From assembly GCA_948470255.1 (NCBI GenBank), contig CAOKOS010000001.1, forward strand, positions 57,382-121,381: 64,000 nucleotides of DNA, written 5' to 3'. A program made the translations under genes and the position numbers. The notes beneath the pieces were generated by a model that was not told where the DNA came from, did not search any database, and saw only the letters and a list, made by a program, of their open reading frames with translations. Shown here piece after piece: positions 1 to 64,000 of this stretch (positions within the stretch are counted from its first letter, which is position 1; every line of letters begins with the position of its first letter). Origin of the DNA: an uncultured Lachnotalea sp. Its GTDB lineage: Bacteria > Bacillota > Clostridia > Lachnospirales > Lachnospiraceae.

Positions 1-2
1 AA

Positions 3-326
3 ATAGCTTTCCAAAAAGATATTATTAACCCTATTTTTGCTTTTACCATCAAGGATTTGCGGGGAACAGAGATTACAGGGACCAATACCATGTTCGAGCA
101 TATTTATGTGGACAATGCAGCGGCAGGAAGTACAAAAACAGTTTCCTTTACCCAGAAAATGAATCTGCAGGGAGGGGAATACCTGCTGTCGCTTGGATGC
201 ACCGGCTACAGCGGGGATGAATTTGAAGTTTACCACCGTCTGTATGATGTATGTAATATTACGGTGGTTTCTGATAAAAACTCAGTTGGTTTTTATGATA
301 TGGATTCTGAAATCAAAATTTCTTAG
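3..326 (+). CDS. C-terminal part of Wzt-like polysaccharide ABC transporter ATP-binding protein (5' truncated by window edge)
   Basis: Frame is open to the window start and reads ..IIN-PIFAFTIKDLRGTEITGTNTMFE..GGEYLLSLGCTGY.., typical of the Wzt C-terminal carbohydrate-binding beta-sandwich. The ORF-track TTG start at 57 is internal. Confidence 0.75.
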   Translation: MAFQKDIINPIFAFTIKDLRGTEITGTNTMFEHIYVDNAAAGSTKTVSFTQKMNLQGGEYLLSLGCTGYSGDEFEVYHRLYDVCNITVVSDKNSVGFYDMDSEIKIS

Positions 327-337
327 GGAGCGGGAGT

Positions 338-1264
338 ATGGAGACAATCGGAAACATAAAAATTGACGATACTTTTTATTTAGGCAGGGACTTATATTCG
401 GACGGCGCCATAGAAGATGAACTGCTGGAAATTGTCCGCACATATGCGCCTTCGGAATATGAACGGGTTATCAGGGAAAGGAAGGATTGGGCAATTCTTT
501 ACCATCTTTCCGCCAACCGGGAAAATATCGTTGACTGGATGGAGAATGACAAGGAGGCTTCTGTACTGGAAGTGGGAGCCGGCTGTGGAGCCATTACGGG
601 GAAACTGGCAGAAAAATACGGGAAAGTGACCTGCATTGACTTATCCCGCAGGCGTTCTCTCATCAATGCATACCGCCATCGGGAAAAACCTAATATAGAA
701 ATCAAATTGGGAAATTATAAAGATGTTTCAGGGGCTTTAGACGAGAAGTACGATATCATTACTTTGATTGGCGTTTTTGAATATGCAGCCGGATATATGG
801 GGACAGAAAAACCCTATGAAGATTTTTTGATTTCTCTGAAGCGGCATTTAAAGCCAAATGGAAAGATCTTGATGGCCATTGAAAATAAATTTGGTTTAAA
901 ATACTGGGCAGGATGTGTGGAAGACCACAGGCAGACCATGTATGAAGGCATTGAAGGATATTGGAATACGAAAAATGTCCGGACTTTTACAAAAGAAGGA
1001 TTGGAACGTATTGTAAATAAAAGCGGGTGCGTGATAGAAAAGTTTTATTATCCTTATCCAGATTACAAGTTTCCGATGAGCATTTATTCCGATGAATATT
1101 TGCCGCAGATAGGGGAATTGAATAACAATTTTAACAATTTTGATGCCGCCAGGCTGCTGACATTTGATGAGGCGAAGGTTTTTGACACGGTCATTGAGGA
1201 AAATCAGTTTCCGGCCTTTTCCAATTCTTTTTTCATAATTGTGAAAGAAGGGAGTAAGCAATGA
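338..1264 (+). CDS. Class I SAM-dependent methyltransferase
   Basis: SVLEVGAGCGAITGKLAEKYGKVTCIDLS SAM-binding motif; 308 aa; good RBS (gggag). Confidence 0.8.
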   Translation: METIGNIKIDDTFYLGRDLYSDGAIEDELLEIVRTYAPSEYERVIRERKDWAILYHLSANRENIVDWMENDKEASVLEVGAGCGAITGKLAEKYGKVTCIDLSRRRSLINAYRHREKPNIEIKLGNYKDVSGALDEKYDIITLIGVFEYAAGYMGTEKPYEDFLISLKRHLKPNGKILMAIENKFGLKYWAGCVEDHRQTMYEGIEGYWNTKNVRTFTKEGLERIVNKSGCVIEKFYYPYPDYKFPMSIYSDEYLPQIGELNNNFNNFDAARLLTFDEAKVFDTVIEENQFPAFSNSFFIIVKEGSKQ

Positions 1265-2589
1265 ATCCGATCTATTGCAAATATTCCAATGATAGAGCAG
1301 AAAGATTTCAGATCAAGACAACCATTTGGAAGGAAGAGGACGGGACACGTTTTGTATGGAAGTCCAGATGGAAGGAAGCGGCTGGACAACATGTGGATAA
1401 AATCTATGCCCACTATCTTCAGATGAAAGATAGTTTTGCAAAAGACGGCGTTTTTATACCGAATAGATGTGAAAAAACAAAAGATGGCGTAAAGCTTGAA
1501 TTTATAGAAGGGGAAACCTTTGAACAATATCTGGACAGCCTGTATTTAAGCGGCCGGTATGCCGAGCTTGTGGGGGAGATCAAAAAATACAAAGACGTGC
1601 TTTATTCTCTTCCTGATAATATTCCTTTTACCTATACAAAAGAATTTGATGAGGTATTTGGAAAAGAAACCCAGTTTTCAAATTGTATGTCTCTTAAAAT
1701 TTCCAATATTGATTTGATATTCTGCAATATTATTCCTCAGGGCAAATGGGTTATTATTGATTATGAGTGGATATTTGATTTTCCTGTACCCATTGATTTT
1801 ATCATTTACCGTGCAGTCCATTACTATTTATATGGCAGTACAAAGAGAAATGATTTACTGGATTTCCACATATTTAAACTTTTAGGGATATCGGAAGAAG
1901 ACCAGAGGATATACGGGGTCATGGAACAAAAGTTTCAGGAATATGTGGCCGGAGAAAAATGTACCATGTCTGTGCTGAAATCCACCATGTTGAAAGGCTA
2001 TTTAGATGCAAGGACGGAAATGCAGGATGTACGGACAGACTTTGTCCAGTTTTATATGGATAACGGGGCTGGATACAGTGAAGAGAACTCTTTAAAATAT
2101 ACTTATAGTTATTCAGATCAGGAGATCAAGGCCATGGTCTGCCTCCCGGAAGATGTGGTCAGCCTCCGGCTGGATCCTGCTTCGGCGCCAGTGATGGTAA
2201 AAGGGCTGGTGATCACCGTGGATGGGGAGAAAGTACAGCCGGACAGGACAAATGGACTGGAGGTTGATGGCGGAACTTATATTTTCAGAGGTCAAGACCC
2301 CCAGGTTCTGCTGTTCAATGTCAGAGGGAAAAAAGAAATAACTGTGCATTTTTCAGCAGTATCCTTGCTGGGGTCAAAATCAGAAGAAATGATATTGATG
2401 GCTGGTATCATGGAAGAGTTACAGAAAAAGTATGGGGACACTGAGCGGAAACGGGCGCACCTGATAAAGGAAAAGGAAGAATATGAGCGGCAATGCCGTG
2501 AAATGTCCCAGTATATCGAAGATATGCAAAACAGGTTGGTATGGCGTATTGGTTCAAAAATCAAAAGGATTTTTAAGGGAAAAGGATAG
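1261..2589 (+). CDS. Kinase-like/phosphotransferase-like protein with C-terminal coiled coil
   Basis: ATGA overlap with the methyltransferase; kinase-like pattern FVWKSRWKEAAG ... NIDLIFCNI ... VIIDYEW; C-terminal charged helix EELQKKYGDTERKRAHLIKEKEEYERQ. Confidence 0.5.
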   Translation: MNPIYCKYSNDRAERFQIKTTIWKEEDGTRFVWKSRWKEAAGQHVDKIYAHYLQMKDSFAKDGVFIPNRCEKTKDGVKLEFIEGETFEQYLDSLYLSGRYAELVGEIKKYKDVLYSLPDNIPFTYTKEFDEVFGKETQFSNCMSLKISNIDLIFCNIIPQGKWVIIDYEWIFDFPVPIDFIIYRAVHYYLYGSTKRNDLLDFHIFKLLGISEEDQRIYGVMEQKFQEYVAGEKCTMSVLKSTMLKGYLDARTEMQDVRTDFVQFYMDNGAGYSEENSLKYTYSYSDQEIKAMVCLPEDVVSLRLDPASAPVMVKGLVITVDGEKVQPDRTNGLEVDGGTYIFRGQDPQVLLFNVRGKKEITVHFSAVSLLGSKSEEMILMAGIMEELQKKYGDTERKRAHLIKEKEEYERQCREMSQYIEDMQNRLVWRIGSKIKRIFKGKG

Positions 2590-2615
2590 TAAAAGACAGA
2601 TAAGGAGTGGCCCGC

Positions 2616-5600
2616 ATGTGGGATGAATGGCTGAATAGCTTAAATAAATTAATTGATGAGGCAGAGATAGTATCCTTTGATGTATTTGATACATTACTCT
2701 TTCGCATGGAAAAGATGCCGGAGGATGTGTTTGCATTGATGGAAAAGAATTTGGGAATCATTGGTTTTGCACAGTTTAGGCAGGAAAGCCAGAGAAAAGC
2801 CAGCATGGAGCTGGAGAGGGATAAGGGATATCCCCATGCGAATCTGGATGAGATCTATGGTTACATGGCGCTTCACGGGGAACGGGCGGGGGTCGACTGG
2901 AAACAGATCCAGGATTACGAGGTTCAGGTGGAGTTGGATTCTGTGTTTGCCAATGGGCAGATGTATCAGGTCTATCAATATGCCAGGCAGAAAAAAAAGC
3001 GGGTAATTGCAGTCAGCGATATGTATCTACAGAAAAAAGTTATTGTGCAGATATTGGAAAAATGTGGATATATGTTTGATGCTGTCTATATTTCGGCAGA
3101 TGAGAGAAAAACGAAATATGGCGATGGAAAACTTTTTAAATGGGTAGTTCAGCAGGAAAAGGCACAGCCGTCGCAAATTCTTCATATCGGCGATAATTAC
3201 AAATCAGATGTGGAAAATGCCAGGAAGCAAGGACTCAATAGTATTCATTATCAGAAAACAGAAAATGATGTAACAAGTCATGTCCCCTCATTTTTAGGCG
3301 GGATTGCAAACGCACTTTGCGGTGGGAAGGAAAATTTCTGGTATCGGCTGGGAGCCGCCCTTGGAGGTCCGTTATATCTGGAGCTTTATCTTTGGTTGAA
3401 AAAAATACAGGAAGCAGGAAATTATGATAAAATATTTTTTCTGGCCAGGGATGGATATGTTTTATACGAAATATATAGAAGTATGCCCTTTGTATCCTCC
3501 ACTATGGACATCCAGCCGTTGCAAAAAGGCATGGGGGAGGAAAAAGCAGAGTATTTTTACTTTTCAAGGAGGGCGCTTCTTCTGGCAGGAATTGAGCAAC
3601 TAGATGAGTCGGCGCTGGAACTGCTGCCGCCCCATACCCTTGGCCAGAGCCTGCAGGATGTGTTTGATTATCTGGGGGTTACAGACATTTGCGGGGGGAG
3701 CATTGGACGTGAGGGTTACAAAAGCCTTCGTGACGTCATAAAAAGCAGGGAAGACTGGAAAAAAATAAAAAATATTTTTAAATACAATGAAAAGGCATTT
3801 TTGGAAAGGTGTAAGGAAGAGCGGAAAAATGTCCTGGCATATTTAAAGAAAACTGGTTTTATGGACAGCAGGGCCTTGATATTTGACTGTGGATGGAACG
3901 GAAGCAGCCAGTATTTTCTGAAGAGGTTTTTAAAAACGGTAAAATATGAAAAAGAATACCAGTTTGCCTATGTGGGAATCTGCGATAGTGTAAAAAGCAG
4001 AAAACAGTTAAAGGGATTGAACTACAGCACATACTTGTTTGATTGTGATAAAAACCGGGACATGCAGGAGCAGGTCATGCATGCCGTGGTTTTGTTTGAA
4101 TTGTTTTTCAGCGCTCCCCATGAGTCTGTATGGTATTTTGATCAAAAAGGACCGGTGCTTGAGCCGGATGGGGACTATAACCATGAAAGTCAGGAACTGA
4201 CGGCAGGGATTAAGGACTTTGTCATCAAAAGCAAGCCTTTTGTAGAAAAATATGGAATTAAGATTGACAAAAAAGAGGCGGTGGCAGGGATTGTCCGCCT
4301 TGTAAATGCCCCTACCCTGGAAGAGGCGGTTATCATTGGAAATCTTCGGAATGTGGATGGGTTTGTAAAGGCAAAACGAGATGTTAAGTATATTGCAAAA
4401 ATTCCTTTGAAAGCATATTTAAAGAATCCCCAGACAGAGGTTTACTGGCTGGAAGGGCTTTTGAAGCGCCAGGATGTCAACGAATTTGTGAAGTGGAGGG
4501 TGGCTGGAAAGAATGGTGTGGATTATCTGGAATATAAAAGAAGACAAAGAAAGAAAGATGACTGGGAAGAGACTATCGTTGATTTAAAGCAAATTAAAAG
4601 AAAATATGGAAAAAAAGGGTATGCGCTTGTAAAAGGCCAGATGGAACGGGAGGCACAAGATACTTACAGCCAATGGATAAAAGAGAATGAAACCGGACAG
4701 GAATTTACGGAAAGGCTGGAATATAGCCCGCTTATTTCAGTGGTGATCCCAGTCTATAATGTGGAAGAAGTGCAGCTTCGGGAATGTATAGAGTCTGTGG
4801 AAGCGCAGATTTATGAAAACTGGGAGCTGTGTCTTGTGGATGATGCCTCCACCTGGCCGTCGGTGGGGGAAGTTTTAAAAGAATATGAAGGGAAAGAAAA
4901 AATCCATATCCGTTTCAGGAAGGAAAACGGCCATATTTCACGGGCAACCAATGACGGAATCGCCATGGCTTCCGGTGAATTTATTGCTTTTTCTGACTGC
5001 GATGATGTGCTTGCGCCAAATGCCCTTTATGAAATGGTAAAGCTTTTGAACGTGAATCCGGCCTATGATTTTATTTACAGCGACGAGGATAAGTTGACTG
5101 AGGATGGAAAACAGAGACATTCTCCATTTTTTAAGCCGGACTGGTCGCCAGATACTTTTATGGAATTGATGTACACCAATCATTTGGCAATTTATCGAAG
5201 GAGCCTGGTGGAGCGGACAGGAGGGCTGCGCAGCGAATTTAACGGGGCCCAGGACTATGACTTTACTCTGAGATTTATGGAATACAGCGACAATTCAAAA
5301 GTAGGGCATGTTTCAAAAGTACTTTATCATTGGAGAGAGAGGGGAGAGTCCATTGCTTCTAATCCTGAAGCAAAGCCTTATGCCTTGGAAGCTATGAAAA
5401 AAGCCAAAGAGGAAGCGCTTTTCCGGCGGGGGCTTTCAGGGGAAGTGCGCTATATCCCCGATATGTATCAATACCGTGTCGTCTACCACCCGAAAGAGAA
5501 TCCGCTTGTGTCTGTGATTATTCCATCGAAGGATAATGTGGAAGTATTGAAAAGGTGCATCCTGTCCATAAAGGAATATACAGAGTACACAAATTATGAG

Positions 5601-7142
5601 ATCGTCGTTGTGGATAATGGGAGTTCAGAAGAAAACAAAGCCCGGATAGAGGAAATTTGCAGACAGCAGGTGTGCCGCTATCTTTATAAAAAACAGTCCT
5701 TTAATTTCTCCGCCATGTGCAATCAGGGGGCAGCTGCCGCCAGTGGGGAATATCTGCTGTTTTTAAATGACGATACAGAGGTGTGTTCAAAAGACTGGAT
5801 GGAAATTCTGACTGGCCAGGCCTCGCTGAAGCATGTGGGAGCAGTTGGCGCGAAACTGCTTTATCCAAAAAGCCATAACATCCAGCATGCAGGAATTACC
5901 AATTTGGAAATTGGGCCTTCCCATGCCCTTTTGAAGGCAGACGACAGGATCATCCATTATTTTGGAAGAAACAGGATAGATTATAATTATCTGGCAGTGA
6001 CTGGCGCCTGCCTTATGGTAGCGAAGGATAAATTTGAGAAAGTAAGGGGATATGAAGAAAAGCTGCCAATTGCATACAATGACATTGACCTGTGTTTTAA
6101 GCTGTATGAAAATGGGTTTTATAATGTGATACGGAATGATGTTGTGTTATATCATTATGAATCCTTCAGCAGGGGAAGTGATGATAAGGACAAGGAGAAA
6201 CAAAAACGTTTGCAGGAAGAGAGGCGTTCTTTGTATGAGAGACATCCGGCGCTTGAAGGGCGGGATCCCTTTTATAATGTCAACCTAATGGGAAATGGCG
6301 TGGAATTCGGGTTGCGCGTAAAAAAGAAAGCAAATTTGGGTAAGCTGGAGCCTTTCGATGCTTCCAGAATTGTTGTTGGCGGTGATATCCACTTTTTTAT
6401 CGACCAGTTTACGCCAGATGAAATACTTCATGTACACGGCTGGGCTTATGAGAGAAATGGAAGACATGCGCCGTATACAAAAGTCTCTTTGGCTTTTTTA
6501 GGGAATGGAGAATATTCTTATGAGGTAGAAACAGAGCAGGTATTCCGTATGGACATTGCTAGGGCGCAGCGCCGCTTAAAAGGTACGCCTTTCTCCGGAT
6601 TTCAGTGTGATGTAGATACAGCCCAATTAAATCTTCAGAATAACGAATATAAAATAGGTTTCGTCCTGGATGGCGGAAAAAAGAAACGAAGGAGGATTAT
6701 TATTTTAGATTATGAACTGACAGGAGGAGGCGGGGAGATTGAAAAAGACAGGCTGTTTTTGTGGAAAGGGCAGGCTGAGATGCCAGATGGCATAAAGGCG
6801 AACATTGACAGCGTATCCATAAGCGAAACGGTTTTAGTTTCCGGCTGGGCATTTCTGCCTGGATGTGAAGGTAATCATCTCTGGGAACGTGCGGTGGTGT
6901 TGAAGGATGAGAGAGGGCAGATATGGGAGGCCCGGACAGACTGGAAGGCAAGGCCGGATTTGGCGGCGCTTTACGGAATGGGAAACAGCCTGATGGGAAG
7001 CGGGTTTTCCTGCGAGATTTTGGCGGATGTTTTAAAACAATACGGAAACTGCTTCCAAATCGGTATTGTAATGCGGCATAAAGAAACAGGGGAGAAACGG
7101 CTCCATTGGACAGAATGGGACGGGAGACAACTATGTTTTTAA
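2616..7142 (+). CDS. Multidomain HAD-like hydrolase plus two GT2 glycosyltransferase domains
   Basis: N-terminal SFDVFDTLLFR..HIGDNYKSDVENA (HAD); two GT2 motifs PLISVVIPVYN..LVDDAS and PLVSVIIPSKDN..VVDNGSS. AAGGAG RBS at 2602-2607 supports ATG at 2616 rather than the ORF-track GTG at 2607. Confidence 0.85.
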   Translation: MWDEWLNSLNKLIDEAEIVSFDVFDTLLFRMEKMPEDVFALMEKNLGIIGFAQFRQESQRKASMELERDKGYPHANLDEIYGYMALHGERAGVDWKQIQDYEVQVELDSVFANGQMYQVYQYARQKKKRVIAVSDMYLQKKVIVQILEKCGYMFDAVYISADERKTKYGDGKLFKWVVQQEKAQPSQILHIGDNYKSDVENARKQGLNSIHYQKTENDVTSHVPSFLGGIANALCGGKENFWYRLGAALGGPLYLELYLWLKKIQEAGNYDKIFFLARDGYVLYEIYRSMPFVSSTMDIQPLQKGMGEEKAEYFYFSRRALLLAGIEQLDESALELLPPHTLGQSLQDVFDYLGVTDICGGSIGREGYKSLRDVIKSREDWKKIKNIFKYNEKAFLERCKEERKNVLAYLKKTGFMDSRALIFDCGWNGSSQYFLKRFLKTVKYEKEYQFAYVGICDSVKSRKQLKGLNYSTYLFDCDKNRDMQEQVMHAVVLFELFFSAPHESVWYFDQKGPVLEPDGDYNHESQELTAGIKDFVIKSKPFVEKYGIKIDKKEAVAGIVRLVNAPTLEEAVIIGNLRNVDGFVKAKRDVKYIAKIPLKAYLKNPQTEVYWLEGLLKRQDVNEFVKWRVAGKNGVDYLEYKRRQRKKDDWEETIVDLKQIKRKYGKKGYALVKGQMEREAQDTYSQWIKENETGQEFTERLEYSPLISVVIPVYNVEEVQLRECIESVEAQIYENWELCLVDDASTWPSVGEVLKEYEGKEKIHIRFRKENGHISRATNDGIAMASGEFIAFSDCDDVLAPNALYEMVKLLNVNPAYDFIYSDEDKLTEDGKQRHSPFFKPDWSPDTFMELMYTNHLAIYRRSLVERTGGLRSEFNGAQDYDFTLRFMEYSDNSKVGHVSKVLYHWRERGESIASNPEAKPYALEAMKKAKEEALFRRGLSGEVRYIPDMYQYRVVYHPKENPLVSVIIPSKDNVEVLKRCILSIKEYTEYTNYEIVVVDNGSSEENKARIEEICRQQVCRYLYKKQSFNFSAMCNQGAAAASGEYLLFLNDDTEVCSKDWMEILTGQASLKHVGAVGAKLLYPKSHNIQHAGITNLEIGPSHALLKADDRIIHYFGRNRIDYNYLAVTGACLMVAKDKFEKVRGYEEKLPIAYNDIDLCFKLYENGFYNVIRNDVVLYHYESFSRGSDDKDKEKQKRLQEERRSLYERHPALEGRDPFYNVNLMGNGVEFGLRVKKKANLGKLEPFDASRIVVGGDIHFFIDQFTPDEILHVHGWAYERNGRHAPYTKVSLAFLGNGEYSYEVETEQVFRMDIARAQRRLKGTPFSGFQCDVDTAQLNLQNNEYKIGFVLDGGKKKRRRIIILDYELTGGGGEIEKDRLFLWKGQAEMPDGIKANIDSVSISETVLVSGWAFLPGCEGNHLWERAVVLKDERGQIWEARTDWKARPDLAALYGMGNSLMGSGFSCEILADVLKQYGNCFQIGIVMRHKETGEKRLHWTEWDGRQLCF

Positions 7143-9604
7143 AGATATGGAATCAAATAGGAAAACGCCGGATCATTGTTTTTCTGCTGGCATTTGCTGC
7201 CAGTATTAGTATATGGGCTATGCCTATACGAGCGGTGAATGTGTGTATCGTTGTGGAATATGCCCAGGAATACCAGGATGATTCGGCCCAGATATTTTTT
7301 AATACAGGAAGGGGATTTGTACAGGAAGACAGCTGTGCCGCTGATATTGTTGAAAAAAAAGCAGAATTTTTGGTGAACCCAGAGTTTTTTTCCTGTGGAG
7401 AGATTCGTCTGGATCCGGGGAGCCGGGATGAGGTATATCAGCTGAGAGAAATCAGGATATATTCCCAGGTTTTTAAAAATAAAAAGACACTGCTGGCAAA
7501 AATCAGCGCAGAAGAGCTGGATACGCATGGAGTATTGCTGGGGGGGGGTAGAAAGGAAAGCGAAGGTTTCTATGCCATTCAGGATGACGCCATGGATGCT
7601 TCCATCCTCTTTGACGGTTTCCTGACGGGAAAATTCGGAAAGGCAGTACAAAATAACTGGCCGGTGAAAGCCTGCGCACAACTGGGAATCTGTGTTTTAT
7701 GTGTGGTGGCTTTAGCTTGGCTTTCCAGGGGGAAGAAAGCGGCGGGGGCGGCAGGGGCAATATCTGGTATGGTATTGCTGGTGTGTATCCTGGCGATATA
7801 CATTTTTTGCGGGCTTCCCGACAAATATTATATTCATGAAGAGGGACAGATCCAGATGCCAAAAGGCGTGGCCTCTTTTGAAACCGGAAAGAAAAACCTG
7901 GAAGGGATTTCCCTGGAATACGACGATATGGAGGCTTTGCAGGAAATAAATAAAATGCAGGTGTCTTGTAAAACGGGGGAAAAAACTTATACTAAGGATA
8001 TAACCGCATCGTCAATACCAGAAAACGGCGTTGTTACGATACTGTCTGACCAATTTAACACATTTTCGGGCGATACGTTGGAACTGGAGATATTATATGA
8101 CGGCAGAAAGGAAGAGGTGCCAGTTGCCGTTAATCTTTTGTACAGGAATGAGCTGTATCAATGGTTAATTCTCCTGACGTTTCTATGGGGGGCAGGTATG
8201 GCCGTCCTGGCTGTTTTCCATAAACGTTTAAAGTTGAAGGCAAAATGGGCCGTCTGTGGCATCTATATCATGCTTTTTCTATTTGCAGTGGGAAAGCTGT
8301 GGTATTATGGCGCCCATATTGGGCAGGCGCCGGATGAAAAAGCACATGTGGCTTATATCGCCTATCTGGAAGATACGGGAAAGGTGATTCCGCAGTTCGA
8401 TGAAATGAGGCTGTTTACAAAATTGGAACATCCTATTATTTATCAGGGAGGGGAAGAAGTTTACAATTTTGATTCCAGGCTGAATTATTTAGGACACCCG
8501 CCCGCATATTACCATATAATGAGGCTGGCCGGGGGAGTAAAGGTGAATGAGGATGGAAGTATTTTAGCTGACTACGGGAAACTGAGAGGCATGTCTTCTG
8601 CCCTTGTGCTGGCAGCCATGGTAATATGGTTTTATATTGGTTTTCAATACCTGGATAAGCAACACCCTCTTCAGCATTTACTATATGGAGCCAGTCTTGT
8701 CTGTCTGCCGATGACTTGCTTTGTGGGGGCGGGTGTGAATAACGATGCCTTAACTTTTTTAGGAGGAGCTGTGACTGCCGCCGGTATGCTGCGGTTTATA
8801 AAACGAAAAAGGGACTGGAAAACATACTGGCTCATTGCGGCTGGAGTGGCGGCAATGCTCCTGGGAAAAGTGACAGCAGGGGCAATGGTGGTTCTCGCCA
8901 TATGGGGATACTTATTGTGGGAACTTTGGACAAAGCGAAAGCCTAAAGAAATCTTTAAAAAAACATTCTGGCCCACTGTCCCGGTTTATTTATTCATAAT
9001 CCTGTATTTTATATTGGTGTATAAGCAGACAGGAAGTATTCAGCCAAGGTATCAGAGTATTGATTCTGAGGGATACCGGCTTTCAGGCTTTTATACAGAA
9101 TTCGGACAGCGTACAGTATATTCCATGATGGAATATGTAAAATACTTTTTTTCGAGGTTCTTATATATATGGTCTGGCTGGGACACATCAAGTTTCTGCA
9201 TCTATAAAAATACGATAACAGATATTTTGATTTGGCTGGTTCCTACCACACTTTGGCTGGTTCCGCTGACATTATTCAGGAAAAAAGCAGCAATGGATGG
9301 CGGAGAGAAAAAATTCTTCCAGATACTATACGCGGCGGCTATTGCGGTGTGCATGCTGCAATTTAAAAACGCCTATAATGGATTTTATTTTGAGAGCGGA
9401 TATCTGGGAGGCGCCCAGAGCAGATATTATTTATGTATTCTGGGATTTCTTTCTTATATATGGGCCAGAGTAAATATCCTGGCGTCTGAAACGGGACAAA
9501 ATGTAAGGAAATTGGTAACAGCGCTGTCGCTGGCGGCAGTGATTGTTTTAATCTATGGGGATTTTATATATTTCCTTATAAAGAACACAACTTTTTACTG
9601 TTAA
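7133..9604 (+). CDS. DUF2142-like polytopic membrane protein (putative GT-C type)
   Basis: Many TM segments; motif GQAPDEKAHVAYIAYLEDTGKVIP and GHPPAYYHIM; overlaps the upstream gene; contains a 9-G tract. Confidence 0.65.
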   Translation: MFLKIWNQIGKRRIIVFLLAFAASISIWAMPIRAVNVCIVVEYAQEYQDDSAQIFFNTGRGFVQEDSCAADIVEKKAEFLVNPEFFSCGEIRLDPGSRDEVYQLREIRIYSQVFKNKKTLLAKISAEELDTHGVLLGGGRKESEGFYAIQDDAMDASILFDGFLTGKFGKAVQNNWPVKACAQLGICVLCVVALAWLSRGKKAAGAAGAISGMVLLVCILAIYIFCGLPDKYYIHEEGQIQMPKGVASFETGKKNLEGISLEYDDMEALQEINKMQVSCKTGEKTYTKDITASSIPENGVVTILSDQFNTFSGDTLELEILYDGRKEEVPVAVNLLYRNELYQWLILLTFLWGAGMAVLAVFHKRLKLKAKWAVCGIYIMLFLFAVGKLWYYGAHIGQAPDEKAHVAYIAYLEDTGKVIPQFDEMRLFTKLEHPIIYQGGEEVYNFDSRLNYLGHPPAYYHIMRLAGGVKVNEDGSILADYGKLRGMSSALVLAAMVIWFYIGFQYLDKQHPLQHLLYGASLVCLPMTCFVGAGVNNDALTFLGGAVTAAGMLRFIKRKRDWKTYWLIAAGVAAMLLGKVTAGAMVVLAIWGYLLWELWTKRKPKEIFKKTFWPTVPVYLFIILYFILVYKQTGSIQPRYQSIDSEGYRLSGFYTEFGQRTVYSMMEYVKYFFSRFLYIWSGWDTSSFCIYKNTITDILIWLVPTTLWLVPLTLFRKKAAMDGGEKKFFQILYAAAIAVCMLQFKNAYNGFYFESGYLGGAQSRYYLCILGFLSYIWARVNILASETGQNVRKLVTALSLAAVIVLIYGDFIYFLIKNTTFYC
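7540..7548 (+). repeat. Poly-G tract, 9 G, in DUF2142-like gene
   Basis: ttgctGGGGGGGGGtaga, in frame (LLGGGRK). Confidence 0.95.
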
Positions 9605-9642
9605 TTTGATTTTGTATTTATTTTATAATTGCAGAGGTATCC

Positions 9643-10683
9643 ATGAAGCTGATTATTCAAATTCCCTGTTATAACGAGGAAAAAACACTGGCCATTGCCC
9701 TGGATGCGCTTCCAAAACAAATTGAGGGCATTGACAAAATTGAATATTTGATTGTCAATGACGGCAGTAAAGATAAAACCGTGCAGGTGGCCAGGGACTG
9801 GGGAGTCCACTATGTAGTAAATTTCAAAAAAAACAAGGGGCTTGCCAAGGGGTTTATGGCAGGGATAGATGCCTGTCTCAGAAATGGAGCGGATATTATT
9901 GTCAATACGGATGCGGATAATCAATACTGTGCAGAAGATATTGAAAAGCTGGTGCGGCCGCTCCTTGAAGGAAAAACGGATATTGTCATAGGCGCTAGGC
10001 CCATTGACCAGACAGAACATTTTTCCTTTCTTAAAAAAAAGCTTCAGCACTTGGGGAGTTACGTGGTGCGTAAGGCTTCCAAAAGCAATATTCCGGATGC
10101 GCCCAGCGGCTTTCGGGCTTACAGCCGGGAGGCTGCTATGCGGCTGAATGTGGTCAATGAGTATACGTATACATTAGAAACCATCGTCCAGGCCGGAAGG
10201 AGCAAGATTGCCATGGAGTCGGTTCCTGTACGGACCAATGAAGAGCTTCGGCCGTCCCGCCTATTTAACAGTATGTTCGGATATGTGAAGAAGTCCATAG
10301 TGACAATTTTCCGGGCCTTTATGATGTACAAGCCCATGAAATTTTTTACTATTGTCGGAAGCGTGATTTTTTTGTTGGGAGCGGCCCTTGGCGTACGGTT
10401 TTTAGTATATTGGTTTATGGGAATGGGGGGTGGCCATGTCCAGTCCCTGATTCTGTGCAGTACGCTTTTATTGCTGGGATTTCAGACGATTGTGATTGGT
10501 TTTCTGGCAGATGTGATTGCCGCCAATAGAAAGCTTTTAGAAGATGTACAGTATCATGTGAGAGAAATGAATTATGACGGCGTAAAGAGACGCACTGGTG
10601 AAGGGATGAATGGAGAAGAGGAGTTTGGAAAAAAAAATTCCGGAACAAGAGGTACAGAGACAAAGAAAACAGGGAAAGAATAG
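9643..10683 (+). CDS. GT2 family glycosyltransferase, DPM1/polyprenyl-phosphate type with C-terminal TM helices
   Basis: IIQIPCYNEEKTLAIALDALP..YLIVNDGSKDKTVQVA; DADNQY; two C-terminal hydrophobic helices. Confidence 0.85.
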   Translation: MKLIIQIPCYNEEKTLAIALDALPKQIEGIDKIEYLIVNDGSKDKTVQVARDWGVHYVVNFKKNKGLAKGFMAGIDACLRNGADIIVNTDADNQYCAEDIEKLVRPLLEGKTDIVIGARPIDQTEHFSFLKKKLQHLGSYVVRKASKSNIPDAPSGFRAYSREAAMRLNVVNEYTYTLETIVQAGRSKIAMESVPVRTNEELRPSRLFNSMFGYVKKSIVTIFRAFMMYKPMKFFTIVGSVIFLLGAALGVRFLVYWFMGMGGGHVQSLILCSTLLLLGFQTIVIGFLADVIAANRKLLEDVQYHVREMNYDGVKRRTGEGMNGEEEFGKKNSGTRGTETKKTGKE

Positions 10684-11617
10684 CTGGAAAAAAACGGTCA
10701 TAAAGGCTGCCGGGCTGTTTTTGGGGCTTTTAATCCTCTGGTTTATGGTGAAGGATATCATCGCCCATTGGGCGGATATTGTTCCATACCTGGCCAATAT
10801 GAACCTCCCCCTATTTCTTCTGTCAATCATGGTTTACGGAATCGCTTTTTTATTTACCGGATACAACTGGAGCTGGCTTTTGTGGAAAATGGAGAAAGGG
10901 CCTGGCAGGAGAGAGTATCTGAATGTTCATATGGTAAGCGCCCTGGCTCGCTATATCCCGGGCGGAATCTGGAGCGTTGTGGGAAAAGCTTATTTATGTA
11001 ACAGGGAGGGTGTTACGGCTCAAGCAGCCACAGCCAGCATTATTCTGGAATATGTATTCCAGATTATTTCCAGCGGACTGTTTTTTGTGGCGCTAGTCCC
11101 CTTTTTATTTCAAAGCGGGGGGGGCTGGCTGATACTTGTCTGCCTTTTGGCGGTTGTGGCAGTTTTGCTGGTTCTGCCCTTATGTACCAACTGTGGAATC
11201 AGGCTGCTGGCCAGGATATTAAAAAAGGGCTGTGGCGATATTTGTGTGCAGAGGGGGGTTGTGTATCAGGCTTTTTTCCGGTATGCAGGGGCGTGGCTGG
11301 TGACCGGGGCCGGGCTGATTGTGCTTGTATCGGCTTTTTCGGATATCAACGCCATGGAGGGGATATACCTGGTATTTTCCTATCCTGTATCCTGGGTTGT
11401 AGGGTTCTTAAGTCCGTCTCCCAACGGCATGGGGATCCGGGAAGGGATTTTACAGATACTTTTGGGGGAGAGACAGGCAAGCCAGCTGGTGCTGCTGATT
11501 GTGGTGACCACAAGAATCTGGACGATTTTCGGCGAAGCAGCGGCGTTTTTAAGTTTTAAGGCATATTATTTGGCCACAGGGAGAAAAGGAAAAGATGCTG
11601 GAATTTCTGAATCATAA
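10610..11617 (+). CDS. Lysylphosphatidylglycerol synthase TM/UPF0104-like flippase-type membrane protein
   Basis: About 8 TM helices; ARYIPGGIWSVVGKAYLCNREGVTAQAATASIILEYVFQ and PSPNGMGIREGILQILL motifs typical of the family. Confidence 0.7.
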   Translation: MEKRSLEKKIPEQEVQRQRKQGKNSWKKTVIKAAGLFLGLLILWFMVKDIIAHWADIVPYLANMNLPLFLLSIMVYGIAFLFTGYNWSWLLWKMEKGPGRREYLNVHMVSALARYIPGGIWSVVGKAYLCNREGVTAQAATASIILEYVFQIISSGLFFVALVPFLFQSGGGWLILVCLLAVVAVLLVLPLCTNCGIRLLARILKKGCGDICVQRGVVYQAFFRYAGAWLVTGAGLIVLVSAFSDINAMEGIYLVFSYPVSWVVGFLSPSPNGMGIREGILQILLGERQASQLVLLIVVTTRIWTIFGEAAAFLSFKAYYLATGRKGKDAGISES

Positions 11618-12590
11618 AAAAGTGCTTTTTATTACGACAAAAAATCTGGATTATATCAGGAACAGCCAGGAGCTTCGTCTGATTCATGCCCAGGCAGATT
11701 CCTATGATGTCATTGGTTCTTATGAAAAAAGCTATATAAAACGTTTTTTATCCGTATACAGAAAACTATTATGGAGAAAAGTGGGACAGTATGACCTGGT
11801 TTTTGTGGGTTTTGCACCGCAGCTTGTGGTTCCGCTTTTTCGGAAACTAAAAAAACGGGAGCTGGCCATTGATTTTTTTATTTCCATGTATGATACTTTG
11901 GTATGTGACAGAAGGAAATTTAAAGAGAAAAGCCTGGCGGCCCGTTTTTTCAAATGGCTGGACAAAAAGACCTTGCTTAAAGCAGATTATATTGTCACCG
12001 ATACAAAATCCCATGGGGCATATTTTACAGAAGAATTTGGCGCAGATATAAACAAAGAATATACATTGTACCTGGAAGCGGATCCTCTCCTTTATTATCC
12101 GCGGGAGCAGGAAAAGAACAGTGGAATAAAGGACAAATTTGTGGTATTATATTTTGGAAGTATCCTTCCGCTTCAGGGGGTGTCTGTGATTCTGGAGGCA
12201 ATCGGACGTCTGCAAATGAGAAAAGACATCTTTTTTTATATGGTGGGACCATTGAGCCGGGAGATAGGAAGGCCGGATAATCCCAATGTAGAGTATATAT
12301 CCTGGCTTTCCCAGGAGGCGTTGGCTGATAAGATTGCTGAGGCAGATTTATGCCTGGCAGGACATTTCCACGGAAGTATTGCGAAAGCAAGAAGGACAAT
12401 TCCGGGCAAAGCTTATATTTATGCAGCTATGAAAAAGCCTATGGTACTGGGAGACAACGAAGCCAACAGGGAGCTTTATGAGGAAAAAGACGGCGAAGTT
12501 TATTATGTCGAAATGGGAAATCCGAAACTGCTGGCAGCAGTGATTGCTGAACTTGCAGACAGATGGGAAGAACAAAGAGACGGGGAATAA
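11595..12590 (+). CDS. Glycosyltransferase, GT4/GT1-like (GT-B)
   Basis: VVLYFGSILPLQGVSVILEAIGRL..FYMVGP; overlaps the flippase-like gene. Confidence 0.7.
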   Translation: MLEFLNHKKVLFITTKNLDYIRNSQELRLIHAQADSYDVIGSYEKSYIKRFLSVYRKLLWRKVGQYDLVFVGFAPQLVVPLFRKLKKRELAIDFFISMYDTLVCDRRKFKEKSLAARFFKWLDKKTLLKADYIVTDTKSHGAYFTEEFGADINKEYTLYLEADPLLYYPREQEKNSGIKDKFVVLYFGSILPLQGVSVILEAIGRLQMRKDIFFYMVGPLSREIGRPDNPNVEYISWLSQEALADKIAEADLCLAGHFHGSIAKARRTIPGKAYIYAAMKKPMVLGDNEANRELYEEKDGEVYYVEMGNPKLLAAVIAELADRWEEQRDGE

Positions 12591-12592
12591 AT

Positions 12593-13891
12593 ATGAAAAT
12601 AGCAGTAGCAGGCACGGGATATGTGGGGCTGGTGACAGGCGTTTGCCTGGCGGAATACGGACACCTGGTGCATTGCATGGATATTGATGAGCGAAAAATC
12701 CAGATGATGCAACAAGGGGTATCCCCCATTTATGAAGAAGGCTTGTCTGAACTCATGAGAAAGAACCAGGAGAGGCTTTTTTTTACCACTGATTATGAAA
12801 AAGGCTGTAAGGATGCGGAAGTGGTGTTTATCGGCGTTGGGACGCCGGAGAAGCGGGACGGTTCCGCAAACCTGGCTTATGTTTATGAGGCGGCCAGGCA
12901 GATTGCCAGGACAGTGGAGAGGGACTGTGTGGTGGTGGTAAAGTCGACAGTGCCCATTGGCACAAATGACAAGATTGAGAAGCTGATACAGAAGGTGAAA
13001 AAAGCGCCTGTGAAAATCGCAGTGGCTTCCAACCCGGAATTTCTGGCACAAGGAACGGCGGTACGGGATACCCTTCATGCTTCTAGGATTGTAATTGGCG
13101 TGGAAGATGAATTTGCAAGATCTGTTATGTTGCAAGTTTATGAAGGTTTTGACGCGCCGAAACTGGTGACCAACAGGAAAAGCGCAGAGATGATTAAGTA
13201 TGCCTCCAATGATTTTCTGGCCCTTAAAATCTCTTATATCAATGAGATTGCCAACCTTTGCGAGCTGGTGGGGGCGGACATTGAGGATGTCACTGCCGGA
13301 ATGGGATTTGACACAAGAATCGGGAATAAATTTTTGAAAGCTGGAATCGGTTATGGAGGTTCCTGCTTTCCGAAAGATACAAAAGCGCTTCACTGGCTGG
13401 CAAATTCTTATGATTATGAGATGAAAACCATTAAGGCCGCCATTGAAGTCAATGAAAATCAAAAATTAAAGATGGTAAAGAAGGCGCGGAAGTATTACGA
13501 AGATTTTACAGGAATTACGGTGGCGGCGCTGGGGCTCACCTTTAAGCCGGGGACTGATGACCTGCGGGAAGCGCCGTCTTTGGTAAATATTCCGATTTTT
13601 CTGGAAGAGGGAGCGTTGATCCGCGCCTGGGATCCAGTGGGGGAAAAAAATTACAGGAAATTATATCCTTCCGAAATCTGCTATTGCCAGAAGATTGAGG
13701 AAGCTTTGGAGGGGGCCGATCTTTGCCTGATTTTTACTGAATGGAGGGAAATACAGGAAATTGAGCCGGAAGTCTTTGCAAAACAAATGAAAAAGCCGAT
13801 AATTATAGACGGGAGAAACTGTTACCCGCCGGAAAATTTTAAAAACAGCGGGATTGTTTACGAGAGTATGGGAAGAGAAACTGTTTGCTAA
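12593..13891 (+). CDS. ugd: UDP-glucose/GDP-mannose 6-dehydrogenase family
   Basis: MKIAVAGTGYVGLVTGVCLAEYGHLV..CMDID; GGSCFPKDTKAL; LGLTFKPGTDDLREAPS. Confidence 0.93.
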   Translation: MKIAVAGTGYVGLVTGVCLAEYGHLVHCMDIDERKIQMMQQGVSPIYEEGLSELMRKNQERLFFTTDYEKGCKDAEVVFIGVGTPEKRDGSANLAYVYEAARQIARTVERDCVVVVKSTVPIGTNDKIEKLIQKVKKAPVKIAVASNPEFLAQGTAVRDTLHASRIVIGVEDEFARSVMLQVYEGFDAPKLVTNRKSAEMIKYASNDFLALKISYINEIANLCELVGADIEDVTAGMGFDTRIGNKFLKAGIGYGGSCFPKDTKALHWLANSYDYEMKTIKAAIEVNENQKLKMVKKARKYYEDFTGITVAALGLTFKPGTDDLREAPSLVNIPIFLEEGALIRAWDPVGEKNYRKLYPSEICYCQKIEEALEGADLCLIFTEWREIQEIEPEVFAKQMKKPIIIDGRNCYPPENFKNSGIVYESMGRETVC

Positions 13892-13930
13892 GTGACAGAT
13901 GGAATGACAGATTAGAGAAGAGGGATTTAA

Positions 13931-16249
13931 ATGAAACAGATGAAGAGAAAAACAGCGTTGCTTTTGGCGGTTGTCATGCTGTGGTGCACATGGCTTTCAG
14001 GAAGTGTGCCTGTCACAGCCGTAGAGGAAATTCCCCATGTGGAAAGCGCTGCAGGGCATCCAGGGGAAAATGTCCCGGGAACTGAGGGAACAGGCACAGA
14101 AGAAGAAACAGAGAGTGCAGAGGAGACAGAAACTGTAACGGAGCCAGAGACAGCAGAAGAAACAGAGGGGGAAAGCGAAACAGAAAGCTCCGAAGAAACA
14201 GAAGAAGCGAAGGAAACAGAAAGTGAAGGCCCGGAGGAAACAACGGGGACGGAAGGCGATATGGAAACGCCTGAGGAGACAGAATCCGGGGAAGAGGCGG
14301 AAAGCGAAACAGATGAGGCGGCCGCGGAACTCTATGGCGCGGGGAAGCCTTCCATATCTTATAGCGTACATATGCAGACCTATGGCTGGCTGCCTGAAAG
14401 CGTAGACGGCGTAGAAAATGGAAAACCTGGAAAAGGAAAACGTCTGGAGGCCATAAAACTTAGTGTGTCCGGTGTGCCGGGGCTGGGAGTGTCTTATCAG
14501 GTTTACCGCGACGACTATAAATGGCATATTGGCCAGGATGGTTCGGAAGCAGGAACCATTGGTATGGCAAAACGGGTAGAGGCAGTCAAAATGTCCCTTA
14601 CCGGAACAGCGGCAGGACAGTATGATATCTATTACCGCGTGTATGTGAATGGCCATGGGTGGCTAGATTGGGCAAAAAATGGTACAGAGGCAGGCTTGGA
14701 TTCTTCCTGGAATAAAAGTATTGAAGCTGTTCAAGTCCTTGTAAAAGCAAAAGGAAGCGCCGCTCCCGGCCCCATGTCCAGGCCCTATTTAAAGGGCCAG
14801 CCGGAAGCAGAGTATCCCAATACCCATATCAATACCGGAAACAAAATCACAGATATAATCGCCATAGCGAAAACCCAGGTGGGATATTATAAGCCGGGGG
14901 ATATGCCGACGAAATACGGAACCTGGTATAACGATTATGTCAATGCCGACGGCAGCTATTATCCTTCAGCGCCCTGGTGCGCTATGTTTGTCAGCTGGTG
15001 TGCGGGACAGGCACGTATTTCCGGCAGCGTGTTCCGGATGCATGCATCTACGGTTAATATGGCGATCTGGTATCAGAACAGCAATAACCCGGGGACATGG
15101 CATGATAGAGGTGGCTATACGCCGCAGGCCGGGGATTTGATCTTTTTTAAATTCGACTGGAATAATAATTATGTAAACCATGTGGGGATTGTAACTGGGG
15201 TGTCCGGCGGAATGGTTTATACAGTGGAAGGAAATACGTCCGACAGTGTAGCGGAGCGGAAATACTCTTTGGACAATGCTTATATTAAGGGGTATGCGAC
15301 TCCGGATTATGACGGAACAGGCGTGACAGAGCCGCCGGCTAATATGAAAATATCTTATTTAGCCAATGTGGAAGGGAAAGGCTGGATTGGCTGGAAGGCA
15401 GACGGAGCTTCAGCGGGAACAACAGGAAGTTCAAAGATGCTGAAGGCGCTGCGGGTTCAGGTTTCTAATAAAGATACTTCAGGAGGTGTCACATACCGGA
15501 CTTATATGCAGACTTATGGCTGGATGGATTGGGTAAAAGATGGAGCAGTTAGTGGTGTTGTCGACAGGGAGAAACGGATGGAGGCAGTGGAAATCAAGCT
15601 TACCGGAGATCTGGCGGCAAAATACGATGTATACTACCGTGTCCATAGCCAGACTTATGGGTGGCTGGATTGGGCTAAAAATGGAGAGACAGCTGGGACG
15701 GAAGGATATGCCAAGCGGGTGGAATCCATCGAAATCTGCCTGGTGCAAAAAGGAGGCGCTGCTCCCGGCAAGACGGCCAGGCCCTTTGTAAAAAAGCCGG
15801 CTGGCGTTTCTTACAGTACCCACTGTCAGACTTACGGGTGGCTTCCTTATACATCAAACGGCGTTATGAATGGAACCCAAGGGAAATCCAAACGCCTGGA
15901 AGGGATTAAGATAAGGCTGGACAATGCTTCCGGGAATATTGCTTATAGTACCCATGTGCAGACCTATGGCTGGCAGGGATGGTCATATAATGGGGCGTTA
16001 AGCGGAACAGAAGGGAAATCAAAGCGTTTGGAAGCAATCAAGATTGCTCTGTCGGGTGAAGCGAAGGAAAAGTATGATATTTATTATCGTGTCCACAGCC
16101 AGACCTATGGCTGGATGGGCTGGGCGAAGAACGGAGAAGCCGCCGGAACCAGCGGCCAGTCGAAACGCCTGGAGGCCATAGAGATTAAGCTGGTGCCAAA
16201 GGGAGGAAAAGCCCCTGGCAGTACTGTGGGGCATTATGTCTCAAAATAA
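13931..16249 (+). CDS. Secreted ChW-repeat protein with central CHAP domain (putative peptidoglycan amidase/endopeptidase)
   Basis: Signal peptide; acidic E/T-rich linker; 9 ChW repeats (..YRVHSQTYGWLDWAKNGE.AGT..KRLEAIEIKL); CHAP motif APWCAMFVSWCAGQ ... VNHVGIVTGV. Confidence 0.88.
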   Translation: MKQMKRKTALLLAVVMLWCTWLSGSVPVTAVEEIPHVESAAGHPGENVPGTEGTGTEEETESAEETETVTEPETAEETEGESETESSEETEEAKETESEGPEETTGTEGDMETPEETESGEEAESETDEAAAELYGAGKPSISYSVHMQTYGWLPESVDGVENGKPGKGKRLEAIKLSVSGVPGLGVSYQVYRDDYKWHIGQDGSEAGTIGMAKRVEAVKMSLTGTAAGQYDIYYRVYVNGHGWLDWAKNGTEAGLDSSWNKSIEAVQVLVKAKGSAAPGPMSRPYLKGQPEAEYPNTHINTGNKITDIIAIAKTQVGYYKPGDMPTKYGTWYNDYVNADGSYYPSAPWCAMFVSWCAGQARISGSVFRMHASTVNMAIWYQNSNNPGTWHDRGGYTPQAGDLIFFKFDWNNNYVNHVGIVTGVSGGMVYTVEGNTSDSVAERKYSLDNAYIKGYATPDYDGTGVTEPPANMKISYLANVEGKGWIGWKADGASAGTTGSSKMLKALRVQVSNKDTSGGVTYRTYMQTYGWMDWVKDGAVSGVVDREKRMEAVEIKLTGDLAAKYDVYYRVHSQTYGWLDWAKNGETAGTEGYAKRVESIEICLVQKGGAAPGKTARPFVKKPAGVSYSTHCQTYGWLPYTSNGVMNGTQGKSKRLEGIKIRLDNASGNIAYSTHVQTYGWQGWSYNGALSGTEGKSKRLEAIKIALSGEAKEKYDIYYRVHSQTYGWMGWAKNGEAAGTSGQSKRLEAIEIKLVPKGGKAPGSTVGHYVSK

Positions 16250-16274
16250 CCAGAGTCATAAATAAGGAGTGGAG

Positions 16275-18221
16275 ATGAAGCTGAGAAAAGCCATTTTACT
16301 GGGAATCACCGTTGTGGGTATGTTTTTATTGGGAAACAGGGCTGCTTTGGCGGCGGAGGAAACAGAGGCGGCAGTGGAAAGCTCTTCTCAGGGTACTGAG
16401 TCCCCAGGAGAAGAAGAGGTTTTTATAGAAGCTTCTGCAGATTTGTACCAGGATGGGATGTTTGAAACAGCATCTTCAGGAATCGTGGCTTATGATATGA
16501 GGACAGAAGCTCAGGAGGAGCAGATTTACCAGTCCTTAAGCCAGATATCACCACAACTTGATGTGTCGGCATGGGGGCTTACGGTGGATGAAATGACGGC
16601 CATGTTTGAGCGGGTAGTCAATGGGCATCCAGATCTGTTTTATGTTTCAAATGTATATCATTATACTCTGGATTCTTCATCAGGAAAAGTGCTTTTGATG
16701 AAGTGGGAGTATCAGGAGGCAGACCAAAGCCGGATTGTTGCCATGAAATCTTCTATGGAGGCGGAAATTTCCGGTATTCTGGCTAAAATGGATCCATCCA
16801 TGACGGATTTGGAAAAGCTGATGATTATCCATGAATCCCTGGTGGTAAATATTACCTACGGGCAAACGACTGCCTGGAACAATGGAAAAGGCTGTTACAC
16901 AGCATACTGTGCCCTTGTGGAGGGAAAAGCAGTGTGCCACGGTTATGCCTTGGCTTTTAATCTTCTGGCAGAGCGGGCCGGTATCAATATGGCCTGCTTT
17001 GTGGGCAGCAGCGCTTTAAACCATGCCTGGAACCTGGTGGTTTTAGATGGGCGGACATACCATGTGGACTGCACCTGGGAGGACCAGGATGTGACAGGAA
17101 AAGTGAACCACCAGAATTTTCTTCTCAGTGATACGGGAATCAGGGGTACCGGCCACACTGCCTGGAATGACGGGAGCCTTACCGGCACTGGAAATGACTA
17201 TGATAATTATTACTGGCGGCAGCGGGAATATGATTTTGAATTTACCAAAAGAAATTCCGTCTGGTATTTAATGAATCAGCAGGGAGCTTCGCCGGATCAG
17301 TGGAAACGGATCGGTGTAAGCCTGCTGAAACCGGAAACGACAGCTTTAGCGCCTGTGTCGGTCGGTTATCAGACTTATATCCAAACCTATGGCTGGCAGA
17401 AGCCGGTGGCGGATGGGGCCATGGCGGGAACCAGCGGCAAATCTAAGCGTCTGGAAGCCATCAAAATAGAAGTATCTGGAAACCGGAATGTGGGGATTTC
17501 TTATCAGACCCATGCCCAGACCTATGGCTGGATGGACTGGGTATCAAACGGGGCGCAGTCAGGAACAATGAACCAGGCAAAACGCCTGGAAGCCATTAAA
17601 ATCCGGCTGACCGGTACAGAAGCAGAAAATTATGACGTGTATTACCGGGTTTATGCCCAGACTTATGGCTGGCTAGGTTGGGCGAAAAATGGGGAAAGCG
17701 CTGGGACTGCCGGTGTTTCCAAGCGCCTGGAAGCCATTGAGATTCAGGTGGTGGAAAAGGGCGGCGCAGCGCCTGGAAGTACAAAAAATTCTTTTGTGCA
17801 GGCGCCTTTGGCAGTGGCTTATCAGACTCATGTACAGACTTATGGCTGGCAGGACTGGGTAAAAAACGGGGCTTTGGCAGGGACCAGTGGAAAAAGTAAA
17901 CGTTTGGAAGCCATCAGAATCAGCATGGAGAACTTGCCTGTAAACGGGGGTATCAGCTATCAGACCCATGTACAGACTTATGGCTGGCAGGACTGGGTAA
18001 AAAATGGGGCTTTGGCAGGAACCAGCGGTAAGGGAAAACGCCTGGAGGCTATCCGCATTATGCTGGAAGGGGACTTGGCAAAACAGTATGACGTATATTA
18101 TCGTGTCCATGTACAGACTTATGGCTGGCAGGACTGGGTAAAAAACGGAGCTGTAGCGGGAAGCGTTGGCCGGGGGAAGCGGCTGGAGGCCATTGAGATT
18201 AAACTTGAAAAGAAAAAGTGA
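16275..18221 (+). CDS. Secreted transglutaminase-like domain protein with 6 ChW repeats
   Basis: Cys-His-Asp motif GKAVCHGYALAFNLLAE..NHAWNLVVLDGRTYHVDCTWED; 6 C-terminal ChW repeats; AAGGAG RBS at 16264 points to ATG 16275. Confidence 0.88.
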   Translation: MKLRKAILLGITVVGMFLLGNRAALAAEETEAAVESSSQGTESPGEEEVFIEASADLYQDGMFETASSGIVAYDMRTEAQEEQIYQSLSQISPQLDVSAWGLTVDEMTAMFERVVNGHPDLFYVSNVYHYTLDSSSGKVLLMKWEYQEADQSRIVAMKSSMEAEISGILAKMDPSMTDLEKLMIIHESLVVNITYGQTTAWNNGKGCYTAYCALVEGKAVCHGYALAFNLLAERAGINMACFVGSSALNHAWNLVVLDGRTYHVDCTWEDQDVTGKVNHQNFLLSDTGIRGTGHTAWNDGSLTGTGNDYDNYYWRQREYDFEFTKRNSVWYLMNQQGASPDQWKRIGVSLLKPETTALAPVSVGYQTYIQTYGWQKPVADGAMAGTSGKSKRLEAIKIEVSGNRNVGISYQTHAQTYGWMDWVSNGAQSGTMNQAKRLEAIKIRLTGTEAENYDVYYRVYAQTYGWLGWAKNGESAGTAGVSKRLEAIEIQVVEKGGAAPGSTKNSFVQAPLAVAYQTHVQTYGWQDWVKNGALAGTSGKSKRLEAIRISMENLPVNGGISYQTHVQTYGWQDWVKNGALAGTSGKGKRLEAIRIMLEGDLAKQYDVYYRVHVQTYGWQDWVKNGAVAGSVGRGKRLEAIEIKLEKKK

Positions 18222-18327
18222 CAAGTTGCCATCTGATTTAAGAATATCTTTTGGAAAAGAGACTGGATATTTGGGAAAAAGTAGTATATACTAAAAAATA
18301 GTATTATATGGGAAAAGAGGTAAAATT

Positions 18328-20340
18328 ATGAAAAGGATAGGAAAACGGGGGTACAGATGGACAGCGTTGCTGCTTATTTGTGCTTGTATATTCAGCCAGT
18401 CTTTGTCTGCTGCTGCCTCAGAGGCTTCTGAAGCTACAAAAGCAGAGATTCCTGCCACAACAGAGATGACTTCGACGGAGGAAACAGAGACAACGCCGGA
18501 GGAGACAAATGAAACAGATGAGACGGAAGAGACAGAAGAAACAGAGCCGGTGACTATGGAACCGGAGGAGACAGAGACAACAAAGGCGGAGGATAATGGA
18601 GAATCAGAAGCGCCGACTGAGACAGAATCCATACCGGAAACCACAGTTTCTTCTGAAGAGGAAAGCCAGGAAACGGAGGAAACCACAGAAGAGGCGGCTC
18701 TCTATGGCGCTGGGGCGCTGGGGGTGAGATACCGTACTCATGTGCAGACCTATGGATGGACCCAGGGCTGGAAACAAAATGGAGAGGTAGCAGGAACAGA
18801 AGGAAAATCCAAGCGCCTGGAAGCAATCAATATTGAAATTATAAATAATACAGGCTTAAGCGGAGATATCAGGTATCAGACTCATGTACAGACCTATGGC
18901 TGGCAGGACTGGAAGAAAAATGGACAACTTTCAGGAACAGAAAATAAATATAAACGCCTGGAAGGGATTCGCATTGAACTGACTGGAGAACTGAAAAATA
19001 ACTATGATATTTATTATTGTGTCCATGCCCAGACGTTTGGTTGGCTGGGTTGGGCGAAAAACGGTGAGTTTTCCGGCACCAGTGGTTTATATAAACGTCT
19101 GGAAGGTATCCGGATCCGGTTGGTGCCTAAGGGGAGTCCGGCGCCGGCGCCTGTGGGAACAACGCGACAGTTATATGCTGCTGCCCCCGGGGTGACTTAT
19201 CAGATTCATGCCCAGACTTATGGAACCATGGATTGGGTTCCGGAAGGCGCTACTTCAGGGGTAGTTGGAAAAAATAAACGTTTGGAGTCCCTGGGAGTAA
19301 AACTGACAGGAGATACAAATCTGTCGGGGGGGATTGAATACAGAACCCATGTCCAGAGCTATGGATGGAGGCCTTGGAGCCAAGATGGTGTGTTGAACGG
19401 TACGACAGGAAAGGCCAAGCGTGTGGAAGCGCTTCAGGTCCGTCTGACTGGTCAGTATGCCAGTGTATGTGACGTTTACTATCGGGTGTATGTCGAAGGG
19501 TACGGCTGGCTTGGCTGGGCAAAAAATGGGGAGACGGCAGGGACAAACGGCCTGTCGCTTCGGGCGGAAGCCATAGAAATCAGAATTGGAGCTAAAAGCG
19601 GCGGTTCCCCGGTGTCCCTGGATGAGGCCTCTTATCGTGAATATACAGGGCCTGGCGTTTACCAGATCGGCGGAGAAAAGAGATATTATTCTTCTTCCGG
19701 TGTCTGGAGCACTGAAAATGGCTGGATCTTCCGAAACGGCCAGAGATATTACTATGATTACGGTGTCCCTGCAAGCGGATGGAGATATATAGGCGGCCTT
19801 AAGTATTATTTCAACAGTGATGGCAGCTTATGCCAGAATGTGGATCATATCATTGGCCCCCAGTCTTCTTATTTGCTGAAAGTAAACAAGCTGGCAAACT
19901 GTATTACAGTTTATGCCAGTGACGGAGCCAATGGATATATTATTCCAGTTAAGGCCATGCTTTGTTCAACGGGGGATGATACGCCATTGGGAACCTTCTA
20001 TACTCCGGAGAAGTATCGTTGGAGAGCCATGTTTAACGGCACTTATGCGCAATACGCAACGCGGTTGACGAAAGGGGAAGGGTTCCTGTTCCATTCCGTT
20101 ACTTATGAGCGTCCCGATAACAGGACGATGATCGCTTATGGTTACAATGGGCTTGGCACTGTCCGGTCGTCAGGCTGCATCCGCCTGGTATGCGGAGAAG
20201 CTTACTGGATTTATACCAGATGTAGAATTGGAACGACAGTAATTGTATATAACGATACAAATCCCGGGCCTTTTGACAGGCCGGTGGTTCCTAAGATCCC
20301 GGAAAACCAGAACTGGGATCCCACAGATCCGGCATTATAA
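18328..20340 (+). CDS. Secreted ChW-repeat protein with YkuD L,D-transpeptidase domain
   Basis: 6 ChW repeats, short cell-wall-binding-like YYY/GWR repeats, then FLFHSV..GTVRSSGCIRLVCGEAYWIY (YkuD SxGCIRL). Confidence 0.88.
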   Translation: MKRIGKRGYRWTALLLICACIFSQSLSAAASEASEATKAEIPATTEMTSTEETETTPEETNETDETEETEETEPVTMEPEETETTKAEDNGESEAPTETESIPETTVSSEEESQETEETTEEAALYGAGALGVRYRTHVQTYGWTQGWKQNGEVAGTEGKSKRLEAINIEIINNTGLSGDIRYQTHVQTYGWQDWKKNGQLSGTENKYKRLEGIRIELTGELKNNYDIYYCVHAQTFGWLGWAKNGEFSGTSGLYKRLEGIRIRLVPKGSPAPAPVGTTRQLYAAAPGVTYQIHAQTYGTMDWVPEGATSGVVGKNKRLESLGVKLTGDTNLSGGIEYRTHVQSYGWRPWSQDGVLNGTTGKAKRVEALQVRLTGQYASVCDVYYRVYVEGYGWLGWAKNGETAGTNGLSLRAEAIEIRIGAKSGGSPVSLDEASYREYTGPGVYQIGGEKRYYSSSGVWSTENGWIFRNGQRYYYDYGVPASGWRYIGGLKYYFNSDGSLCQNVDHIIGPQSSYLLKVNKLANCITVYASDGANGYIIPVKAMLCSTGDDTPLGTFYTPEKYRWRAMFNGTYAQYATRLTKGEGFLFHSVTYERPDNRTMIAYGYNGLGTVRSSGCIRLVCGEAYWIYTRCRIGTTVIVYNDTNPGPFDRPVVPKIPENQNWDPTDPAL

Positions 20341-20347
20341 ATGAAAG

Positions 20348-20398
20348 AAAAAGGGTTGCTGCAAATACCAGAATATCTTATTTGCAGCAGCCCTTTTT
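20348..20398. terminator. Bidirectional intrinsic terminator between convergent genes
   Basis: aaaaagggttgctgcaaata ... tatttgcagcagccctttttga: long stem with A-tract on one side and T-tract on the other. Confidence 0.85.
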
Positions 20399-20420
20399 GA
20401 GTACATGATTTCCACTTGAA

Positions 20421-22403
20421 TTATTGAAACAGAAGTTTATTGGGATAACCACAGCCTTTCGCTTCTCTGTCTACAGTCACTCGAATCCAATTCCCATCCT
20501 GCATCACATCAGTAATTTTATAAGTTTCTTTATTACATATAATATTCCGGGATGAATTTATCATTTGGTATAGAGGATCGGAATATTTAAATAAAATTAT
20601 ATTACATTCCTCTTTGCTGGAAATACCGGCTGTCCAGTAGTCATCTGTCAGGTTGGCGGCAGAAAATTTTGTATACTGTGTTTTATCAAGGGGCTTTCCA
20701 GACAGTTTTAAAACAGGAGAGGCAATAATAAAATAAGACTGATCTTTAAATATCTCAATATCTTCGTTTTGTGGAAGGAGTAAAGGAAGAAAATTTTCAT
20801 CTGATGTGACATATGCTGCATTTATGTCTAAATTGCCAGCAGCAATTTCATGATAGTTTTCCTGGTAAATGCGGTTTAAATCAATACCTCCACTGTAATG
20901 GGAGCTGGATATGGACAGATCGGGAGAAAGATGATATTTCTCTCCAAAGGCGGCCAATTTGTAATCGCCAGTATTATCCAGCATTTTTATTTTTTCACAT
21001 GATCTTGCAATACTGTTCCATAATAAACTTCCGGTGAAACTGCTGGCCTGATATGTTTTTTCGATGTTTTCTCTGTCAAAAGAGCGCCATTTGAGGCTGA
21101 GCGCGGGAGAAATATCAATTAGCTGTATGAAAACAGCGGCAAGCAGGACTAGATTTTTCCAGTTGGCATTGATTAAAACGTATATTCCATTGATACCTGA
21201 TAAAATCAGAAGATAATATACAGGATAAAAAATTCTGGAACTGGCCCGGAATATGGAAGCAAAACTTAAAATAGTTTCTGGTAAAGGGTAGGTAAACAGA
21301 ATCTTTCCATTGAAAGTGACAACGTTACTCACTGCAAAAATCCAGAAGCCTGCGGATAAAATAATCAAAGCAAAATTTTTTTTAATCCAGTTTATTGACT
21401 GTTCCCTGTTTATAATGGCTGTAATGACTGTAGGGAAGAGGAGGAATATCCCTCCCAGGCCAAGATAGTTAAAACCATCATAATTTCCCAGTATTTGGGG
21501 CAAGGGCTTTAAAAATTTGGACCAGATGATGCGGGAACCACCCTGGGGATTGACGATGGCGTTTAAATTCATGGAAAAATACCCATATCCATGTCCACTG
21601 AGAGAGGAAGAAGTTCCAAGTGCACCGATTAGATAGCCAAAGGACACAGTTAATAATAAAGAAACCAGAGAAACACCGACAGACCGGTAAATCTGTTTTT
21701 TGTCCCTAATTGACAGCTCTATGGCATTGGCGAAGACCAGCCCGAAAATAACAGGCAGGAAATAGGGATGAATCCCCATGGACAGGACACAAATAAGAGA
21801 GTTCCACAGAGACATTTTTCCACTTTCTCTGGATTTAAAATAAAAATATAAAGTAAAGAGGATTAACCAATGGGAAGCCAGGGCAGTGTGTTTGAAAGCC
21901 CGGTCAATCATGATGGGGGAATAGCAAAACAGAATAACGCCTAAACAGGTGAAAATTTTATCCTTTGAAAAAATACTGATCAGCAGCCCTGAAGATATTC
22001 CCTGTAAAATAAAGCAAAAGAAAATGTAAATACCAAAAAACTGAAATGTTTCAGGAAGTATCCCGCGGAGGATCTTAAAAAAGACAGCAGCTAAAGGGAT
22101 GGAGTCTGTATATGTTACGGCAGTGCCTCCCAGTCCGTCTATTATGCCTAAAGGCAGTGACCATGGGGATCGGCGGAATGCCATCCACCCTGCGTAATGT
22201 TGTGTGGCGTCTGATCCGTCATATCCATTTATGAGCCAGTGGTCATAAGTGACATCCAATGGCAAAAGGCCGTAGATTGAAATAAAAGCAAAGGCTCCTA
22301 TAAAGCCCCAGATGAGGATGTCTTTTTTTTGAACAGCTTTTTGGGGGACAGGGCTGTTTAAACAATTTAATAATTTGCGGCAGACAATTTTTAATTTTTC
22401 CAA
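20421..22403 (-). CDS. DUF6311-like polytopic membrane protein
   Basis: Many TM helices; WLINGYDGSDATQHYAGWMAFRRSPWSLPLG..GTAVTYTDSIPLAAV typical of the DUF6311 N-terminus; only long - strand gene. Confidence 0.7.
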   Translation of the reverse strand: MEKLKIVCRKLLNCLNSPVPQKAVQKKDILIWGFIGAFAFISIYGLLPLDVTYDHWLINGYDGSDATQHYAGWMAFRRSPWSLPLGIIDGLGGTAVTYTDSIPLAAVFFKILRGILPETFQFFGIYIFFCFILQGISSGLLISIFSKDKIFTCLGVILFCYSPIMIDRAFKHTALASHWLILFTLYFYFKSRESGKMSLWNSLICVLSMGIHPYFLPVIFGLVFANAIELSIRDKKQIYRSVGVSLVSLLLTVSFGYLIGALGTSSSLSGHGYGYFSMNLNAIVNPQGGSRIIWSKFLKPLPQILGNYDGFNYLGLGGIFLLFPTVITAIINREQSINWIKKNFALIILSAGFWIFAVSNVVTFNGKILFTYPLPETILSFASIFRASSRIFYPVYYLLILSGINGIYVLINANWKNLVLLAAVFIQLIDISPALSLKWRSFDRENIEKTYQASSFTGSLLWNSIARSCEKIKMLDNTGDYKLAAFGEKYHLSPDLSISSSHYSGGIDLNRIYQENYHEIAAGNLDINAAYVTSDENFLPLLLPQNEDIEIFKDQSYFIIASPVLKLSGKPLDKTQYTKFSAANLTDDYWTAGISSKEECNIILFKYSDPLYQMINSSRNIICNKETYKITDVMQDGNWIRVTVDREAKGCGYPNKLLFQ

Positions 22404-22625
22404 GAGACCTAGAAACTCCTTGTGTTGATTTCAATATAATATTTTACACAGACTTATTTTAACATGGAAATTGTAGAGTTTCAATGATTACACTCTGGTA
22501 TTTTGCCTTCGGCCATAAAAAAAGAATTGCCAATCCATAAAAAGGGCTATATAATGATTATATTTGAAGTTTCATTGGGAAAATATCCGGTGTATAAATG
22601 ATATATTTTTCAGAGAGGGCCAGAT

Positions 22626-23756
22626 ATGAAAGAGAATTTTGACAAAATTATAATTGGCGCCGGATTGTATGGCTTATATGCGGCGTTGTTTTGTGGAGAG
22701 CGGGGCCAGAAAGTTCTTGTATTAGAATGTGATTCTGTACCCTTTGGACGTGCTACTTATATTAATCAGGCACGAGTGCACCAGGGATATCATTATCCCA
22801 GATCTATTTCCACGGCAATGAAATCTGCCGGCTATTTTGAACGTTTTAATAAAGACTTCAGTTTTTGCATCAATCGGGAATTTTATAAAGTGTATGCCAC
22901 ATCGGCAGACTATTCCTGGTCCAATGGAGAACAGTTTATGCATTTCTGCATGGCGGCAGGGATTCCATGCGAAGAGCTGCATACGGAACAGTTTTTTAAA
23001 AAAGGAATGTGTGACGGCGCTTTTATGACCAGGGAATATACGTACGATGCGATGATCTTAAAGGATTATTATCTGGACAGGCTTTCTTCTTTAAAAAATG
23101 TGGTGATAAAATATGATGTTAAAATTCATTCTATTGAAAAACTGCAGGAGAGCTATTTGGTCAGGGACTGTGAAGGGAATGAGTACCAGACGGGCTTTTT
23201 GCTTAATGCGACTTATGCCGGGACAAATCAGGTTTTAGATATGCTGGGATATGAAAAGTTTAAAATAAAATACGAATTGTGTGAGATTATCCTTTGCGAT
23301 GTGAATGATTCCCTGAAAGAATATGGTTTTACGGTTATGGACGGTCCTTTTTTTTCCATCATGCCTTTTGGAAAGACAGGGCTCCATTCACTTACGTCTG
23401 TGACTTTTACGCCTCATACGACCAGCTATGCGGCTGTACCAACATTTGTTTGTCAGGAAAACAGCAGAGGTCATTGTTCTCCGAGGCATTTGGGTAACTG
23501 CAATGACTGTCCGGCAAAACCGGTATCGGCGTTTCCGTATATGGCGAATCTTGCGCGAAAATATTTGCGGGAAGAATACGATTTCCAATATAAAGAGTCG
23601 TTATTTTCCATGAAACCGATTTTAATGAGCTCGGAGATTGATGATTCGAGGCCGACGGTGATACGCACATATTCTAAAAATCCCACATGTGTAGGGGTTT
23701 TGTCCGGGAAAATAAATACGGTGTATGATTTAGATGAGGTGCTGGAAAATGGTTAA
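22626..23756 (+). CDS. FAD-dependent oxidoreductase (DAO-like)
   Basis: IIIGAGLYGLYAALFCGERGQKVLVLECD dinucleotide-binding motif. Confidence 0.8.
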   Translation: MKENFDKIIIGAGLYGLYAALFCGERGQKVLVLECDSVPFGRATYINQARVHQGYHYPRSISTAMKSAGYFERFNKDFSFCINREFYKVYATSADYSWSNGEQFMHFCMAAGIPCEELHTEQFFKKGMCDGAFMTREYTYDAMILKDYYLDRLSSLKNVVIKYDVKIHSIEKLQESYLVRDCEGNEYQTGFLLNATYAGTNQVLDMLGYEKFKIKYELCEIILCDVNDSLKEYGFTVMDGPFFSIMPFGKTGLHSLTSVTFTPHTTSYAAVPTFVCQENSRGHCSPRHLGNCNDCPAKPVSAFPYMANLARKYLREEYDFQYKESLFSMKPILMSSEIDDSRPTVIRTYSKNPTCVGVLSGKINTVYDLDEVLENG

Positions 23757-24690
23757 TAAAGAAAAAAATTTTATATCGGCTGTTGTATATGTGCATAATG
23801 CAGAAGAAAGAGTTGGACAGTTTCTGAAAACATTGATAGAAGTTTTGGAAGAAAACTTTGAACATTCAGAAATCATCTGTGTCAATGACGGTTCTGCCGA
23901 CGACAGTGCTGCGGTGATCAAAAAAGTCAGCCAGACAGCGGCGGCGACAAGTATTTCCATATTGAATATGAGTTATTTTCACGGATTGGAAACGGCGATG
24001 AATGCCGGAATGGATTTGACAATCGGCGATTTTGTCTTTGAATTTGATTCCACAATCCTGGATTTCGACGAATCTGAGATCATGAAAGTGTACCACAGGT
24101 CATTGGAGGGGTATGACATTGTCAGCGCTTCTCCAGATAAAAAAGAGCGGCTTTCTTCAAAGCTTTTTTACAAAGTGTTTGACTGCTTTACAGAGCTGAC
24201 TTATAAATTATCGACAGAGCGGTTTCGGATTTTAAGCCGGAGGGTAATCAACAGGATCAGTTCCATGAATAAGACGGTACCATACAGGAAAGCGCTTTAT
24301 GCCAACTGCGGGTTGAAAACAGACAACAGGAGGTATTCCGTTCAAAATGATATGGCTGGCGGCAGGGGTGATAAAAAAGAAAAAAATTACAGGGCTGGCC
24401 TTGCGGTGGATTTGCTGATCCTGTTTACAGAGGTGGGCTATAGGTTTTCTTTGATTATGACAGTATTAATGATGTCCATGTCTGTGTTTATGGTGGTATA
24501 CTCTGTCACTATTTATCTGACCTCCCATCCCATTGCCGGATGGACTACCACAATTTTATTTTTGTCACTGGCTTTTTTTGGGCTGTTCGCCGTTTTGACA
24601 ATCATTGTAAAATATTTGCAGCTGCTGGTGGATCTTGTGTTTAAACGGAAACAGTATAGTTTTGAGAGTATTGAGAAATTGACAAAATAA
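23749..24690 (+). CDS. GT2 glycosyltransferase (GtrB-like, two C-terminal TM helices)
   Basis: ICVNDGSADDSAAVIKKV; C-terminal TM helices; overlaps the upstream gene. Confidence 0.75.
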   Translation: MVNKEKNFISAVVYVHNAEERVGQFLKTLIEVLEENFEHSEIICVNDGSADDSAAVIKKVSQTAAATSISILNMSYFHGLETAMNAGMDLTIGDFVFEFDSTILDFDESEIMKVYHRSLEGYDIVSASPDKKERLSSKLFYKVFDCFTELTYKLSTERFRILSRRVINRISSMNKTVPYRKALYANCGLKTDNRRYSVQNDMAGGRGDKKEKNYRAGLAVDLLILFTEVGYRFSLIMTVLMMSMSVFMVVYSVTIYLTSHPIAGWTTTILFLSLAFFGLFAVLTIIVKYLQLLVDLVFKRKQYSFESIEKLTK

Positions 24691-24700
24691 GGAGGGATTT

Positions 24701-25615
24701 ATGAATATTTTAGTGGGATATACAGGTTTTGTAGGCAGTAATCTATATGCTTCCGGACAGTTTGATCAAGTATATAATTCTAAAAATATTACAAAGGCTT
24801 ATGGTACGGAGCCGGATCTTTTAGTTTATGCCGGCCTCCGGGCAGAAAAATATCTTGCAAACCACGAGCCTGAAAAAGATATGGAAATGATTCTTCAGGC
24901 AGAAGAGAATATTTCAAAAATCAATCCCCAAAAGCTGGTTTTGATTTCGACGATTGATGTATTTAAAGTTCCATATGGGGTTGATGAGACTTCTCCCATT
25001 GATACAGAAAATCTGCATCCTTATGGATATAACCGGTATCAGCTGGAACTATGGGTACATGAAAAATATCCTGGCGCCCTGATTGTCCGGCTGCCCGGCT
25101 TGTTTGGGAAAAACATAAAAAAGAATTTTATTTACGATTATATGAATGTAATCCCATTCATGCTGAAGGAGCAGAAGATGGAAGAGCTTTGTGAAACAGA
25201 TGGAAGTATAAAGGACTCTTATGACCTGCAGGATAACGGTTTTTATAAACTGAAGGAGATTTCTCCAGAGGAAAAAGCAGCGCTAAAGGAGAAATTTCAA
25301 AAAACCGGCTTTAGCGCCCTGAATTTCACGGATAGCAGGAGCATATATCAGTTTTATAATCTTGCAAGGCTATGGGGGGACATCCAGACTGCGCTGCAGT
25401 TTGGTATCCAGTTATGGCATCCGGCCACGGAGCCGGTTTCTGCCGGGGAACTATACAGATATCTCACTAGAAAAGAGTTTGTGAATGAACTGGACGGCCC
25501 TTTGGCCAACTACGACTACAGGACGGTTTATGCAAAAGTATTTGGCGGGAGCGGCGGGTACATTTGCCATAAACAAGAAGTCCTCAATGAAATTAAAGAA
25601 TTTTTAACACAGTAA
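24701..25615 (+). CDS. NAD(P)-dependent epimerase/reductase-like SDR
   Basis: MNILVGYTGFVGSNLYASGQF; STIDVF..PYGYNRYQLE (SDR YxxxxE variant). Confidence 0.7.
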   Translation: MNILVGYTGFVGSNLYASGQFDQVYNSKNITKAYGTEPDLLVYAGLRAEKYLANHEPEKDMEMILQAEENISKINPQKLVLISTIDVFKVPYGVDETSPIDTENLHPYGYNRYQLELWVHEKYPGALIVRLPGLFGKNIKKNFIYDYMNVIPFMLKEQKMEELCETDGSIKDSYDLQDNGFYKLKEISPEEKAALKEKFQKTGFSALNFTDSRSIYQFYNLARLWGDIQTALQFGIQLWHPATEPVSAGELYRYLTRKEFVNELDGPLANYDYRTVYAKVFGGSGGYICHKQEVLNEIKEFLTQ

Positions 25616-25626
25616 AGGAAATAAAT

Positions 25627-28557
25627 ATGCGGTTTAGATTCAAAAAAACAAAAGTCCAGAACCTGTTAAAAGAAATGGATAAGCAGATTTTTCTGATTGC
25701 AGCAGTTACAGCGCTTCTGTTTTTGTTTTATATTGACCCTCTGGCAAATGTGGACATGGCGGACTGGGACAGGACATTTTCCCCTGCTGTCCTTTCTGGT
25801 ATTTCCATTGGAAAGCGGATTCAGAATTTTTACTTTTTGTTTTTTCTTTTTATTCCAATGTTTTTTTCATTTTCAGCGTTGGCATATACGTTGCTTTTTA
25901 ACGTCAGGCCACAATATAAAAAAATATACCTGAAAATCAGCATGATATTGCTGTGTTCCGTAGTAGTGTCGTATGTTTCCAGATATATGGCGGGTTTTGA
26001 AGGGCATTGTGCAGAAGTCCTGATCAAAAATATGTTGGCTTTCCAGGGGATTCTGACAGTGATTGCTTTGATTGATGCAAAACAAATTTTTTGTTTTTCT
26101 GATGTTACCTGTTTTTTCGTGGGGTATATGGTTGCTGTTCTTTCCTCTAATATCCTTTTGCGGGTCAGTATGAATGTCAGCATTTTGATTGTGTGGGTAT
26201 GTCTTATGTGTTATGCTGCCGTGGCCTGTAAAACTGCTTTTGGAGCCAGGATTTTTAAAGACAGCCAGAACCTGTTGTTTTTGCTTATGTGGACGCCGGC
26301 TATCCTCCGTCTGACATTGGAGGGGATTTACCTTCTTACAGAGAGAGGAAAGGATATCCGCAACTATTATACATGTATTGGAGGAGTCGCCTTAGTTTTT
26401 GTGTTTTTGTCCGTGGCGATTGTTTTTCTTTTCAGAAAAAAGAAACTGTCATTTTCTACAGTAGGGTTTGTGGGAGCCATCCTCAGTCTATGCGCTTTAA
26501 GTTTTTTTGCATATACGTACCAGTATATGTGGCCTCTCAGCCGCTATTCCGGTATTTATGAAGGGGGAAACACATCCGTTTTTGCAGATACTGTTTTTTA
26601 TGGAAAAATACCGATTGTTGATTATTTTTCCGCTCATGCGCTGGGAGATATGTGGACGCATCTCATTTATTATCTTCTGCATTCAGATATAAAAACAGTT
26701 CTTGCCAACCCTTACTTTCCTTTAGGCGCAGTTGGGGGAGTCCTCGCTTTATTTTATATTGTCAGGACTTTATTTGACGAAGATGCCGCCATTTTATTTA
26801 TATGCCTGTTTCCGTACAATTATTATGGGGTGAAAATCACTTCCCTTTGTTTTATTTCCGTCGCCGCTTTATTATATATTATAAAAAGAACGACTTTCAG
26901 GGCTTATTTTCTGTTCTGGTTTGTAGTTTTGATCAGCGCTTTTACCTCCTATGACGAAGGGATATCCCTTGGCATTGCCTGCATTTTAGCCTATGTTTTA
27001 CTGATATTCAAGGAAAAAGATAAACTAAAACGTTTTATTTTAAGCGGAACTGCCGTTGGGGGCGCTGCGCTTCTTTCCTACATTTTTTATGCATTGTTTA
27101 CGGGGATTCCTGTAATTTCCAGGCTGCGGGAATGGCTTTCTGTGAGTGTTGGATCCAGCTCTACCTGGGCATTGGCTGATTTTGGGGATCCTTCTACTTT
27201 TGCGTTTCTGTTTGCTTATTTTATAGTCCCGGTATCTGCTGTGGTGATCCTGGTCGTGGCGGCTTTCTGGCTGGTCAGGAATAAAAACCATATGGCTGCG
27301 GCTGTTTTGACCATTGTATTTGCCCTTGCGCAGCTTTTGTTTTTCACAAGGACTGTCGTATACCATAATCTGGCGGCTTGTCTGGGACAGAATGGAGTAC
27401 TGCTTAATTACGTCCATTGGACAATTCCTTTGTTTGTACTGTATTTATGGAGAAGAAAGGGCAGGTCACTGGAAAAACAGCTTTTGGCGTGGTTGTGTAC
27501 TTTTGGAATTTTGCTTTTTGCGGAGGGAGCCCTGGTGACAAGCATTTTTCCAAATTCCGCTTCTTCCGTATTTGCATATGCCGCCGCCGCTTCTGAAAAC
27601 TGGGATCTTCATAATAATACGACTGAAAATTTGGGGAAAGAACGGCTTGTTTTCGACCAGCCGGCCCTTACGTTTATCGAGCAGTTTGAAACAATATTTG
27701 ATACGCTGCTGACCAGGGAACAGACTTTTATTGATTTTGCAAACATTACTTCTCTGTACGCACTTACCGGGAGAGAGAGGCCTTGCTATGTGGCGCAGAC
27801 CCCAGGGCTTTTGACAGATTTATATTCACAGGAATGTTATTTGGATGAAGTTGCTCAATATGACTGCCCTCTGGCCATTGTGGGTACGACGGAAGATACT
27901 TTTACACAGCAGATGATAGGGATCCCGCATAATATCCGGTATTATAAAATTGCTGAATATATTTATCGGAATTACCAGCCCCTCGTAAAAACAGGTGATT
28001 TTGTGATCTGGTGTAAAAAGGGACTCCGTACTGGCTTTACCGATACGTTAGCCGGCGCCGGCCTTTTGGAATCAGGATATACCCTTGTGGATTATGGATA
28101 CGATGCGGCAGATATATCGGCGGATGGAGACGGCTCCGAACTGTTTTTATATGAGCCATATCATCAATTTTCTCTTCAGAAGCTTCCCTATATCTGGGCC
28201 CATTATGATGAATATGAAGCATGGAAAAATGATGTTCTGGAAAAGCCGGAAAATGTGGAAGGACATTCCTATGTTTTTTCTGGCTCTCAGAAAATAAAAA
28301 CACCAAATGGAAATTATATGGCATTTGAATGTGTGAATCCATCAGAAACGGATATTGAGGCGACAGTGATTTTCCTGGACAGCCGTGAAGCGGGGATCCG
28401 GTATGAATATTCCTTCACAGCGCTTCCAGGTTCAAACACTTATATGATTCGAGTAAGCCAGGATTATTTTTGGGAAGCCTTTAATATTGACACGATAAAT
28501 TTTGAAAGCGAACAGGAATTTCAAATTAAAGATATTAATATTTTGACAGGAGACTGA
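25627..28557 (+). CDS. Large polytopic membrane protein with C-terminal soluble domain (putative GT-C/polymerase)
   Basis: Over 12 TM helices, 976 aa, within a glycosyltransferase operon; no decisive motif. Confidence 0.55.
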   Translation: MRFRFKKTKVQNLLKEMDKQIFLIAAVTALLFLFYIDPLANVDMADWDRTFSPAVLSGISIGKRIQNFYFLFFLFIPMFFSFSALAYTLLFNVRPQYKKIYLKISMILLCSVVVSYVSRYMAGFEGHCAEVLIKNMLAFQGILTVIALIDAKQIFCFSDVTCFFVGYMVAVLSSNILLRVSMNVSILIVWVCLMCYAAVACKTAFGARIFKDSQNLLFLLMWTPAILRLTLEGIYLLTERGKDIRNYYTCIGGVALVFVFLSVAIVFLFRKKKLSFSTVGFVGAILSLCALSFFAYTYQYMWPLSRYSGIYEGGNTSVFADTVFYGKIPIVDYFSAHALGDMWTHLIYYLLHSDIKTVLANPYFPLGAVGGVLALFYIVRTLFDEDAAILFICLFPYNYYGVKITSLCFISVAALLYIIKRTTFRAYFLFWFVVLISAFTSYDEGISLGIACILAYVLLIFKEKDKLKRFILSGTAVGGAALLSYIFYALFTGIPVISRLREWLSVSVGSSSTWALADFGDPSTFAFLFAYFIVPVSAVVILVVAAFWLVRNKNHMAAAVLTIVFALAQLLFFTRTVVYHNLAACLGQNGVLLNYVHWTIPLFVLYLWRRKGRSLEKQLLAWLCTFGILLFAEGALVTSIFPNSASSVFAYAAAASENWDLHNNTTENLGKERLVFDQPALTFIEQFETIFDTLLTREQTFIDFANITSLYALTGRERPCYVAQTPGLLTDLYSQECYLDEVAQYDCPLAIVGTTEDTFTQQMIGIPHNIRYYKIAEYIYRNYQPLVKTGDFVIWCKKGLRTGFTDTLAGAGLLESGYTLVDYGYDAADISADGDGSELFLYEPYHQFSLQKLPYIWAHYDEYEAWKNDVLEKPENVEGHSYVFSGSQKIKTPNGNYMAFECVNPSETDIEATVIFLDSREAGIRYEYSFTALPGSNTYMIRVSQDYFWEAFNIDTINFESEQEFQIKDINILTGD

Positions 28558-28560
28558 TTT

Positions 28561-29364
28561 ATGAATTTGTCAATATCGAATATCGGCTGGCCGGCCAGCC
28601 TGGATTCATCGGTTTATGGATTAATGGAAAAATATGGATATTCCGGCTTGGAGATTGCGCCCACCAGGATTTTTCCTGAAAGGCCTTATGAAAAGCTGGA
28701 GGACGCTAAGGTTTGGAGCGGGCAGTTAAAAAGGGATTATGGATTCTGTATACCGTCTATGCAGTCTATTTGGTATGGGCGTACAGAAAATATTTTTGGC
28801 ACACAAAAGGAACGGGAAGGATTATTGGAATATACAAAGAAGGCAGTTGATTTTGCCGCTGCCATTGGCTGTGGAAATTTGGTATTCGGCTGCCCGAAAA
28901 ACCGCAACCTTCCAGAAGGGGTGGATTCGGAGCCTGCTTTCCGGTTCTTTAAAGAACTGGGGGACTATGGGGCGTCAAAGAGGGTAGTCATTGGCATGGA
29001 AGCCAATCCGCCTATCTATCATACGAATTTTATAAATGATACAGAGGCTGCCCTGGAGTTGATCAGGCAGGTGGATTCTGTGGGGTTTATGCTGAATCTG
29101 GATGTGGGTACCATGATTCAGAACCGGGAATCCGTATCGGCGCTTGAAGGAAATGTAAAAAATATCAGCCATGTGCACATCAGCGAACCAGGTTTAAAGA
29201 TCATTGAACAGAGAGGGTTCCATGGGGAATTATTTGAGCTTTTGAGAAAAGAAGGGTATTCAGGTTTTGTTTCCATTGAGATGGGAACAACAGAATCACT
29301 TTCAGATATTGAGTATGTGTTACGGTATGTAAAACAGGTTTTTGCAGAAAAGCAGGAGTTTTGA
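28561..29364 (+). CDS. Xylose isomerase-like TIM-barrel sugar phosphate isomerase/epimerase
   Basis: YGYSGLEIAPTR..; MEANP; VGFMLNLDVGTM; HVHISEPG metal-binding pattern. Confidence 0.8.
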   Translation: MNLSISNIGWPASLDSSVYGLMEKYGYSGLEIAPTRIFPERPYEKLEDAKVWSGQLKRDYGFCIPSMQSIWYGRTENIFGTQKEREGLLEYTKKAVDFAAAIGCGNLVFGCPKNRNLPEGVDSEPAFRFFKELGDYGASKRVVIGMEANPPIYHTNFINDTEAALELIRQVDSVGFMLNLDVGTMIQNRESVSALEGNVKNISHVHISEPGLKIIEQRGFHGELFELLRKEGYSGFVSIEMGTTESLSDIEYVLRYVKQVFAEKQEF

Positions 29365-29365
29365 T

Positions 29366-30166
29366 ATGGTTTATAAAAGACAAAAAGGAGTTCCACAGTT
29401 TGAAGCTAGGGAATATGCCAAAAAGTCTAAAGATTATGTCGTCCTCATCCCGATTATCAACGAGGGGGATAGGATAAAGAAAGAACTGATGCGGGCGGGC
29501 AAATATCATGTGGGGGATTATGCCGACCTTGTTATCTGTGACGGCGGTTCTACAGACGGATGTACAGAAGAAAAGAGGCTTCGCAGGCTAGGGATTAATA
29601 CGCTGCTCACTAAGCAGGATATCGGAAAGCAGGGAGCGCAGCTGCGTATGGGAATCTGGTGGGCGCTTCAAAGAGGATATAAGGGGATCATTACCATTGA
29701 CGGAAACAATAAAGACAGTATCGAAGATGTGCCTCTATTTATAGAAAAATTGAAGTCCGGCTATGATTTTGTCCAGGGTTCCCGTTTCATAAAAGGGGGG
29801 AAAGCGGTCAATACGCCATTTATCCGGCTATTATCCGTAAAATTAATTCATGCGCCGGTGATTTCCCTGACTGCCCGTCAAAGGTTTACTGATACGACCA
29901 ATGCATACCGGGCGTATTCAGCCAGGTATTTGCAGGATAAACGGGTGCAGCCCCTCAGGGATATTTTTATGACTTATGAATTGCTGGCGTATTTGTCGGT
30001 GAGGGCGACACAGCTGGGCTATAAAGCCTGTGAGGTACCTGTAACCAGGGCTTATCCTAAATCTGGGAAAACACCTACAAAAATCAGTTTTTTTAAAGGA
30101 AACAGCGAATTAATGAAAATTTTGTTTAAAAATTTATTTGGAATATATCAACCAAAAGGGAAATGA
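29366..30166 (+). CDS. GT2 (DPM1-like) glycosyltransferase
   Basis: VVLIPIINEGDRIKKEL..LVICDGGSTDG; GQxRxG-like GAQLRMGIWWAL; ATGA-type junction with the previous gene. Confidence 0.75.
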   Translation: MVYKRQKGVPQFEAREYAKKSKDYVVLIPIINEGDRIKKELMRAGKYHVGDYADLVICDGGSTDGCTEEKRLRRLGINTLLTKQDIGKQGAQLRMGIWWALQRGYKGIITIDGNNKDSIEDVPLFIEKLKSGYDFVQGSRFIKGGKAVNTPFIRLLSVKLIHAPVISLTARQRFTDTTNAYRAYSARYLQDKRVQPLRDIFMTYELLAYLSVRATQLGYKACEVPVTRAYPKSGKTPTKISFFKGNSELMKILFKNLFGIYQPKGK

Positions 30167-30222
30167 GCTTTTATCTTAGAATACTGGCATATGGCCTCAT
30201 AAAGCTGGAAGATATTTATGAT

Positions 30223-30250
30223 TGCAAGATAGAAGAAACCCAGATATAAT
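30223..30250 (+). promoter_or_regulatory. Candidate sigma-A promoter TTGCAA-N16-TATAAT
   Basis: TTGCAA 30223-30228, TATAAT 30245-30250; lies inside the ORF-track start region, supporting a downstream start. Confidence 0.55.
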
Positions 30251-30296
30251 GATAAAGAAATTTAGATACAAGAGATTCATACGTGGAGGGATGACA

Positions 30297-32318
30297 GTGA
30301 AAAAAAGGACCAGGAGAAGATGGATAGAAATAGTGACAGGGGTTATGCTTTGTCTGTTTATGGTGATTCAGCCGTTAAGCGTCGCCGCAACTGCAGATAG
30401 ACCAGAAGATATCCAGATAAACGGGCAGGAATCAGAAAGAAGTGGGGAGATTTCTGAGGGGGCATCTGCTGCAGCGCCGGATGTTGTAGAACCGGATGCG
30501 GAAGAACCCAATGCGCCGTCAGATATGACAGAATCTGACGAAACAGAGCCGGATGAGACAGAGTCGGATGCGACAGAATCTGATGGGGCGGAGCCGGATA
30601 CGACAGAATCTGATGAGGCAGAGCCGGATACGGAAGAATCTGCGGAGACTACGGTTTCTCAGGAGCAGGAAGAAACAACAGGTGATGAGGGGGCGCTTAC
30701 GGAAGCGGCAGAGCTTTATGGAGCCGGTGTGCCCCATGTGTCTTACAGAACCCATGTACAGACTTATGGCTGGATGGATTGGGTTTTGGATGGGAAAACA
30801 AGTGGAACAGAAGGGAAATACAAACGCCTGGAGGGTATAAACATTGAGTTGAAAGACACACCGGTTCCGGGAGGAATTGAATATAAAACTCATGTGCAGA
30901 CCTATGGCTGGATGAATTGGGTGTCCAATGGAAAGTTAAGTGGAACAGAAGGGAAATATAAACGTCTGGAGGCAATTCAGATCCGTCTCACAGGAGAAAT
31001 GGAGAAAAAGTACGATGTCTATTACCGCGTCCATTGCCAGACCTTTGGCTGGATGGGCTGGGCCAAAAACGGGGCGCCGGCTGGAAGCATGGGCTATGGG
31101 AAGCGGTTGGAAGGTATCCAGATTGTTTTGGTAGGGAAGGGCGGAGCGGCGCCTGGAAGTTCTGCAGGAAGTTATAGAGAAGACTTTAAGGTTACATATC
31201 AGACTTATGTAGAGACTTATGGCTGGTTGCCGGAAACCTGGAACGGGCAGTCAAACGGGACGACTGGCGAAGCAAAACGCCTGGAAGCCATTAAAATCCA
31301 CGTGGATAACCATTATTTGGTGGAGGGGAGTGTAGAATACCGTGTCCACGCCCAGACATACGGCTGGATGGATTGGGTAAAAGAGGGAAATATTGCGGGA
31401 ACGGTTAATAAGTCCAAACGTCTGGAGGGCATTGAGATCCGCCTTACTGGGGATCTGGCGAAAAAGTATGATATTTATTACCGCGTCCACTGCCAGACCT
31501 ATGGCTGGACAGGATGGGGATCCAACGGGGAGCCGGTAGGAAGTGAAGGTTATGGAAAACGCGTGGAATCCATAGAAATCAAATTGGTGGCAAAAGGAGG
31601 GAGCGCTCCCGGTTCCACCCAAAATACATATTATAAGCCGGAGTTTTGGGGCGTGGATGTTTCAGCATGGCAGGAAACTGTCAACTGGAAAAGCGCAAAG
31701 GCAGATGGCGTAGAGTTTGCCATGTTGCGGATTACCCAGAAAAATACAGGGTCAACAGGCGGAACTGTGATGGCAGACCGGTATTTTGAGAAAAACGCCC
31801 AGGGAGCCCTTGCCAATGGGATTCCCATCGGCGGATATGTGTATTGCTATGCTTCGACGCCTCAGGAAGCAGCAGCGGAAGCAGAATTTGCCGTAAGCCT
31901 TTTGAAAAAATATCATGTGACATATCCCATAGCTTTTGATTTGGAGGAGCCGGAACATATGACGACGGCTGCCAAATTAAATAATATGGCAATGGCGAAA
32001 GCGTATTGTTCTGTGTTGCAGAAAGCCGGTTATAAAACAGTAGTATATGGAAGCCCCAGTAAACTGAGAAGGGTATTTGATTATAATGAGGTGGCTTCCA
32101 CTTATGGTATCTGGCTGGCCAGATACCGCTGGGATTTAATTCAGTCAAGCTTGGATTTTAATGATGCGGCCACCAGGACAATGGTTCGCAGTACCGGATA
32201 TGAAGGCGGAAATTATACTGGCCTGACCGGAGTAAAAATGTGGCAGTATACAGAGCAGGGGCGCGTGAATGGGATCCCTGGAAATGTTGACTTGGACTTA
32301 AGCTATACAGCGTATTGA
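30297..32318 (+). CDS. Secreted GH25 lysozyme-like protein with 6 ChW repeats
   Basis: Start inferred at GTG 30297 after ggaggg RBS; signal peptide; acidic repeat linker; 6 ChW repeats; GH25 motifs WGVDVSAWQ..IAFDLEEPE..KMWQYTEQGRVNGIPGNVDLDL. Confidence 0.9.
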   Translation: MKKRTRRRWIEIVTGVMLCLFMVIQPLSVAATADRPEDIQINGQESERSGEISEGASAAAPDVVEPDAEEPNAPSDMTESDETEPDETESDATESDGAEPDTTESDEAEPDTEESAETTVSQEQEETTGDEGALTEAAELYGAGVPHVSYRTHVQTYGWMDWVLDGKTSGTEGKYKRLEGINIELKDTPVPGGIEYKTHVQTYGWMNWVSNGKLSGTEGKYKRLEAIQIRLTGEMEKKYDVYYRVHCQTFGWMGWAKNGAPAGSMGYGKRLEGIQIVLVGKGGAAPGSSAGSYREDFKVTYQTYVETYGWLPETWNGQSNGTTGEAKRLEAIKIHVDNHYLVEGSVEYRVHAQTYGWMDWVKEGNIAGTVNKSKRLEGIEIRLTGDLAKKYDIYYRVHCQTYGWTGWGSNGEPVGSEGYGKRVESIEIKLVAKGGSAPGSTQNTYYKPEFWGVDVSAWQETVNWKSAKADGVEFAMLRITQKNTGSTGGTVMADRYFEKNAQGALANGIPIGGYVYCYASTPQEAAAEAEFAVSLLKKYHVTYPIAFDLEEPEHMTTAAKLNNMAMAKAYCSVLQKAGYKTVVYGSPSKLRRVFDYNEVASTYGIWLARYRWDLIQSSLDFNDAATRTMVRSTGYEGGNYTGLTGVKMWQYTEQGRVNGIPGNVDLDLSYTAY

Positions 32319-32359
32319 TAGGGTTGAAAGTCAGAAGGAAATAGGATAAAATATAAAAC

Positions 32360-32398
32360 AGGGCATTTTGGGAAGTCCCGAAAATGCCCTCGTTTTTT
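32360..32398 (+). terminator. Intrinsic terminator
   Basis: cagggcattttgggaagtcccgaaaatgccctcgtttttt: stem plus T-run. Confidence 0.85.
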
Positions 32399-32464
32399 GT
32401 ACAGGTCTTTAGGGAGAAATAGGGAAAAACAGAAACCGCAGGAAACGGATGGAGGGAAAAGACT

Positions 32465-34663
32465 GTGAAATATTATATTGACCATATAAAAACCAAAGAT
32501 TGTGAAATGACGATTTCCGGGTGGGCGGTCAGTGATTCACCGAATATTCCTGTGGAAATTGAAATTATCGGGAAAAAAAGCGGAAACGTTCCATTCACAC
32601 GTACAGATGCAGGGCGCTTCGATGTGAACCGGGAATTTTTTTGGGGAAAGAGCACATTAAAACTTGGTTTTTGTATTACCTTTTCTTACGATTCCGAAGA
32701 TACTTATGCGATCGTGTTTCGGGCAGATGGAAAAACCATGAGAAGAAAACTGCATGACGGAGGCGCGAAAGAAGAACGTCCGGTTCCCTTTTCCAGATTG
32801 AAGCAGCTTTTCAGGCCGGATACGGTGGGACGCGGAATAACCATATTAAAGCAGTATGGATGGAGGGCTTTTTTAAAAAAGCTATTTGGGAAACTGAAAA
32901 AAAGCAGGGAGCATTATCATGACTGGCGGATTCAGGTACAGCCTTCACCAAGGGAGTTGGAGGCCCAGAGAAATAAAAAATTTGCTATTACGCCTAAATT
33001 CAGTATCATAGTCCCCCTTTACCGGACACCAAAAAAATTTCTTGGAGAGATGATAAAATCGGTTCAGGATCAGACTTATGGGAATTGGGAGCTTTGCCTG
33101 GCTGACGGCAGTGGTTCCGTAAATGGGGACGACGGAGAAAATCTTTCCAAATGGGTCGAAAGCTATCAGAGGGTGGATGCGCGGGTAAAATATGTCCGTC
33201 TGCAGGAAAACCTGGGGATTGCAGGGAATACCAACGCGGCTCTCTCCATGGCGGAGGGGGATTACATTGTTTTGCTGGATCATGATGATACGCTGACGGA
33301 AGATGCCCTGTATGAGTGTGCCCTTCGGATCAACAGAGAAAGGACAGAAGGGCGGAAGGTTCAGGTGCTTTATTCAGACGAAGATAAACTAACTGTGAAA
33401 AAAGGGAGAGCTTTTTATTTTGACGCCCATTTTAAGCCGGATTTTAATCCGGACCTTCTTCGCAGCATGAATTATATTTCTCATTTGTTTGTGGTGGAAC
33501 GGGCATTGGTGGAAAAGGTGGGCGTATTCCGTCCAGAATTTGACGGTTCTCAGGATTATGATTTTATTTTCCGGTGTACGGAGCAGGCAGAGGCGATCTG
33601 TCATATTCCGCGTGTGTTGTACCACTGGCGGGTAAATGCAGGATCCACAGCGGAGGATCCCCAAAAAAAGCTGTATGCTTTTGAAGCTGGATCCAGGGCC
33701 ATTAAATCCCATTGTGAGAGAGTGGGAATTGGAAAGGTGCAGGTGGAAGAAAACGAAGTGTTGGGAGCTTACCGGGTGCGGTATCCGGTGAAAGGGGAAC
33801 CTTTTGTTTCTGTGATTATCCCCAGCAAAGATCATACAGATGATTTACGTATCTGTGTAAAATCCCTTCTGGAAAAGGCGACTTATAAAAATCTGGAAGT
33901 GATCATTGTGGAGAATAACAGTACAGAAGAGGAAACTTTCCAATGTTATAGAGAGCTGGAGGCTGCTTATAAAAATCTTCAGGTGATCCGGTGGACGGGA
34001 AGAGGGTTTAATTTTTCAGCAATTAATAACTATGCCCTGCCTTACGCGAAGGGGGAGTATTTGTTGTTTTTGAATAATGATACGGAGTTGATTAATGAAA
34101 ACTGTATAGAAGAACTTTTAGGTTTTTGCCAGCGGGATGATGTGGGAATTGTCGGGGCCCAGCTTTTTTATGATGATGATACCATTCAGCATGCAGGGGT
34201 GGTTGTGGGCTATAAAGGGATTGCCGGACATACTTTTATTGGGTTTCACAAAGGGGAAAAGACGTATTTTCTGCGCTCCATGTGCGCTCAGGATTATAGT
34301 GCAGTCACAGCAGCCTGTATGATGACAAAACGGAGTATTTTCGAGGAAACAGGGGGATTCGACGAGGGGCTGGCAGTGGCTTTCAATGATATTGATTACT
34401 GCCTGAAAGTGCGGAGCATGGAAAAACTGGTGGTTTACAATCCTTTTGCCCAGCTTTATCATTATGAGTCAAAATCCAGGGGTATAGAGGATACGCCAGA
34501 AAAAATCCTTCGTTTTGACCAGGAAGTTGAAACTTTCCGAAATCGTTGGAAGGATATTTTGGACGCGGGGGATCCTTATTATAATCCAAACCTGACGTTA
34601 TTATCTTCTGATTTTTCCCTCAGAAACTATACAAAAGAGCCTTTGGACGTGGGAAAGACTTGA
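32465..34663 (+). CDS. Two-domain GT2-GT2 glycosyltransferase
   Basis: FSIIVPLYRTP..LCLADGSGS and FVSVIIPSKDHTDDL..IIVENNST; N-terminal beta-sandwich; GTG start after ggaggg. Confidence 0.85.
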   Translation: MKYYIDHIKTKDCEMTISGWAVSDSPNIPVEIEIIGKKSGNVPFTRTDAGRFDVNREFFWGKSTLKLGFCITFSYDSEDTYAIVFRADGKTMRRKLHDGGAKEERPVPFSRLKQLFRPDTVGRGITILKQYGWRAFLKKLFGKLKKSREHYHDWRIQVQPSPRELEAQRNKKFAITPKFSIIVPLYRTPKKFLGEMIKSVQDQTYGNWELCLADGSGSVNGDDGENLSKWVESYQRVDARVKYVRLQENLGIAGNTNAALSMAEGDYIVLLDHDDTLTEDALYECALRINRERTEGRKVQVLYSDEDKLTVKKGRAFYFDAHFKPDFNPDLLRSMNYISHLFVVERALVEKVGVFRPEFDGSQDYDFIFRCTEQAEAICHIPRVLYHWRVNAGSTAEDPQKKLYAFEAGSRAIKSHCERVGIGKVQVEENEVLGAYRVRYPVKGEPFVSVIIPSKDHTDDLRICVKSLLEKATYKNLEVIIVENNSTEEETFQCYRELEAAYKNLQVIRWTGRGFNFSAINNYALPYAKGEYLLFLNNDTELINENCIEELLGFCQRDDVGIVGAQLFYDDDTIQHAGVVVGYKGIAGHTFIGFHKGEKTYFLRSMCAQDYSAVTAACMMTKRSIFEETGGFDEGLAVAFNDIDYCLKVRSMEKLVVYNPFAQLYHYESKSRGIEDTPEKILRFDQEVETFRNRWKDILDAGDPYYNPNLTLLSSDFSLRNYTKEPLDVGKT

Positions 34664-34722
34664 GAGCTTAAGGGAAAATTATGGTAATATTACAAAAACA
34701 TTACAAAACTTCTGCTTTCCTG

Positions 34723-34750
34723 TTGCGGAAGAGCTTTTTTATGGTATAAT
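34723..34750 (+). promoter_or_regulatory. Candidate promoter TTGCGG-N16-TATAAT
   Basis: TTGCGG 34723-34728, TATAAT 34745-34750, upstream of the PglF/CapD-like gene and start of a long gene block. Confidence 0.55.
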
Positions 34751-34810
34751 GTTTATGCCTTATGCAGATTATTCCTATTTCTGATCAGGTAAATATTTCA
34801 CCTTATTTTC

Positions 34811-36754
34811 GTGCAAACTACAGTAGATGATATAAATTCAGTCCTGTTTCCAGGCAAAATGGAGAATATACGAATGAATTTAAAAGATAAAGCTCTTCGG
34901 ACAAAACGAATTTTTTTGATGTGCTATGATATGTTTATGGTGGCTTTGGCGGCGTTTATTGCTTTAATGCTGCGCTTTGAATTTTCTTACAAAGATATAC
35001 CGTCAAAGTATGTGGCAGCATTATGGCGTGGATTACCGTTTCTGCTGATCAGCGCAGTGCTGATTTTTTCAATTTTCCGTCTATATTCTATTTTATGGTT
35101 CTATGCCGGAACAATGGAACTTCTTAATATTGTCCTGGCATGTCTGATATCCACTTTTATGAATTATGTTTTAATGTTTTTAGTGAATGGATACGATACG
35201 TATGCGCTGCCCCGCAGTTTTTATGTATCTTACGGAGTGCTGCTTATCATATTGATGAGCGTCAGCAGGTATGCCTATCGTGGCGTTGGCATCATAGCTA
35301 CCCGGGAAATATCTGAGGGGGCGAGAAACAATGTCCTGATTATAGGGGCAGGTGCCGCAGGAAACGCGCTGATCAAGGAAATCAGGGATAGCCAGTATTT
35401 GAAAAAAAACATTGTCGGGGTTATTGACGACGATAAAAATAAGATTGGGAATTATATCCACGGTGTGAAGATCCTTGGCGGAAGAGAAACTATCATAGAA
35501 GCTGCTAAACATTATCATGTAAAAGAAATTATTATCGCTATGCCATCTGTGTCTGCTGCAAAGATAAAAGATATTCTGGATATTTGTAAACAGACAGGAT
35601 GTACACTGAAACGCGTCCCGGGAATTTATCAAATTGTAAACGGCGATGTCAACGTCAGCAATTTGAAGGCAGTGGGTATGAACGATCTTTTGGGAAGAGA
35701 ACCGGTACAGGTGGATTTGACGTCTATTTTGGACTATGTATCCAATAAGGTGGTCATGGTGACAGGAGGAGGAGGCTCCATCGGAAGCGAGTTGTGCCGC
35801 CAGATCGCTGCCCATAACCCGAGGCAACTTGTGTTGGTGGATATCTATGAGAATACCACATACGAGATACAAAATGAGCTGAAAAGCCGTTATCCAGAAC
35901 TGGATTTAGTAGTGCTGATTGCTTCTGTGCGTAATACAAAGCGCATTGACCAGATTTTTGAAACGTATCGTCCAGAAATTGTATACCATGCGGCAGCCCA
36001 TAAGCATGTGCCGCTGATGGAGGACAGTCCCAATGAAGCGGTGAAAAATAATGTGCTGGGAACCTGGAAAGTGGTAGTGGCGGCAGATAAATGGAAGGTG
36101 GAGCGTTTTGTTATGATATCGACAGACAAAGCGGTGAATCCTACCAACATCATGGGGGCGACGAAACGAATCTGTGAGATGCTGATTCAAACTTATGATA
36201 AATGGTCGAAAACAGAATTTGTTGCCGTACGTTTTGGAAATGTGCTGGGGAGCAACGGCAGTGTGATTCCTTTATTTAAGAAACAGATTGCAGAGGGAGG
36301 GCCAGTTACTGTTACACATCCCGAAATCACCCGTTATTTTATGACGATCCCGGAAGCGGTTTCCCTGGTTCTGCAGGCGGGAGTTTATGCCAGGGGAGGG
36401 GAGATTTTTGTCCTGGATATGGGAAAACCGGTAAAGATTCTGGATTTGGCGCGGAACTTGATTTTGCTTTCAGGATATAAACCGGACGTGGACATTAAAA
36501 TTGAGTTTACAGGGCTTAGGCCGGGGGAAAAATTGTATGAAGAAACGTTAATGAAAGAAGAGGGGCTGCAGGCCACGGCCAATGAGCTGATACACATTGG
36601 GAAGCCCATTGAGCTTGACGAAAACAGATTTTTGAAACAACTGGAGAGGTTGAAGGATTATGTGGTGGAAGAACCGGATGATATCCGGAGGATAGTGCAG
36701 GAGATTGTGCCCACTTATCATCCACAGATTAATGAAAAACAAAGGGGAGATTAA
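34811..36754 (+). CDS. Membrane-anchored nucleoside-diphosphate-sugar dehydratase/epimerase (CapD/PglF/WbpM-like)
   Basis: N-terminal TM helices; NVLIIGAGAAGNALIKEI and VVMVTGGGGSIGSELCRQIAAH; STDKAVNPTNIMGATKR. Exact start uncertain (34811, 34859 or 34874). Confidence 0.9.
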   Translation: MQTTVDDINSVLFPGKMENIRMNLKDKALRTKRIFLMCYDMFMVALAAFIALMLRFEFSYKDIPSKYVAALWRGLPFLLISAVLIFSIFRLYSILWFYAGTMELLNIVLACLISTFMNYVLMFLVNGYDTYALPRSFYVSYGVLLIILMSVSRYAYRGVGIIATREISEGARNNVLIIGAGAAGNALIKEIRDSQYLKKNIVGVIDDDKNKIGNYIHGVKILGGRETIIEAAKHYHVKEIIIAMPSVSAAKIKDILDICKQTGCTLKRVPGIYQIVNGDVNVSNLKAVGMNDLLGREPVQVDLTSILDYVSNKVVMVTGGGGSIGSELCRQIAAHNPRQLVLVDIYENTTYEIQNELKSRYPELDLVVLIASVRNTKRIDQIFETYRPEIVYHAAAHKHVPLMEDSPNEAVKNNVLGTWKVVVAADKWKVERFVMISTDKAVNPTNIMGATKRICEMLIQTYDKWSKTEFVAVRFGNVLGSNGSVIPLFKKQIAEGGPVTVTHPEITRYFMTIPEAVSLVLQAGVYARGGEIFVLDMGKPVKILDLARNLILLSGYKPDVDIKIEFTGLRPGEKLYEETLMKEEGLQATANELIHIGKPIELDENRFLKQLERLKDYVVEEPDDIRRIVQEIVPTYHPQINEKQRGD

Positions 36755-36766
36755 GGAGATAACAGG

Positions 36767-37999
36767 ATGAAGAACAGAAATGATGATATCGATGTGAAAA
36801 ATATATTTTTTTACTGTATCAGTAAGTGGTATTTTTTTGTTCTGATAGCGGTGTTTGCTTTAGTTTTTGTGTTTTTAAGCGGGAACATTTCTGGAGAGGA
36901 GAATGAAGATACAGTTTCAGAGGAGGTAGTCCAGGAATATGAACGTGTGGAAGAATATTTGGAAGATTCGATAAAAATGAATATTGATCCGACAAATGTG
37001 TATAAGGAGTCGCTTGTCTATGACTTTGTGATAGAGGAACCCTTGGAAAATGAATGGGAATATAAAAAAATGGCAGCCGGACAGTATGAGGGGTTTATTG
37101 GGTCTGGAAAATTGGCAGAGCAGGTAGCGGAGACAGTATCTGTGGATAAGCAGTATATTTATGAAATCGTATCTATAGCGAACCATGGAACATGGTTCAG
37201 TGTTTATGTACGGACGGGAGACAGCGCCCGGGGACAGGAAATTGCCGCTGTTGTGGATAAGACGATTCGGGACTATGAAGAAAAGGTGGCGCAAACTTAT
37301 CGCTGCTGCCAGTTAAAGCTGGTGGAATGGAACAGCAGCAAAGAGATGGATCTGGATCTGAGCCGTGAGCAGGATCAGGTGTCAACATATTTGGAGGCCC
37401 TAAAAAAAGAAATAGAGAGCGCCTCTGCTTCCCAGGCAGGGCAGAGTGGATATACGGAGATGATAAAAAAAGTAGTGTTGTTGACTGGAGGAGGCTGGGT
37501 GCTTCTGGTGGCGGTACTTTTGATCATCTATCTATATGGAGGGCGGATTCAGGAAAGTTTAGAAATGGTCTTGCCATATGGTCTGCATGTAATCGGGGCC
37601 TATGTGGTAAAAAGTGGGAAGGGGGGGGCTTTCCGCCGTCTGCGTTATAGCAATGTAATCTCTGTAGAAGAACAAAAATGTGCGGAACTGCTTGCGATTC
37701 AAGCGGTAAGCCAATGTCCTGGCCAGAAAATATATTTTATCAGCGCTTCTCCAGATGAAACAGTAAGAGAGATTTTAAAGCTGACAACAGAAAAGTGCCA
37801 GGCCAAAGGCATAGGGGCGGAGTACTTAGAAGAGATTCAAAAACAGCCGGAAGCGGTCGGCAAAATTATGGAAACTTTGGATTATCAAATTATTTTAGTG
37901 GAAAAGATCGGGGTGTCCAGACGGAACGCAGTGAGAGCGGAAATGGAATTGTGCAAAAACTGCAAAATAGCTGCTGAGAAAGCGATTTTTCTATATTAA
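36767..37999 (+). CDS. Wzz/chain-length-determinant-like membrane protein
   Basis: TM helix near the N-terminus, periplasmic-type helical region, second TM helix, cytosolic tail; gene context. Confidence 0.55.
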   Translation: MKNRNDDIDVKNIFFYCISKWYFFVLIAVFALVFVFLSGNISGEENEDTVSEEVVQEYERVEEYLEDSIKMNIDPTNVYKESLVYDFVIEEPLENEWEYKKMAAGQYEGFIGSGKLAEQVAETVSVDKQYIYEIVSIANHGTWFSVYVRTGDSARGQEIAAVVDKTIRDYEEKVAQTYRCCQLKLVEWNSSKEMDLDLSREQDQVSTYLEALKKEIESASASQAGQSGYTEMIKKVVLLTGGGWVLLVAVLLIIYLYGGRIQESLEMVLPYGLHVIGAYVVKSGKGGAFRRLRYSNVISVEEQKCAELLAIQAVSQCPGQKIYFISASPDETVREILKLTTEKCQAKGIGAEYLEEIQKQPEAVGKIMETLDYQIILVEKIGVSRRNAVRAEMELCKNCKIAAEKAIFLY

Positions 38000-38020
38000 A
38001 CATTTGGGAGATATTGGTTC

Positions 38021-39181
38021 ATGGGATATAAACGGAAGAGAATCTTGTTTTCTGTAATACTGTTTCCGATGTCTGTTCTGGCGGCGTTACTGAGTATGGG
38101 ACTGTTCTTTATGGTCTGTTCCCTCTGGATTTTTTTATGGGCAGAAGATAAATTCAGCAGACGTGAACGCTTACTGTTGCTCATATTTGATATACTTCTT
38201 ATGGTGGAAATTTTTGTGGGGAATGTCCAGTTTGAATTTTTGTCTCAGGCGAAGTCTTTATTGAACATTAATGCGAATCTTTTTTACTGGTTTTCCAGAG
38301 GGCATATGCATGCGGTCAGGCTGCTGGTGGCATATCCGGGTTACTTGCTGAGTTTGTTTGGGAATGTTGGAATAAATGAGGGGTTTACAATTTATGTTGG
38401 GCTGATATTTGAATTGCTGTTTATAGGGGTATGCAGGGTGTTGAAGCTTTATATCCGGGAAATTTGGACTTCTGGTTTCTTGCTTGGCATATTGTTGTTG
38501 GTATTGTCAGTTGCAATGAGCGGCAGGATCGTGTTTGCGTTTCTGGGTCTGTTTATTATCCTTTACCAGGATATATGCCTGATCAGAAAAAAACAGGTTT
38601 CCCTGATATTCAGATGGTTCTGGCTGGGCGTTGGCTTCTTGCTTACTACGGTCAGCAGCGGGACAATGCTTCTTACTTTTGGATATATATTTTTGATGTT
38701 TATCATCCGATACCTGTTTGACTGCTCTGTAAAAGACAGGGTAAGGATTGCTGCTGGGGGAGGGATTGCGTGTGTCATAATGTTCCCTGTATGGAGCAAG
38801 GTGGCCGGTTATATTATAAAAATGTTGAATAAAAATATTTCCTATTTTGGCGGTGGGATAGAAGGCATGGTTAATATGCTGAAGCACGGCATGGGAAGAA
38901 TTATTTATATTGCAGATTCACGTTTTTATTTTATTTATTTTATACTGCTGGCCGGCATTTTGGTTATCAATGTGTTGCTGTTTGTTGAATTGATTATACG
39001 GAGACAATGGGAAAAGTTGCCTTTGTGCCTGGCAGTGAATCTTGGGTTATATGGTTTTTGCGTGGGAATCTCCACGGGTACCATGATGATTCTTCCGCTG
39101 GCGCTGATTATTTTGATTCGTGGAAATGAGAGGAGAGGAGAAGGGAATGTCATATTTAATTGTGGCGGCACACCCGGATGA
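38021..39181 (+). CDS. Polytopic membrane protein, putative O-antigen polymerase (Wzy-like)
   Basis: 386 aa, about 10 TM helices, between Wzz-like and PIG-L genes; no decisive motif. Confidence 0.45.
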   Translation: MGYKRKRILFSVILFPMSVLAALLSMGLFFMVCSLWIFLWAEDKFSRRERLLLLIFDILLMVEIFVGNVQFEFLSQAKSLLNINANLFYWFSRGHMHAVRLLVAYPGYLLSLFGNVGINEGFTIYVGLIFELLFIGVCRVLKLYIREIWTSGFLLGILLLVLSVAMSGRIVFAFLGLFIILYQDICLIRKKQVSLIFRWFWLGVGFLLTTVSSGTMLLTFGYIFLMFIIRYLFDCSVKDRVRIAAGGGIACVIMFPVWSKVAGYIIKMLNKNISYFGGGIEGMVNMLKHGMGRIIYIADSRFYFIYFILLAGILVINVLLFVELIIRRQWEKLPLCLAVNLGLYGFCVGISTGTMMILPLALIILIRGNERRGEGNVIFNCGGTPG

Positions 39182-39827
39182 CGAAGTCCTGGGGGCTGGA
39201 GGGGCAATTCATCATCTTACGCAGATGGATGAGGAAGTAAATGTGTGTATTATGGTGGGGGAAGCGAAAGCAAGAAGTGCAAGGCCGGAAGATGAAGAGT
39301 TAAAGGAAGATATGTATAATGCTATGGAGATATTGGGGGTAAAGAACCGTATTATTGGTGATTTTCCCAATATTGAGATGAATACGGTGCCGCATCTTAA
39401 ATTGGTGCAGTTTATTGAAAAAGCAATTCGTGACACAAAGGCCCGGAAGGTAATCACCCATTTTCCGACGGATTTGAATAACGACCATCTGCATACATCT
39501 TTGGCTTGTCAGGCGGCGGTCAGGCAGTTTCAGAGACGGACTGACGTGGCCCCCTTGGAAGAACTGTGGTATATGGAAGTGCCTTCATCAACAGAATGGG
39601 CATTGAATGATGGTATGGATAAATTTTCCCCGAACCTTTTTGTGGAAATTGGAAAAGAAGGGCTGGAAAAGAAATTGGAGGCTCTTCATTCTTATCAGGG
39701 AGTTATGCGCAGTTATCCGCATCCCAGAAGTGAAGAGGCGATTAGGGGGCTTGCTGCATATAGGGGAGCCCAGTCAGGGTGTAAGTATGCGGAAGCCTTT
39801 ATGTGCGCGTTCAGAAGAATGGTATAA
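39147..39827 (+). CDS. PIG-L/LmbE family deacetylase
   Basis: YLIVAAHPDDEVLGAGGAIHHL; HFPTDLNNDHLHTSLA. Confidence 0.9.
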   Translation: MSYLIVAAHPDDEVLGAGGAIHHLTQMDEEVNVCIMVGEAKARSARPEDEELKEDMYNAMEILGVKNRIIGDFPNIEMNTVPHLKLVQFIEKAIRDTKARKVITHFPTDLNNDHLHTSLACQAAVRQFQRRTDVAPLEELWYMEVPSSTEWALNDGMDKFSPNLFVEIGKEGLEKKLEALHSYQGVMRSYPHPRSEEAIRGLAAYRGAQSGCKYAEAFMCAFRRMV

Positions 39828-39841
39828 AATGGGGGAAGAAT

Positions 39842-40525
39842 ATGATTGTATCCATACATCAGCCAGATTATATTCCATATATGGGGTTTTTTTATAAGGT
39901 TGCAAAGTCGGATAAATTTGTTTTTTTAGATGACTGTCAATTTTCCAATGACAATATGCACCACTGGAACCGGGTCAAGACCCCTCAGGGGGAATGTCGC
40001 CTGAAGGTGCCGGTTGAGCAGCATCTAGGCGATTCAATCTGTGCAGTCCGTACAAGGGATGAGTTGGGGTGGAAAAAGAAGCATTTAAAGACACTTGAAA
40101 TGAATTATAAAAAGGCGGCTTTTTTTGAAGAAGTATTCCCGGAGTTTGAAAAAAAACTGTCAGAATCTTATGCAAGTCTGGCAGAGCAGAATATTGCTAT
40201 AAATACATGGCTGATTCAGCAATTTGGTATAACAACAGAAATCTATATTTCTTCTGAAATGGATATCCATACTGTGAGAGAAGAGCGAGTGCTGGATATC
40301 TGTGAAGAGTTGGGTGCAGACGTATACTTTTCCGGTAACGGGGCAAAAGCATACCAAAAGGAAGAAGACTTCCGGGTACGAAATATAGAGTTGAGATACA
40401 CGGATTTCAGCCCCATGGAATACAGACAGCAATGGGGGGGGTTCGTTCCCAATTTATCAGTTTTGGATTACGTTTTCAACTGCGGTTTTTCGATGGATTT
40501 TATGGAATGTGGGAGTGAAAAATGA
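39842..40525 (+). CDS. WbqC-like family protein
   Basis: IVSIHQPDYIPYMGFFYKVAKSDKFVFLDDCQFSNDNMHHWNRVKTPQG: canonical WbqC N-terminus. Confidence 0.9.
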   Translation: MIVSIHQPDYIPYMGFFYKVAKSDKFVFLDDCQFSNDNMHHWNRVKTPQGECRLKVPVEQHLGDSICAVRTRDELGWKKKHLKTLEMNYKKAAFFEEVFPEFEKKLSESYASLAEQNIAINTWLIQQFGITTEIYISSEMDIHTVREERVLDICEELGADVYFSGNGAKAYQKEEDFRVRNIELRYTDFSPMEYRQQWGGFVPNLSVLDYVFNCGFSMDFMECGSEK

Positions 40526-41304
40526 TAAAATTAATGCTGATATCTGTGGATATAGACAGGGTACAAAAGGCGCAGGAAGCAGGGGTTGACAGGATTTTCA
40601 TTGACTTGGAGAAAAATGGGAAAGCAGAACGGCAGAAAAATCTGAATACTTATGTACCGGGACATACATTTGAAGACATAAAAAAGGTAAGACAGGCGGC
40701 GCCAAATCTTGAAATCTTAGCCAGGGTGAATCCTTATTGGGAAAAAACAGGAGAAGAGATTGAACGCTGCATTGATTATGGCGCAAATATCATTATGCTG
40801 CCCATGTTCAGAAAGTATAGCGAGGTAGAAGCATTTGTACGTCTGGTAGGCGGAAGGGCCGCCACCTGCCTTTTGCTGGAAACCCCGCAGGCCTTCAGCA
40901 GGATAAAAGAGATTCTTGAAATTGAGGGTATTGATGAATTATATATCGGTTTAAATGATTTGAGCCTGGGAATGGGATTGGAGTTTCTATTTGAACCCTT
41001 ATCCGGCGGCCTGGTGGATTTTGTGGCAGGGCTTGCCAAAAGTAAAGGAATTGCTTTTGGATTTGGCGGCCTTGCCAGAATGGGGGCGGGACTGATACCG
41101 GGGGAGGATATCCTGGCAGAGAATTATCGGATTGGGACGGATATGGTCATTTTATCCCAGGCATTTGATGATTCGGAAGATGTGAAGAAGGATATTATGA
41201 AGATCAGGGCAAGAGAACAGGAATTAATGGAATGGACAAAAGCGCAGTTTGACAAAAAACATAAGGAAAATTGCGAAAAGATTTTCCATATAGTAAATGG
41301 ATAA
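40522..41304 (+). CDS. HpcH/HpaI-type aldolase/citrate lyase family protein
   Basis: VDRIFIDLEKNGKAERQ..ILARVNPYWEKTGEEIERCIDYGANIIMLPMF..LLLETPQAF. Confidence 0.75.
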   Translation: MIKLMLISVDIDRVQKAQEAGVDRIFIDLEKNGKAERQKNLNTYVPGHTFEDIKKVRQAAPNLEILARVNPYWEKTGEEIERCIDYGANIIMLPMFRKYSEVEAFVRLVGGRAATCLLLETPQAFSRIKEILEIEGIDELYIGLNDLSLGMGLEFLFEPLSGGLVDFVAGLAKSKGIAFGFGGLARMGAGLIPGEDILAENYRIGTDMVILSQAFDDSEDVKKDIMKIRAREQELMEWTKAQFDKKHKENCEKIFHIVNG

Positions 41305-41314
41305 GGGGAAGGTT

Positions 41315-41887
41315 ATGCTGTACAGAAAGTTTGGAAAACGGTTATGCGACGTGATTTTGTCGGCATTGGGATTGGTGATACTGTCGCCGGCGCTTCTTGG
41401 AATCAGTATTGCCGTTTTGGTTTCAGACGGTATTCCCATTATTTATAAACAAAAAAGAATGGGAAAGGATGGAAAAGCATTTTATATATGTAAATTCCGC
41501 ACCATGGTAAAAAATGCAGATCAAATAGGGCCGCTGTACACTGCAATGTCGGACAGCAGGATTACCAAGACAGGCCGTTTTTTAAGAAAGACCAGTCTGG
41601 ACGAGCTGCCACAGCTATGGAATATTTTAAAAGGCGACATGAGTGTGGTGGGTCCCAGGCCGGGTATTTGGAAAGAATACAGTGAGCTGAATGAAAACCA
41701 GAAAGAACGTCTCTCGATTGTACCGGGGCTTCTTTGTTTGGCAGATGTCAGAGGCAGGAGCCTTTTGAAGCCGGAAGAAAAGATACGGTATGACTTGGAA
41801 TATGTGCGGGGATATTCTTTTTGGAAGGATATCAAGATATGTATCAAAGGAGCCATTGTAGTTTTAAAAAGGGAAGGCGTCAATTAG
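41315..41887 (+). CDS. Initiating phosphoglycosyl transferase (PglC-like, bacterial sugar transferase)
   Basis: GIPIIYKQKRMGKDGKAFYICKFRTMV..RKTSLDELPQLWNILKGDMSVVGPRP. Confidence 0.93.
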   Translation: MLYRKFGKRLCDVILSALGLVILSPALLGISIAVLVSDGIPIIYKQKRMGKDGKAFYICKFRTMVKNADQIGPLYTAMSDSRITKTGRFLRKTSLDELPQLWNILKGDMSVVGPRPGIWKEYSELNENQKERLSIVPGLLCLADVRGRSLLKPEEKIRYDLEYVRGYSFWKDIKICIKGAIVVLKREGVN

Positions 41888-41943
41888 GACTGGACGAAAG
41901 GCCTGGACGAAAAGGCGAAAAATGGTTATAAGGAGGGAGAATA

Positions 41944-42861
41944 ATGGGAGAATACATTGGAGTTATCGGAGGAAGCTCAGGAGACGCATTGACAGAAAAG
42001 CTTCAGGAAAGAGGATATAAGGTAGCGCTGGCAGTTGGAACGGCCGGCGAGCCGGGGACAGACAGGGCTGACCAGTGTTATATTGCAGATTTGCGGGACG
42101 AAAATGCTGTGGTGGAGTTTTTTCAGAAATATCACGTAAAAAAGGTTTTGATCGGGACAGGGCATGAGGTGGTATTTGAGCTGGCAAAGAGGCTGGAAAA
42201 AGAAGGCTTCCTGTTATCCATAAATCTTGCAAAGAGCCTGTTGGCAAAAGATAAAATTGAATTTAAGAAACAGTTGGAAAAGCAGGGGATTTTAACACCT
42301 GCTTATTATGCTGTGGATAAAGAAAGCGATTTTGATATGGAAGAATTGCTATCGCGTGTGGGGCTTCCTTGTGTGATTAAATCTTCAATCGATGCCGTCC
42401 AGCCCAGGAAGGCCAACACGATGGAAGAACTGGAGCAGGCTGTAGGCGAAGTTTTTGCAACGAAAACTTCATTGTTGGCAGAAGAATTTATTGACGGCGG
42501 CGACTGTACTGTTGCTGTCGGGAATAGGGGGGGGGGGTATTTAACGGACTGTGGAGTCACCTTGTACAGCAAAGCGAAAGAGTATGGGTTAGAAGGGTTT
42601 TCCGGCGCGTACGCGGCAGTCCTTACGGAGTCCCAGGCAGAAGAGATCATAGAAGTTGCCAGGAAAGTAGTTCGGGAAAATGAGCTGTTGGGCCTGGTGC
42701 GTGTGGATTTTGTGATAGACGAAAAAATTTATGTATTGGAAGCAAATTCCGTTATGATGGTACAGCCTGGAGTCTCCACATCGCTTTTAAAACAGGCCGG
42801 TTATGATACGGCGGCAATTATGGTGGACAATGCTTTGCAGATTTTTGAGGAGAAAATATAG
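41944..42861 (+). CDS. ATP-grasp family ligase, copy 1
   Basis: LLAEEFIDGGDCTVAV..LVRVDFVIDEKIYVLEANSVM (ATP-grasp core); contains an 11-G tract. Confidence 0.8.
   Translation: MGEYIGVIGGSSGDALTEKLQERGYKVALAVGTAGEPGTDRADQCYIADLRDENAVVEFFQKYHVKKVLIGTGHEVVFELAKRLEKEGFLLSINLAKSLLAKDKIEFKKQLEKQGILTPAYYAVDKESDFDMEELLSRVGLPCVIKSSIDAVQPRKANTMEELEQAVGEVFATKTSLLAEEFIDGGDCTVAVGNRGGGYLTDCGVTLYSKAKEYGLEGFSGAYAAVLTESQAEEIIEVARKVVRENELLGLVRVDFVIDEKIYVLEANSVMMVQPGVSTSLLKQAGYDTAAIMVDNALQIFEEKI
42527..42537 (+). repeat. Poly-G tract, 11 G, in ATP-grasp copy 1
   Basis: aataGGGGGGGGGGGtat, in frame (NRGGGY). Confidence 0.97.
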
Positions 42862-43049
42862 AAATTACCGGATAATCCAGCCATATGAAAAGTCCGCCGC
42901 AGCAAAGCGATATGCTGAATAAAATAAATAGAATGTCAGGTAAAACTGATATTCAGGTGTTTTCTGGTTCCTGTATGGATGATGGGGGATAGATGGAAAA
43001 GTACCGCCTGGAATTGTGCAGAAGATGCAATAATGCGGAGGCGGACGAA

Positions 43050-43976
43050 ATGGCTGAGGAATGGATTGGGTTAATTGGAGGAAAATCAGGTGATTCTTTA
43101 ACAGATAAGCTTCAGGAGAAAGGATATAAAGTAGCGTTGGTGGCAGGAAGAGCCGGGGAGCCGGGAACGGACAGCGCCGACAGGCATTATATTATAGATC
43201 TGCGGGAAGCGGATGCCGTGGCGGATTTTTTTCGGAAATGCCAAGTAAAAAAGGTTTTGGTTGGGACAGGACATGAAGTGGTGTTTGAACTGGCAAAGAA
43301 GTTGGAAGAGGAAGGTTTCGTACTGTCCATAAATCTTGCAACGAGCCTGTTGGCAAAAGATAAAATTGCATTTAAAAAGCAGTTGGAAAAGCAAGGGATT
43401 TTAACGCCTGCCTATTATACCGCGGACAGGGAAAAGGATGTTGACATGAAAAAACTCATTGCCGGCGTGGGGATTCCCTGTGTTATAAAATCGTCTACCG
43501 ACGCCATCCAGCCCAGGAAGGTCAACAGGATGGAAGAATTGGAAGAAGCTGTAAGAGAGGTTTTTGCGACAGGGACATCACTGCTGGCGGAAGAGTTTAT
43601 CGACGGCGGCGACTGTACCGTCGCGGTTGCAAATGACGGAGAGCATTTGATTGATTGTGGGGTTTTGCTATACAGTAAGGCACGGGGTTCCAGATTGAAA
43701 GGATTTCATAACGCAAAGGATGCGGTTCTTTCTGAAGAACAGAAAACAGAAGTTGCAGAAATTGCCAAAAGAGTGGTAGGTGAAAATGGGCTATTGGGTC
43801 TTGCTAGGGTGGATTTTTCCATAAGCGATGAGAACTATGTACTGGAAGCCAATTCTGTGGTAGTTACAGGATATCATGGAAACACATATCCGCGTTATAA
43901 GAAAAATGGAGTTGACCTTGCTGAGATTTTGGTGGAGTATGGGGTGCGGATTCTGGAAAGAAAGAGCGTGGAATGA
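43050..43976 (+). CDS. ATP-grasp family ligase, copy 2 (tandem paralogue)
   Basis: Closely similar to copy 1 over most of its length (GTGHEVVFELAKKLEEEGF.LSINLA.SLLAKDKI.FKKQLEKQGILTPAYY); start chosen after GGAGG. Confidence 0.8.
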   Translation: MAEEWIGLIGGKSGDSLTDKLQEKGYKVALVAGRAGEPGTDSADRHYIIDLREADAVADFFRKCQVKKVLVGTGHEVVFELAKKLEEEGFVLSINLATSLLAKDKIAFKKQLEKQGILTPAYYTADREKDVDMKKLIAGVGIPCVIKSSTDAIQPRKVNRMEELEEAVREVFATGTSLLAEEFIDGGDCTVAVANDGEHLIDCGVLLYSKARGSRLKGFHNAKDAVLSEEQKTEVAEIAKRVVGENGLLGLARVDFSISDENYVLEANSVVVTGYHGNTYPRYKKNGVDLAEILVEYGVRILERKSVE

Positions 43977-43998
43977 ATTTGAAAGAGAGTAAATATAT

Positions 43999-45843
43999 AT
44001 GATGGCTGGAATCATCATTTTAGCACTGTTTTTTCTGGCGCCTTTCCTTGTGGGGCTTGCTTGTATCAGACATTTGAAAGTGTTAGACCGGGAAGGGCTG
44101 TGTGCAGTATATATAACTGGTTTTATCGGGATGTTGGGGATATTTGAGATTCTCTGCGTTCCATTGGCGTTTATGCAGGGAAAGCTCAGTATACTGGCGT
44201 GGATTTATGGAACTATAGTGGCTGTCATATGCCTGTATGCAGGCGTTTGGGAAAGGAAGGAATTAAAGAGAAGGCTGCGGATTAGCAGAAATGAAATAAA
44301 GCGGCTGTTATCGGTTGCGGCGGCGGCCGCCTTTATTTTGATTATGTTTCAAACTTTTGTTTCTGTATACTATACAACATATGCAGCTTTGGATGATGCC
44401 GGATATATCGTTTATTCATTGGATACCGTCGATACGGATCTGATCTACGGTTGTTCCCCTTATACTGGGACGGGCGCTTTCCATGAATATAAAATGTTAT
44501 TTAATTCCTGGTGCATTTTTATTTCATTTTTGTCAAGGATATCTGGTATCCACGTTGCTGTTATTGCTCATACAATTTTGCCGTTTATCCTGGTGCCTCT
44601 GGCTTATGGGGCGTATTACTTGTTGGGGAAAAAACTCTGCGGCAAAAACCGGAAAAAGACGGCGCTCTTTATGCTGTTCTTAAATATAGTCCTTATTTTT
44701 TCAGCATATTCCCGTTATTCACCGTCTCTTCGGTTAAATGTCTCCATTTGGCATGGGAAAGCAGTGCTGGCAGTCATTATTCTTCCGTTTTTATTTTACT
44801 ATCTGATGAAGCAGAAATATTTCGGGTGGCAGGAATATTGCTTTTTAATCGTTGTTTTTTGTGCGGGCTGTTCTATGACATTGATGGCATGTGGGTTGTT
44901 TCCCCTTATGTTTTTGGGAATGTTGATTGCGAATGGAAAAATACGGTTGAAGAAAAGCAATCTTTTATGCTGCTTTTTGTTTCTGGCGGTAATGGTTATC
45001 ATTGCAGTGGCGTATATTCGGCATTATTCCTTTGGAACGTTTTTTGAAATAGGGACAATTAAAAATGAAATTGGGAAAGCATATGAGATGGCATTTGCTT
45101 CCATAGGTGTGTATTGGAATAAAAGCTGGATGGCATTGGTTACGGCAGTATGTTTTGCTTATTTATGTGTTACTCAAAAGAAGGGGACAGTAAAAAATGT
45201 GCTGCTTAAATATATGGGGATTGTCCTGGTATTGATTTATAACCCGTTTTTTGTATACATTGCATACGTATATTTGAAACAGGCAAACAGCTTTGTAAGG
45301 GTCGCTTATGTATTGCCTATTTTATACGTGGTCGCTTACGCGTTTATGGATATAGTAAGCAGGATTAATGGAAAAGGATGGGGAAAACGTATTGCGGCAG
45401 TATCTGTAACCGTTTTTTTATCAGGGACTGTTGTACTTGCAGGAGAGAATTTTTATAATTCCAGATATTTTCAAAAAACGGAAAATTTATATAAAATACC
45501 CCAGGAAGTATTGGCGATTGTAAACGCGATGAAAATATATGATGAGCGGATCCATGTGGTTGGAACGAATGAAATCCTGCCGTTTTTAAGACAGTATGAT
45601 TCTGACGTAAAGCTTTTATATGGCCGGAATGGGGCTGGGAAAACAGATGGGCCGGAAATGATGGCGTCTTTTGATAATGGAGCAAAGACTGCAGAAGTTA
45701 TCAGAAATTCCATGATTGCCCATGAGTGCAATTTTGTGATTTTCTGTAATGGGGATGATCGTGCACAACGGCTGTTGGAAATGGGGGGGACGCTTGTAGG
45801 AGAAACGGAACATTACATTGTGGTTTATTTTGCTGATTCTTAA
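43999..45843 (+). CDS. Polytopic membrane protein (putative GT-C or Wzy-like)
   Basis: 614 aa, many TM helices, glycan operon context. Confidence 0.5.
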   Translation: MMAGIIILALFFLAPFLVGLACIRHLKVLDREGLCAVYITGFIGMLGIFEILCVPLAFMQGKLSILAWIYGTIVAVICLYAGVWERKELKRRLRISRNEIKRLLSVAAAAAFILIMFQTFVSVYYTTYAALDDAGYIVYSLDTVDTDLIYGCSPYTGTGAFHEYKMLFNSWCIFISFLSRISGIHVAVIAHTILPFILVPLAYGAYYLLGKKLCGKNRKKTALFMLFLNIVLIFSAYSRYSPSLRLNVSIWHGKAVLAVIILPFLFYYLMKQKYFGWQEYCFLIVVFCAGCSMTLMACGLFPLMFLGMLIANGKIRLKKSNLLCCFLFLAVMVIIAVAYIRHYSFGTFFEIGTIKNEIGKAYEMAFASIGVYWNKSWMALVTAVCFAYLCVTQKKGTVKNVLLKYMGIVLVLIYNPFFVYIAYVYLKQANSFVRVAYVLPILYVVAYAFMDIVSRINGKGWGKRIAAVSVTVFLSGTVVLAGENFYNSRYFQKTENLYKIPQEVLAIVNAMKIYDERIHVVGTNEILPFLRQYDSDVKLLYGRNGAGKTDGPEMMASFDNGAKTAEVIRNSMIAHECNFVIFCNGDDRAQRLLEMGGTLVGETEHYIVVYFADS

Positions 45844-45864
45844 AATAACAGATATAGGGAGAAA

Positions 45865-46851
45865 ATGGATATGAAAAAAGTATTGGTGACAGGTTCTGAT
45901 GGTTTTATTGGAAGCCATTTGACAGAAGAACTGGTAAAACAGGGATATGAAGTAAAAGCATTTGTATATTACAATTCCTTTAATAATTGGGGATGGCTGG
46001 ATACCCTTCCTAAAGAGGTTATGAAATCGGTAGAGGTATTCCAGGGGGATATCCGTGATCCCAATGGAGTATGGGAAGCGGCAAAGGGGTGTGAAGCAAT
46101 TTTCCACCTGGCGGCTTTAATTGCGATTCCTTTCAGCTATCATTCACCGGATGCCTATGTGGATACAAATATTAAAGGGACTTTAAATGTGCTGCAGGCG
46201 GCAAGGCGTCTGGAGACAGAGAGGATACTGGTTACTTCTACTTCGGAAGTATACGGTACGGCACAGTATGTCCCCATTGATGAAAAGCATCCTTATCAGG
46301 GACAGTCGCCTTATTCAGCGACTAAGATAGGGGCGGACAGACTGGCGGAATCTTTCTACAGGTCATTTGGGCTTCCGGTGACGATTGTACGGCCTTTTAA
46401 TACTTATGGGCCAAGGCAGTCGGCGCGGGCAGTGATACCGACCATTATTACGCAGCTTTTGGCAGGCAGGGAGACGATCAAGCTGGGGTCTTTACGTCCC
46501 ACAAGGGATTTTAACTATGTAAAGGATACGGTAAACGGTTTTATTGCCATGTACCGGTCAGACAAGACCATAGGGCAGGAGATCAATATTGCAACGCAGC
46601 ATGAGATTTCCATCGGGGAGCTGGCAAAAGAGCTGATCCATCAGATCAATCCGGCAGCAAAGATTTTATGCGAAGAACAGCGGTTAAGACCGGAAAAAAG
46701 TGAAGTTAACCGCTTGCTGGGTTCCAACCAAAAGATTATGGAACTGACGGATTGGAAACCTCAATATACCTTTAAGCAGGGATTGGCAGAAACCATTGAA
46801 TTTTTAAGGGAAAATCTGGATCAATATAAAGTGGATATTTATAACGTATAG
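45865..46851 (+). CDS. legB: NAD-dependent 4,6-dehydratase LegB
   Basis: VLVTGSDGFIGSHLTEELVKQGYEVKAFVYYNSFNNWGWLD..STSEVYGTAQYVPIDEKHPYQGQSPYSATK typical of LegB; next to LegC. Confidence 0.85.
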   Translation: MDMKKVLVTGSDGFIGSHLTEELVKQGYEVKAFVYYNSFNNWGWLDTLPKEVMKSVEVFQGDIRDPNGVWEAAKGCEAIFHLAALIAIPFSYHSPDAYVDTNIKGTLNVLQAARRLETERILVTSTSEVYGTAQYVPIDEKHPYQGQSPYSATKIGADRLAESFYRSFGLPVTIVRPFNTYGPRQSARAVIPTIITQLLAGRETIKLGSLRPTRDFNYVKDTVNGFIAMYRSDKTIGQEINIATQHEISIGELAKELIHQINPAAKILCEEQRLRPEKSEVNRLLGSNQKIMELTDWKPQYTFKQGLAETIEFLRENLDQYKVDIYNV

Positions 46852-46871
46852 AGAAAAAGAGGGAAAATAAG

Positions 46872-48047
46872 ATGAGTGACAAATTTATTCCGCTGTCGGT
46901 TCCAAATTTAAAAGGCAATGAGCTTAAATATGTGACAACGGCGGTGGAGACAGAATGGGTTTCCACAGGAGGGCCTTATGTGGCGGAGTTTGAACAGAAA
47001 CTTGCGGATTATGTAAAGGCCAAAGGGGCGGTGGCCTGTCAGAATGGAACTGCAGGACTGCATATTGCATTGCTGCTGGCAGGGGTCACCAGGGAAGATG
47101 CGGTGATTGTGCCGACGCTTACGTTTATTGCGGCAGTCAATCCGGTGAGATATATCGGGGCGGAGCCGATTTTTATGGACTGTGATGATTCGTTGTGCTT
47201 GGATCCAGAAAAACTGGAACGCTTTTGCCGGGAGGAATGTGACATGGCAGACGGCGTATTGACAGAACGTGGGACAGGACGCAGGATACAGGCGATAGTG
47301 GTTGTACACGTTTTTGGCAATATGGCAGATATGGAGCGTATTTTGGAGATAGCGGAGCGATATCATATCTGCGTGGTGGAAGATGCCACGGAAGCCATAG
47401 GCACGTATTATACGGAAGGGAAGTATAAGGGGATGTATGCAGGAACCATGGGGGACGTGGGCGTATATTCCTTTAACGGAAACAAGATCATCACCACCGG
47501 GGGAGGCGGGATGATCGTTTCCAGACATGAGGATTACCTGGCACATGCAAAACAGCTGACGACCCAGGCGAAAAGTGATGAACTGTATTATACCCATGAT
47601 GAAATTGGTTATAATTACCGTATGACCAACCTTCAGGCGGCTCTGGGCCTGGCGCAGCTGGAACAGCTGGAAGACTTTATAAAGGTAAAAGAGCGTAATT
47701 ATACGCTGTACCAGGAAAAATTTAAGGATGTGGAAGGGCTGGAACTGCTATCTTTCCGTGATGGTATCCGCAGCAACAAATGGTTTTATGGCTTAAACTG
47801 TAAAAGTTTTAAAATCGGAAGAGATGAATTGATCCAGTATTTCAGCGAAAACAAAATCCAGACGCGGCCCATATGGGGGCTGATCAGCCGGCAGAAACCA
47901 TATTTAAAAAGCCGGGCTTATGAAATAGAGAAAGCTTTGGAATATTGGAGGTATGTTGTCAATATCCCTTGCAGCACCAATTTGGGGGAAGAAGATGTGG
48001 AAACTGTTGTGGAAGCATTAAAAAAAGCCGGGAAAAGAGAAGGATGA
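46872..48047 (+). CDS. legC: LegC-family PLP-dependent aminotransferase
   Basis: IPLSVPNLKGNELKYVTTAVETEWVSTGGPYV; SFNGNKIITTGGGGMI (PLP lysine). Confidence 0.88.
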   Translation: MSDKFIPLSVPNLKGNELKYVTTAVETEWVSTGGPYVAEFEQKLADYVKAKGAVACQNGTAGLHIALLLAGVTREDAVIVPTLTFIAAVNPVRYIGAEPIFMDCDDSLCLDPEKLERFCREECDMADGVLTERGTGRRIQAIVVVHVFGNMADMERILEIAERYHICVVEDATEAIGTYYTEGKYKGMYAGTMGDVGVYSFNGNKIITTGGGGMIVSRHEDYLAHAKQLTTQAKSDELYYTHDEIGYNYRMTNLQAALGLAQLEQLEDFIKVKERNYTLYQEKFKDVEGLELLSFRDGIRSNKWFYGLNCKSFKIGRDELIQYFSENKIQTRPIWGLISRQKPYLKSRAYEIEKALEYWRYVVNIPCSTNLGEEDVETVVEALKKAGKREG

Positions 48048-49096
48048 AATTAGAAGATTTATTGATTACGGAAGATTATAGTGTGCTGCGGGCAATGGAG
48101 CAGCTGGACAAAACGGCGCGCAAGATCTTGTTTATCCAGAGAGAAGGGCGTTTAGCCGGTTCTTTGTCGGACGGGGATGTACGCCGTTTTCTGCTGGCTG
48201 GCGGAAAACTGGAAGATAGTATAAAAAAAGCGGTAAATACTGTTCCCAAATATTTGAGCTATCAGGAGGCTTTTAAGGCAGAGGAATATATGCGCCGCCA
48301 TAAAATCGTGGCAGTTCCGGTGGTGGATCAAAACATGACAGTTATAGATATTTTGTTTTCAGACGGAAAGGATAGCTTGCAAAAGAAAAAAGGCTCCCTG
48401 AAAATGCCGGTGGTGATTATGGCAGGAGGGAAGGGGACGCGGCTTTATCCATATACGAAAGTTTTGCCGAAACCGCTAATTCCCGTGGCAGATAAGACGA
48501 TTGCCGAACACATTATTAAACAGTTTACAGATGTGGGTTGCAATGAGTTTTACATGATTGTAAACCATAAAAAAAATATGATTAAAGCTTATTTCAATGA
48601 ATTGGAGAAGGATTACAGCCTCACATTTGTGGATGAAGAGGAGCCTCTTGGAACAGGAGGGGGACTATCTTTATTGAAAGGTATGATTCATGAAACCTTT
48701 ATCCTGACGAACTGCGATATCCTGATCCGCGGGGACTTCGGGCAGATGAAACAACTGCATGAGGAGAAGAAAAATGTGGTGACAATGGTTTGTTCACTGA
48801 AGAAATTTCCCATTGAATATGGAGTTGTGGAGTTCGGGAAGGATGGAAAAATCCAGTCCATGAATGAGAAACCTCAGATTTCTTTTTTTACAAATACCGG
48901 GTGTTATATGGTAGACAAAAAAGTAATTGATGAGATGGAAACAGGAAAACCCATTGGCTTTCCTGATATTATTGAGAGGTACAGAGAAAAGGCTCAGCAG
49001 GTGGGGGTATATCCAATCAATGAGAATGAGTGGCTGGATATGGGGAACCTGGAGGAAATGCGCCGGATGGAAGCGGAATTTGTTAGAACCCCTTAA
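48044..49096 (+). CDS. ptmE: CBS-domain plus nucleotidyltransferase (PtmE-like glucosamine-1-P guanylyltransferase)
   Basis: N-terminal CBS pair then VVIMAGGKGTRLYPYTKVLPKPLIPVADKTIAEHII; ATGA overlap with legC. Confidence 0.75.
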   Translation: MKLEDLLITEDYSVLRAMEQLDKTARKILFIQREGRLAGSLSDGDVRRFLLAGGKLEDSIKKAVNTVPKYLSYQEAFKAEEYMRRHKIVAVPVVDQNMTVIDILFSDGKDSLQKKKGSLKMPVVIMAGGKGTRLYPYTKVLPKPLIPVADKTIAEHIIKQFTDVGCNEFYMIVNHKKNMIKAYFNELEKDYSLTFVDEEEPLGTGGGLSLLKGMIHETFILTNCDILIRGDFGQMKQLHEEKKNVVTMVCSLKKFPIEYGVVEFGKDGKIQSMNEKPQISFFTNTGCYMVDKKVIDEMETGKPIGFPDIIERYREKAQQVGVYPINENEWLDMGNLEEMRRMEAEFVRTP

Positions 49097-49168
49097 TAGT
49101 CGAGTAAATATGGAATTGGCCCGCCAAGGTGGTTCCAGTATCTATGAATTGCGGAGAGCAGACAGAAA

Positions 49169-50707
49169 ATGGAAAAAAAGAGCGGTATTGTAAAATCGAC
49201 GTCGTATGTGATGATTGTTCTGGTTGTTGTAAAGATTATTGGATTTTTGAAACAGGCTGTCATAGCGGCATATTTCGGAACATCCATAGATATGGACTTG
49301 TATCTGATTGCTTCTGATTTTATTACAGAGGTGGGAACTGTCTTCTTTTCTTCTTTGTCTGTAAACTTTCTGACCATGTTTGTACAGCTTCTGGTAAAGA
49401 AGGGGAAAAAAGAAGCAGATGTTTTGCTGTCCAATACATTGATTTTTTTTATCCCGGTGGCGGTTGCCATTATTATGGTCATCTGGATATTTACCGATCC
49501 GATCTCGGCTTTGATTGCTTCCGGTTATGGCGCAGCCCAACGGAAGATTGTGGGAAAATATATCCGTATTGTTTCTATTGTTATAATCAATATCTGCATC
49601 AGCAATATCTGCACGGCGGTCTTAGAGGGAGAAAAAATATTCCTTCCCGGGAAATTTGTGGGAATTATACAAAGCGTCTGTCTGGTGATTGCCTGTGTCG
49701 GCTTTTCAGGACAGCATGGTATTTATTCTATCCTTTACGGTATCATTGCATATTACATTATTCAGAATATTTTTCTTTTATATTTTGTATTTCGTGACAA
49801 TAAGTTTTGCGTGAGGCAATTCTGGAAAGATAAAAGAGTGGTGGAGCTGGTGAAGCTGTGCCTGCCGCTTTTTATCAGCAATGCAGTGGTACAGATTAAT
49901 ATTATTGTAGATAAATCCATTGCCTCCCATTTGGAATCGGGAAGCGTTGCCGCTTTGTCGTATTCCAACTTTTTGTTTCAGGCAGTCCATTCCATCGTAA
50001 TAGGAAGCTTGTGTACAGTGGTTTTTTCTTATTTTTCCACTTATGTGGCGACGAAGGAACATAATAAAATTGTTGATATTCTCAGGAAAGGGACGGCAGA
50101 TCTGCTTTTGCTGCTTTTGCCGCTGTCTGTGGTATTTCTTGTCAATGCGGAAACCATTGTACGCGTGATATATGCAAGAGGGGCTTTCGACGAAAAATCT
50201 GTCACGGCAACTACATACGCATTTATCGGATATACAATAGGGATTATTTTTGTAACCGTGAGGGACTTGTTGGTGAGGGCGCATTATGCATTCCAGGATA
50301 CAAAAAGGCCTATGCTGAATGGTATGTTGGGTGTGGTGATTAATATTGTACTGAGCGCTATCCTGGCAAACTATGTGGGGGTATTTGGAATTGCCGTTGC
50401 AGACAGCGTATCATATTTTGTGGTTTTGCTGCTGGCGATGAAAACCATCAAAAAGCATTTGAATAATTATAAATTATTCGGAGGCTGGGAAGTACCTTTA
50501 AAGATGGCGGTTGCTGCTATTTTGAGCGCATTTGCGGGAATCGCAGTAAAGCAATGTGTATATGGGCTGGGAGACATTTTGTGTGGGGCGCTGAATGGGG
50601 CGGCTACAGTGCTGGTGTTTTTTGGCATTTTATTGTGTACAAGATGTTCAGCAGCGTTGGAGTTATGGAGTATGTTAAAAAGGAAATTTGGAAAAAAATC
50701 TGCCTGA
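49169..50707 (+). CDS. MurJ/Wzx-like lipid-linked oligosaccharide flippase
   Basis: About 14 TM helices; KIIGFLKQAVIAAYFGTSIDMDLYLIASDF typical of the MviN family. Confidence 0.85.
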   Translation: MEKKSGIVKSTSYVMIVLVVVKIIGFLKQAVIAAYFGTSIDMDLYLIASDFITEVGTVFFSSLSVNFLTMFVQLLVKKGKKEADVLLSNTLIFFIPVAVAIIMVIWIFTDPISALIASGYGAAQRKIVGKYIRIVSIVIINICISNICTAVLEGEKIFLPGKFVGIIQSVCLVIACVGFSGQHGIYSILYGIIAYYIIQNIFLLYFVFRDNKFCVRQFWKDKRVVELVKLCLPLFISNAVVQINIIVDKSIASHLESGSVAALSYSNFLFQAVHSIVIGSLCTVVFSYFSTYVATKEHNKIVDILRKGTADLLLLLLPLSVVFLVNAETIVRVIYARGAFDEKSVTATTYAFIGYTIGIIFVTVRDLLVRAHYAFQDTKRPMLNGMLGVVINIVLSAILANYVGVFGIAVADSVSYFVVLLLAMKTIKKHLNNYKLFGGWEVPLKMAVAAILSAFAGIAVKQCVYGLGDILCGALNGAATVLVFFGILLCTRCSAALELWSMLKRKFGKKSA

Positions 50708-50752
50708 GAAAATGGAATAAGAGAAGAAATTTTAATATATGGGAGAAAACAG

Positions 50753-51952
50753 ATGAAAAAGGCATTTATTGTTTCATATGGCGGGGGACATGCCAATATT
50801 ATAAAAAACATTTATAGACAGCTGGAGCAAGCAGATGGGCTTATGCCAACGATTCTTGCGCTGACTGCAAGCGTAAAGATTTATGACAGAGAACAGATAC
50901 CCTATAAGACGTACTGTGATTATCTGCCGGTGTTAAAGGCGGGAAAAGAGATTGCAAAGCTGGGGGAATATCTGGCGGCCACAGGATATGATGAAAAAAG
51001 CGGAATTCCAAAAGAACAGATCGCCGCTTATCTGGGCGTAGGGTATTATGACGGCCTGGTTGACTGCGGTATGGATGAAGAAAAAATGAAACAGAGGTAT
51101 CTTGAGGAAGGCAGGAAAGTGTTTTGCCCGGTACATGCAATGAAAGAAATATTGGAATATGAACGTCCGAGTGTGGTGGTGTTGACCAGCGGTGTCAGAA
51201 GTGAGAAGGCAGCAGGGATAGCAGCAAACAAGCTGGGAATACCGGTGGTGCGTATTGTAGACCACTTGACGTTGGCGCCTCTGCCCTACAAAGCAGTTTT
51301 ATGTGTGATGAATGAAACGGTAAAAGAGGCGTTGGAGAAACAAGAATGGGCTGGGGACACAAAAATTTTTGTGACGGGGCAGCCGGTATTTGAAGATGAC
51401 CTGCGGTTAGATCCTGGAAAACTTAGAGAAACGGAAAAGAAGTTCAGACGGGATCAATATAAAAATGTCATTATTTATCTGGAGCAGCCGGATTATGAGG
51501 ATCAGCAGCTGCTGGAACCGGAATTTATGAATCTGGCAAAAAAAAATAAGGATAATCTGTATATCATTAAACTGCATCCGAATCAGTCCTGGCCCAATAT
51601 GGAGGCGAGGCCGGAAAATGTGATTGTAGAACGGGAATATGAACTGAAATATCTGTTGGCGATGTCTGACGCAGCCATTACTGGATTTTCCACAAGCGGT
51701 ATGGAAGCAGCTTTTTTAGGTAAACCTCTGATTGTCACAGAGTTGTTCCATACGCTTGTGCTTGACTACAGTGATTATGGAATCGCTGTAAAAATAACAA
51801 GGGCAGAGGAATTGGAGAAAACCTTATCAGAATGTTTGGATGGGGACAGTGAAGCCAGCAAAAGGCTGGCAGAAGGCAGGAGAAAGTTTCAAAACAGGAA
51901 AAATGCGGCAGAAAACGTTGTACGGGTCATTGAAGAAAACGCAGTGGGTTAG
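50753..51952 (+). CDS. GT-B type glycosyltransferase-like protein (candidate nonulosonate transferase)
   Basis: IVSYGGGHANIIKNIYRQL; C-terminal ITGFSTSGMEAAFLGKPLIVTELFHT nucleotide-sugar-binding pattern; sits inside the leg cluster. Confidence 0.5.
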   Translation: MKKAFIVSYGGGHANIIKNIYRQLEQADGLMPTILALTASVKIYDREQIPYKTYCDYLPVLKAGKEIAKLGEYLAATGYDEKSGIPKEQIAAYLGVGYYDGLVDCGMDEEKMKQRYLEEGRKVFCPVHAMKEILEYERPSVVVLTSGVRSEKAAGIAANKLGIPVVRIVDHLTLAPLPYKAVLCVMNETVKEALEKQEWAGDTKIFVTGQPVFEDDLRLDPGKLRETEKKFRRDQYKNVIIYLEQPDYEDQQLLEPEFMNLAKKNKDNLYIIKLHPNQSWPNMEARPENVIVEREYELKYLLAMSDAAITGFSTSGMEAAFLGKPLIVTELFHTLVLDYSDYGIAVKITRAEELEKTLSECLDGDSEASKRLAEGRRKFQNRKNAAENVVRVIEENAVG

Positions 51953-51981
51953 GCATATGATGTTCCAGCAGAAAGGGTACT

Positions 51982-52632
51982 ATGAACAACGATATTGTGC
52001 TGATTGGTTTCGGAGGACATGCGAAAAGTGTCATTGATAGTATAGAAAAAAGACGTGATTATCATATTATTGGATATACAGATCTTGTACCTCATGAGGA
52101 ATATAAGGGTTATCCATATCTTGGAAGCGACGATACCTTACAGGAATGTTATGAAAAAGGGGTGAGGTATGCATTTGTTGCCATTGGATATATGGGAGAG
52201 GGAAGACTGCGGGATTTACTATATCAGAAGTTAAAGAAAATAGGATTCCAGATTCCTTTTATTATCGACCCTTCTGCTGTCCTGGCAGATGACGTAAAGA
52301 TAGGGGAAGGGACTTTCATCGGGAAAGGAAGCATTGTCAATGGGGCTTCAGAGATTGGAAACATGTGTATTATTAATACCGGAGCTGTCATAGAACACGA
52401 AAACCAGATCGGAGATTTTACACATGTATCTGTGAATAGTACTCTATGCGGAAATGTTTCTGTGGGTTCCCACTGTTTCATAGGGGCAAATGCGACAATT
52501 ATTCAAAATATCAAGATCGGACAGGAAAGCCTGGTGGGAGCGGGAAGCACGGTTCTCAGGGATGTTTTGCCCAACGAAACCGTATATGGGATCGTAAAAA
52601 ATCAGGAGAAGGGGATAAGGATTGAAGGATGA
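51982..52632 (+). CDS. NeuD/PglD/LegH-like hexapeptide acetyltransferase
   Basis: IVLIGFGGHAKSVIDSIE..; hexapeptide repeats IGEGTFIGKGSIVNGASEIGNMCIINTGAVIEHENQIGDF. Confidence 0.88.
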   Translation: MNNDIVLIGFGGHAKSVIDSIEKRRDYHIIGYTDLVPHEEYKGYPYLGSDDTLQECYEKGVRYAFVAIGYMGEGRLRDLLYQKLKKIGFQIPFIIDPSAVLADDVKIGEGTFIGKGSIVNGASEIGNMCIINTGAVIEHENQIGDFTHVSVNSTLCGNVSVGSHCFIGANATIIQNIKIGQESLVGAGSTVLRDVLPNETVYGIVKNQEKGIRIEG

Positions 52633-53627
52633 AGAAAATTTATATTATTGCTGAAGCTGGAGTGAATCATAACGGCAGCCTTGAACTGGCAAAGAAAATG
52701 GTGGCTGCTGCTAAAGCGGCGGGGGCAGATGCAATTAAATTTCAAACGTTTTCGGCCGAAAGCCTTGTGACAAAAGGAGCAAAGAAAGCCCAGTATCAGA
52801 AAAACACTACGGACTGTGGGGAAAGCCAATATGATATGCTTAAAAAACTGGAGTTGTCTTATGAAGACCACTGTGAATTGAAAGCGCTGTGCGAAGCTTC
52901 CAACATTGATTTTATGTCCACCCCTTTTGATCTTCCAAGTCTTGGGTTACTGGAAAAGTTAGGGGTCGCAAGCTATAAGATTCCTTCCGGGGAAATAACG
53001 AATTATCCTCTTTTAAGGGAGATAGGCAGGACAGGAAAAAAGGTGATCCTATCGTCGGGAATGAGTTCCCTTAAAGAAGTGGGGGAGGCCGTTGGAACAT
53101 TGAGAAAATGGGGAAGCGGAGAGATCACTGTGCTTCACTGTAATACGGAATATCCGACGCCATACGAAGATGTGAATTTGAAGGCCATGGAGGCTTTAAA
53201 AAAGGAGCTTGGGACTGCCGTGGGATATTCAGACCACACACAGGGGATAGAGGTTCCTGTGGCGGCGGCGGCGCTCGGGGCGTCTGTCATTGAGAAACAC
53301 TTTACTCTGGACAGAAATATGGAGGGACCGGATCACAGAGCCAGCTTGGAACCAGGGGAACTGCAGGAAATGGTGAGAGCAGTCAGGAACATTGAAATGG
53401 CGTTGGGGAACGGGAAAAAAGAACCGTCAGAGTCAGAGATAAAGAACATTGGTATTGTAAGGAAAAGTATTGTGGCAAAATGTGAAATACAGCAGGGGGA
53501 AGTATTTACAGAAGAAAACCTTACCACAAAAAGGCCGGGAACCGGAATATCACCTATGAAATGGAATGAAATCCTGGGACAGAAGGCAAAGAAAAATTTT
53601 CATATGGATGAGTTGGTTGAATTATGA
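52629..53627 (+). CDS. legI: N,N'-diacetyllegionaminate synthase (NeuB family)
   Basis: IIAEAGVNHNGSLELAKKMVAAAKAAGADAIKFQTF; C-terminal SAF domain. Confidence 0.9.
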   Translation: MKKIYIIAEAGVNHNGSLELAKKMVAAAKAAGADAIKFQTFSAESLVTKGAKKAQYQKNTTDCGESQYDMLKKLELSYEDHCELKALCEASNIDFMSTPFDLPSLGLLEKLGVASYKIPSGEITNYPLLREIGRTGKKVILSSGMSSLKEVGEAVGTLRKWGSGEITVLHCNTEYPTPYEDVNLKAMEALKKELGTAVGYSDHTQGIEVPVAAAALGASVIEKHFTLDRNMEGPDHRASLEPGELQEMVRAVRNIEMALGNGKKEPSESEIKNIGIVRKSIVAKCEIQQGEVFTEENLTTKRPGTGISPMKWNEILGQKAKKNFHMDELVEL

Positions 53628-54793
53628 AGAAGATATGTGTGATTACAGGTACACGGGCGGAATACGGGTTACTGAAGCCCCTGATTGATAAAATATACAG
53701 GATACCTGCCTGGGAGCTGCAGTTGGTTGTGACAGGTATGCATTTGTCCCCGGAATTTGGGCTGACCTATGGCGCCATTGAAGAAGACGGTTATCCGATT
53801 AAGACTAAAATAGAGATGCTGTTAAGTTCGGATACGTCTGTGGGAATCACAAAATCAATGGGAGTGGCTCTGATTGGTTTTGCAGATTGTTTTGCTGAGA
53901 ATAAGCCGGACATCGTTATTATTTTAGGGGATCGGTATGAGATGCTTGTGGCAGCGCAGGCAGCAATGGTTGCCAAAATTCCCATAGCTCATATTCATGG
54001 AGGCGAACTGACAGAAGGGGCAATGGATGAAGCCATCCGACATTCCATAACAAAAATGAGCCATCTTCATTTTACTTCTACAGAAGAGTACAGGAACAGA
54101 GTCATCCAGCTGGGGGAACAGCCCCGGTCGGTGTATAATGTCGGCGCATTAGGGGTTGAAAATATAAAAACAATAAAACTTCTGGGGAAAGAAGAATTGG
54201 AGAAAGAGCTGGATTTCCGTTTTTCATCCAGGACGCTTATGGTGACGTATCATCCGGTTACGCTGGAGAATATGACTTCCAAAGTGCAGTTTAAAAATCT
54301 TCTGGATGTGATTGAAGAGAGGAAAGATCTGTCAGTGATTTTCACGAAAGCTAATTCTGACCCGGATGGAAGGATCATTAACCAGATGATGGATGAATTC
54401 GCGGCTGACCACAGGGAAAGGTGTGCTGTATATACTTCCCTTGGCCAGCTTAGATATTTCAGCGCCCTGCAGTTTTGCGCCGCAGTGGCTGGAAATTCTT
54501 CCAGCGGTATTCTGGAGGCGCCTTCTTTTGGAATTCCCACCGTAAACATAGGCGACAGGCAAAAAGGAAGAGTCCACGGAGAAACAGTGATCGACTGCGG
54601 CAATGATAAGAGGCAGATTATCTTGGCTTTGGAAAAGGCATTGTCACCAGAATTTAAAGCCGGACTCTCTAAAGCGAAAAATCCCTATGAGGGGGAGCGT
54701 ACATCGGATAGAATCCTTGAAATCATCAGTAAGGCATTGCGGGATGGCATTGATATGAAAAAAAGGTTCTATGATATAGTTGTGAAACAATAA
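53624..54793 (+). CDS. legG: Hydrolysing sugar-nucleotide 2-epimerase (NeuC/LegG)
   Basis: CVITGTRAEYGLLKPLIDKI..GGELTEGAMDEAIRHSITKMSHLHF. Confidence 0.9.
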   Translation: MKKICVITGTRAEYGLLKPLIDKIYRIPAWELQLVVTGMHLSPEFGLTYGAIEEDGYPIKTKIEMLLSSDTSVGITKSMGVALIGFADCFAENKPDIVIILGDRYEMLVAAQAAMVAKIPIAHIHGGELTEGAMDEAIRHSITKMSHLHFTSTEEYRNRVIQLGEQPRSVYNVGALGVENIKTIKLLGKEELEKELDFRFSSRTLMVTYHPVTLENMTSKVQFKNLLDVIEERKDLSVIFTKANSDPDGRIINQMMDEFAADHRERCAVYTSLGQLRYFSALQFCAAVAGNSSSGILEAPSFGIPTVNIGDRQKGRVHGETVIDCGNDKRQIILALEKALSPEFKAGLSKAKNPYEGERTSDRILEIISKALRDGIDMKKRFYDIVVKQ

Positions 54794-54855
54794 AAATGTA
54801 ATTTACAGTCTGTATAAAAAACTTTGAGTTTTCTTTAAAAACGGAGGAAAAACAT

Positions 54856-55539
54856 ATGGGAAATCTTGCAATTATTCCGGCAAGGTGCGGTTCCAAAGGG
54901 CTTCCTGACAAAAATATTAAATTACTGAACGGCAAGCCTTTGTTGGCTTATGCCATAGAGGCGGCTCTGCGGTCGGATGTGTTTGAGGAAGTGATGGTTT
55001 CGACAGATTCATCAGGCTATGGGGAAATTGCAAAACAGTGGGGGGCTTCCGTGCCGTTTTTGAGAAGTGAAGAAACCTCTTCCGACAGCGCCAGTTCCTG
55101 GGACATGGTCCGGGAGGTGCTTAAGCGCTACGACAGGATGGACAGGCATTTTGAGTCCTTTTGCCTTTTGCAGCCCACATCCCCTCTGAGGACTTCGCGG
55201 GATATCATAGAGGCATACCGGATTTTTGAGGAGAAAAAGGCAGTGTCGGTGGTGTCGGTCTGCGAGGTGGATCACTCCCCTTTGTGGTGTAATACGTTAA
55301 ACGAGGAAAATTCCCTGGAGGATTTTCTGGAGAGAGGGGGCGGCGCCCCCAGACAGGCGCTTGACACGTATTACCGCATCAACGGCGCGATTTATATTGC
55401 CGATATCGAAGAATTTTATAAGGATACATTTTTGTACAGGAAAGGCAGCTATGCTTATATTATGGATAGAAAAAGCAGCATTGATATAGACTGCGAGCTG
55501 GACTTCCTGTTGGCAGAGCTTTTATTAAATAATCTGTGA
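54856..55539 (+). CDS. legF: CMP-N,N'-diacetyllegionaminic acid synthase (NeuA family)
   Basis: AIIPARCGSKGLPDKNIKLLNGKPLLAYAIEAAL; QPTSPLRTSRDI. Confidence 0.9.
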   Translation: MGNLAIIPARCGSKGLPDKNIKLLNGKPLLAYAIEAALRSDVFEEVMVSTDSSGYGEIAKQWGASVPFLRSEETSSDSASSWDMVREVLKRYDRMDRHFESFCLLQPTSPLRTSRDIIEAYRIFEEKKAVSVVSVCEVDHSPLWCNTLNEENSLEDFLERGGGAPRQALDTYYRINGAIYIADIEEFYKDTFLYRKGSYAYIMDRKSSIDIDCELDFLLAELLLNNL

Positions 55540-55627
55540 TACTGCAGGAATATGGGAAATTGCAGGGACAGATAGCATTTGAGAGGGTATGCGGGGTTAT
55601 GGTGTGACGGGACAAAGGGAAAGATGG

Positions 55628-56596
55628 ATGGATTCAGCCAGAGGGATTGGCTGCTTAATTGTGCTTCTGGCACATGTCGGTTCTTTAAGTGGCCGTTATG
55701 GGGCGTATTTCAATGGCTGCGGGAAAATCGGAGTCTGGTTGTTTTTTGTTTTGAGCGGCTACTGGTTTATGGCTCCTTTATGTAAGGCTTATAAGCCCTT
55801 AAACAAACAAAATGTCGGTATATTTTATATAAAAAAACTACTTCGTTTATTTCCGGTATACGGCATTGTCCTATTGATGGCATGGCTGGTGGGATTCCTG
55901 CCGGATATGACGACGGTTATCCGGCATTTTTTTATGATGGAAGGCCAGGCTCACTTTTGGTATATGCCGGTGATTGCAAAATTTTATCTGATAGCCCCGC
56001 TTTTCTGGATGCTGCGTAATGTATTTCGGAAAGACAGCGTTTTTGTAGGTGTTTTGTTGGCGATTGGCATAGGGTGTGTTTTGTTGTTTCCTTATACAGA
56101 ATATCCCGAGAATACGGTACAGCTTTGGTGGTATCTGCCTGTTTTTGGAATGGGGTTTTTTCTGGCAGTTTTAAAGGGCCATGGAAAGGGGCGGAGAAAA
56201 ACGAATCCCGTCTGGCCGGATATGGCAGTTCCCTTGGCAGTGACAGCCATGGTTTTATTTACACCTTGGTTTCGGGAAGTTTTGTGGGGAGAGCCGCCTT
56301 CTTCGTACCTGCAGAATAAATACATGTTAATGGGAGGATTGTGGTTCATTGTGGTTTTTGCGGTGCCGTCGGGAAGCCTCTGGAAAAACCTTCTGGAAAA
56401 AAGCCGTATCCTGCAGTGGGTGGGCGACATCAGTTTCCCTCTGTATCTGGTACATTACCCGATCATGAGAAGGGTGGGGTTACTGGAGGTTTCGTGGGGG
56501 GCAAAAGCGGTTCTTATTATCATCATAAGCGTTGTTTTAGCATGGCTTTTGCATGTGTTTGTGGAAAAGCCTGTGGGGAATTTATACAAAGATTAA
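55628..56596 (+). CDS. Acyltransferase family 3 (OafA-like)
   Basis: RWMDSARGIGCLIVLLAHVG; ~10 TM helices; start 55628 or 55589. Confidence 0.82.
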   Translation: MDSARGIGCLIVLLAHVGSLSGRYGAYFNGCGKIGVWLFFVLSGYWFMAPLCKAYKPLNKQNVGIFYIKKLLRLFPVYGIVLLMAWLVGFLPDMTTVIRHFFMMEGQAHFWYMPVIAKFYLIAPLFWMLRNVFRKDSVFVGVLLAIGIGCVLLFPYTEYPENTVQLWWYLPVFGMGFFLAVLKGHGKGRRKTNPVWPDMAVPLAVTAMVLFTPWFREVLWGEPPSSYLQNKYMLMGGLWFIVVFAVPSGSLWKNLLEKSRILQWVGDISFPLYLVHYPIMRRVGLLEVSWGAKAVLIIIISVVLAWLLHVFVEKPVGNLYKD

Positions 56597-56604
56597 AATG
56601 GGAT

Positions 56605-56640
56605 GGAGATATTTGGCGGTCAGGCCGGGTATCTCCTTTT
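56605..56640 (+). terminator. Intrinsic terminator after the acyltransferase gene
   Basis: GGAGATATTTGGC-ggtcag-GCCGGGTATCTCC followed by TTTT (includes G:U pairs). Confidence 0.65.
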
Positions 56641-56693
56641 ATCATGGAGTTTTATCATAAAATCATATTATTAATGGGATTTTGATAAATACG

Positions 56694-56722
56694 ATGACAA
56701 AAAAAGAGAGAAATGATATAAT
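56694..56722 (+). promoter_or_regulatory. Candidate sigma-A promoter ATGACA-N17-TATAAT
   Basis: ATGACA 56694-56699, TATAAT 56717-56722; AT-rich intergenic region ahead of the 3-gene cassette. Confidence 0.6.
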
Positions 56723-56767
56723 AAAAAAAGTTCTAAAATAGATGTAAAACATACAGGCATAGGGAAT

Positions 56768-57574
56768 ATGGAAAAAGGAAGGCAAACGGGCAGCCATATA
56801 AAGGGAAAGCGTAAAGTAAAAATACTTATGGCAGGGACGGCTATTTTAGCAGTTCCATTTTTGCTGGACTGGTTGTATGGATTGGGAGTTTTTGGAATCT
56901 GGAATAATGCCTTTTCGGCAGAAAGCTGGTTTTCTTTTATCGGGAGTTATCTGCCCTCTACGATTTTGGGGCTCCTCTCCATATATCAGGCTCATATTAT
57001 AAGACAAAAAGATGAAGAATACCGGAAATTGCTGAACAAGCATAGATTTGTACCGGCAAGTCATGGCTGTGTTTGCCGATACGAAGAAGAGAATGGGACG
57101 ATTGGTAGATATGATATCAGCGAGATCAGACAGATGTTGTCCCAGGGCGGCCGCAAAGAATTGTTTAAGGAATGGGAACAGGGGTATATCCTGGAATGTG
57201 ATATCCACAATAGTTCAGATATAGAGATTAATAAAATAGAATTGGAAAAAATCCTATGGGAAACCAATGGCGCCGTATATATCCAGAAGAACCGGGACAG
57301 GATAGCGAATATCCTTAAAAGACGGTCTTACGACCAGCATCAGATGGTGGTATTCTGGATATTCGATGGAACAGAGGCGAAAGACCGGATTACCCGGTGT
57401 ATGTTGAGCAAGACGCGGAGCGAGTATAGGTTTGAAAATTCGATGCTTACTGTCCATTTGTGGATCGTGGATGATGAAAACCAGGTTTCCGCATTGATAA
57501 TGCGGTATCGGTTACAAGCCCAGAACGACCAATATAAGTTATTGAGTATCGAGGAAAAATATTATGTCAGATGA
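56768..57574 (+). CDS. Uncharacterised protein with two N-terminal TM helices and a soluble C-terminal domain
   Basis: TM1 ILMAGTAILAVPFLLDWLYGLGVFGIW, TM2 FIGSYLPSTILGLLSIYQAHII; overlaps the next ORF. Confidence 0.7.
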   Translation: MEKGRQTGSHIKGKRKVKILMAGTAILAVPFLLDWLYGLGVFGIWNNAFSAESWFSFIGSYLPSTILGLLSIYQAHIIRQKDEEYRKLLNKHRFVPASHGCVCRYEEENGTIGRYDISEIRQMLSQGGRKELFKEWEQGYILECDIHNSSDIEINKIELEKILWETNGAVYIQKNRDRIANILKRRSYDQHQMVVFWIFDGTEAKDRITRCMLSKTRSEYRFENSMLTVHLWIVDDENQVSALIMRYRLQAQNDQYKLLSIEEKYYVR

Positions 57575-57588
57575 GGAGGTGGATGAGG

Positions 57589-59403
57589 ATGGATGTGAAA
57601 AAGCTTCTATTGGAATATATGCCGGAAAGCAAATTTTTTGATATGTGTAATTTTATTGAAAAAGTCTATTTGATGGAATACGACCTCCTTATTTTAATGG
57701 CAAGAAAGTTTTTGAACCTATTTTGCGTATTCCATGAATTAAACTGCCAAAAATATGAGCGTTTAGGCATACCTTACCGGCACGGGAGGAAAATTGTGGC
57801 AAACCGGGCGCTGCCGCTTCTGCGCCGTGACCTGCAAAACGGGAAATATAAAAAAATAGTGATAGCAGACGACATCATTATTCATGGGAGGAGTATCCGG
57901 GAAGTATATGATGAACTGGTAAAATGTTATCCGGAAGTGGATGTTATACTGACATCCTATATGCGGAATGACCAGGATAAATCCTCCTATGAGGATATCA
58001 TTCAAAAATTCCGTTCCCGCTATTTAGTGGAATCCCATGATGAATGGAGGAGGATGTCTGATGAAATCGTAAATATTTTTTATATATCGGGTAGGCCATA
58101 TATTTCTTATCTCCCGTATTTTATCCTGGACATAGACTGGGATAGTTTGATGGAAAGGCTGCAAAGCCAGGAGATACTGCCAATTCAGGATGAGGATATG
58201 CAGAAACATGGAGTTGAAGCCTACATGTATACTGGGAAAGAAAACGGGATTTTCCAGGGGTTGAAATGTTGTCACATCGCTGTCCTGCGTTTTTACCATT
58301 ATACAAAACTGGATACAGTGGTTGCCATCCCTTATTTCTGTATGAATGTAATGGAACAGCCGTCCTTAAATAAAATTTCTGATTTTATGCGGGACAAATA
58401 TATTAAAAAAGATTACCGGGCGTTGGTAAAAAGGAATAACGATGCTGACGGGATGCGGGTGATGGAACTGGAATATATTTTCAGCACGTGGCTGGGGATG
58501 CATGTGCTGGGAACGCTGAAAGTTCCATATACTTGGCATCGGGATGCGGAAGTCTACAGTTTCAGTAAAAAACTGCTGCCTGATGAACTGCTTTCGTGCC
58601 GGGAAACGGAAGAAAGGCTGGCGGAAATAATAAAAGAAAACCAATCCGTTGGTTTGTCAGGAGGCGCGCTTAACGGGGATATCCAGATTCTTTTAAAGCA
58701 ATATGAGGATTTAAAAAAGAAATACAGAGAAAATTACCCAAGATGGAAAACCATGGAGTTGTGGACGAACAGTCCGAAGGATTATGTCCAACGTTTTATT
58801 GACAATTATTTGGTCATTAATGGGATCTTGGATGAAGAAAGCTGTAAGAAGGGCAAGATTCAGAAGAAGCGTTTGTTTGGAATCCCTATCTTTTATTTTA
58901 TAAATGATACGGCCAGGTTTTTAGATGAATTAGAAGGTGGCCAGCCAGATGGGAAGGGTTACAAAAAACAAGTCTTCGCCAGGCTCCTGACAGCTGTTGA
59001 TTCCGGGAGGGGAACGATTGTCACAAAAATTGTGGAGAGGGAGACTGAAGGCAGGTGGAATGAGTCGGTACTTTATGCTGGAGAACAGAATTATAAATTT
59101 TACGAGATTACAAATTTTCCGTTCATGTATAGCTTGTATTTGATCGAGGAGGAAAGCCAACGGAAAAATGAATATGAAAAAATTGAACCACGTAAGGTGG
59201 AGATGGTTGAACGTTTTTCTCAATATTTAACGGAGGCTAATATCTTTTATATAAAGGAGGAAATGCTGCAAATAGCAGGAGAGGACATAAGCAGTAGCTT
59301 TAAAAAATTTTTACACAATTCCTATGAAAAATACTGTGAAAATCCCGTATTGAAGCAGGCAGTTACGATGGCGCTGGATATTTGCAGCAGTACTGAAGAA
59401 TAA
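57589..59403 (+). CDS. Phosphoribosyltransferase-like domain protein, uncharacterised
   Basis: KYKKIVIADDIIIHGRSIREVYDEL resembles the type I PRTase PRPP-binding loop; GAGGAGGT at 57573-57580 supports ATG 57589 (ORF track starts at 57571). Confidence 0.65.
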   Translation: MDVKKLLLEYMPESKFFDMCNFIEKVYLMEYDLLILMARKFLNLFCVFHELNCQKYERLGIPYRHGRKIVANRALPLLRRDLQNGKYKKIVIADDIIIHGRSIREVYDELVKCYPEVDVILTSYMRNDQDKSSYEDIIQKFRSRYLVESHDEWRRMSDEIVNIFYISGRPYISYLPYFILDIDWDSLMERLQSQEILPIQDEDMQKHGVEAYMYTGKENGIFQGLKCCHIAVLRFYHYTKLDTVVAIPYFCMNVMEQPSLNKISDFMRDKYIKKDYRALVKRNNDADGMRVMELEYIFSTWLGMHVLGTLKVPYTWHRDAEVYSFSKKLLPDELLSCRETEERLAEIIKENQSVGLSGGALNGDIQILLKQYEDLKKKYRENYPRWKTMELWTNSPKDYVQRFIDNYLVINGILDEESCKKGKIQKKRLFGIPIFYFINDTARFLDELEGGQPDGKGYKKQVFARLLTAVDSGRGTIVTKIVERETEGRWNESVLYAGEQNYKFYEITNFPFMYSLYLIEEESQRKNEYEKIEPRKVEMVERFSQYLTEANIFYIKEEMLQIAGEDISSSFKKFLHNSYEKYCENPVLKQAVTMALDICSSTEE

Positions 59404-59404
59404 A

Positions 59405-60442
59405 ATGAACAATGAACAAAAGATTATATTGTCCCTATATTATGCGGTTCCCAACGTATCTTCCTGCCGGATAAAAGAAACTAGCTTCAGTTTGGGTATG
59501 GATATGGAGCAGCTTCTGCTTCTTATGAAGGGCGTATTTGATAAAGAAGAATGGAAATATCATATGGAAAGCGGGAGGCTTAAGATTATTCCTTCTTTTG
59601 ACAAGGAAGACGAGTATGAGCAATTAGTCAATCAGTCTGACCCGGAATTAAAAAGTTCAAGAATTCTTGACATCCCCGCCGATGGGAGGGGAAAATTTCA
59701 AAGGAAGGATTATATGAAAATCAATTCTTATAACAGGGAATTGAAAAACGCAAAAAACAGTCTGTATTTTTTAAATGTGCTGATGAATCGTGTCAACGCA
59801 ACCAGTGTGCTGGGAGAAAGGGAAAATCTGGTTTTCTACTGTTTGTTCAGCAGTAAGGCCGGAAAAGAGTTTGTCTGTGTTTTGGCTTCAATATTATTGA
59901 AATTGTCCGCTACATTTTCCGAGAATGGAGGAGATGAAAGGATAAAGGAAATAATTGAATGTTTCCTCAAAGAGTGTAACCGGATGCAGGTGTTTTATAT
60001 GGACAGCCTGAAAATCCTGAGTGAGATGGAAACCTGGGAGACAGAGAAAAGGGATGAATACGAAAAATATTTTTTCATAAATGAATCAGGAAAACTTAAA
60101 AGCTGGATCATTGATCACCGGAGTCTGGCAGAGAACGGGAATATCCTGGATTTTATTTTCTACCGGAATGATACTGGTAAAAATTATGCATGTTATTTTT
60201 TATGGCATATTGTAAAAATCAGTACATTTGTTGGAGTAAGAACAAGTGCGAAAATTCAAATTAAAAAAAACTTCGGGCTGGATAATCTTCCGTATGAAAA
60301 AAGCTTTGACAAACTAGATAGTTTGATTAGGGCGCTGGAAGAAGGGAAAGGGGATCCGTCTTTTAACAGGAGGGTCTGGAGCTATATGTACCAGGAGAGC
60401 CTGAAGGCATTAGTAAGCAGTTCTGGATTTATAAATCTCTAA
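59405..60442 (+). CDS. Uncharacterised mostly helical protein, third gene of the cassette
   Basis: Starts 1 nt after the PRTase-like stop codon; no recognisable motif. Confidence 0.65.
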   Translation: MNNEQKIILSLYYAVPNVSSCRIKETSFSLGMDMEQLLLLMKGVFDKEEWKYHMESGRLKIIPSFDKEDEYEQLVNQSDPELKSSRILDIPADGRGKFQRKDYMKINSYNRELKNAKNSLYFLNVLMNRVNATSVLGERENLVFYCLFSSKAGKEFVCVLASILLKLSATFSENGGDERIKEIIECFLKECNRMQVFYMDSLKILSEMETWETEKRDEYEKYFFINESGKLKSWIIDHRSLAENGNILDFIFYRNDTGKNYACYFLWHIVKISTFVGVRTSAKIQIKKNFGLDNLPYEKSFDKLDSLIRALEEGKGDPSFNRRVWSYMYQESLKALVSSSGFINL

Positions 60443-60514
60443 ATAAAAGCAGTAAGCCCTTTTTTGGCCGGGCTTGGAATAAAGACAGAGTGAAGGGAAA
60501 GTTTCGGGATATTT

Positions 60515-60570
60515 TACTGCCGGCTGGCAGAGGTATATATGGCCATGTATACCTCTGCCAGCCGGCAGTA
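60515..60570. repeat. Perfect 23-bp inverted repeat (long hairpin/cruciform)
   Basis: TACTGCCGGCTGGCAGAGGTATA (60515-60537) and exact reverse complement at 60548-60570, loop tatggccatg. Confidence 0.97.
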
Positions 60571-60683
60571 TTGGTGATTATAGAAAAATCTTGTTGAAAT
60601 TGGGGAAAGCCCCTTTTATTTTATGTATAATTATTATATAATAAACAAGTATTCCAACGGGTGTGGCCGGAGGAGGATATCTT

Positions 60684-61139
60684 ATGCCAGAAAATGTGTC
60701 GAATGAGAAAAAAAGATGTTCCCGGGATACTTTATGCCAGTTCATGAAATTTGGAATTGTCGGAGTTAGCAATACCGTCATTTCTTATGTATTGAATGTT
60801 ATGGTTTTAAAATGGATGGAGCCGTTGGCGGTTTCGTGGGATTATATTGTTGGAAATATCGTGGGTTTTGTAATCAGTGTGGCTTGGTCTTTTTACTGGA
60901 ACAGCCGATTTGTGTTTAAGGCGAAGAGGAAAGGCGCACGGCGGACATTGCAGGGGCTTTTAAAAGCGTATATGGCATATGGCTTCACGGGTGTAATTTT
61001 AAATAATGTCCTGTCTGGAATCATGATTCATGTCTGGGGCATTTCAAAATATATTGCTCCATTGCTGAATTTAATCGTAAGTGTCCCTCTTAATTTTGTC
61101 ATTAATAAATACTGGACGTTTAAGGCTGTAAAGATGTGA
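60684..61139 (+). CDS. GtrA-family membrane protein
   Basis: FMKFGIVGVSNTVISYVLN..NIVGFVISVAWSFYWNSRFVFK; 4 TM. Confidence 0.88.
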   Translation: MPENVSNEKKRCSRDTLCQFMKFGIVGVSNTVISYVLNVMVLKWMEPLAVSWDYIVGNIVGFVISVAWSFYWNSRFVFKAKRKGARRTLQGLLKAYMAYGFTGVILNNVLSGIMIHVWGISKYIAPLLNLIVSVPLNFVINKYWTFKAVKM

Positions 61140-61159
61140 GGAGAAAAGGAAAAGCAGTT

Positions 61160-63185
61160 ATGGAACATTCTAAAAAAACATTTTATATAGCATTTATGTC
61201 CGGTATAGGTGTAGCATTTGGATTTCTTTATGCTATTTTAGGAAATGCTGCAGATGAATATACAGGAATTGTGAAGTGGATATATTCTAATAATATAAAA
61301 ATATATCTTGTTTTTTTGTTGGTATTTGCAATGGTATTTTTAATGGTTCGTGGCATAGATAAACTGTTTTTTGCCAAAGTAGATGGACTTGTAAAAAGAA
61401 CCTGCCGTTTGGAGGGGGTCTGGCAAAGCGTTGGGGTTTTTAGCTTATCTATGTTAGGGGTTGGCATTTTTGCCCACTGGGGACTGGTGGGACAGTTTAA
61501 AGAAATAGGTGTTGCAAACGGGACATATTATGATTTTCCCTGGCTTTTCCAAGCTTTTTTGATGGGGGCAGTTTTTTTGTGGATAACCTGTATTGTGATA
61601 AGAGATAAAGATATTACCAAAGAAACATGGTATGTTATTTGTGCCGTTTCATTGTTGGTAACGTTTATGGGCTTGTACATTGTGAATCCATTTAGCTCTG
61701 TGCATAGAACGGATGCCTTTTCTATGGGGATGCAAGATAATACCAGTGTCACAGAAACCATATATAATGTTTTGGATGGGGTTCCATTCACTTATACGAC
61801 TTCGGGGATTTATGGACATTATGCCTTGTTTTTTCTACCGTTCCTCAAATTGTTAAAAATTTGTCCGGGGGGGGGGCGGCATACCATATGGAGTTATGGG
61901 GATGCTGGCGTTTTTCGGATGTTTAGCACAGCTGGCTGTGATTTATGCAGTTGATGTCTTTTGTAAAAAGAACTGGCTGAAAGCAGTGCTCGTATCGGCG
62001 GCTGTTGTCCGCACCACTTATACTTATCCGGCAGTTTCACCTGTTCGCACTTTATTTCCTTTGTTGCTTTGTGCTTATATGGTATTTTTGTATAAGAATC
62101 AGAAAGAAGTATGGGGAAACAGATGGATGTGGATGGGTTTTCTTTTATGTTCAGGGGCGGTTTTATGGAATACGGAGACGGGACTTGCATGTATTGCGGG
62201 GTTTGTTTTTTACATATTAGTTGAACAATGGCAGAGGCGCTCCGTGTTTGGAAAAGGGATGTCGGTTCTCTATTTCTCTGTATTTGCAGCTTCTTTGGGA
62301 TGCGTGTGTTTGGCAGTTGTTGTGCTAAATATTTATAATTGGGTTTGCGGGTATCCAAATCTGGTATTTCGCGTATTTTTTTATCCATACATAAACAGTT
62401 CTTTTGCAACAGAAGGGATACGATGTAATCTTCCCCTTGGGAATCACGCATGGGTTTATATTATAATTTTGTTGCTGGGGGCTGCTAGCTGGGCTATATA
62501 CCATACATACCTCTGGAAAAGGCGCACGGAGTACATGGAGGAGGCTCCGGTTCTGGCAGGGATTGCCATGATTGGGATTGTCGCCTTTGCATATTATGCA
62601 AATGAGGCTCATTGGGGATGTATGGAAATCGTACACCAGATTGCCATTATCGTTTCTGCTGTCATTCTTTCAAAATTGTGGCATGTACTTGGAAGATGGA
62701 AAGAATATAACCATGTAGAACATATATTTCAGAAAGCTGTGGTGGTCGTTGCCGTTGCCATCTATTCAACCCTTGCCGTGGCGGGAGCATTGGGTGATCC
62801 GGTTCGTATATCTGCCAGAAACCGTGCGGGCGCTTACAGCCTTGCCGAGGTAAAGGCAGATTTGGAAACGTTGCGCAAAGAGATACCGGAAAATACATAT
62901 GGAGTAGGGTTGGGAATTAATACGGCGTATTGTATGCTGCAATGGGATAATCATGCAAAGCTGCGGGATACCTCGGCTGTCTCCATAAATGCTTCGGGAA
63001 AGGGAAATGCATTTACAGAATTGAGAGATGAGATTTTGTGCCAGGACAGTTTTTTAATCGAGAGCAAATACAGCTGGGATCAGGATTTGCTGGGGGCGGT
63101 ATTAAAAAGGGACGATACATATGTCTTAAGAAAAACTGTCAGTATCGGCGGGGTGGAATACGGTTATTACGTGCGGGAGAAATGA
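61160..63185 (+). pseudogene. Polytopic membrane protein (putative GT-C/polymerase) split by a frameshift at a 10-G tract; probable phase-off gene
   Basis: ORF 61136-61954 and ORF 61896-63185 join in frame as ..KICPGGGGIPYGVMGMLAFFGCLAQ.. if one G is removed from the 61867-61876 tract. Confidence 0.8.
61867..61876 (+). repeat. Poly-G tract, 10 G
   Basis: ccGGGGGGGGGGcggc at the exact frameshift point. Confidence 0.97.
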
Positions 63186-63195
63186 GGCTGTCAAG

Positions 63196-63960
63196 ATGAA
63201 AAAAATATCAATAGTAATACCATGCTGGAATGAAGAAGAAAATATTCCCCATTTATATGAGGCAGTGACAAAGCTGATGGAAGAACAGCTTTCGGCGTAC
63301 CGTTATGAAATTCTGTTTGTGGACAATAAGTCCACGGACAACAGCCGCCTTCTGCTTCGGGAACTTTGTGGAAAGGACAAACGGGTAAAAGCAATTTTTA
63401 ACCGGGTTAACTGCGGCCCCAATACGAATCCATTTTTCGGCCTGCGTGAGTCTGACGGGGACTGTTCCGTTTTACTATATGCCGATTTTCAGGAACCCAT
63501 AGAAATGATACCAGTTATGGTGCGCCAGTGGGAAAGGGGGCATAAGGTGGTATGCATGGTGAAGACCCGCAGCAAAGAAAACAAACTGGTCTATTTTTTG
63601 CGGGGCGTTTATTATAAAGTATTTAAAATGATGAGCGACGTTTCCCAAATCCGCCAGTTTACGGGATTCGGCCTTTATGACAGAAGTTTCATAGAGGTGA
63701 TCCGGAAACTGGAGGATCCAACACCTTTTTTAAAGGGGATTGTTGCTGAGTACGCTCCTGACCGTATTGAAATCCCTTATGAACAGCAAAGGCGGAGGGC
63801 AGGGAAAAGTTCCCTCAATTTTATCAGATATTACGATTCCGCAATGCTAAGCTTTACCAGCTATACAAAAGGTGGGCTCCGGGTGGCAAGCTTTGGTGGT
63901 TTTATCATAGCTGCCATGAGCTTTATCATAGGGGTGGTTTATCTGATTCAAGAAGTATAA
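63196..63960 (+). CDS. GtrB-like GT2 glycosyltransferase, apparently C-terminally truncated
   Basis: ISIVIPCWNEEENIPHLYEAV..LFVDNKSTDNS; ends after one TM helix, near the window edge. Confidence 0.8.
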   Translation: MKKISIVIPCWNEEENIPHLYEAVTKLMEEQLSAYRYEILFVDNKSTDNSRLLLRELCGKDKRVKAIFNRVNCGPNTNPFFGLRESDGDCSVLLYADFQEPIEMIPVMVRQWERGHKVVCMVKTRSKENKLVYFLRGVYYKVFKMMSDVSQIRQFTGFGLYDRSFIEVIRKLEDPTPFLKGIVAEYAPDRIEIPYEQQRRRAGKSSLNFIRYYDSAMLSFTSYTKGGLRVASFGGFIIAAMSFIIGVVYLIQEV

Positions 63961-64000
63961 AACTATTTTGTACTCACGCCAAAAGCCCGGAAATTCAACA

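Follow-up and report, generated by a model that had tools for sequence, protein, structure and literature searches.

A probable poly-G contingency tract in one of two tandem ATP-grasp ligase genes of a Lachnospiraceae surface polysaccharide region

Poly-G tracts make several glycan genes of Campylobacter jejuni phase-variable, such as cgtB, the flagellar glycosylation genes maf1 and cj1295, and the cj1421c/cj1422c MeOPN capsule transferases (PMC8355987, PMC6437147). In this organism, genes for the attachment of non-essential sugars or substituents to surface glycans, legionaminic-acid glycans included, change reading frame with the length of their G run (PMC8355987, PMC6437147). Phase variation in Clostridia is known chiefly through a different route, DNA inversion. 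The flagellar switch and pdcB/pdcC of C. difficile have been described in these terms (PMC8890394, PMC11868660). Homopolymeric tracts of A or T are also found in prokaryotic genes, with Listeria inlA and B. subtilis swrA as examples (PMC2831843).

The locus described here lies in a window of 64,000 nucleotides (the whole stretch of DNA that was analysed) from an uncultured Lachnotalea sp. of the family Lachnospiraceae, and it consists of two tandem ATP-grasp genes, the first of which contains a run of 11 G. As in C. jejuni, frame switching by a G run is proposed for a putative surface-glycan gene, the length variation being deduced here from one assembly. The phylum is another one, however, and the switched gene would be an ATP-grasp ligase accompanied by an unswitched tandem paralogue. 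The inversion systems of C. difficile are comparable in that surface or signalling genes are heterogeneously expressed in Clostridia, but these switches use site-specific recombinases, whereas homopolymer slippage is proposed here. The inlA and swrA genes provide a precedent for homopolymer frameshift switching in Firmicutes, although their tracts are made of A or T and sit near the gene starts, in contrast to the present G tracts, which are also found deep inside the gene. The mechanism is thus known, but its use in Lachnospiraceae is seemingly undescribed: no description of poly-G switching in this family was found in the literature searched, which was covered in part.

The run, of exactly 11 G, extends from 42527 to 42537 on the forward strand and is internal to the open reading frame of ATP-grasp copy 1 (41944-42861, forward strand), which encodes a ligase-like protein of 305 residues. 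Copy 2 follows on the same strand at 43050-43976. Its frame is open from 42993, but the likely start is at 43050 (MAEEWIGLIGG), which gives a protein of 308 residues. The frame of copy 1 is intact across the run (...TVAV-GNRGGGYLTDCGV..., which reads NRGGGYLTD), and the gene is therefore ON at 11 G. At the aligned place, copy 2 has aatgacggagagcatttg (AN-DGEHLID), without any G run. The sequence-only reading, according to which the tract belongs to copy 1, is absent from copy 2 and leaves copy 1 ON in this assembly, was exact to the base on these points. The consequences of a change in length were then derived by simulation. Copy 1 stays in frame with 8, 11 or 14 G. With 10 or 13 G, a stop codon is met two codons past the run, and the product has 199-200 residues, while at 9 or 12 G translation continues out of frame, to a product of about 246 residues. 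The part lost on frameshift (42538-42858, forward strand) contains D255, E266 and N268 as well as a divergent C-terminal loop, QPGVSTSLL, and copy 1 produced from 9, 10, 12 or 13 G should be inactive. The earlier suggestion that a slip would truncate copy 1 and leave copy 2 untouched is borne out by the simulated out-of-frame lengths, which lose the predicted metal/ATP-ligand part. Two properties of contingency loci are thus found together, namely a mononucleotide run of hypermutable length within a coding region, and a gene that a one-base change in the simulation turns off through loss of its ligands, some lengths being compatible with the ON state.

ATP-grasp domains are recognized in both copies (Pfam, above cut-off). 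The predicted structure of copy 1 (pLDDT 92.8, pTM 0.89) matches those of PurK, a bacterial L-amino-acid ligase and D-Ala-D-Ala ligases (Foldseek, E about 1e-16), and both its fold and its domain signature are those of the ATP-grasp superfamily. By score it falls outside the D-alanine--D-alanine ligase family, with 62.4 bits for TIGR01205 and a cut-off of 245.65, and both copies lie far under the D-Ala-D-Ala ligase cut-offs. The fold, the ATP-grasp domains of Pfam and the conservation of metal ligands are common to the copies and to PurK, D-Ala-D-Ala ligase and the bacterial L-amino-acid ligase, but the copies differ from these carboxylate-amine ligases by an identity of about 14-21%, under the NCBIfam cut-offs, and by their presence in polysaccharide loci, beside an aldolase-like protein and an initiating sugar transferase.

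The G run codes for most of R195-G196-G197-G198. In the predicted structure, residues 195-199 form the turn of a beta-hairpin, between strands 186-194 and 200-206. This turn shows no indel in ten homologues and one additional residue in copy 1, as seen in an alignment of 11 proteins. Since 8 G would restore the common turn length, the tract probably grew by three bases in the past. D255, E266 and N268, all of them C-terminal of the run, are invariant in the 11 homologues. We take their positions to be like those of the Mg ligands of ATP-grasp enzymes, and they are thus predicted to be Mg/ATP ligands. No relative was found among the genome contigs searched when the two copies alone were used as queries. 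A profile search based on six sequences gave nine good homologues, and the same-genus genomes contain distant ATP-grasp matches only. None of the homologues examined has a G run at the aligned place, and the tract appears therefore to be specific to copy 1. Another strain's version of it was also sought in viral contigs, and none was found there.

Polysaccharide and nonulosonate genes are found on all sides of copy 1, all those located here being on the forward strand. A PIG-L-type sugar deacetylase (39120-39827), an HpcH/HpaI aldolase-like protein (40522-41304) and a Bac_transf initiating sugar transferase (41297-41887) precede it. The last two families recur beside ATP-grasp homologues elsewhere: in nine homologous loci, Bac_transf and HpcH_HpaI each gave seven matches close to the ATP-grasp gene. 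Further along the window lie a LegC-family aminotransferase (46872-48047, TIGR04181 over the NCBIfam cut-off), a MurJ/Wzx-type flippase (49169-50707), a NeuB/NnaB-type nonulosonate synthase (52629-53627, TIGR03569 over cut-off), a NeuC/NnaA-type UDP-GlcNAc 2-epimerase (53624-54793, TIGR03568 over cut-off) and a cytidylyltransferase for CMP-sugar activation (54856-55539, CTP_transf_3); WbqC is also among the genes around the ATP-grasp pair. The LegC aminotransferase, NeuB-type synthase, NeuC-type epimerase and CMP transferase together make up the gene set of a legionaminic/sialic-acid-type nonulosonate locus, and the region is, as predicted from its gene content, a legionaminic-acid-type surface polysaccharide locus. 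Our provisional guess is that the ligase couples an amino sugar with an acid, which the aldolase-like protein may supply.

A second tract is present in the same region. A run of 10 G (61867-61876, forward strand) divides a gene for a polytopic membrane protein into an N-terminal half (61136-61954), whose frame ends through the frameshift just past the run, and a C-terminal half (61896-63185), which is read in a different frame of the same strand. These two stretches match, in order, the N- and C-terminal parts of a homologue that forms one open reading frame of about 650-700 residues in six other Lachnospiraceae genomes. Since the gene is continuous in six relatives and split here at 10 G, it reads OFF, and the run may be a second switch, in its OFF phase.

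Exact runs of 11 G were found in 41 of 299 Lachnospiraceae genomes. Their surroundings were examined for most of the runs away from contig ends, and the frame test required at least 300 nt open on both sides. By this test, the frames on the two sides differ for 11 of 14 runs of 11 G, compared with 42 of 539 runs of 4-6 G in the same DNA. Selected switches would be expected to produce such a family-wide frame-breaking pattern. The OFF state is seen at the 10-G tract of the region and at most of the family tracts, that is at tracts other than 42527-42537. The genes concerned, many of them coding for surface components, include several Acyl_transf_3 O-acyltransferases, BspA-like LRR and SHIRT surface proteins and SipW-type biofilm-matrix-like proteins, as well as MFS transporters, a LysR regulator and an EAL/GGDEF protein. 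In genome G206, the gene of a WbuX-type N-acetyl-sugar amidotransferase (L147:4735-5946, on G206:C60) is interrupted in its early part by an 11-G run, and the same 22-kb contig also carries two linked ATP-grasp homologues. Genome G119 has two 11-G runs on a contig of 3.83 Mb, both frame-breaking. The sequence context of these runs is also peculiar: TA directly follows 23 of 58 runs of 11 G (40%), as against about 5.5% of short runs (binomial 1e-14), and 7 of 13 runs of 12 G, the latter having been sought with A or T as the second base.

How far chance alone could account for the tract has been estimated in several ways. No internal G run of the 2.5-Mb assembly is longer than the 11-G run, and the 10-G run of the same window comes second. 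Pattern searches of the genome gave 67, 22, 5, 1 and 1 runs of 7, 8, 9, 10 and 11 G, respectively, the 7-G count being derived from overlapping counts and the 51-G end of contig C42 being excluded. A geometric tail fitted to these counts predicts 0.67 runs of at least 11 G, and when the codons of the window genes are shuffled synonymously, at least one run of 11 G arises in 12% of the shuffles, so that the length of the run is not significant by itself. Among the glycine codons of the window, GGG ranks second in frequency (509 of 1563). A run of 9 G, at 7540-7548, is in frame in the gene of an 832-residue DUF2142-type membrane protein; when it was considered as a shared tract, no run was found at this place in the orthologues from three same-genus genomes. 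The fitted tail, the shuffles, the codon usage and this in-frame 9-G run would fit an ordinary, neutral run that perhaps mutates slightly faster but is no selected switch, placed in a turn that tolerates glycine and in a genome that makes use of GGG. Against this stand the clustering of runs, which is significant (six of at least 8 G observed in the window for 0.74 expected; Poisson 1e-4, or 9e-4 without the reported 11-G run), the neighbour gene that a 10-G run splits and the family excess of frame-breaking 11-G runs, and we consider a purely neutral origin rather unlikely. Tract lengths may also be mis-called, the assembly being a draft in 87 contigs and perhaps a metagenome bin. Copy 1 might then have a run of another length than 11 G, and the gene with the 10-G run might in truth be intact. 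One contig of this draft ends with 51 G (G000:C42:25063-25113), which is typical of two-colour chemistry and is probably an artefact of this sequencing method. Both runs of the window are internal, however, with good coding sequence on either side, copy 1 is in frame, and the pair of runs on the long contig of the relative G119 is frame-breaking too; errors of sequencing or assembly are thus an improbable source of the observed lengths.

Comparison of the two copies brings in another possible origin of the tract. They are 66% identical, and the pair (41944-43976) looks mosaic, with similar 5' two thirds, a far more diverged 3' third and a step just before the run. After residue 188, a few codons ahead of the run, nucleotide identity falls from 0.78 to 0.58 (permutation p 2e-4), and third-position identity from 0.64 to 0.39 (permutation p 6e-4). 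The drop in protein identity is strongest past residue 270, with 29% identity over the final 35 residues. Probably, either recombination has homogenised the two genes in their 5' parts or one of them has had its 3' part replaced. The run could thus be a by-product of a recombination junction between tandem copies, with no switch involved. Such a junction would leave the other runs of the region and the family pattern unexplained, and mosaicism is compatible with switching; as a full account of the tract it appears quite unlikely. The VTG motif is found in 10 of 11 homologues and is retained in copy 2 as VTGYHG. Copy 1 is the one exception, with QPGVSTSLL, which presumably resembles the acceptor loop of D-Ala-D-Ala ligases. 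Given this divergence near the run and in the C-terminal loop, it is plausible that the two copies use different substrates. The values of dN (0.23) and dS (1.34) between them indicate purifying constraint on both. Decay of copy 1 into a pseudogene was also considered, but was rejected as the lead because dN is well under dS, although the family motif is missing from the C-terminal loop of this copy. Lastly, long homopolymers can cause polymerase or ribosome slippage, and one allele with the G run could in this way produce both full-length and truncated protein, the length of the DNA tract mattering little. The gene split at 61867 would then need slippage constantly, which makes this explanation very improbable.

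Phase variation appears to be the best reading of the whole context, given the position of the run in a turn, its frame consequences, the split neighbour gene, the clustering of runs and the family excess of frame-breaking. The 11-G run is thus probably a contingency tract, whose switching in length we infer from a single assembly. The run, its frame consequences, its place in a turn, the split neighbour and the frame-breaking pattern in relatives are read directly from sequence, whereas actual length changes, enzyme chemistry, substrate difference and glycan effect are deductions, and the mechanism proposed is the following. Slipped-strand mispairing at replication would alter the length of the tract. 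Copy 1 would be kept in frame by 8, 11 or 14 G and would end before the metal-binding strands at other lengths, while copy 2, without a run, would remain on whatever the tract length. Both enzymes would probably join a carboxylic acid to a sugar amino group, or make a precursor, and through a slip one decoration would be altered or lost, the backbone machinery staying in place. The membrane-protein gene of the same region would be in the OFF phase at its 10-G run. The sequence-only reading had considered a possible two-state choice of substituent. The switchable frame on which this idea depends is retained, but two states look too narrow, since 8, 11 and 14 G are all ON and at least one further gene of the region appears independently switchable.

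More tentatively, long G runs could form a family-wide phase-variation system in Lachnospiraceae, located in surface and glycan-modification genes and in -35/-10 promoter spacers, with a run-then-TA context common to many; in the ATP-grasp pair, the switch would then choose between two forms of a decorating ligase, one from a divergent, mosaic gene and one from a constant gene. If the switching is real, surface decorations vary from cell to cell in a common gut commensal, with a bearing on phage resistance, immune recognition and the strain-level reading of metagenomes. Genes in the OFF phase would also be miscalled as pseudogenes in annotation and in metagenomes.

Elsewhere in the genome studied here, a run of 9 G (L204, G000:C24:4440-4448) lies between open stretches of 512 and 177 codons, which are in different frames. 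Among the 11-G runs of the family, three intergenic ones (L193, L194 and L196) sit between TTGACA-like and -10-like (TATAAT-like) boxes, with a spacing of 19-20 bp. Such a location would be as in promoter-spacer phase variation. The same placement in a TTGACA/TATAAT spacer was recognized by eye for the 11-G runs of L149 and L158.
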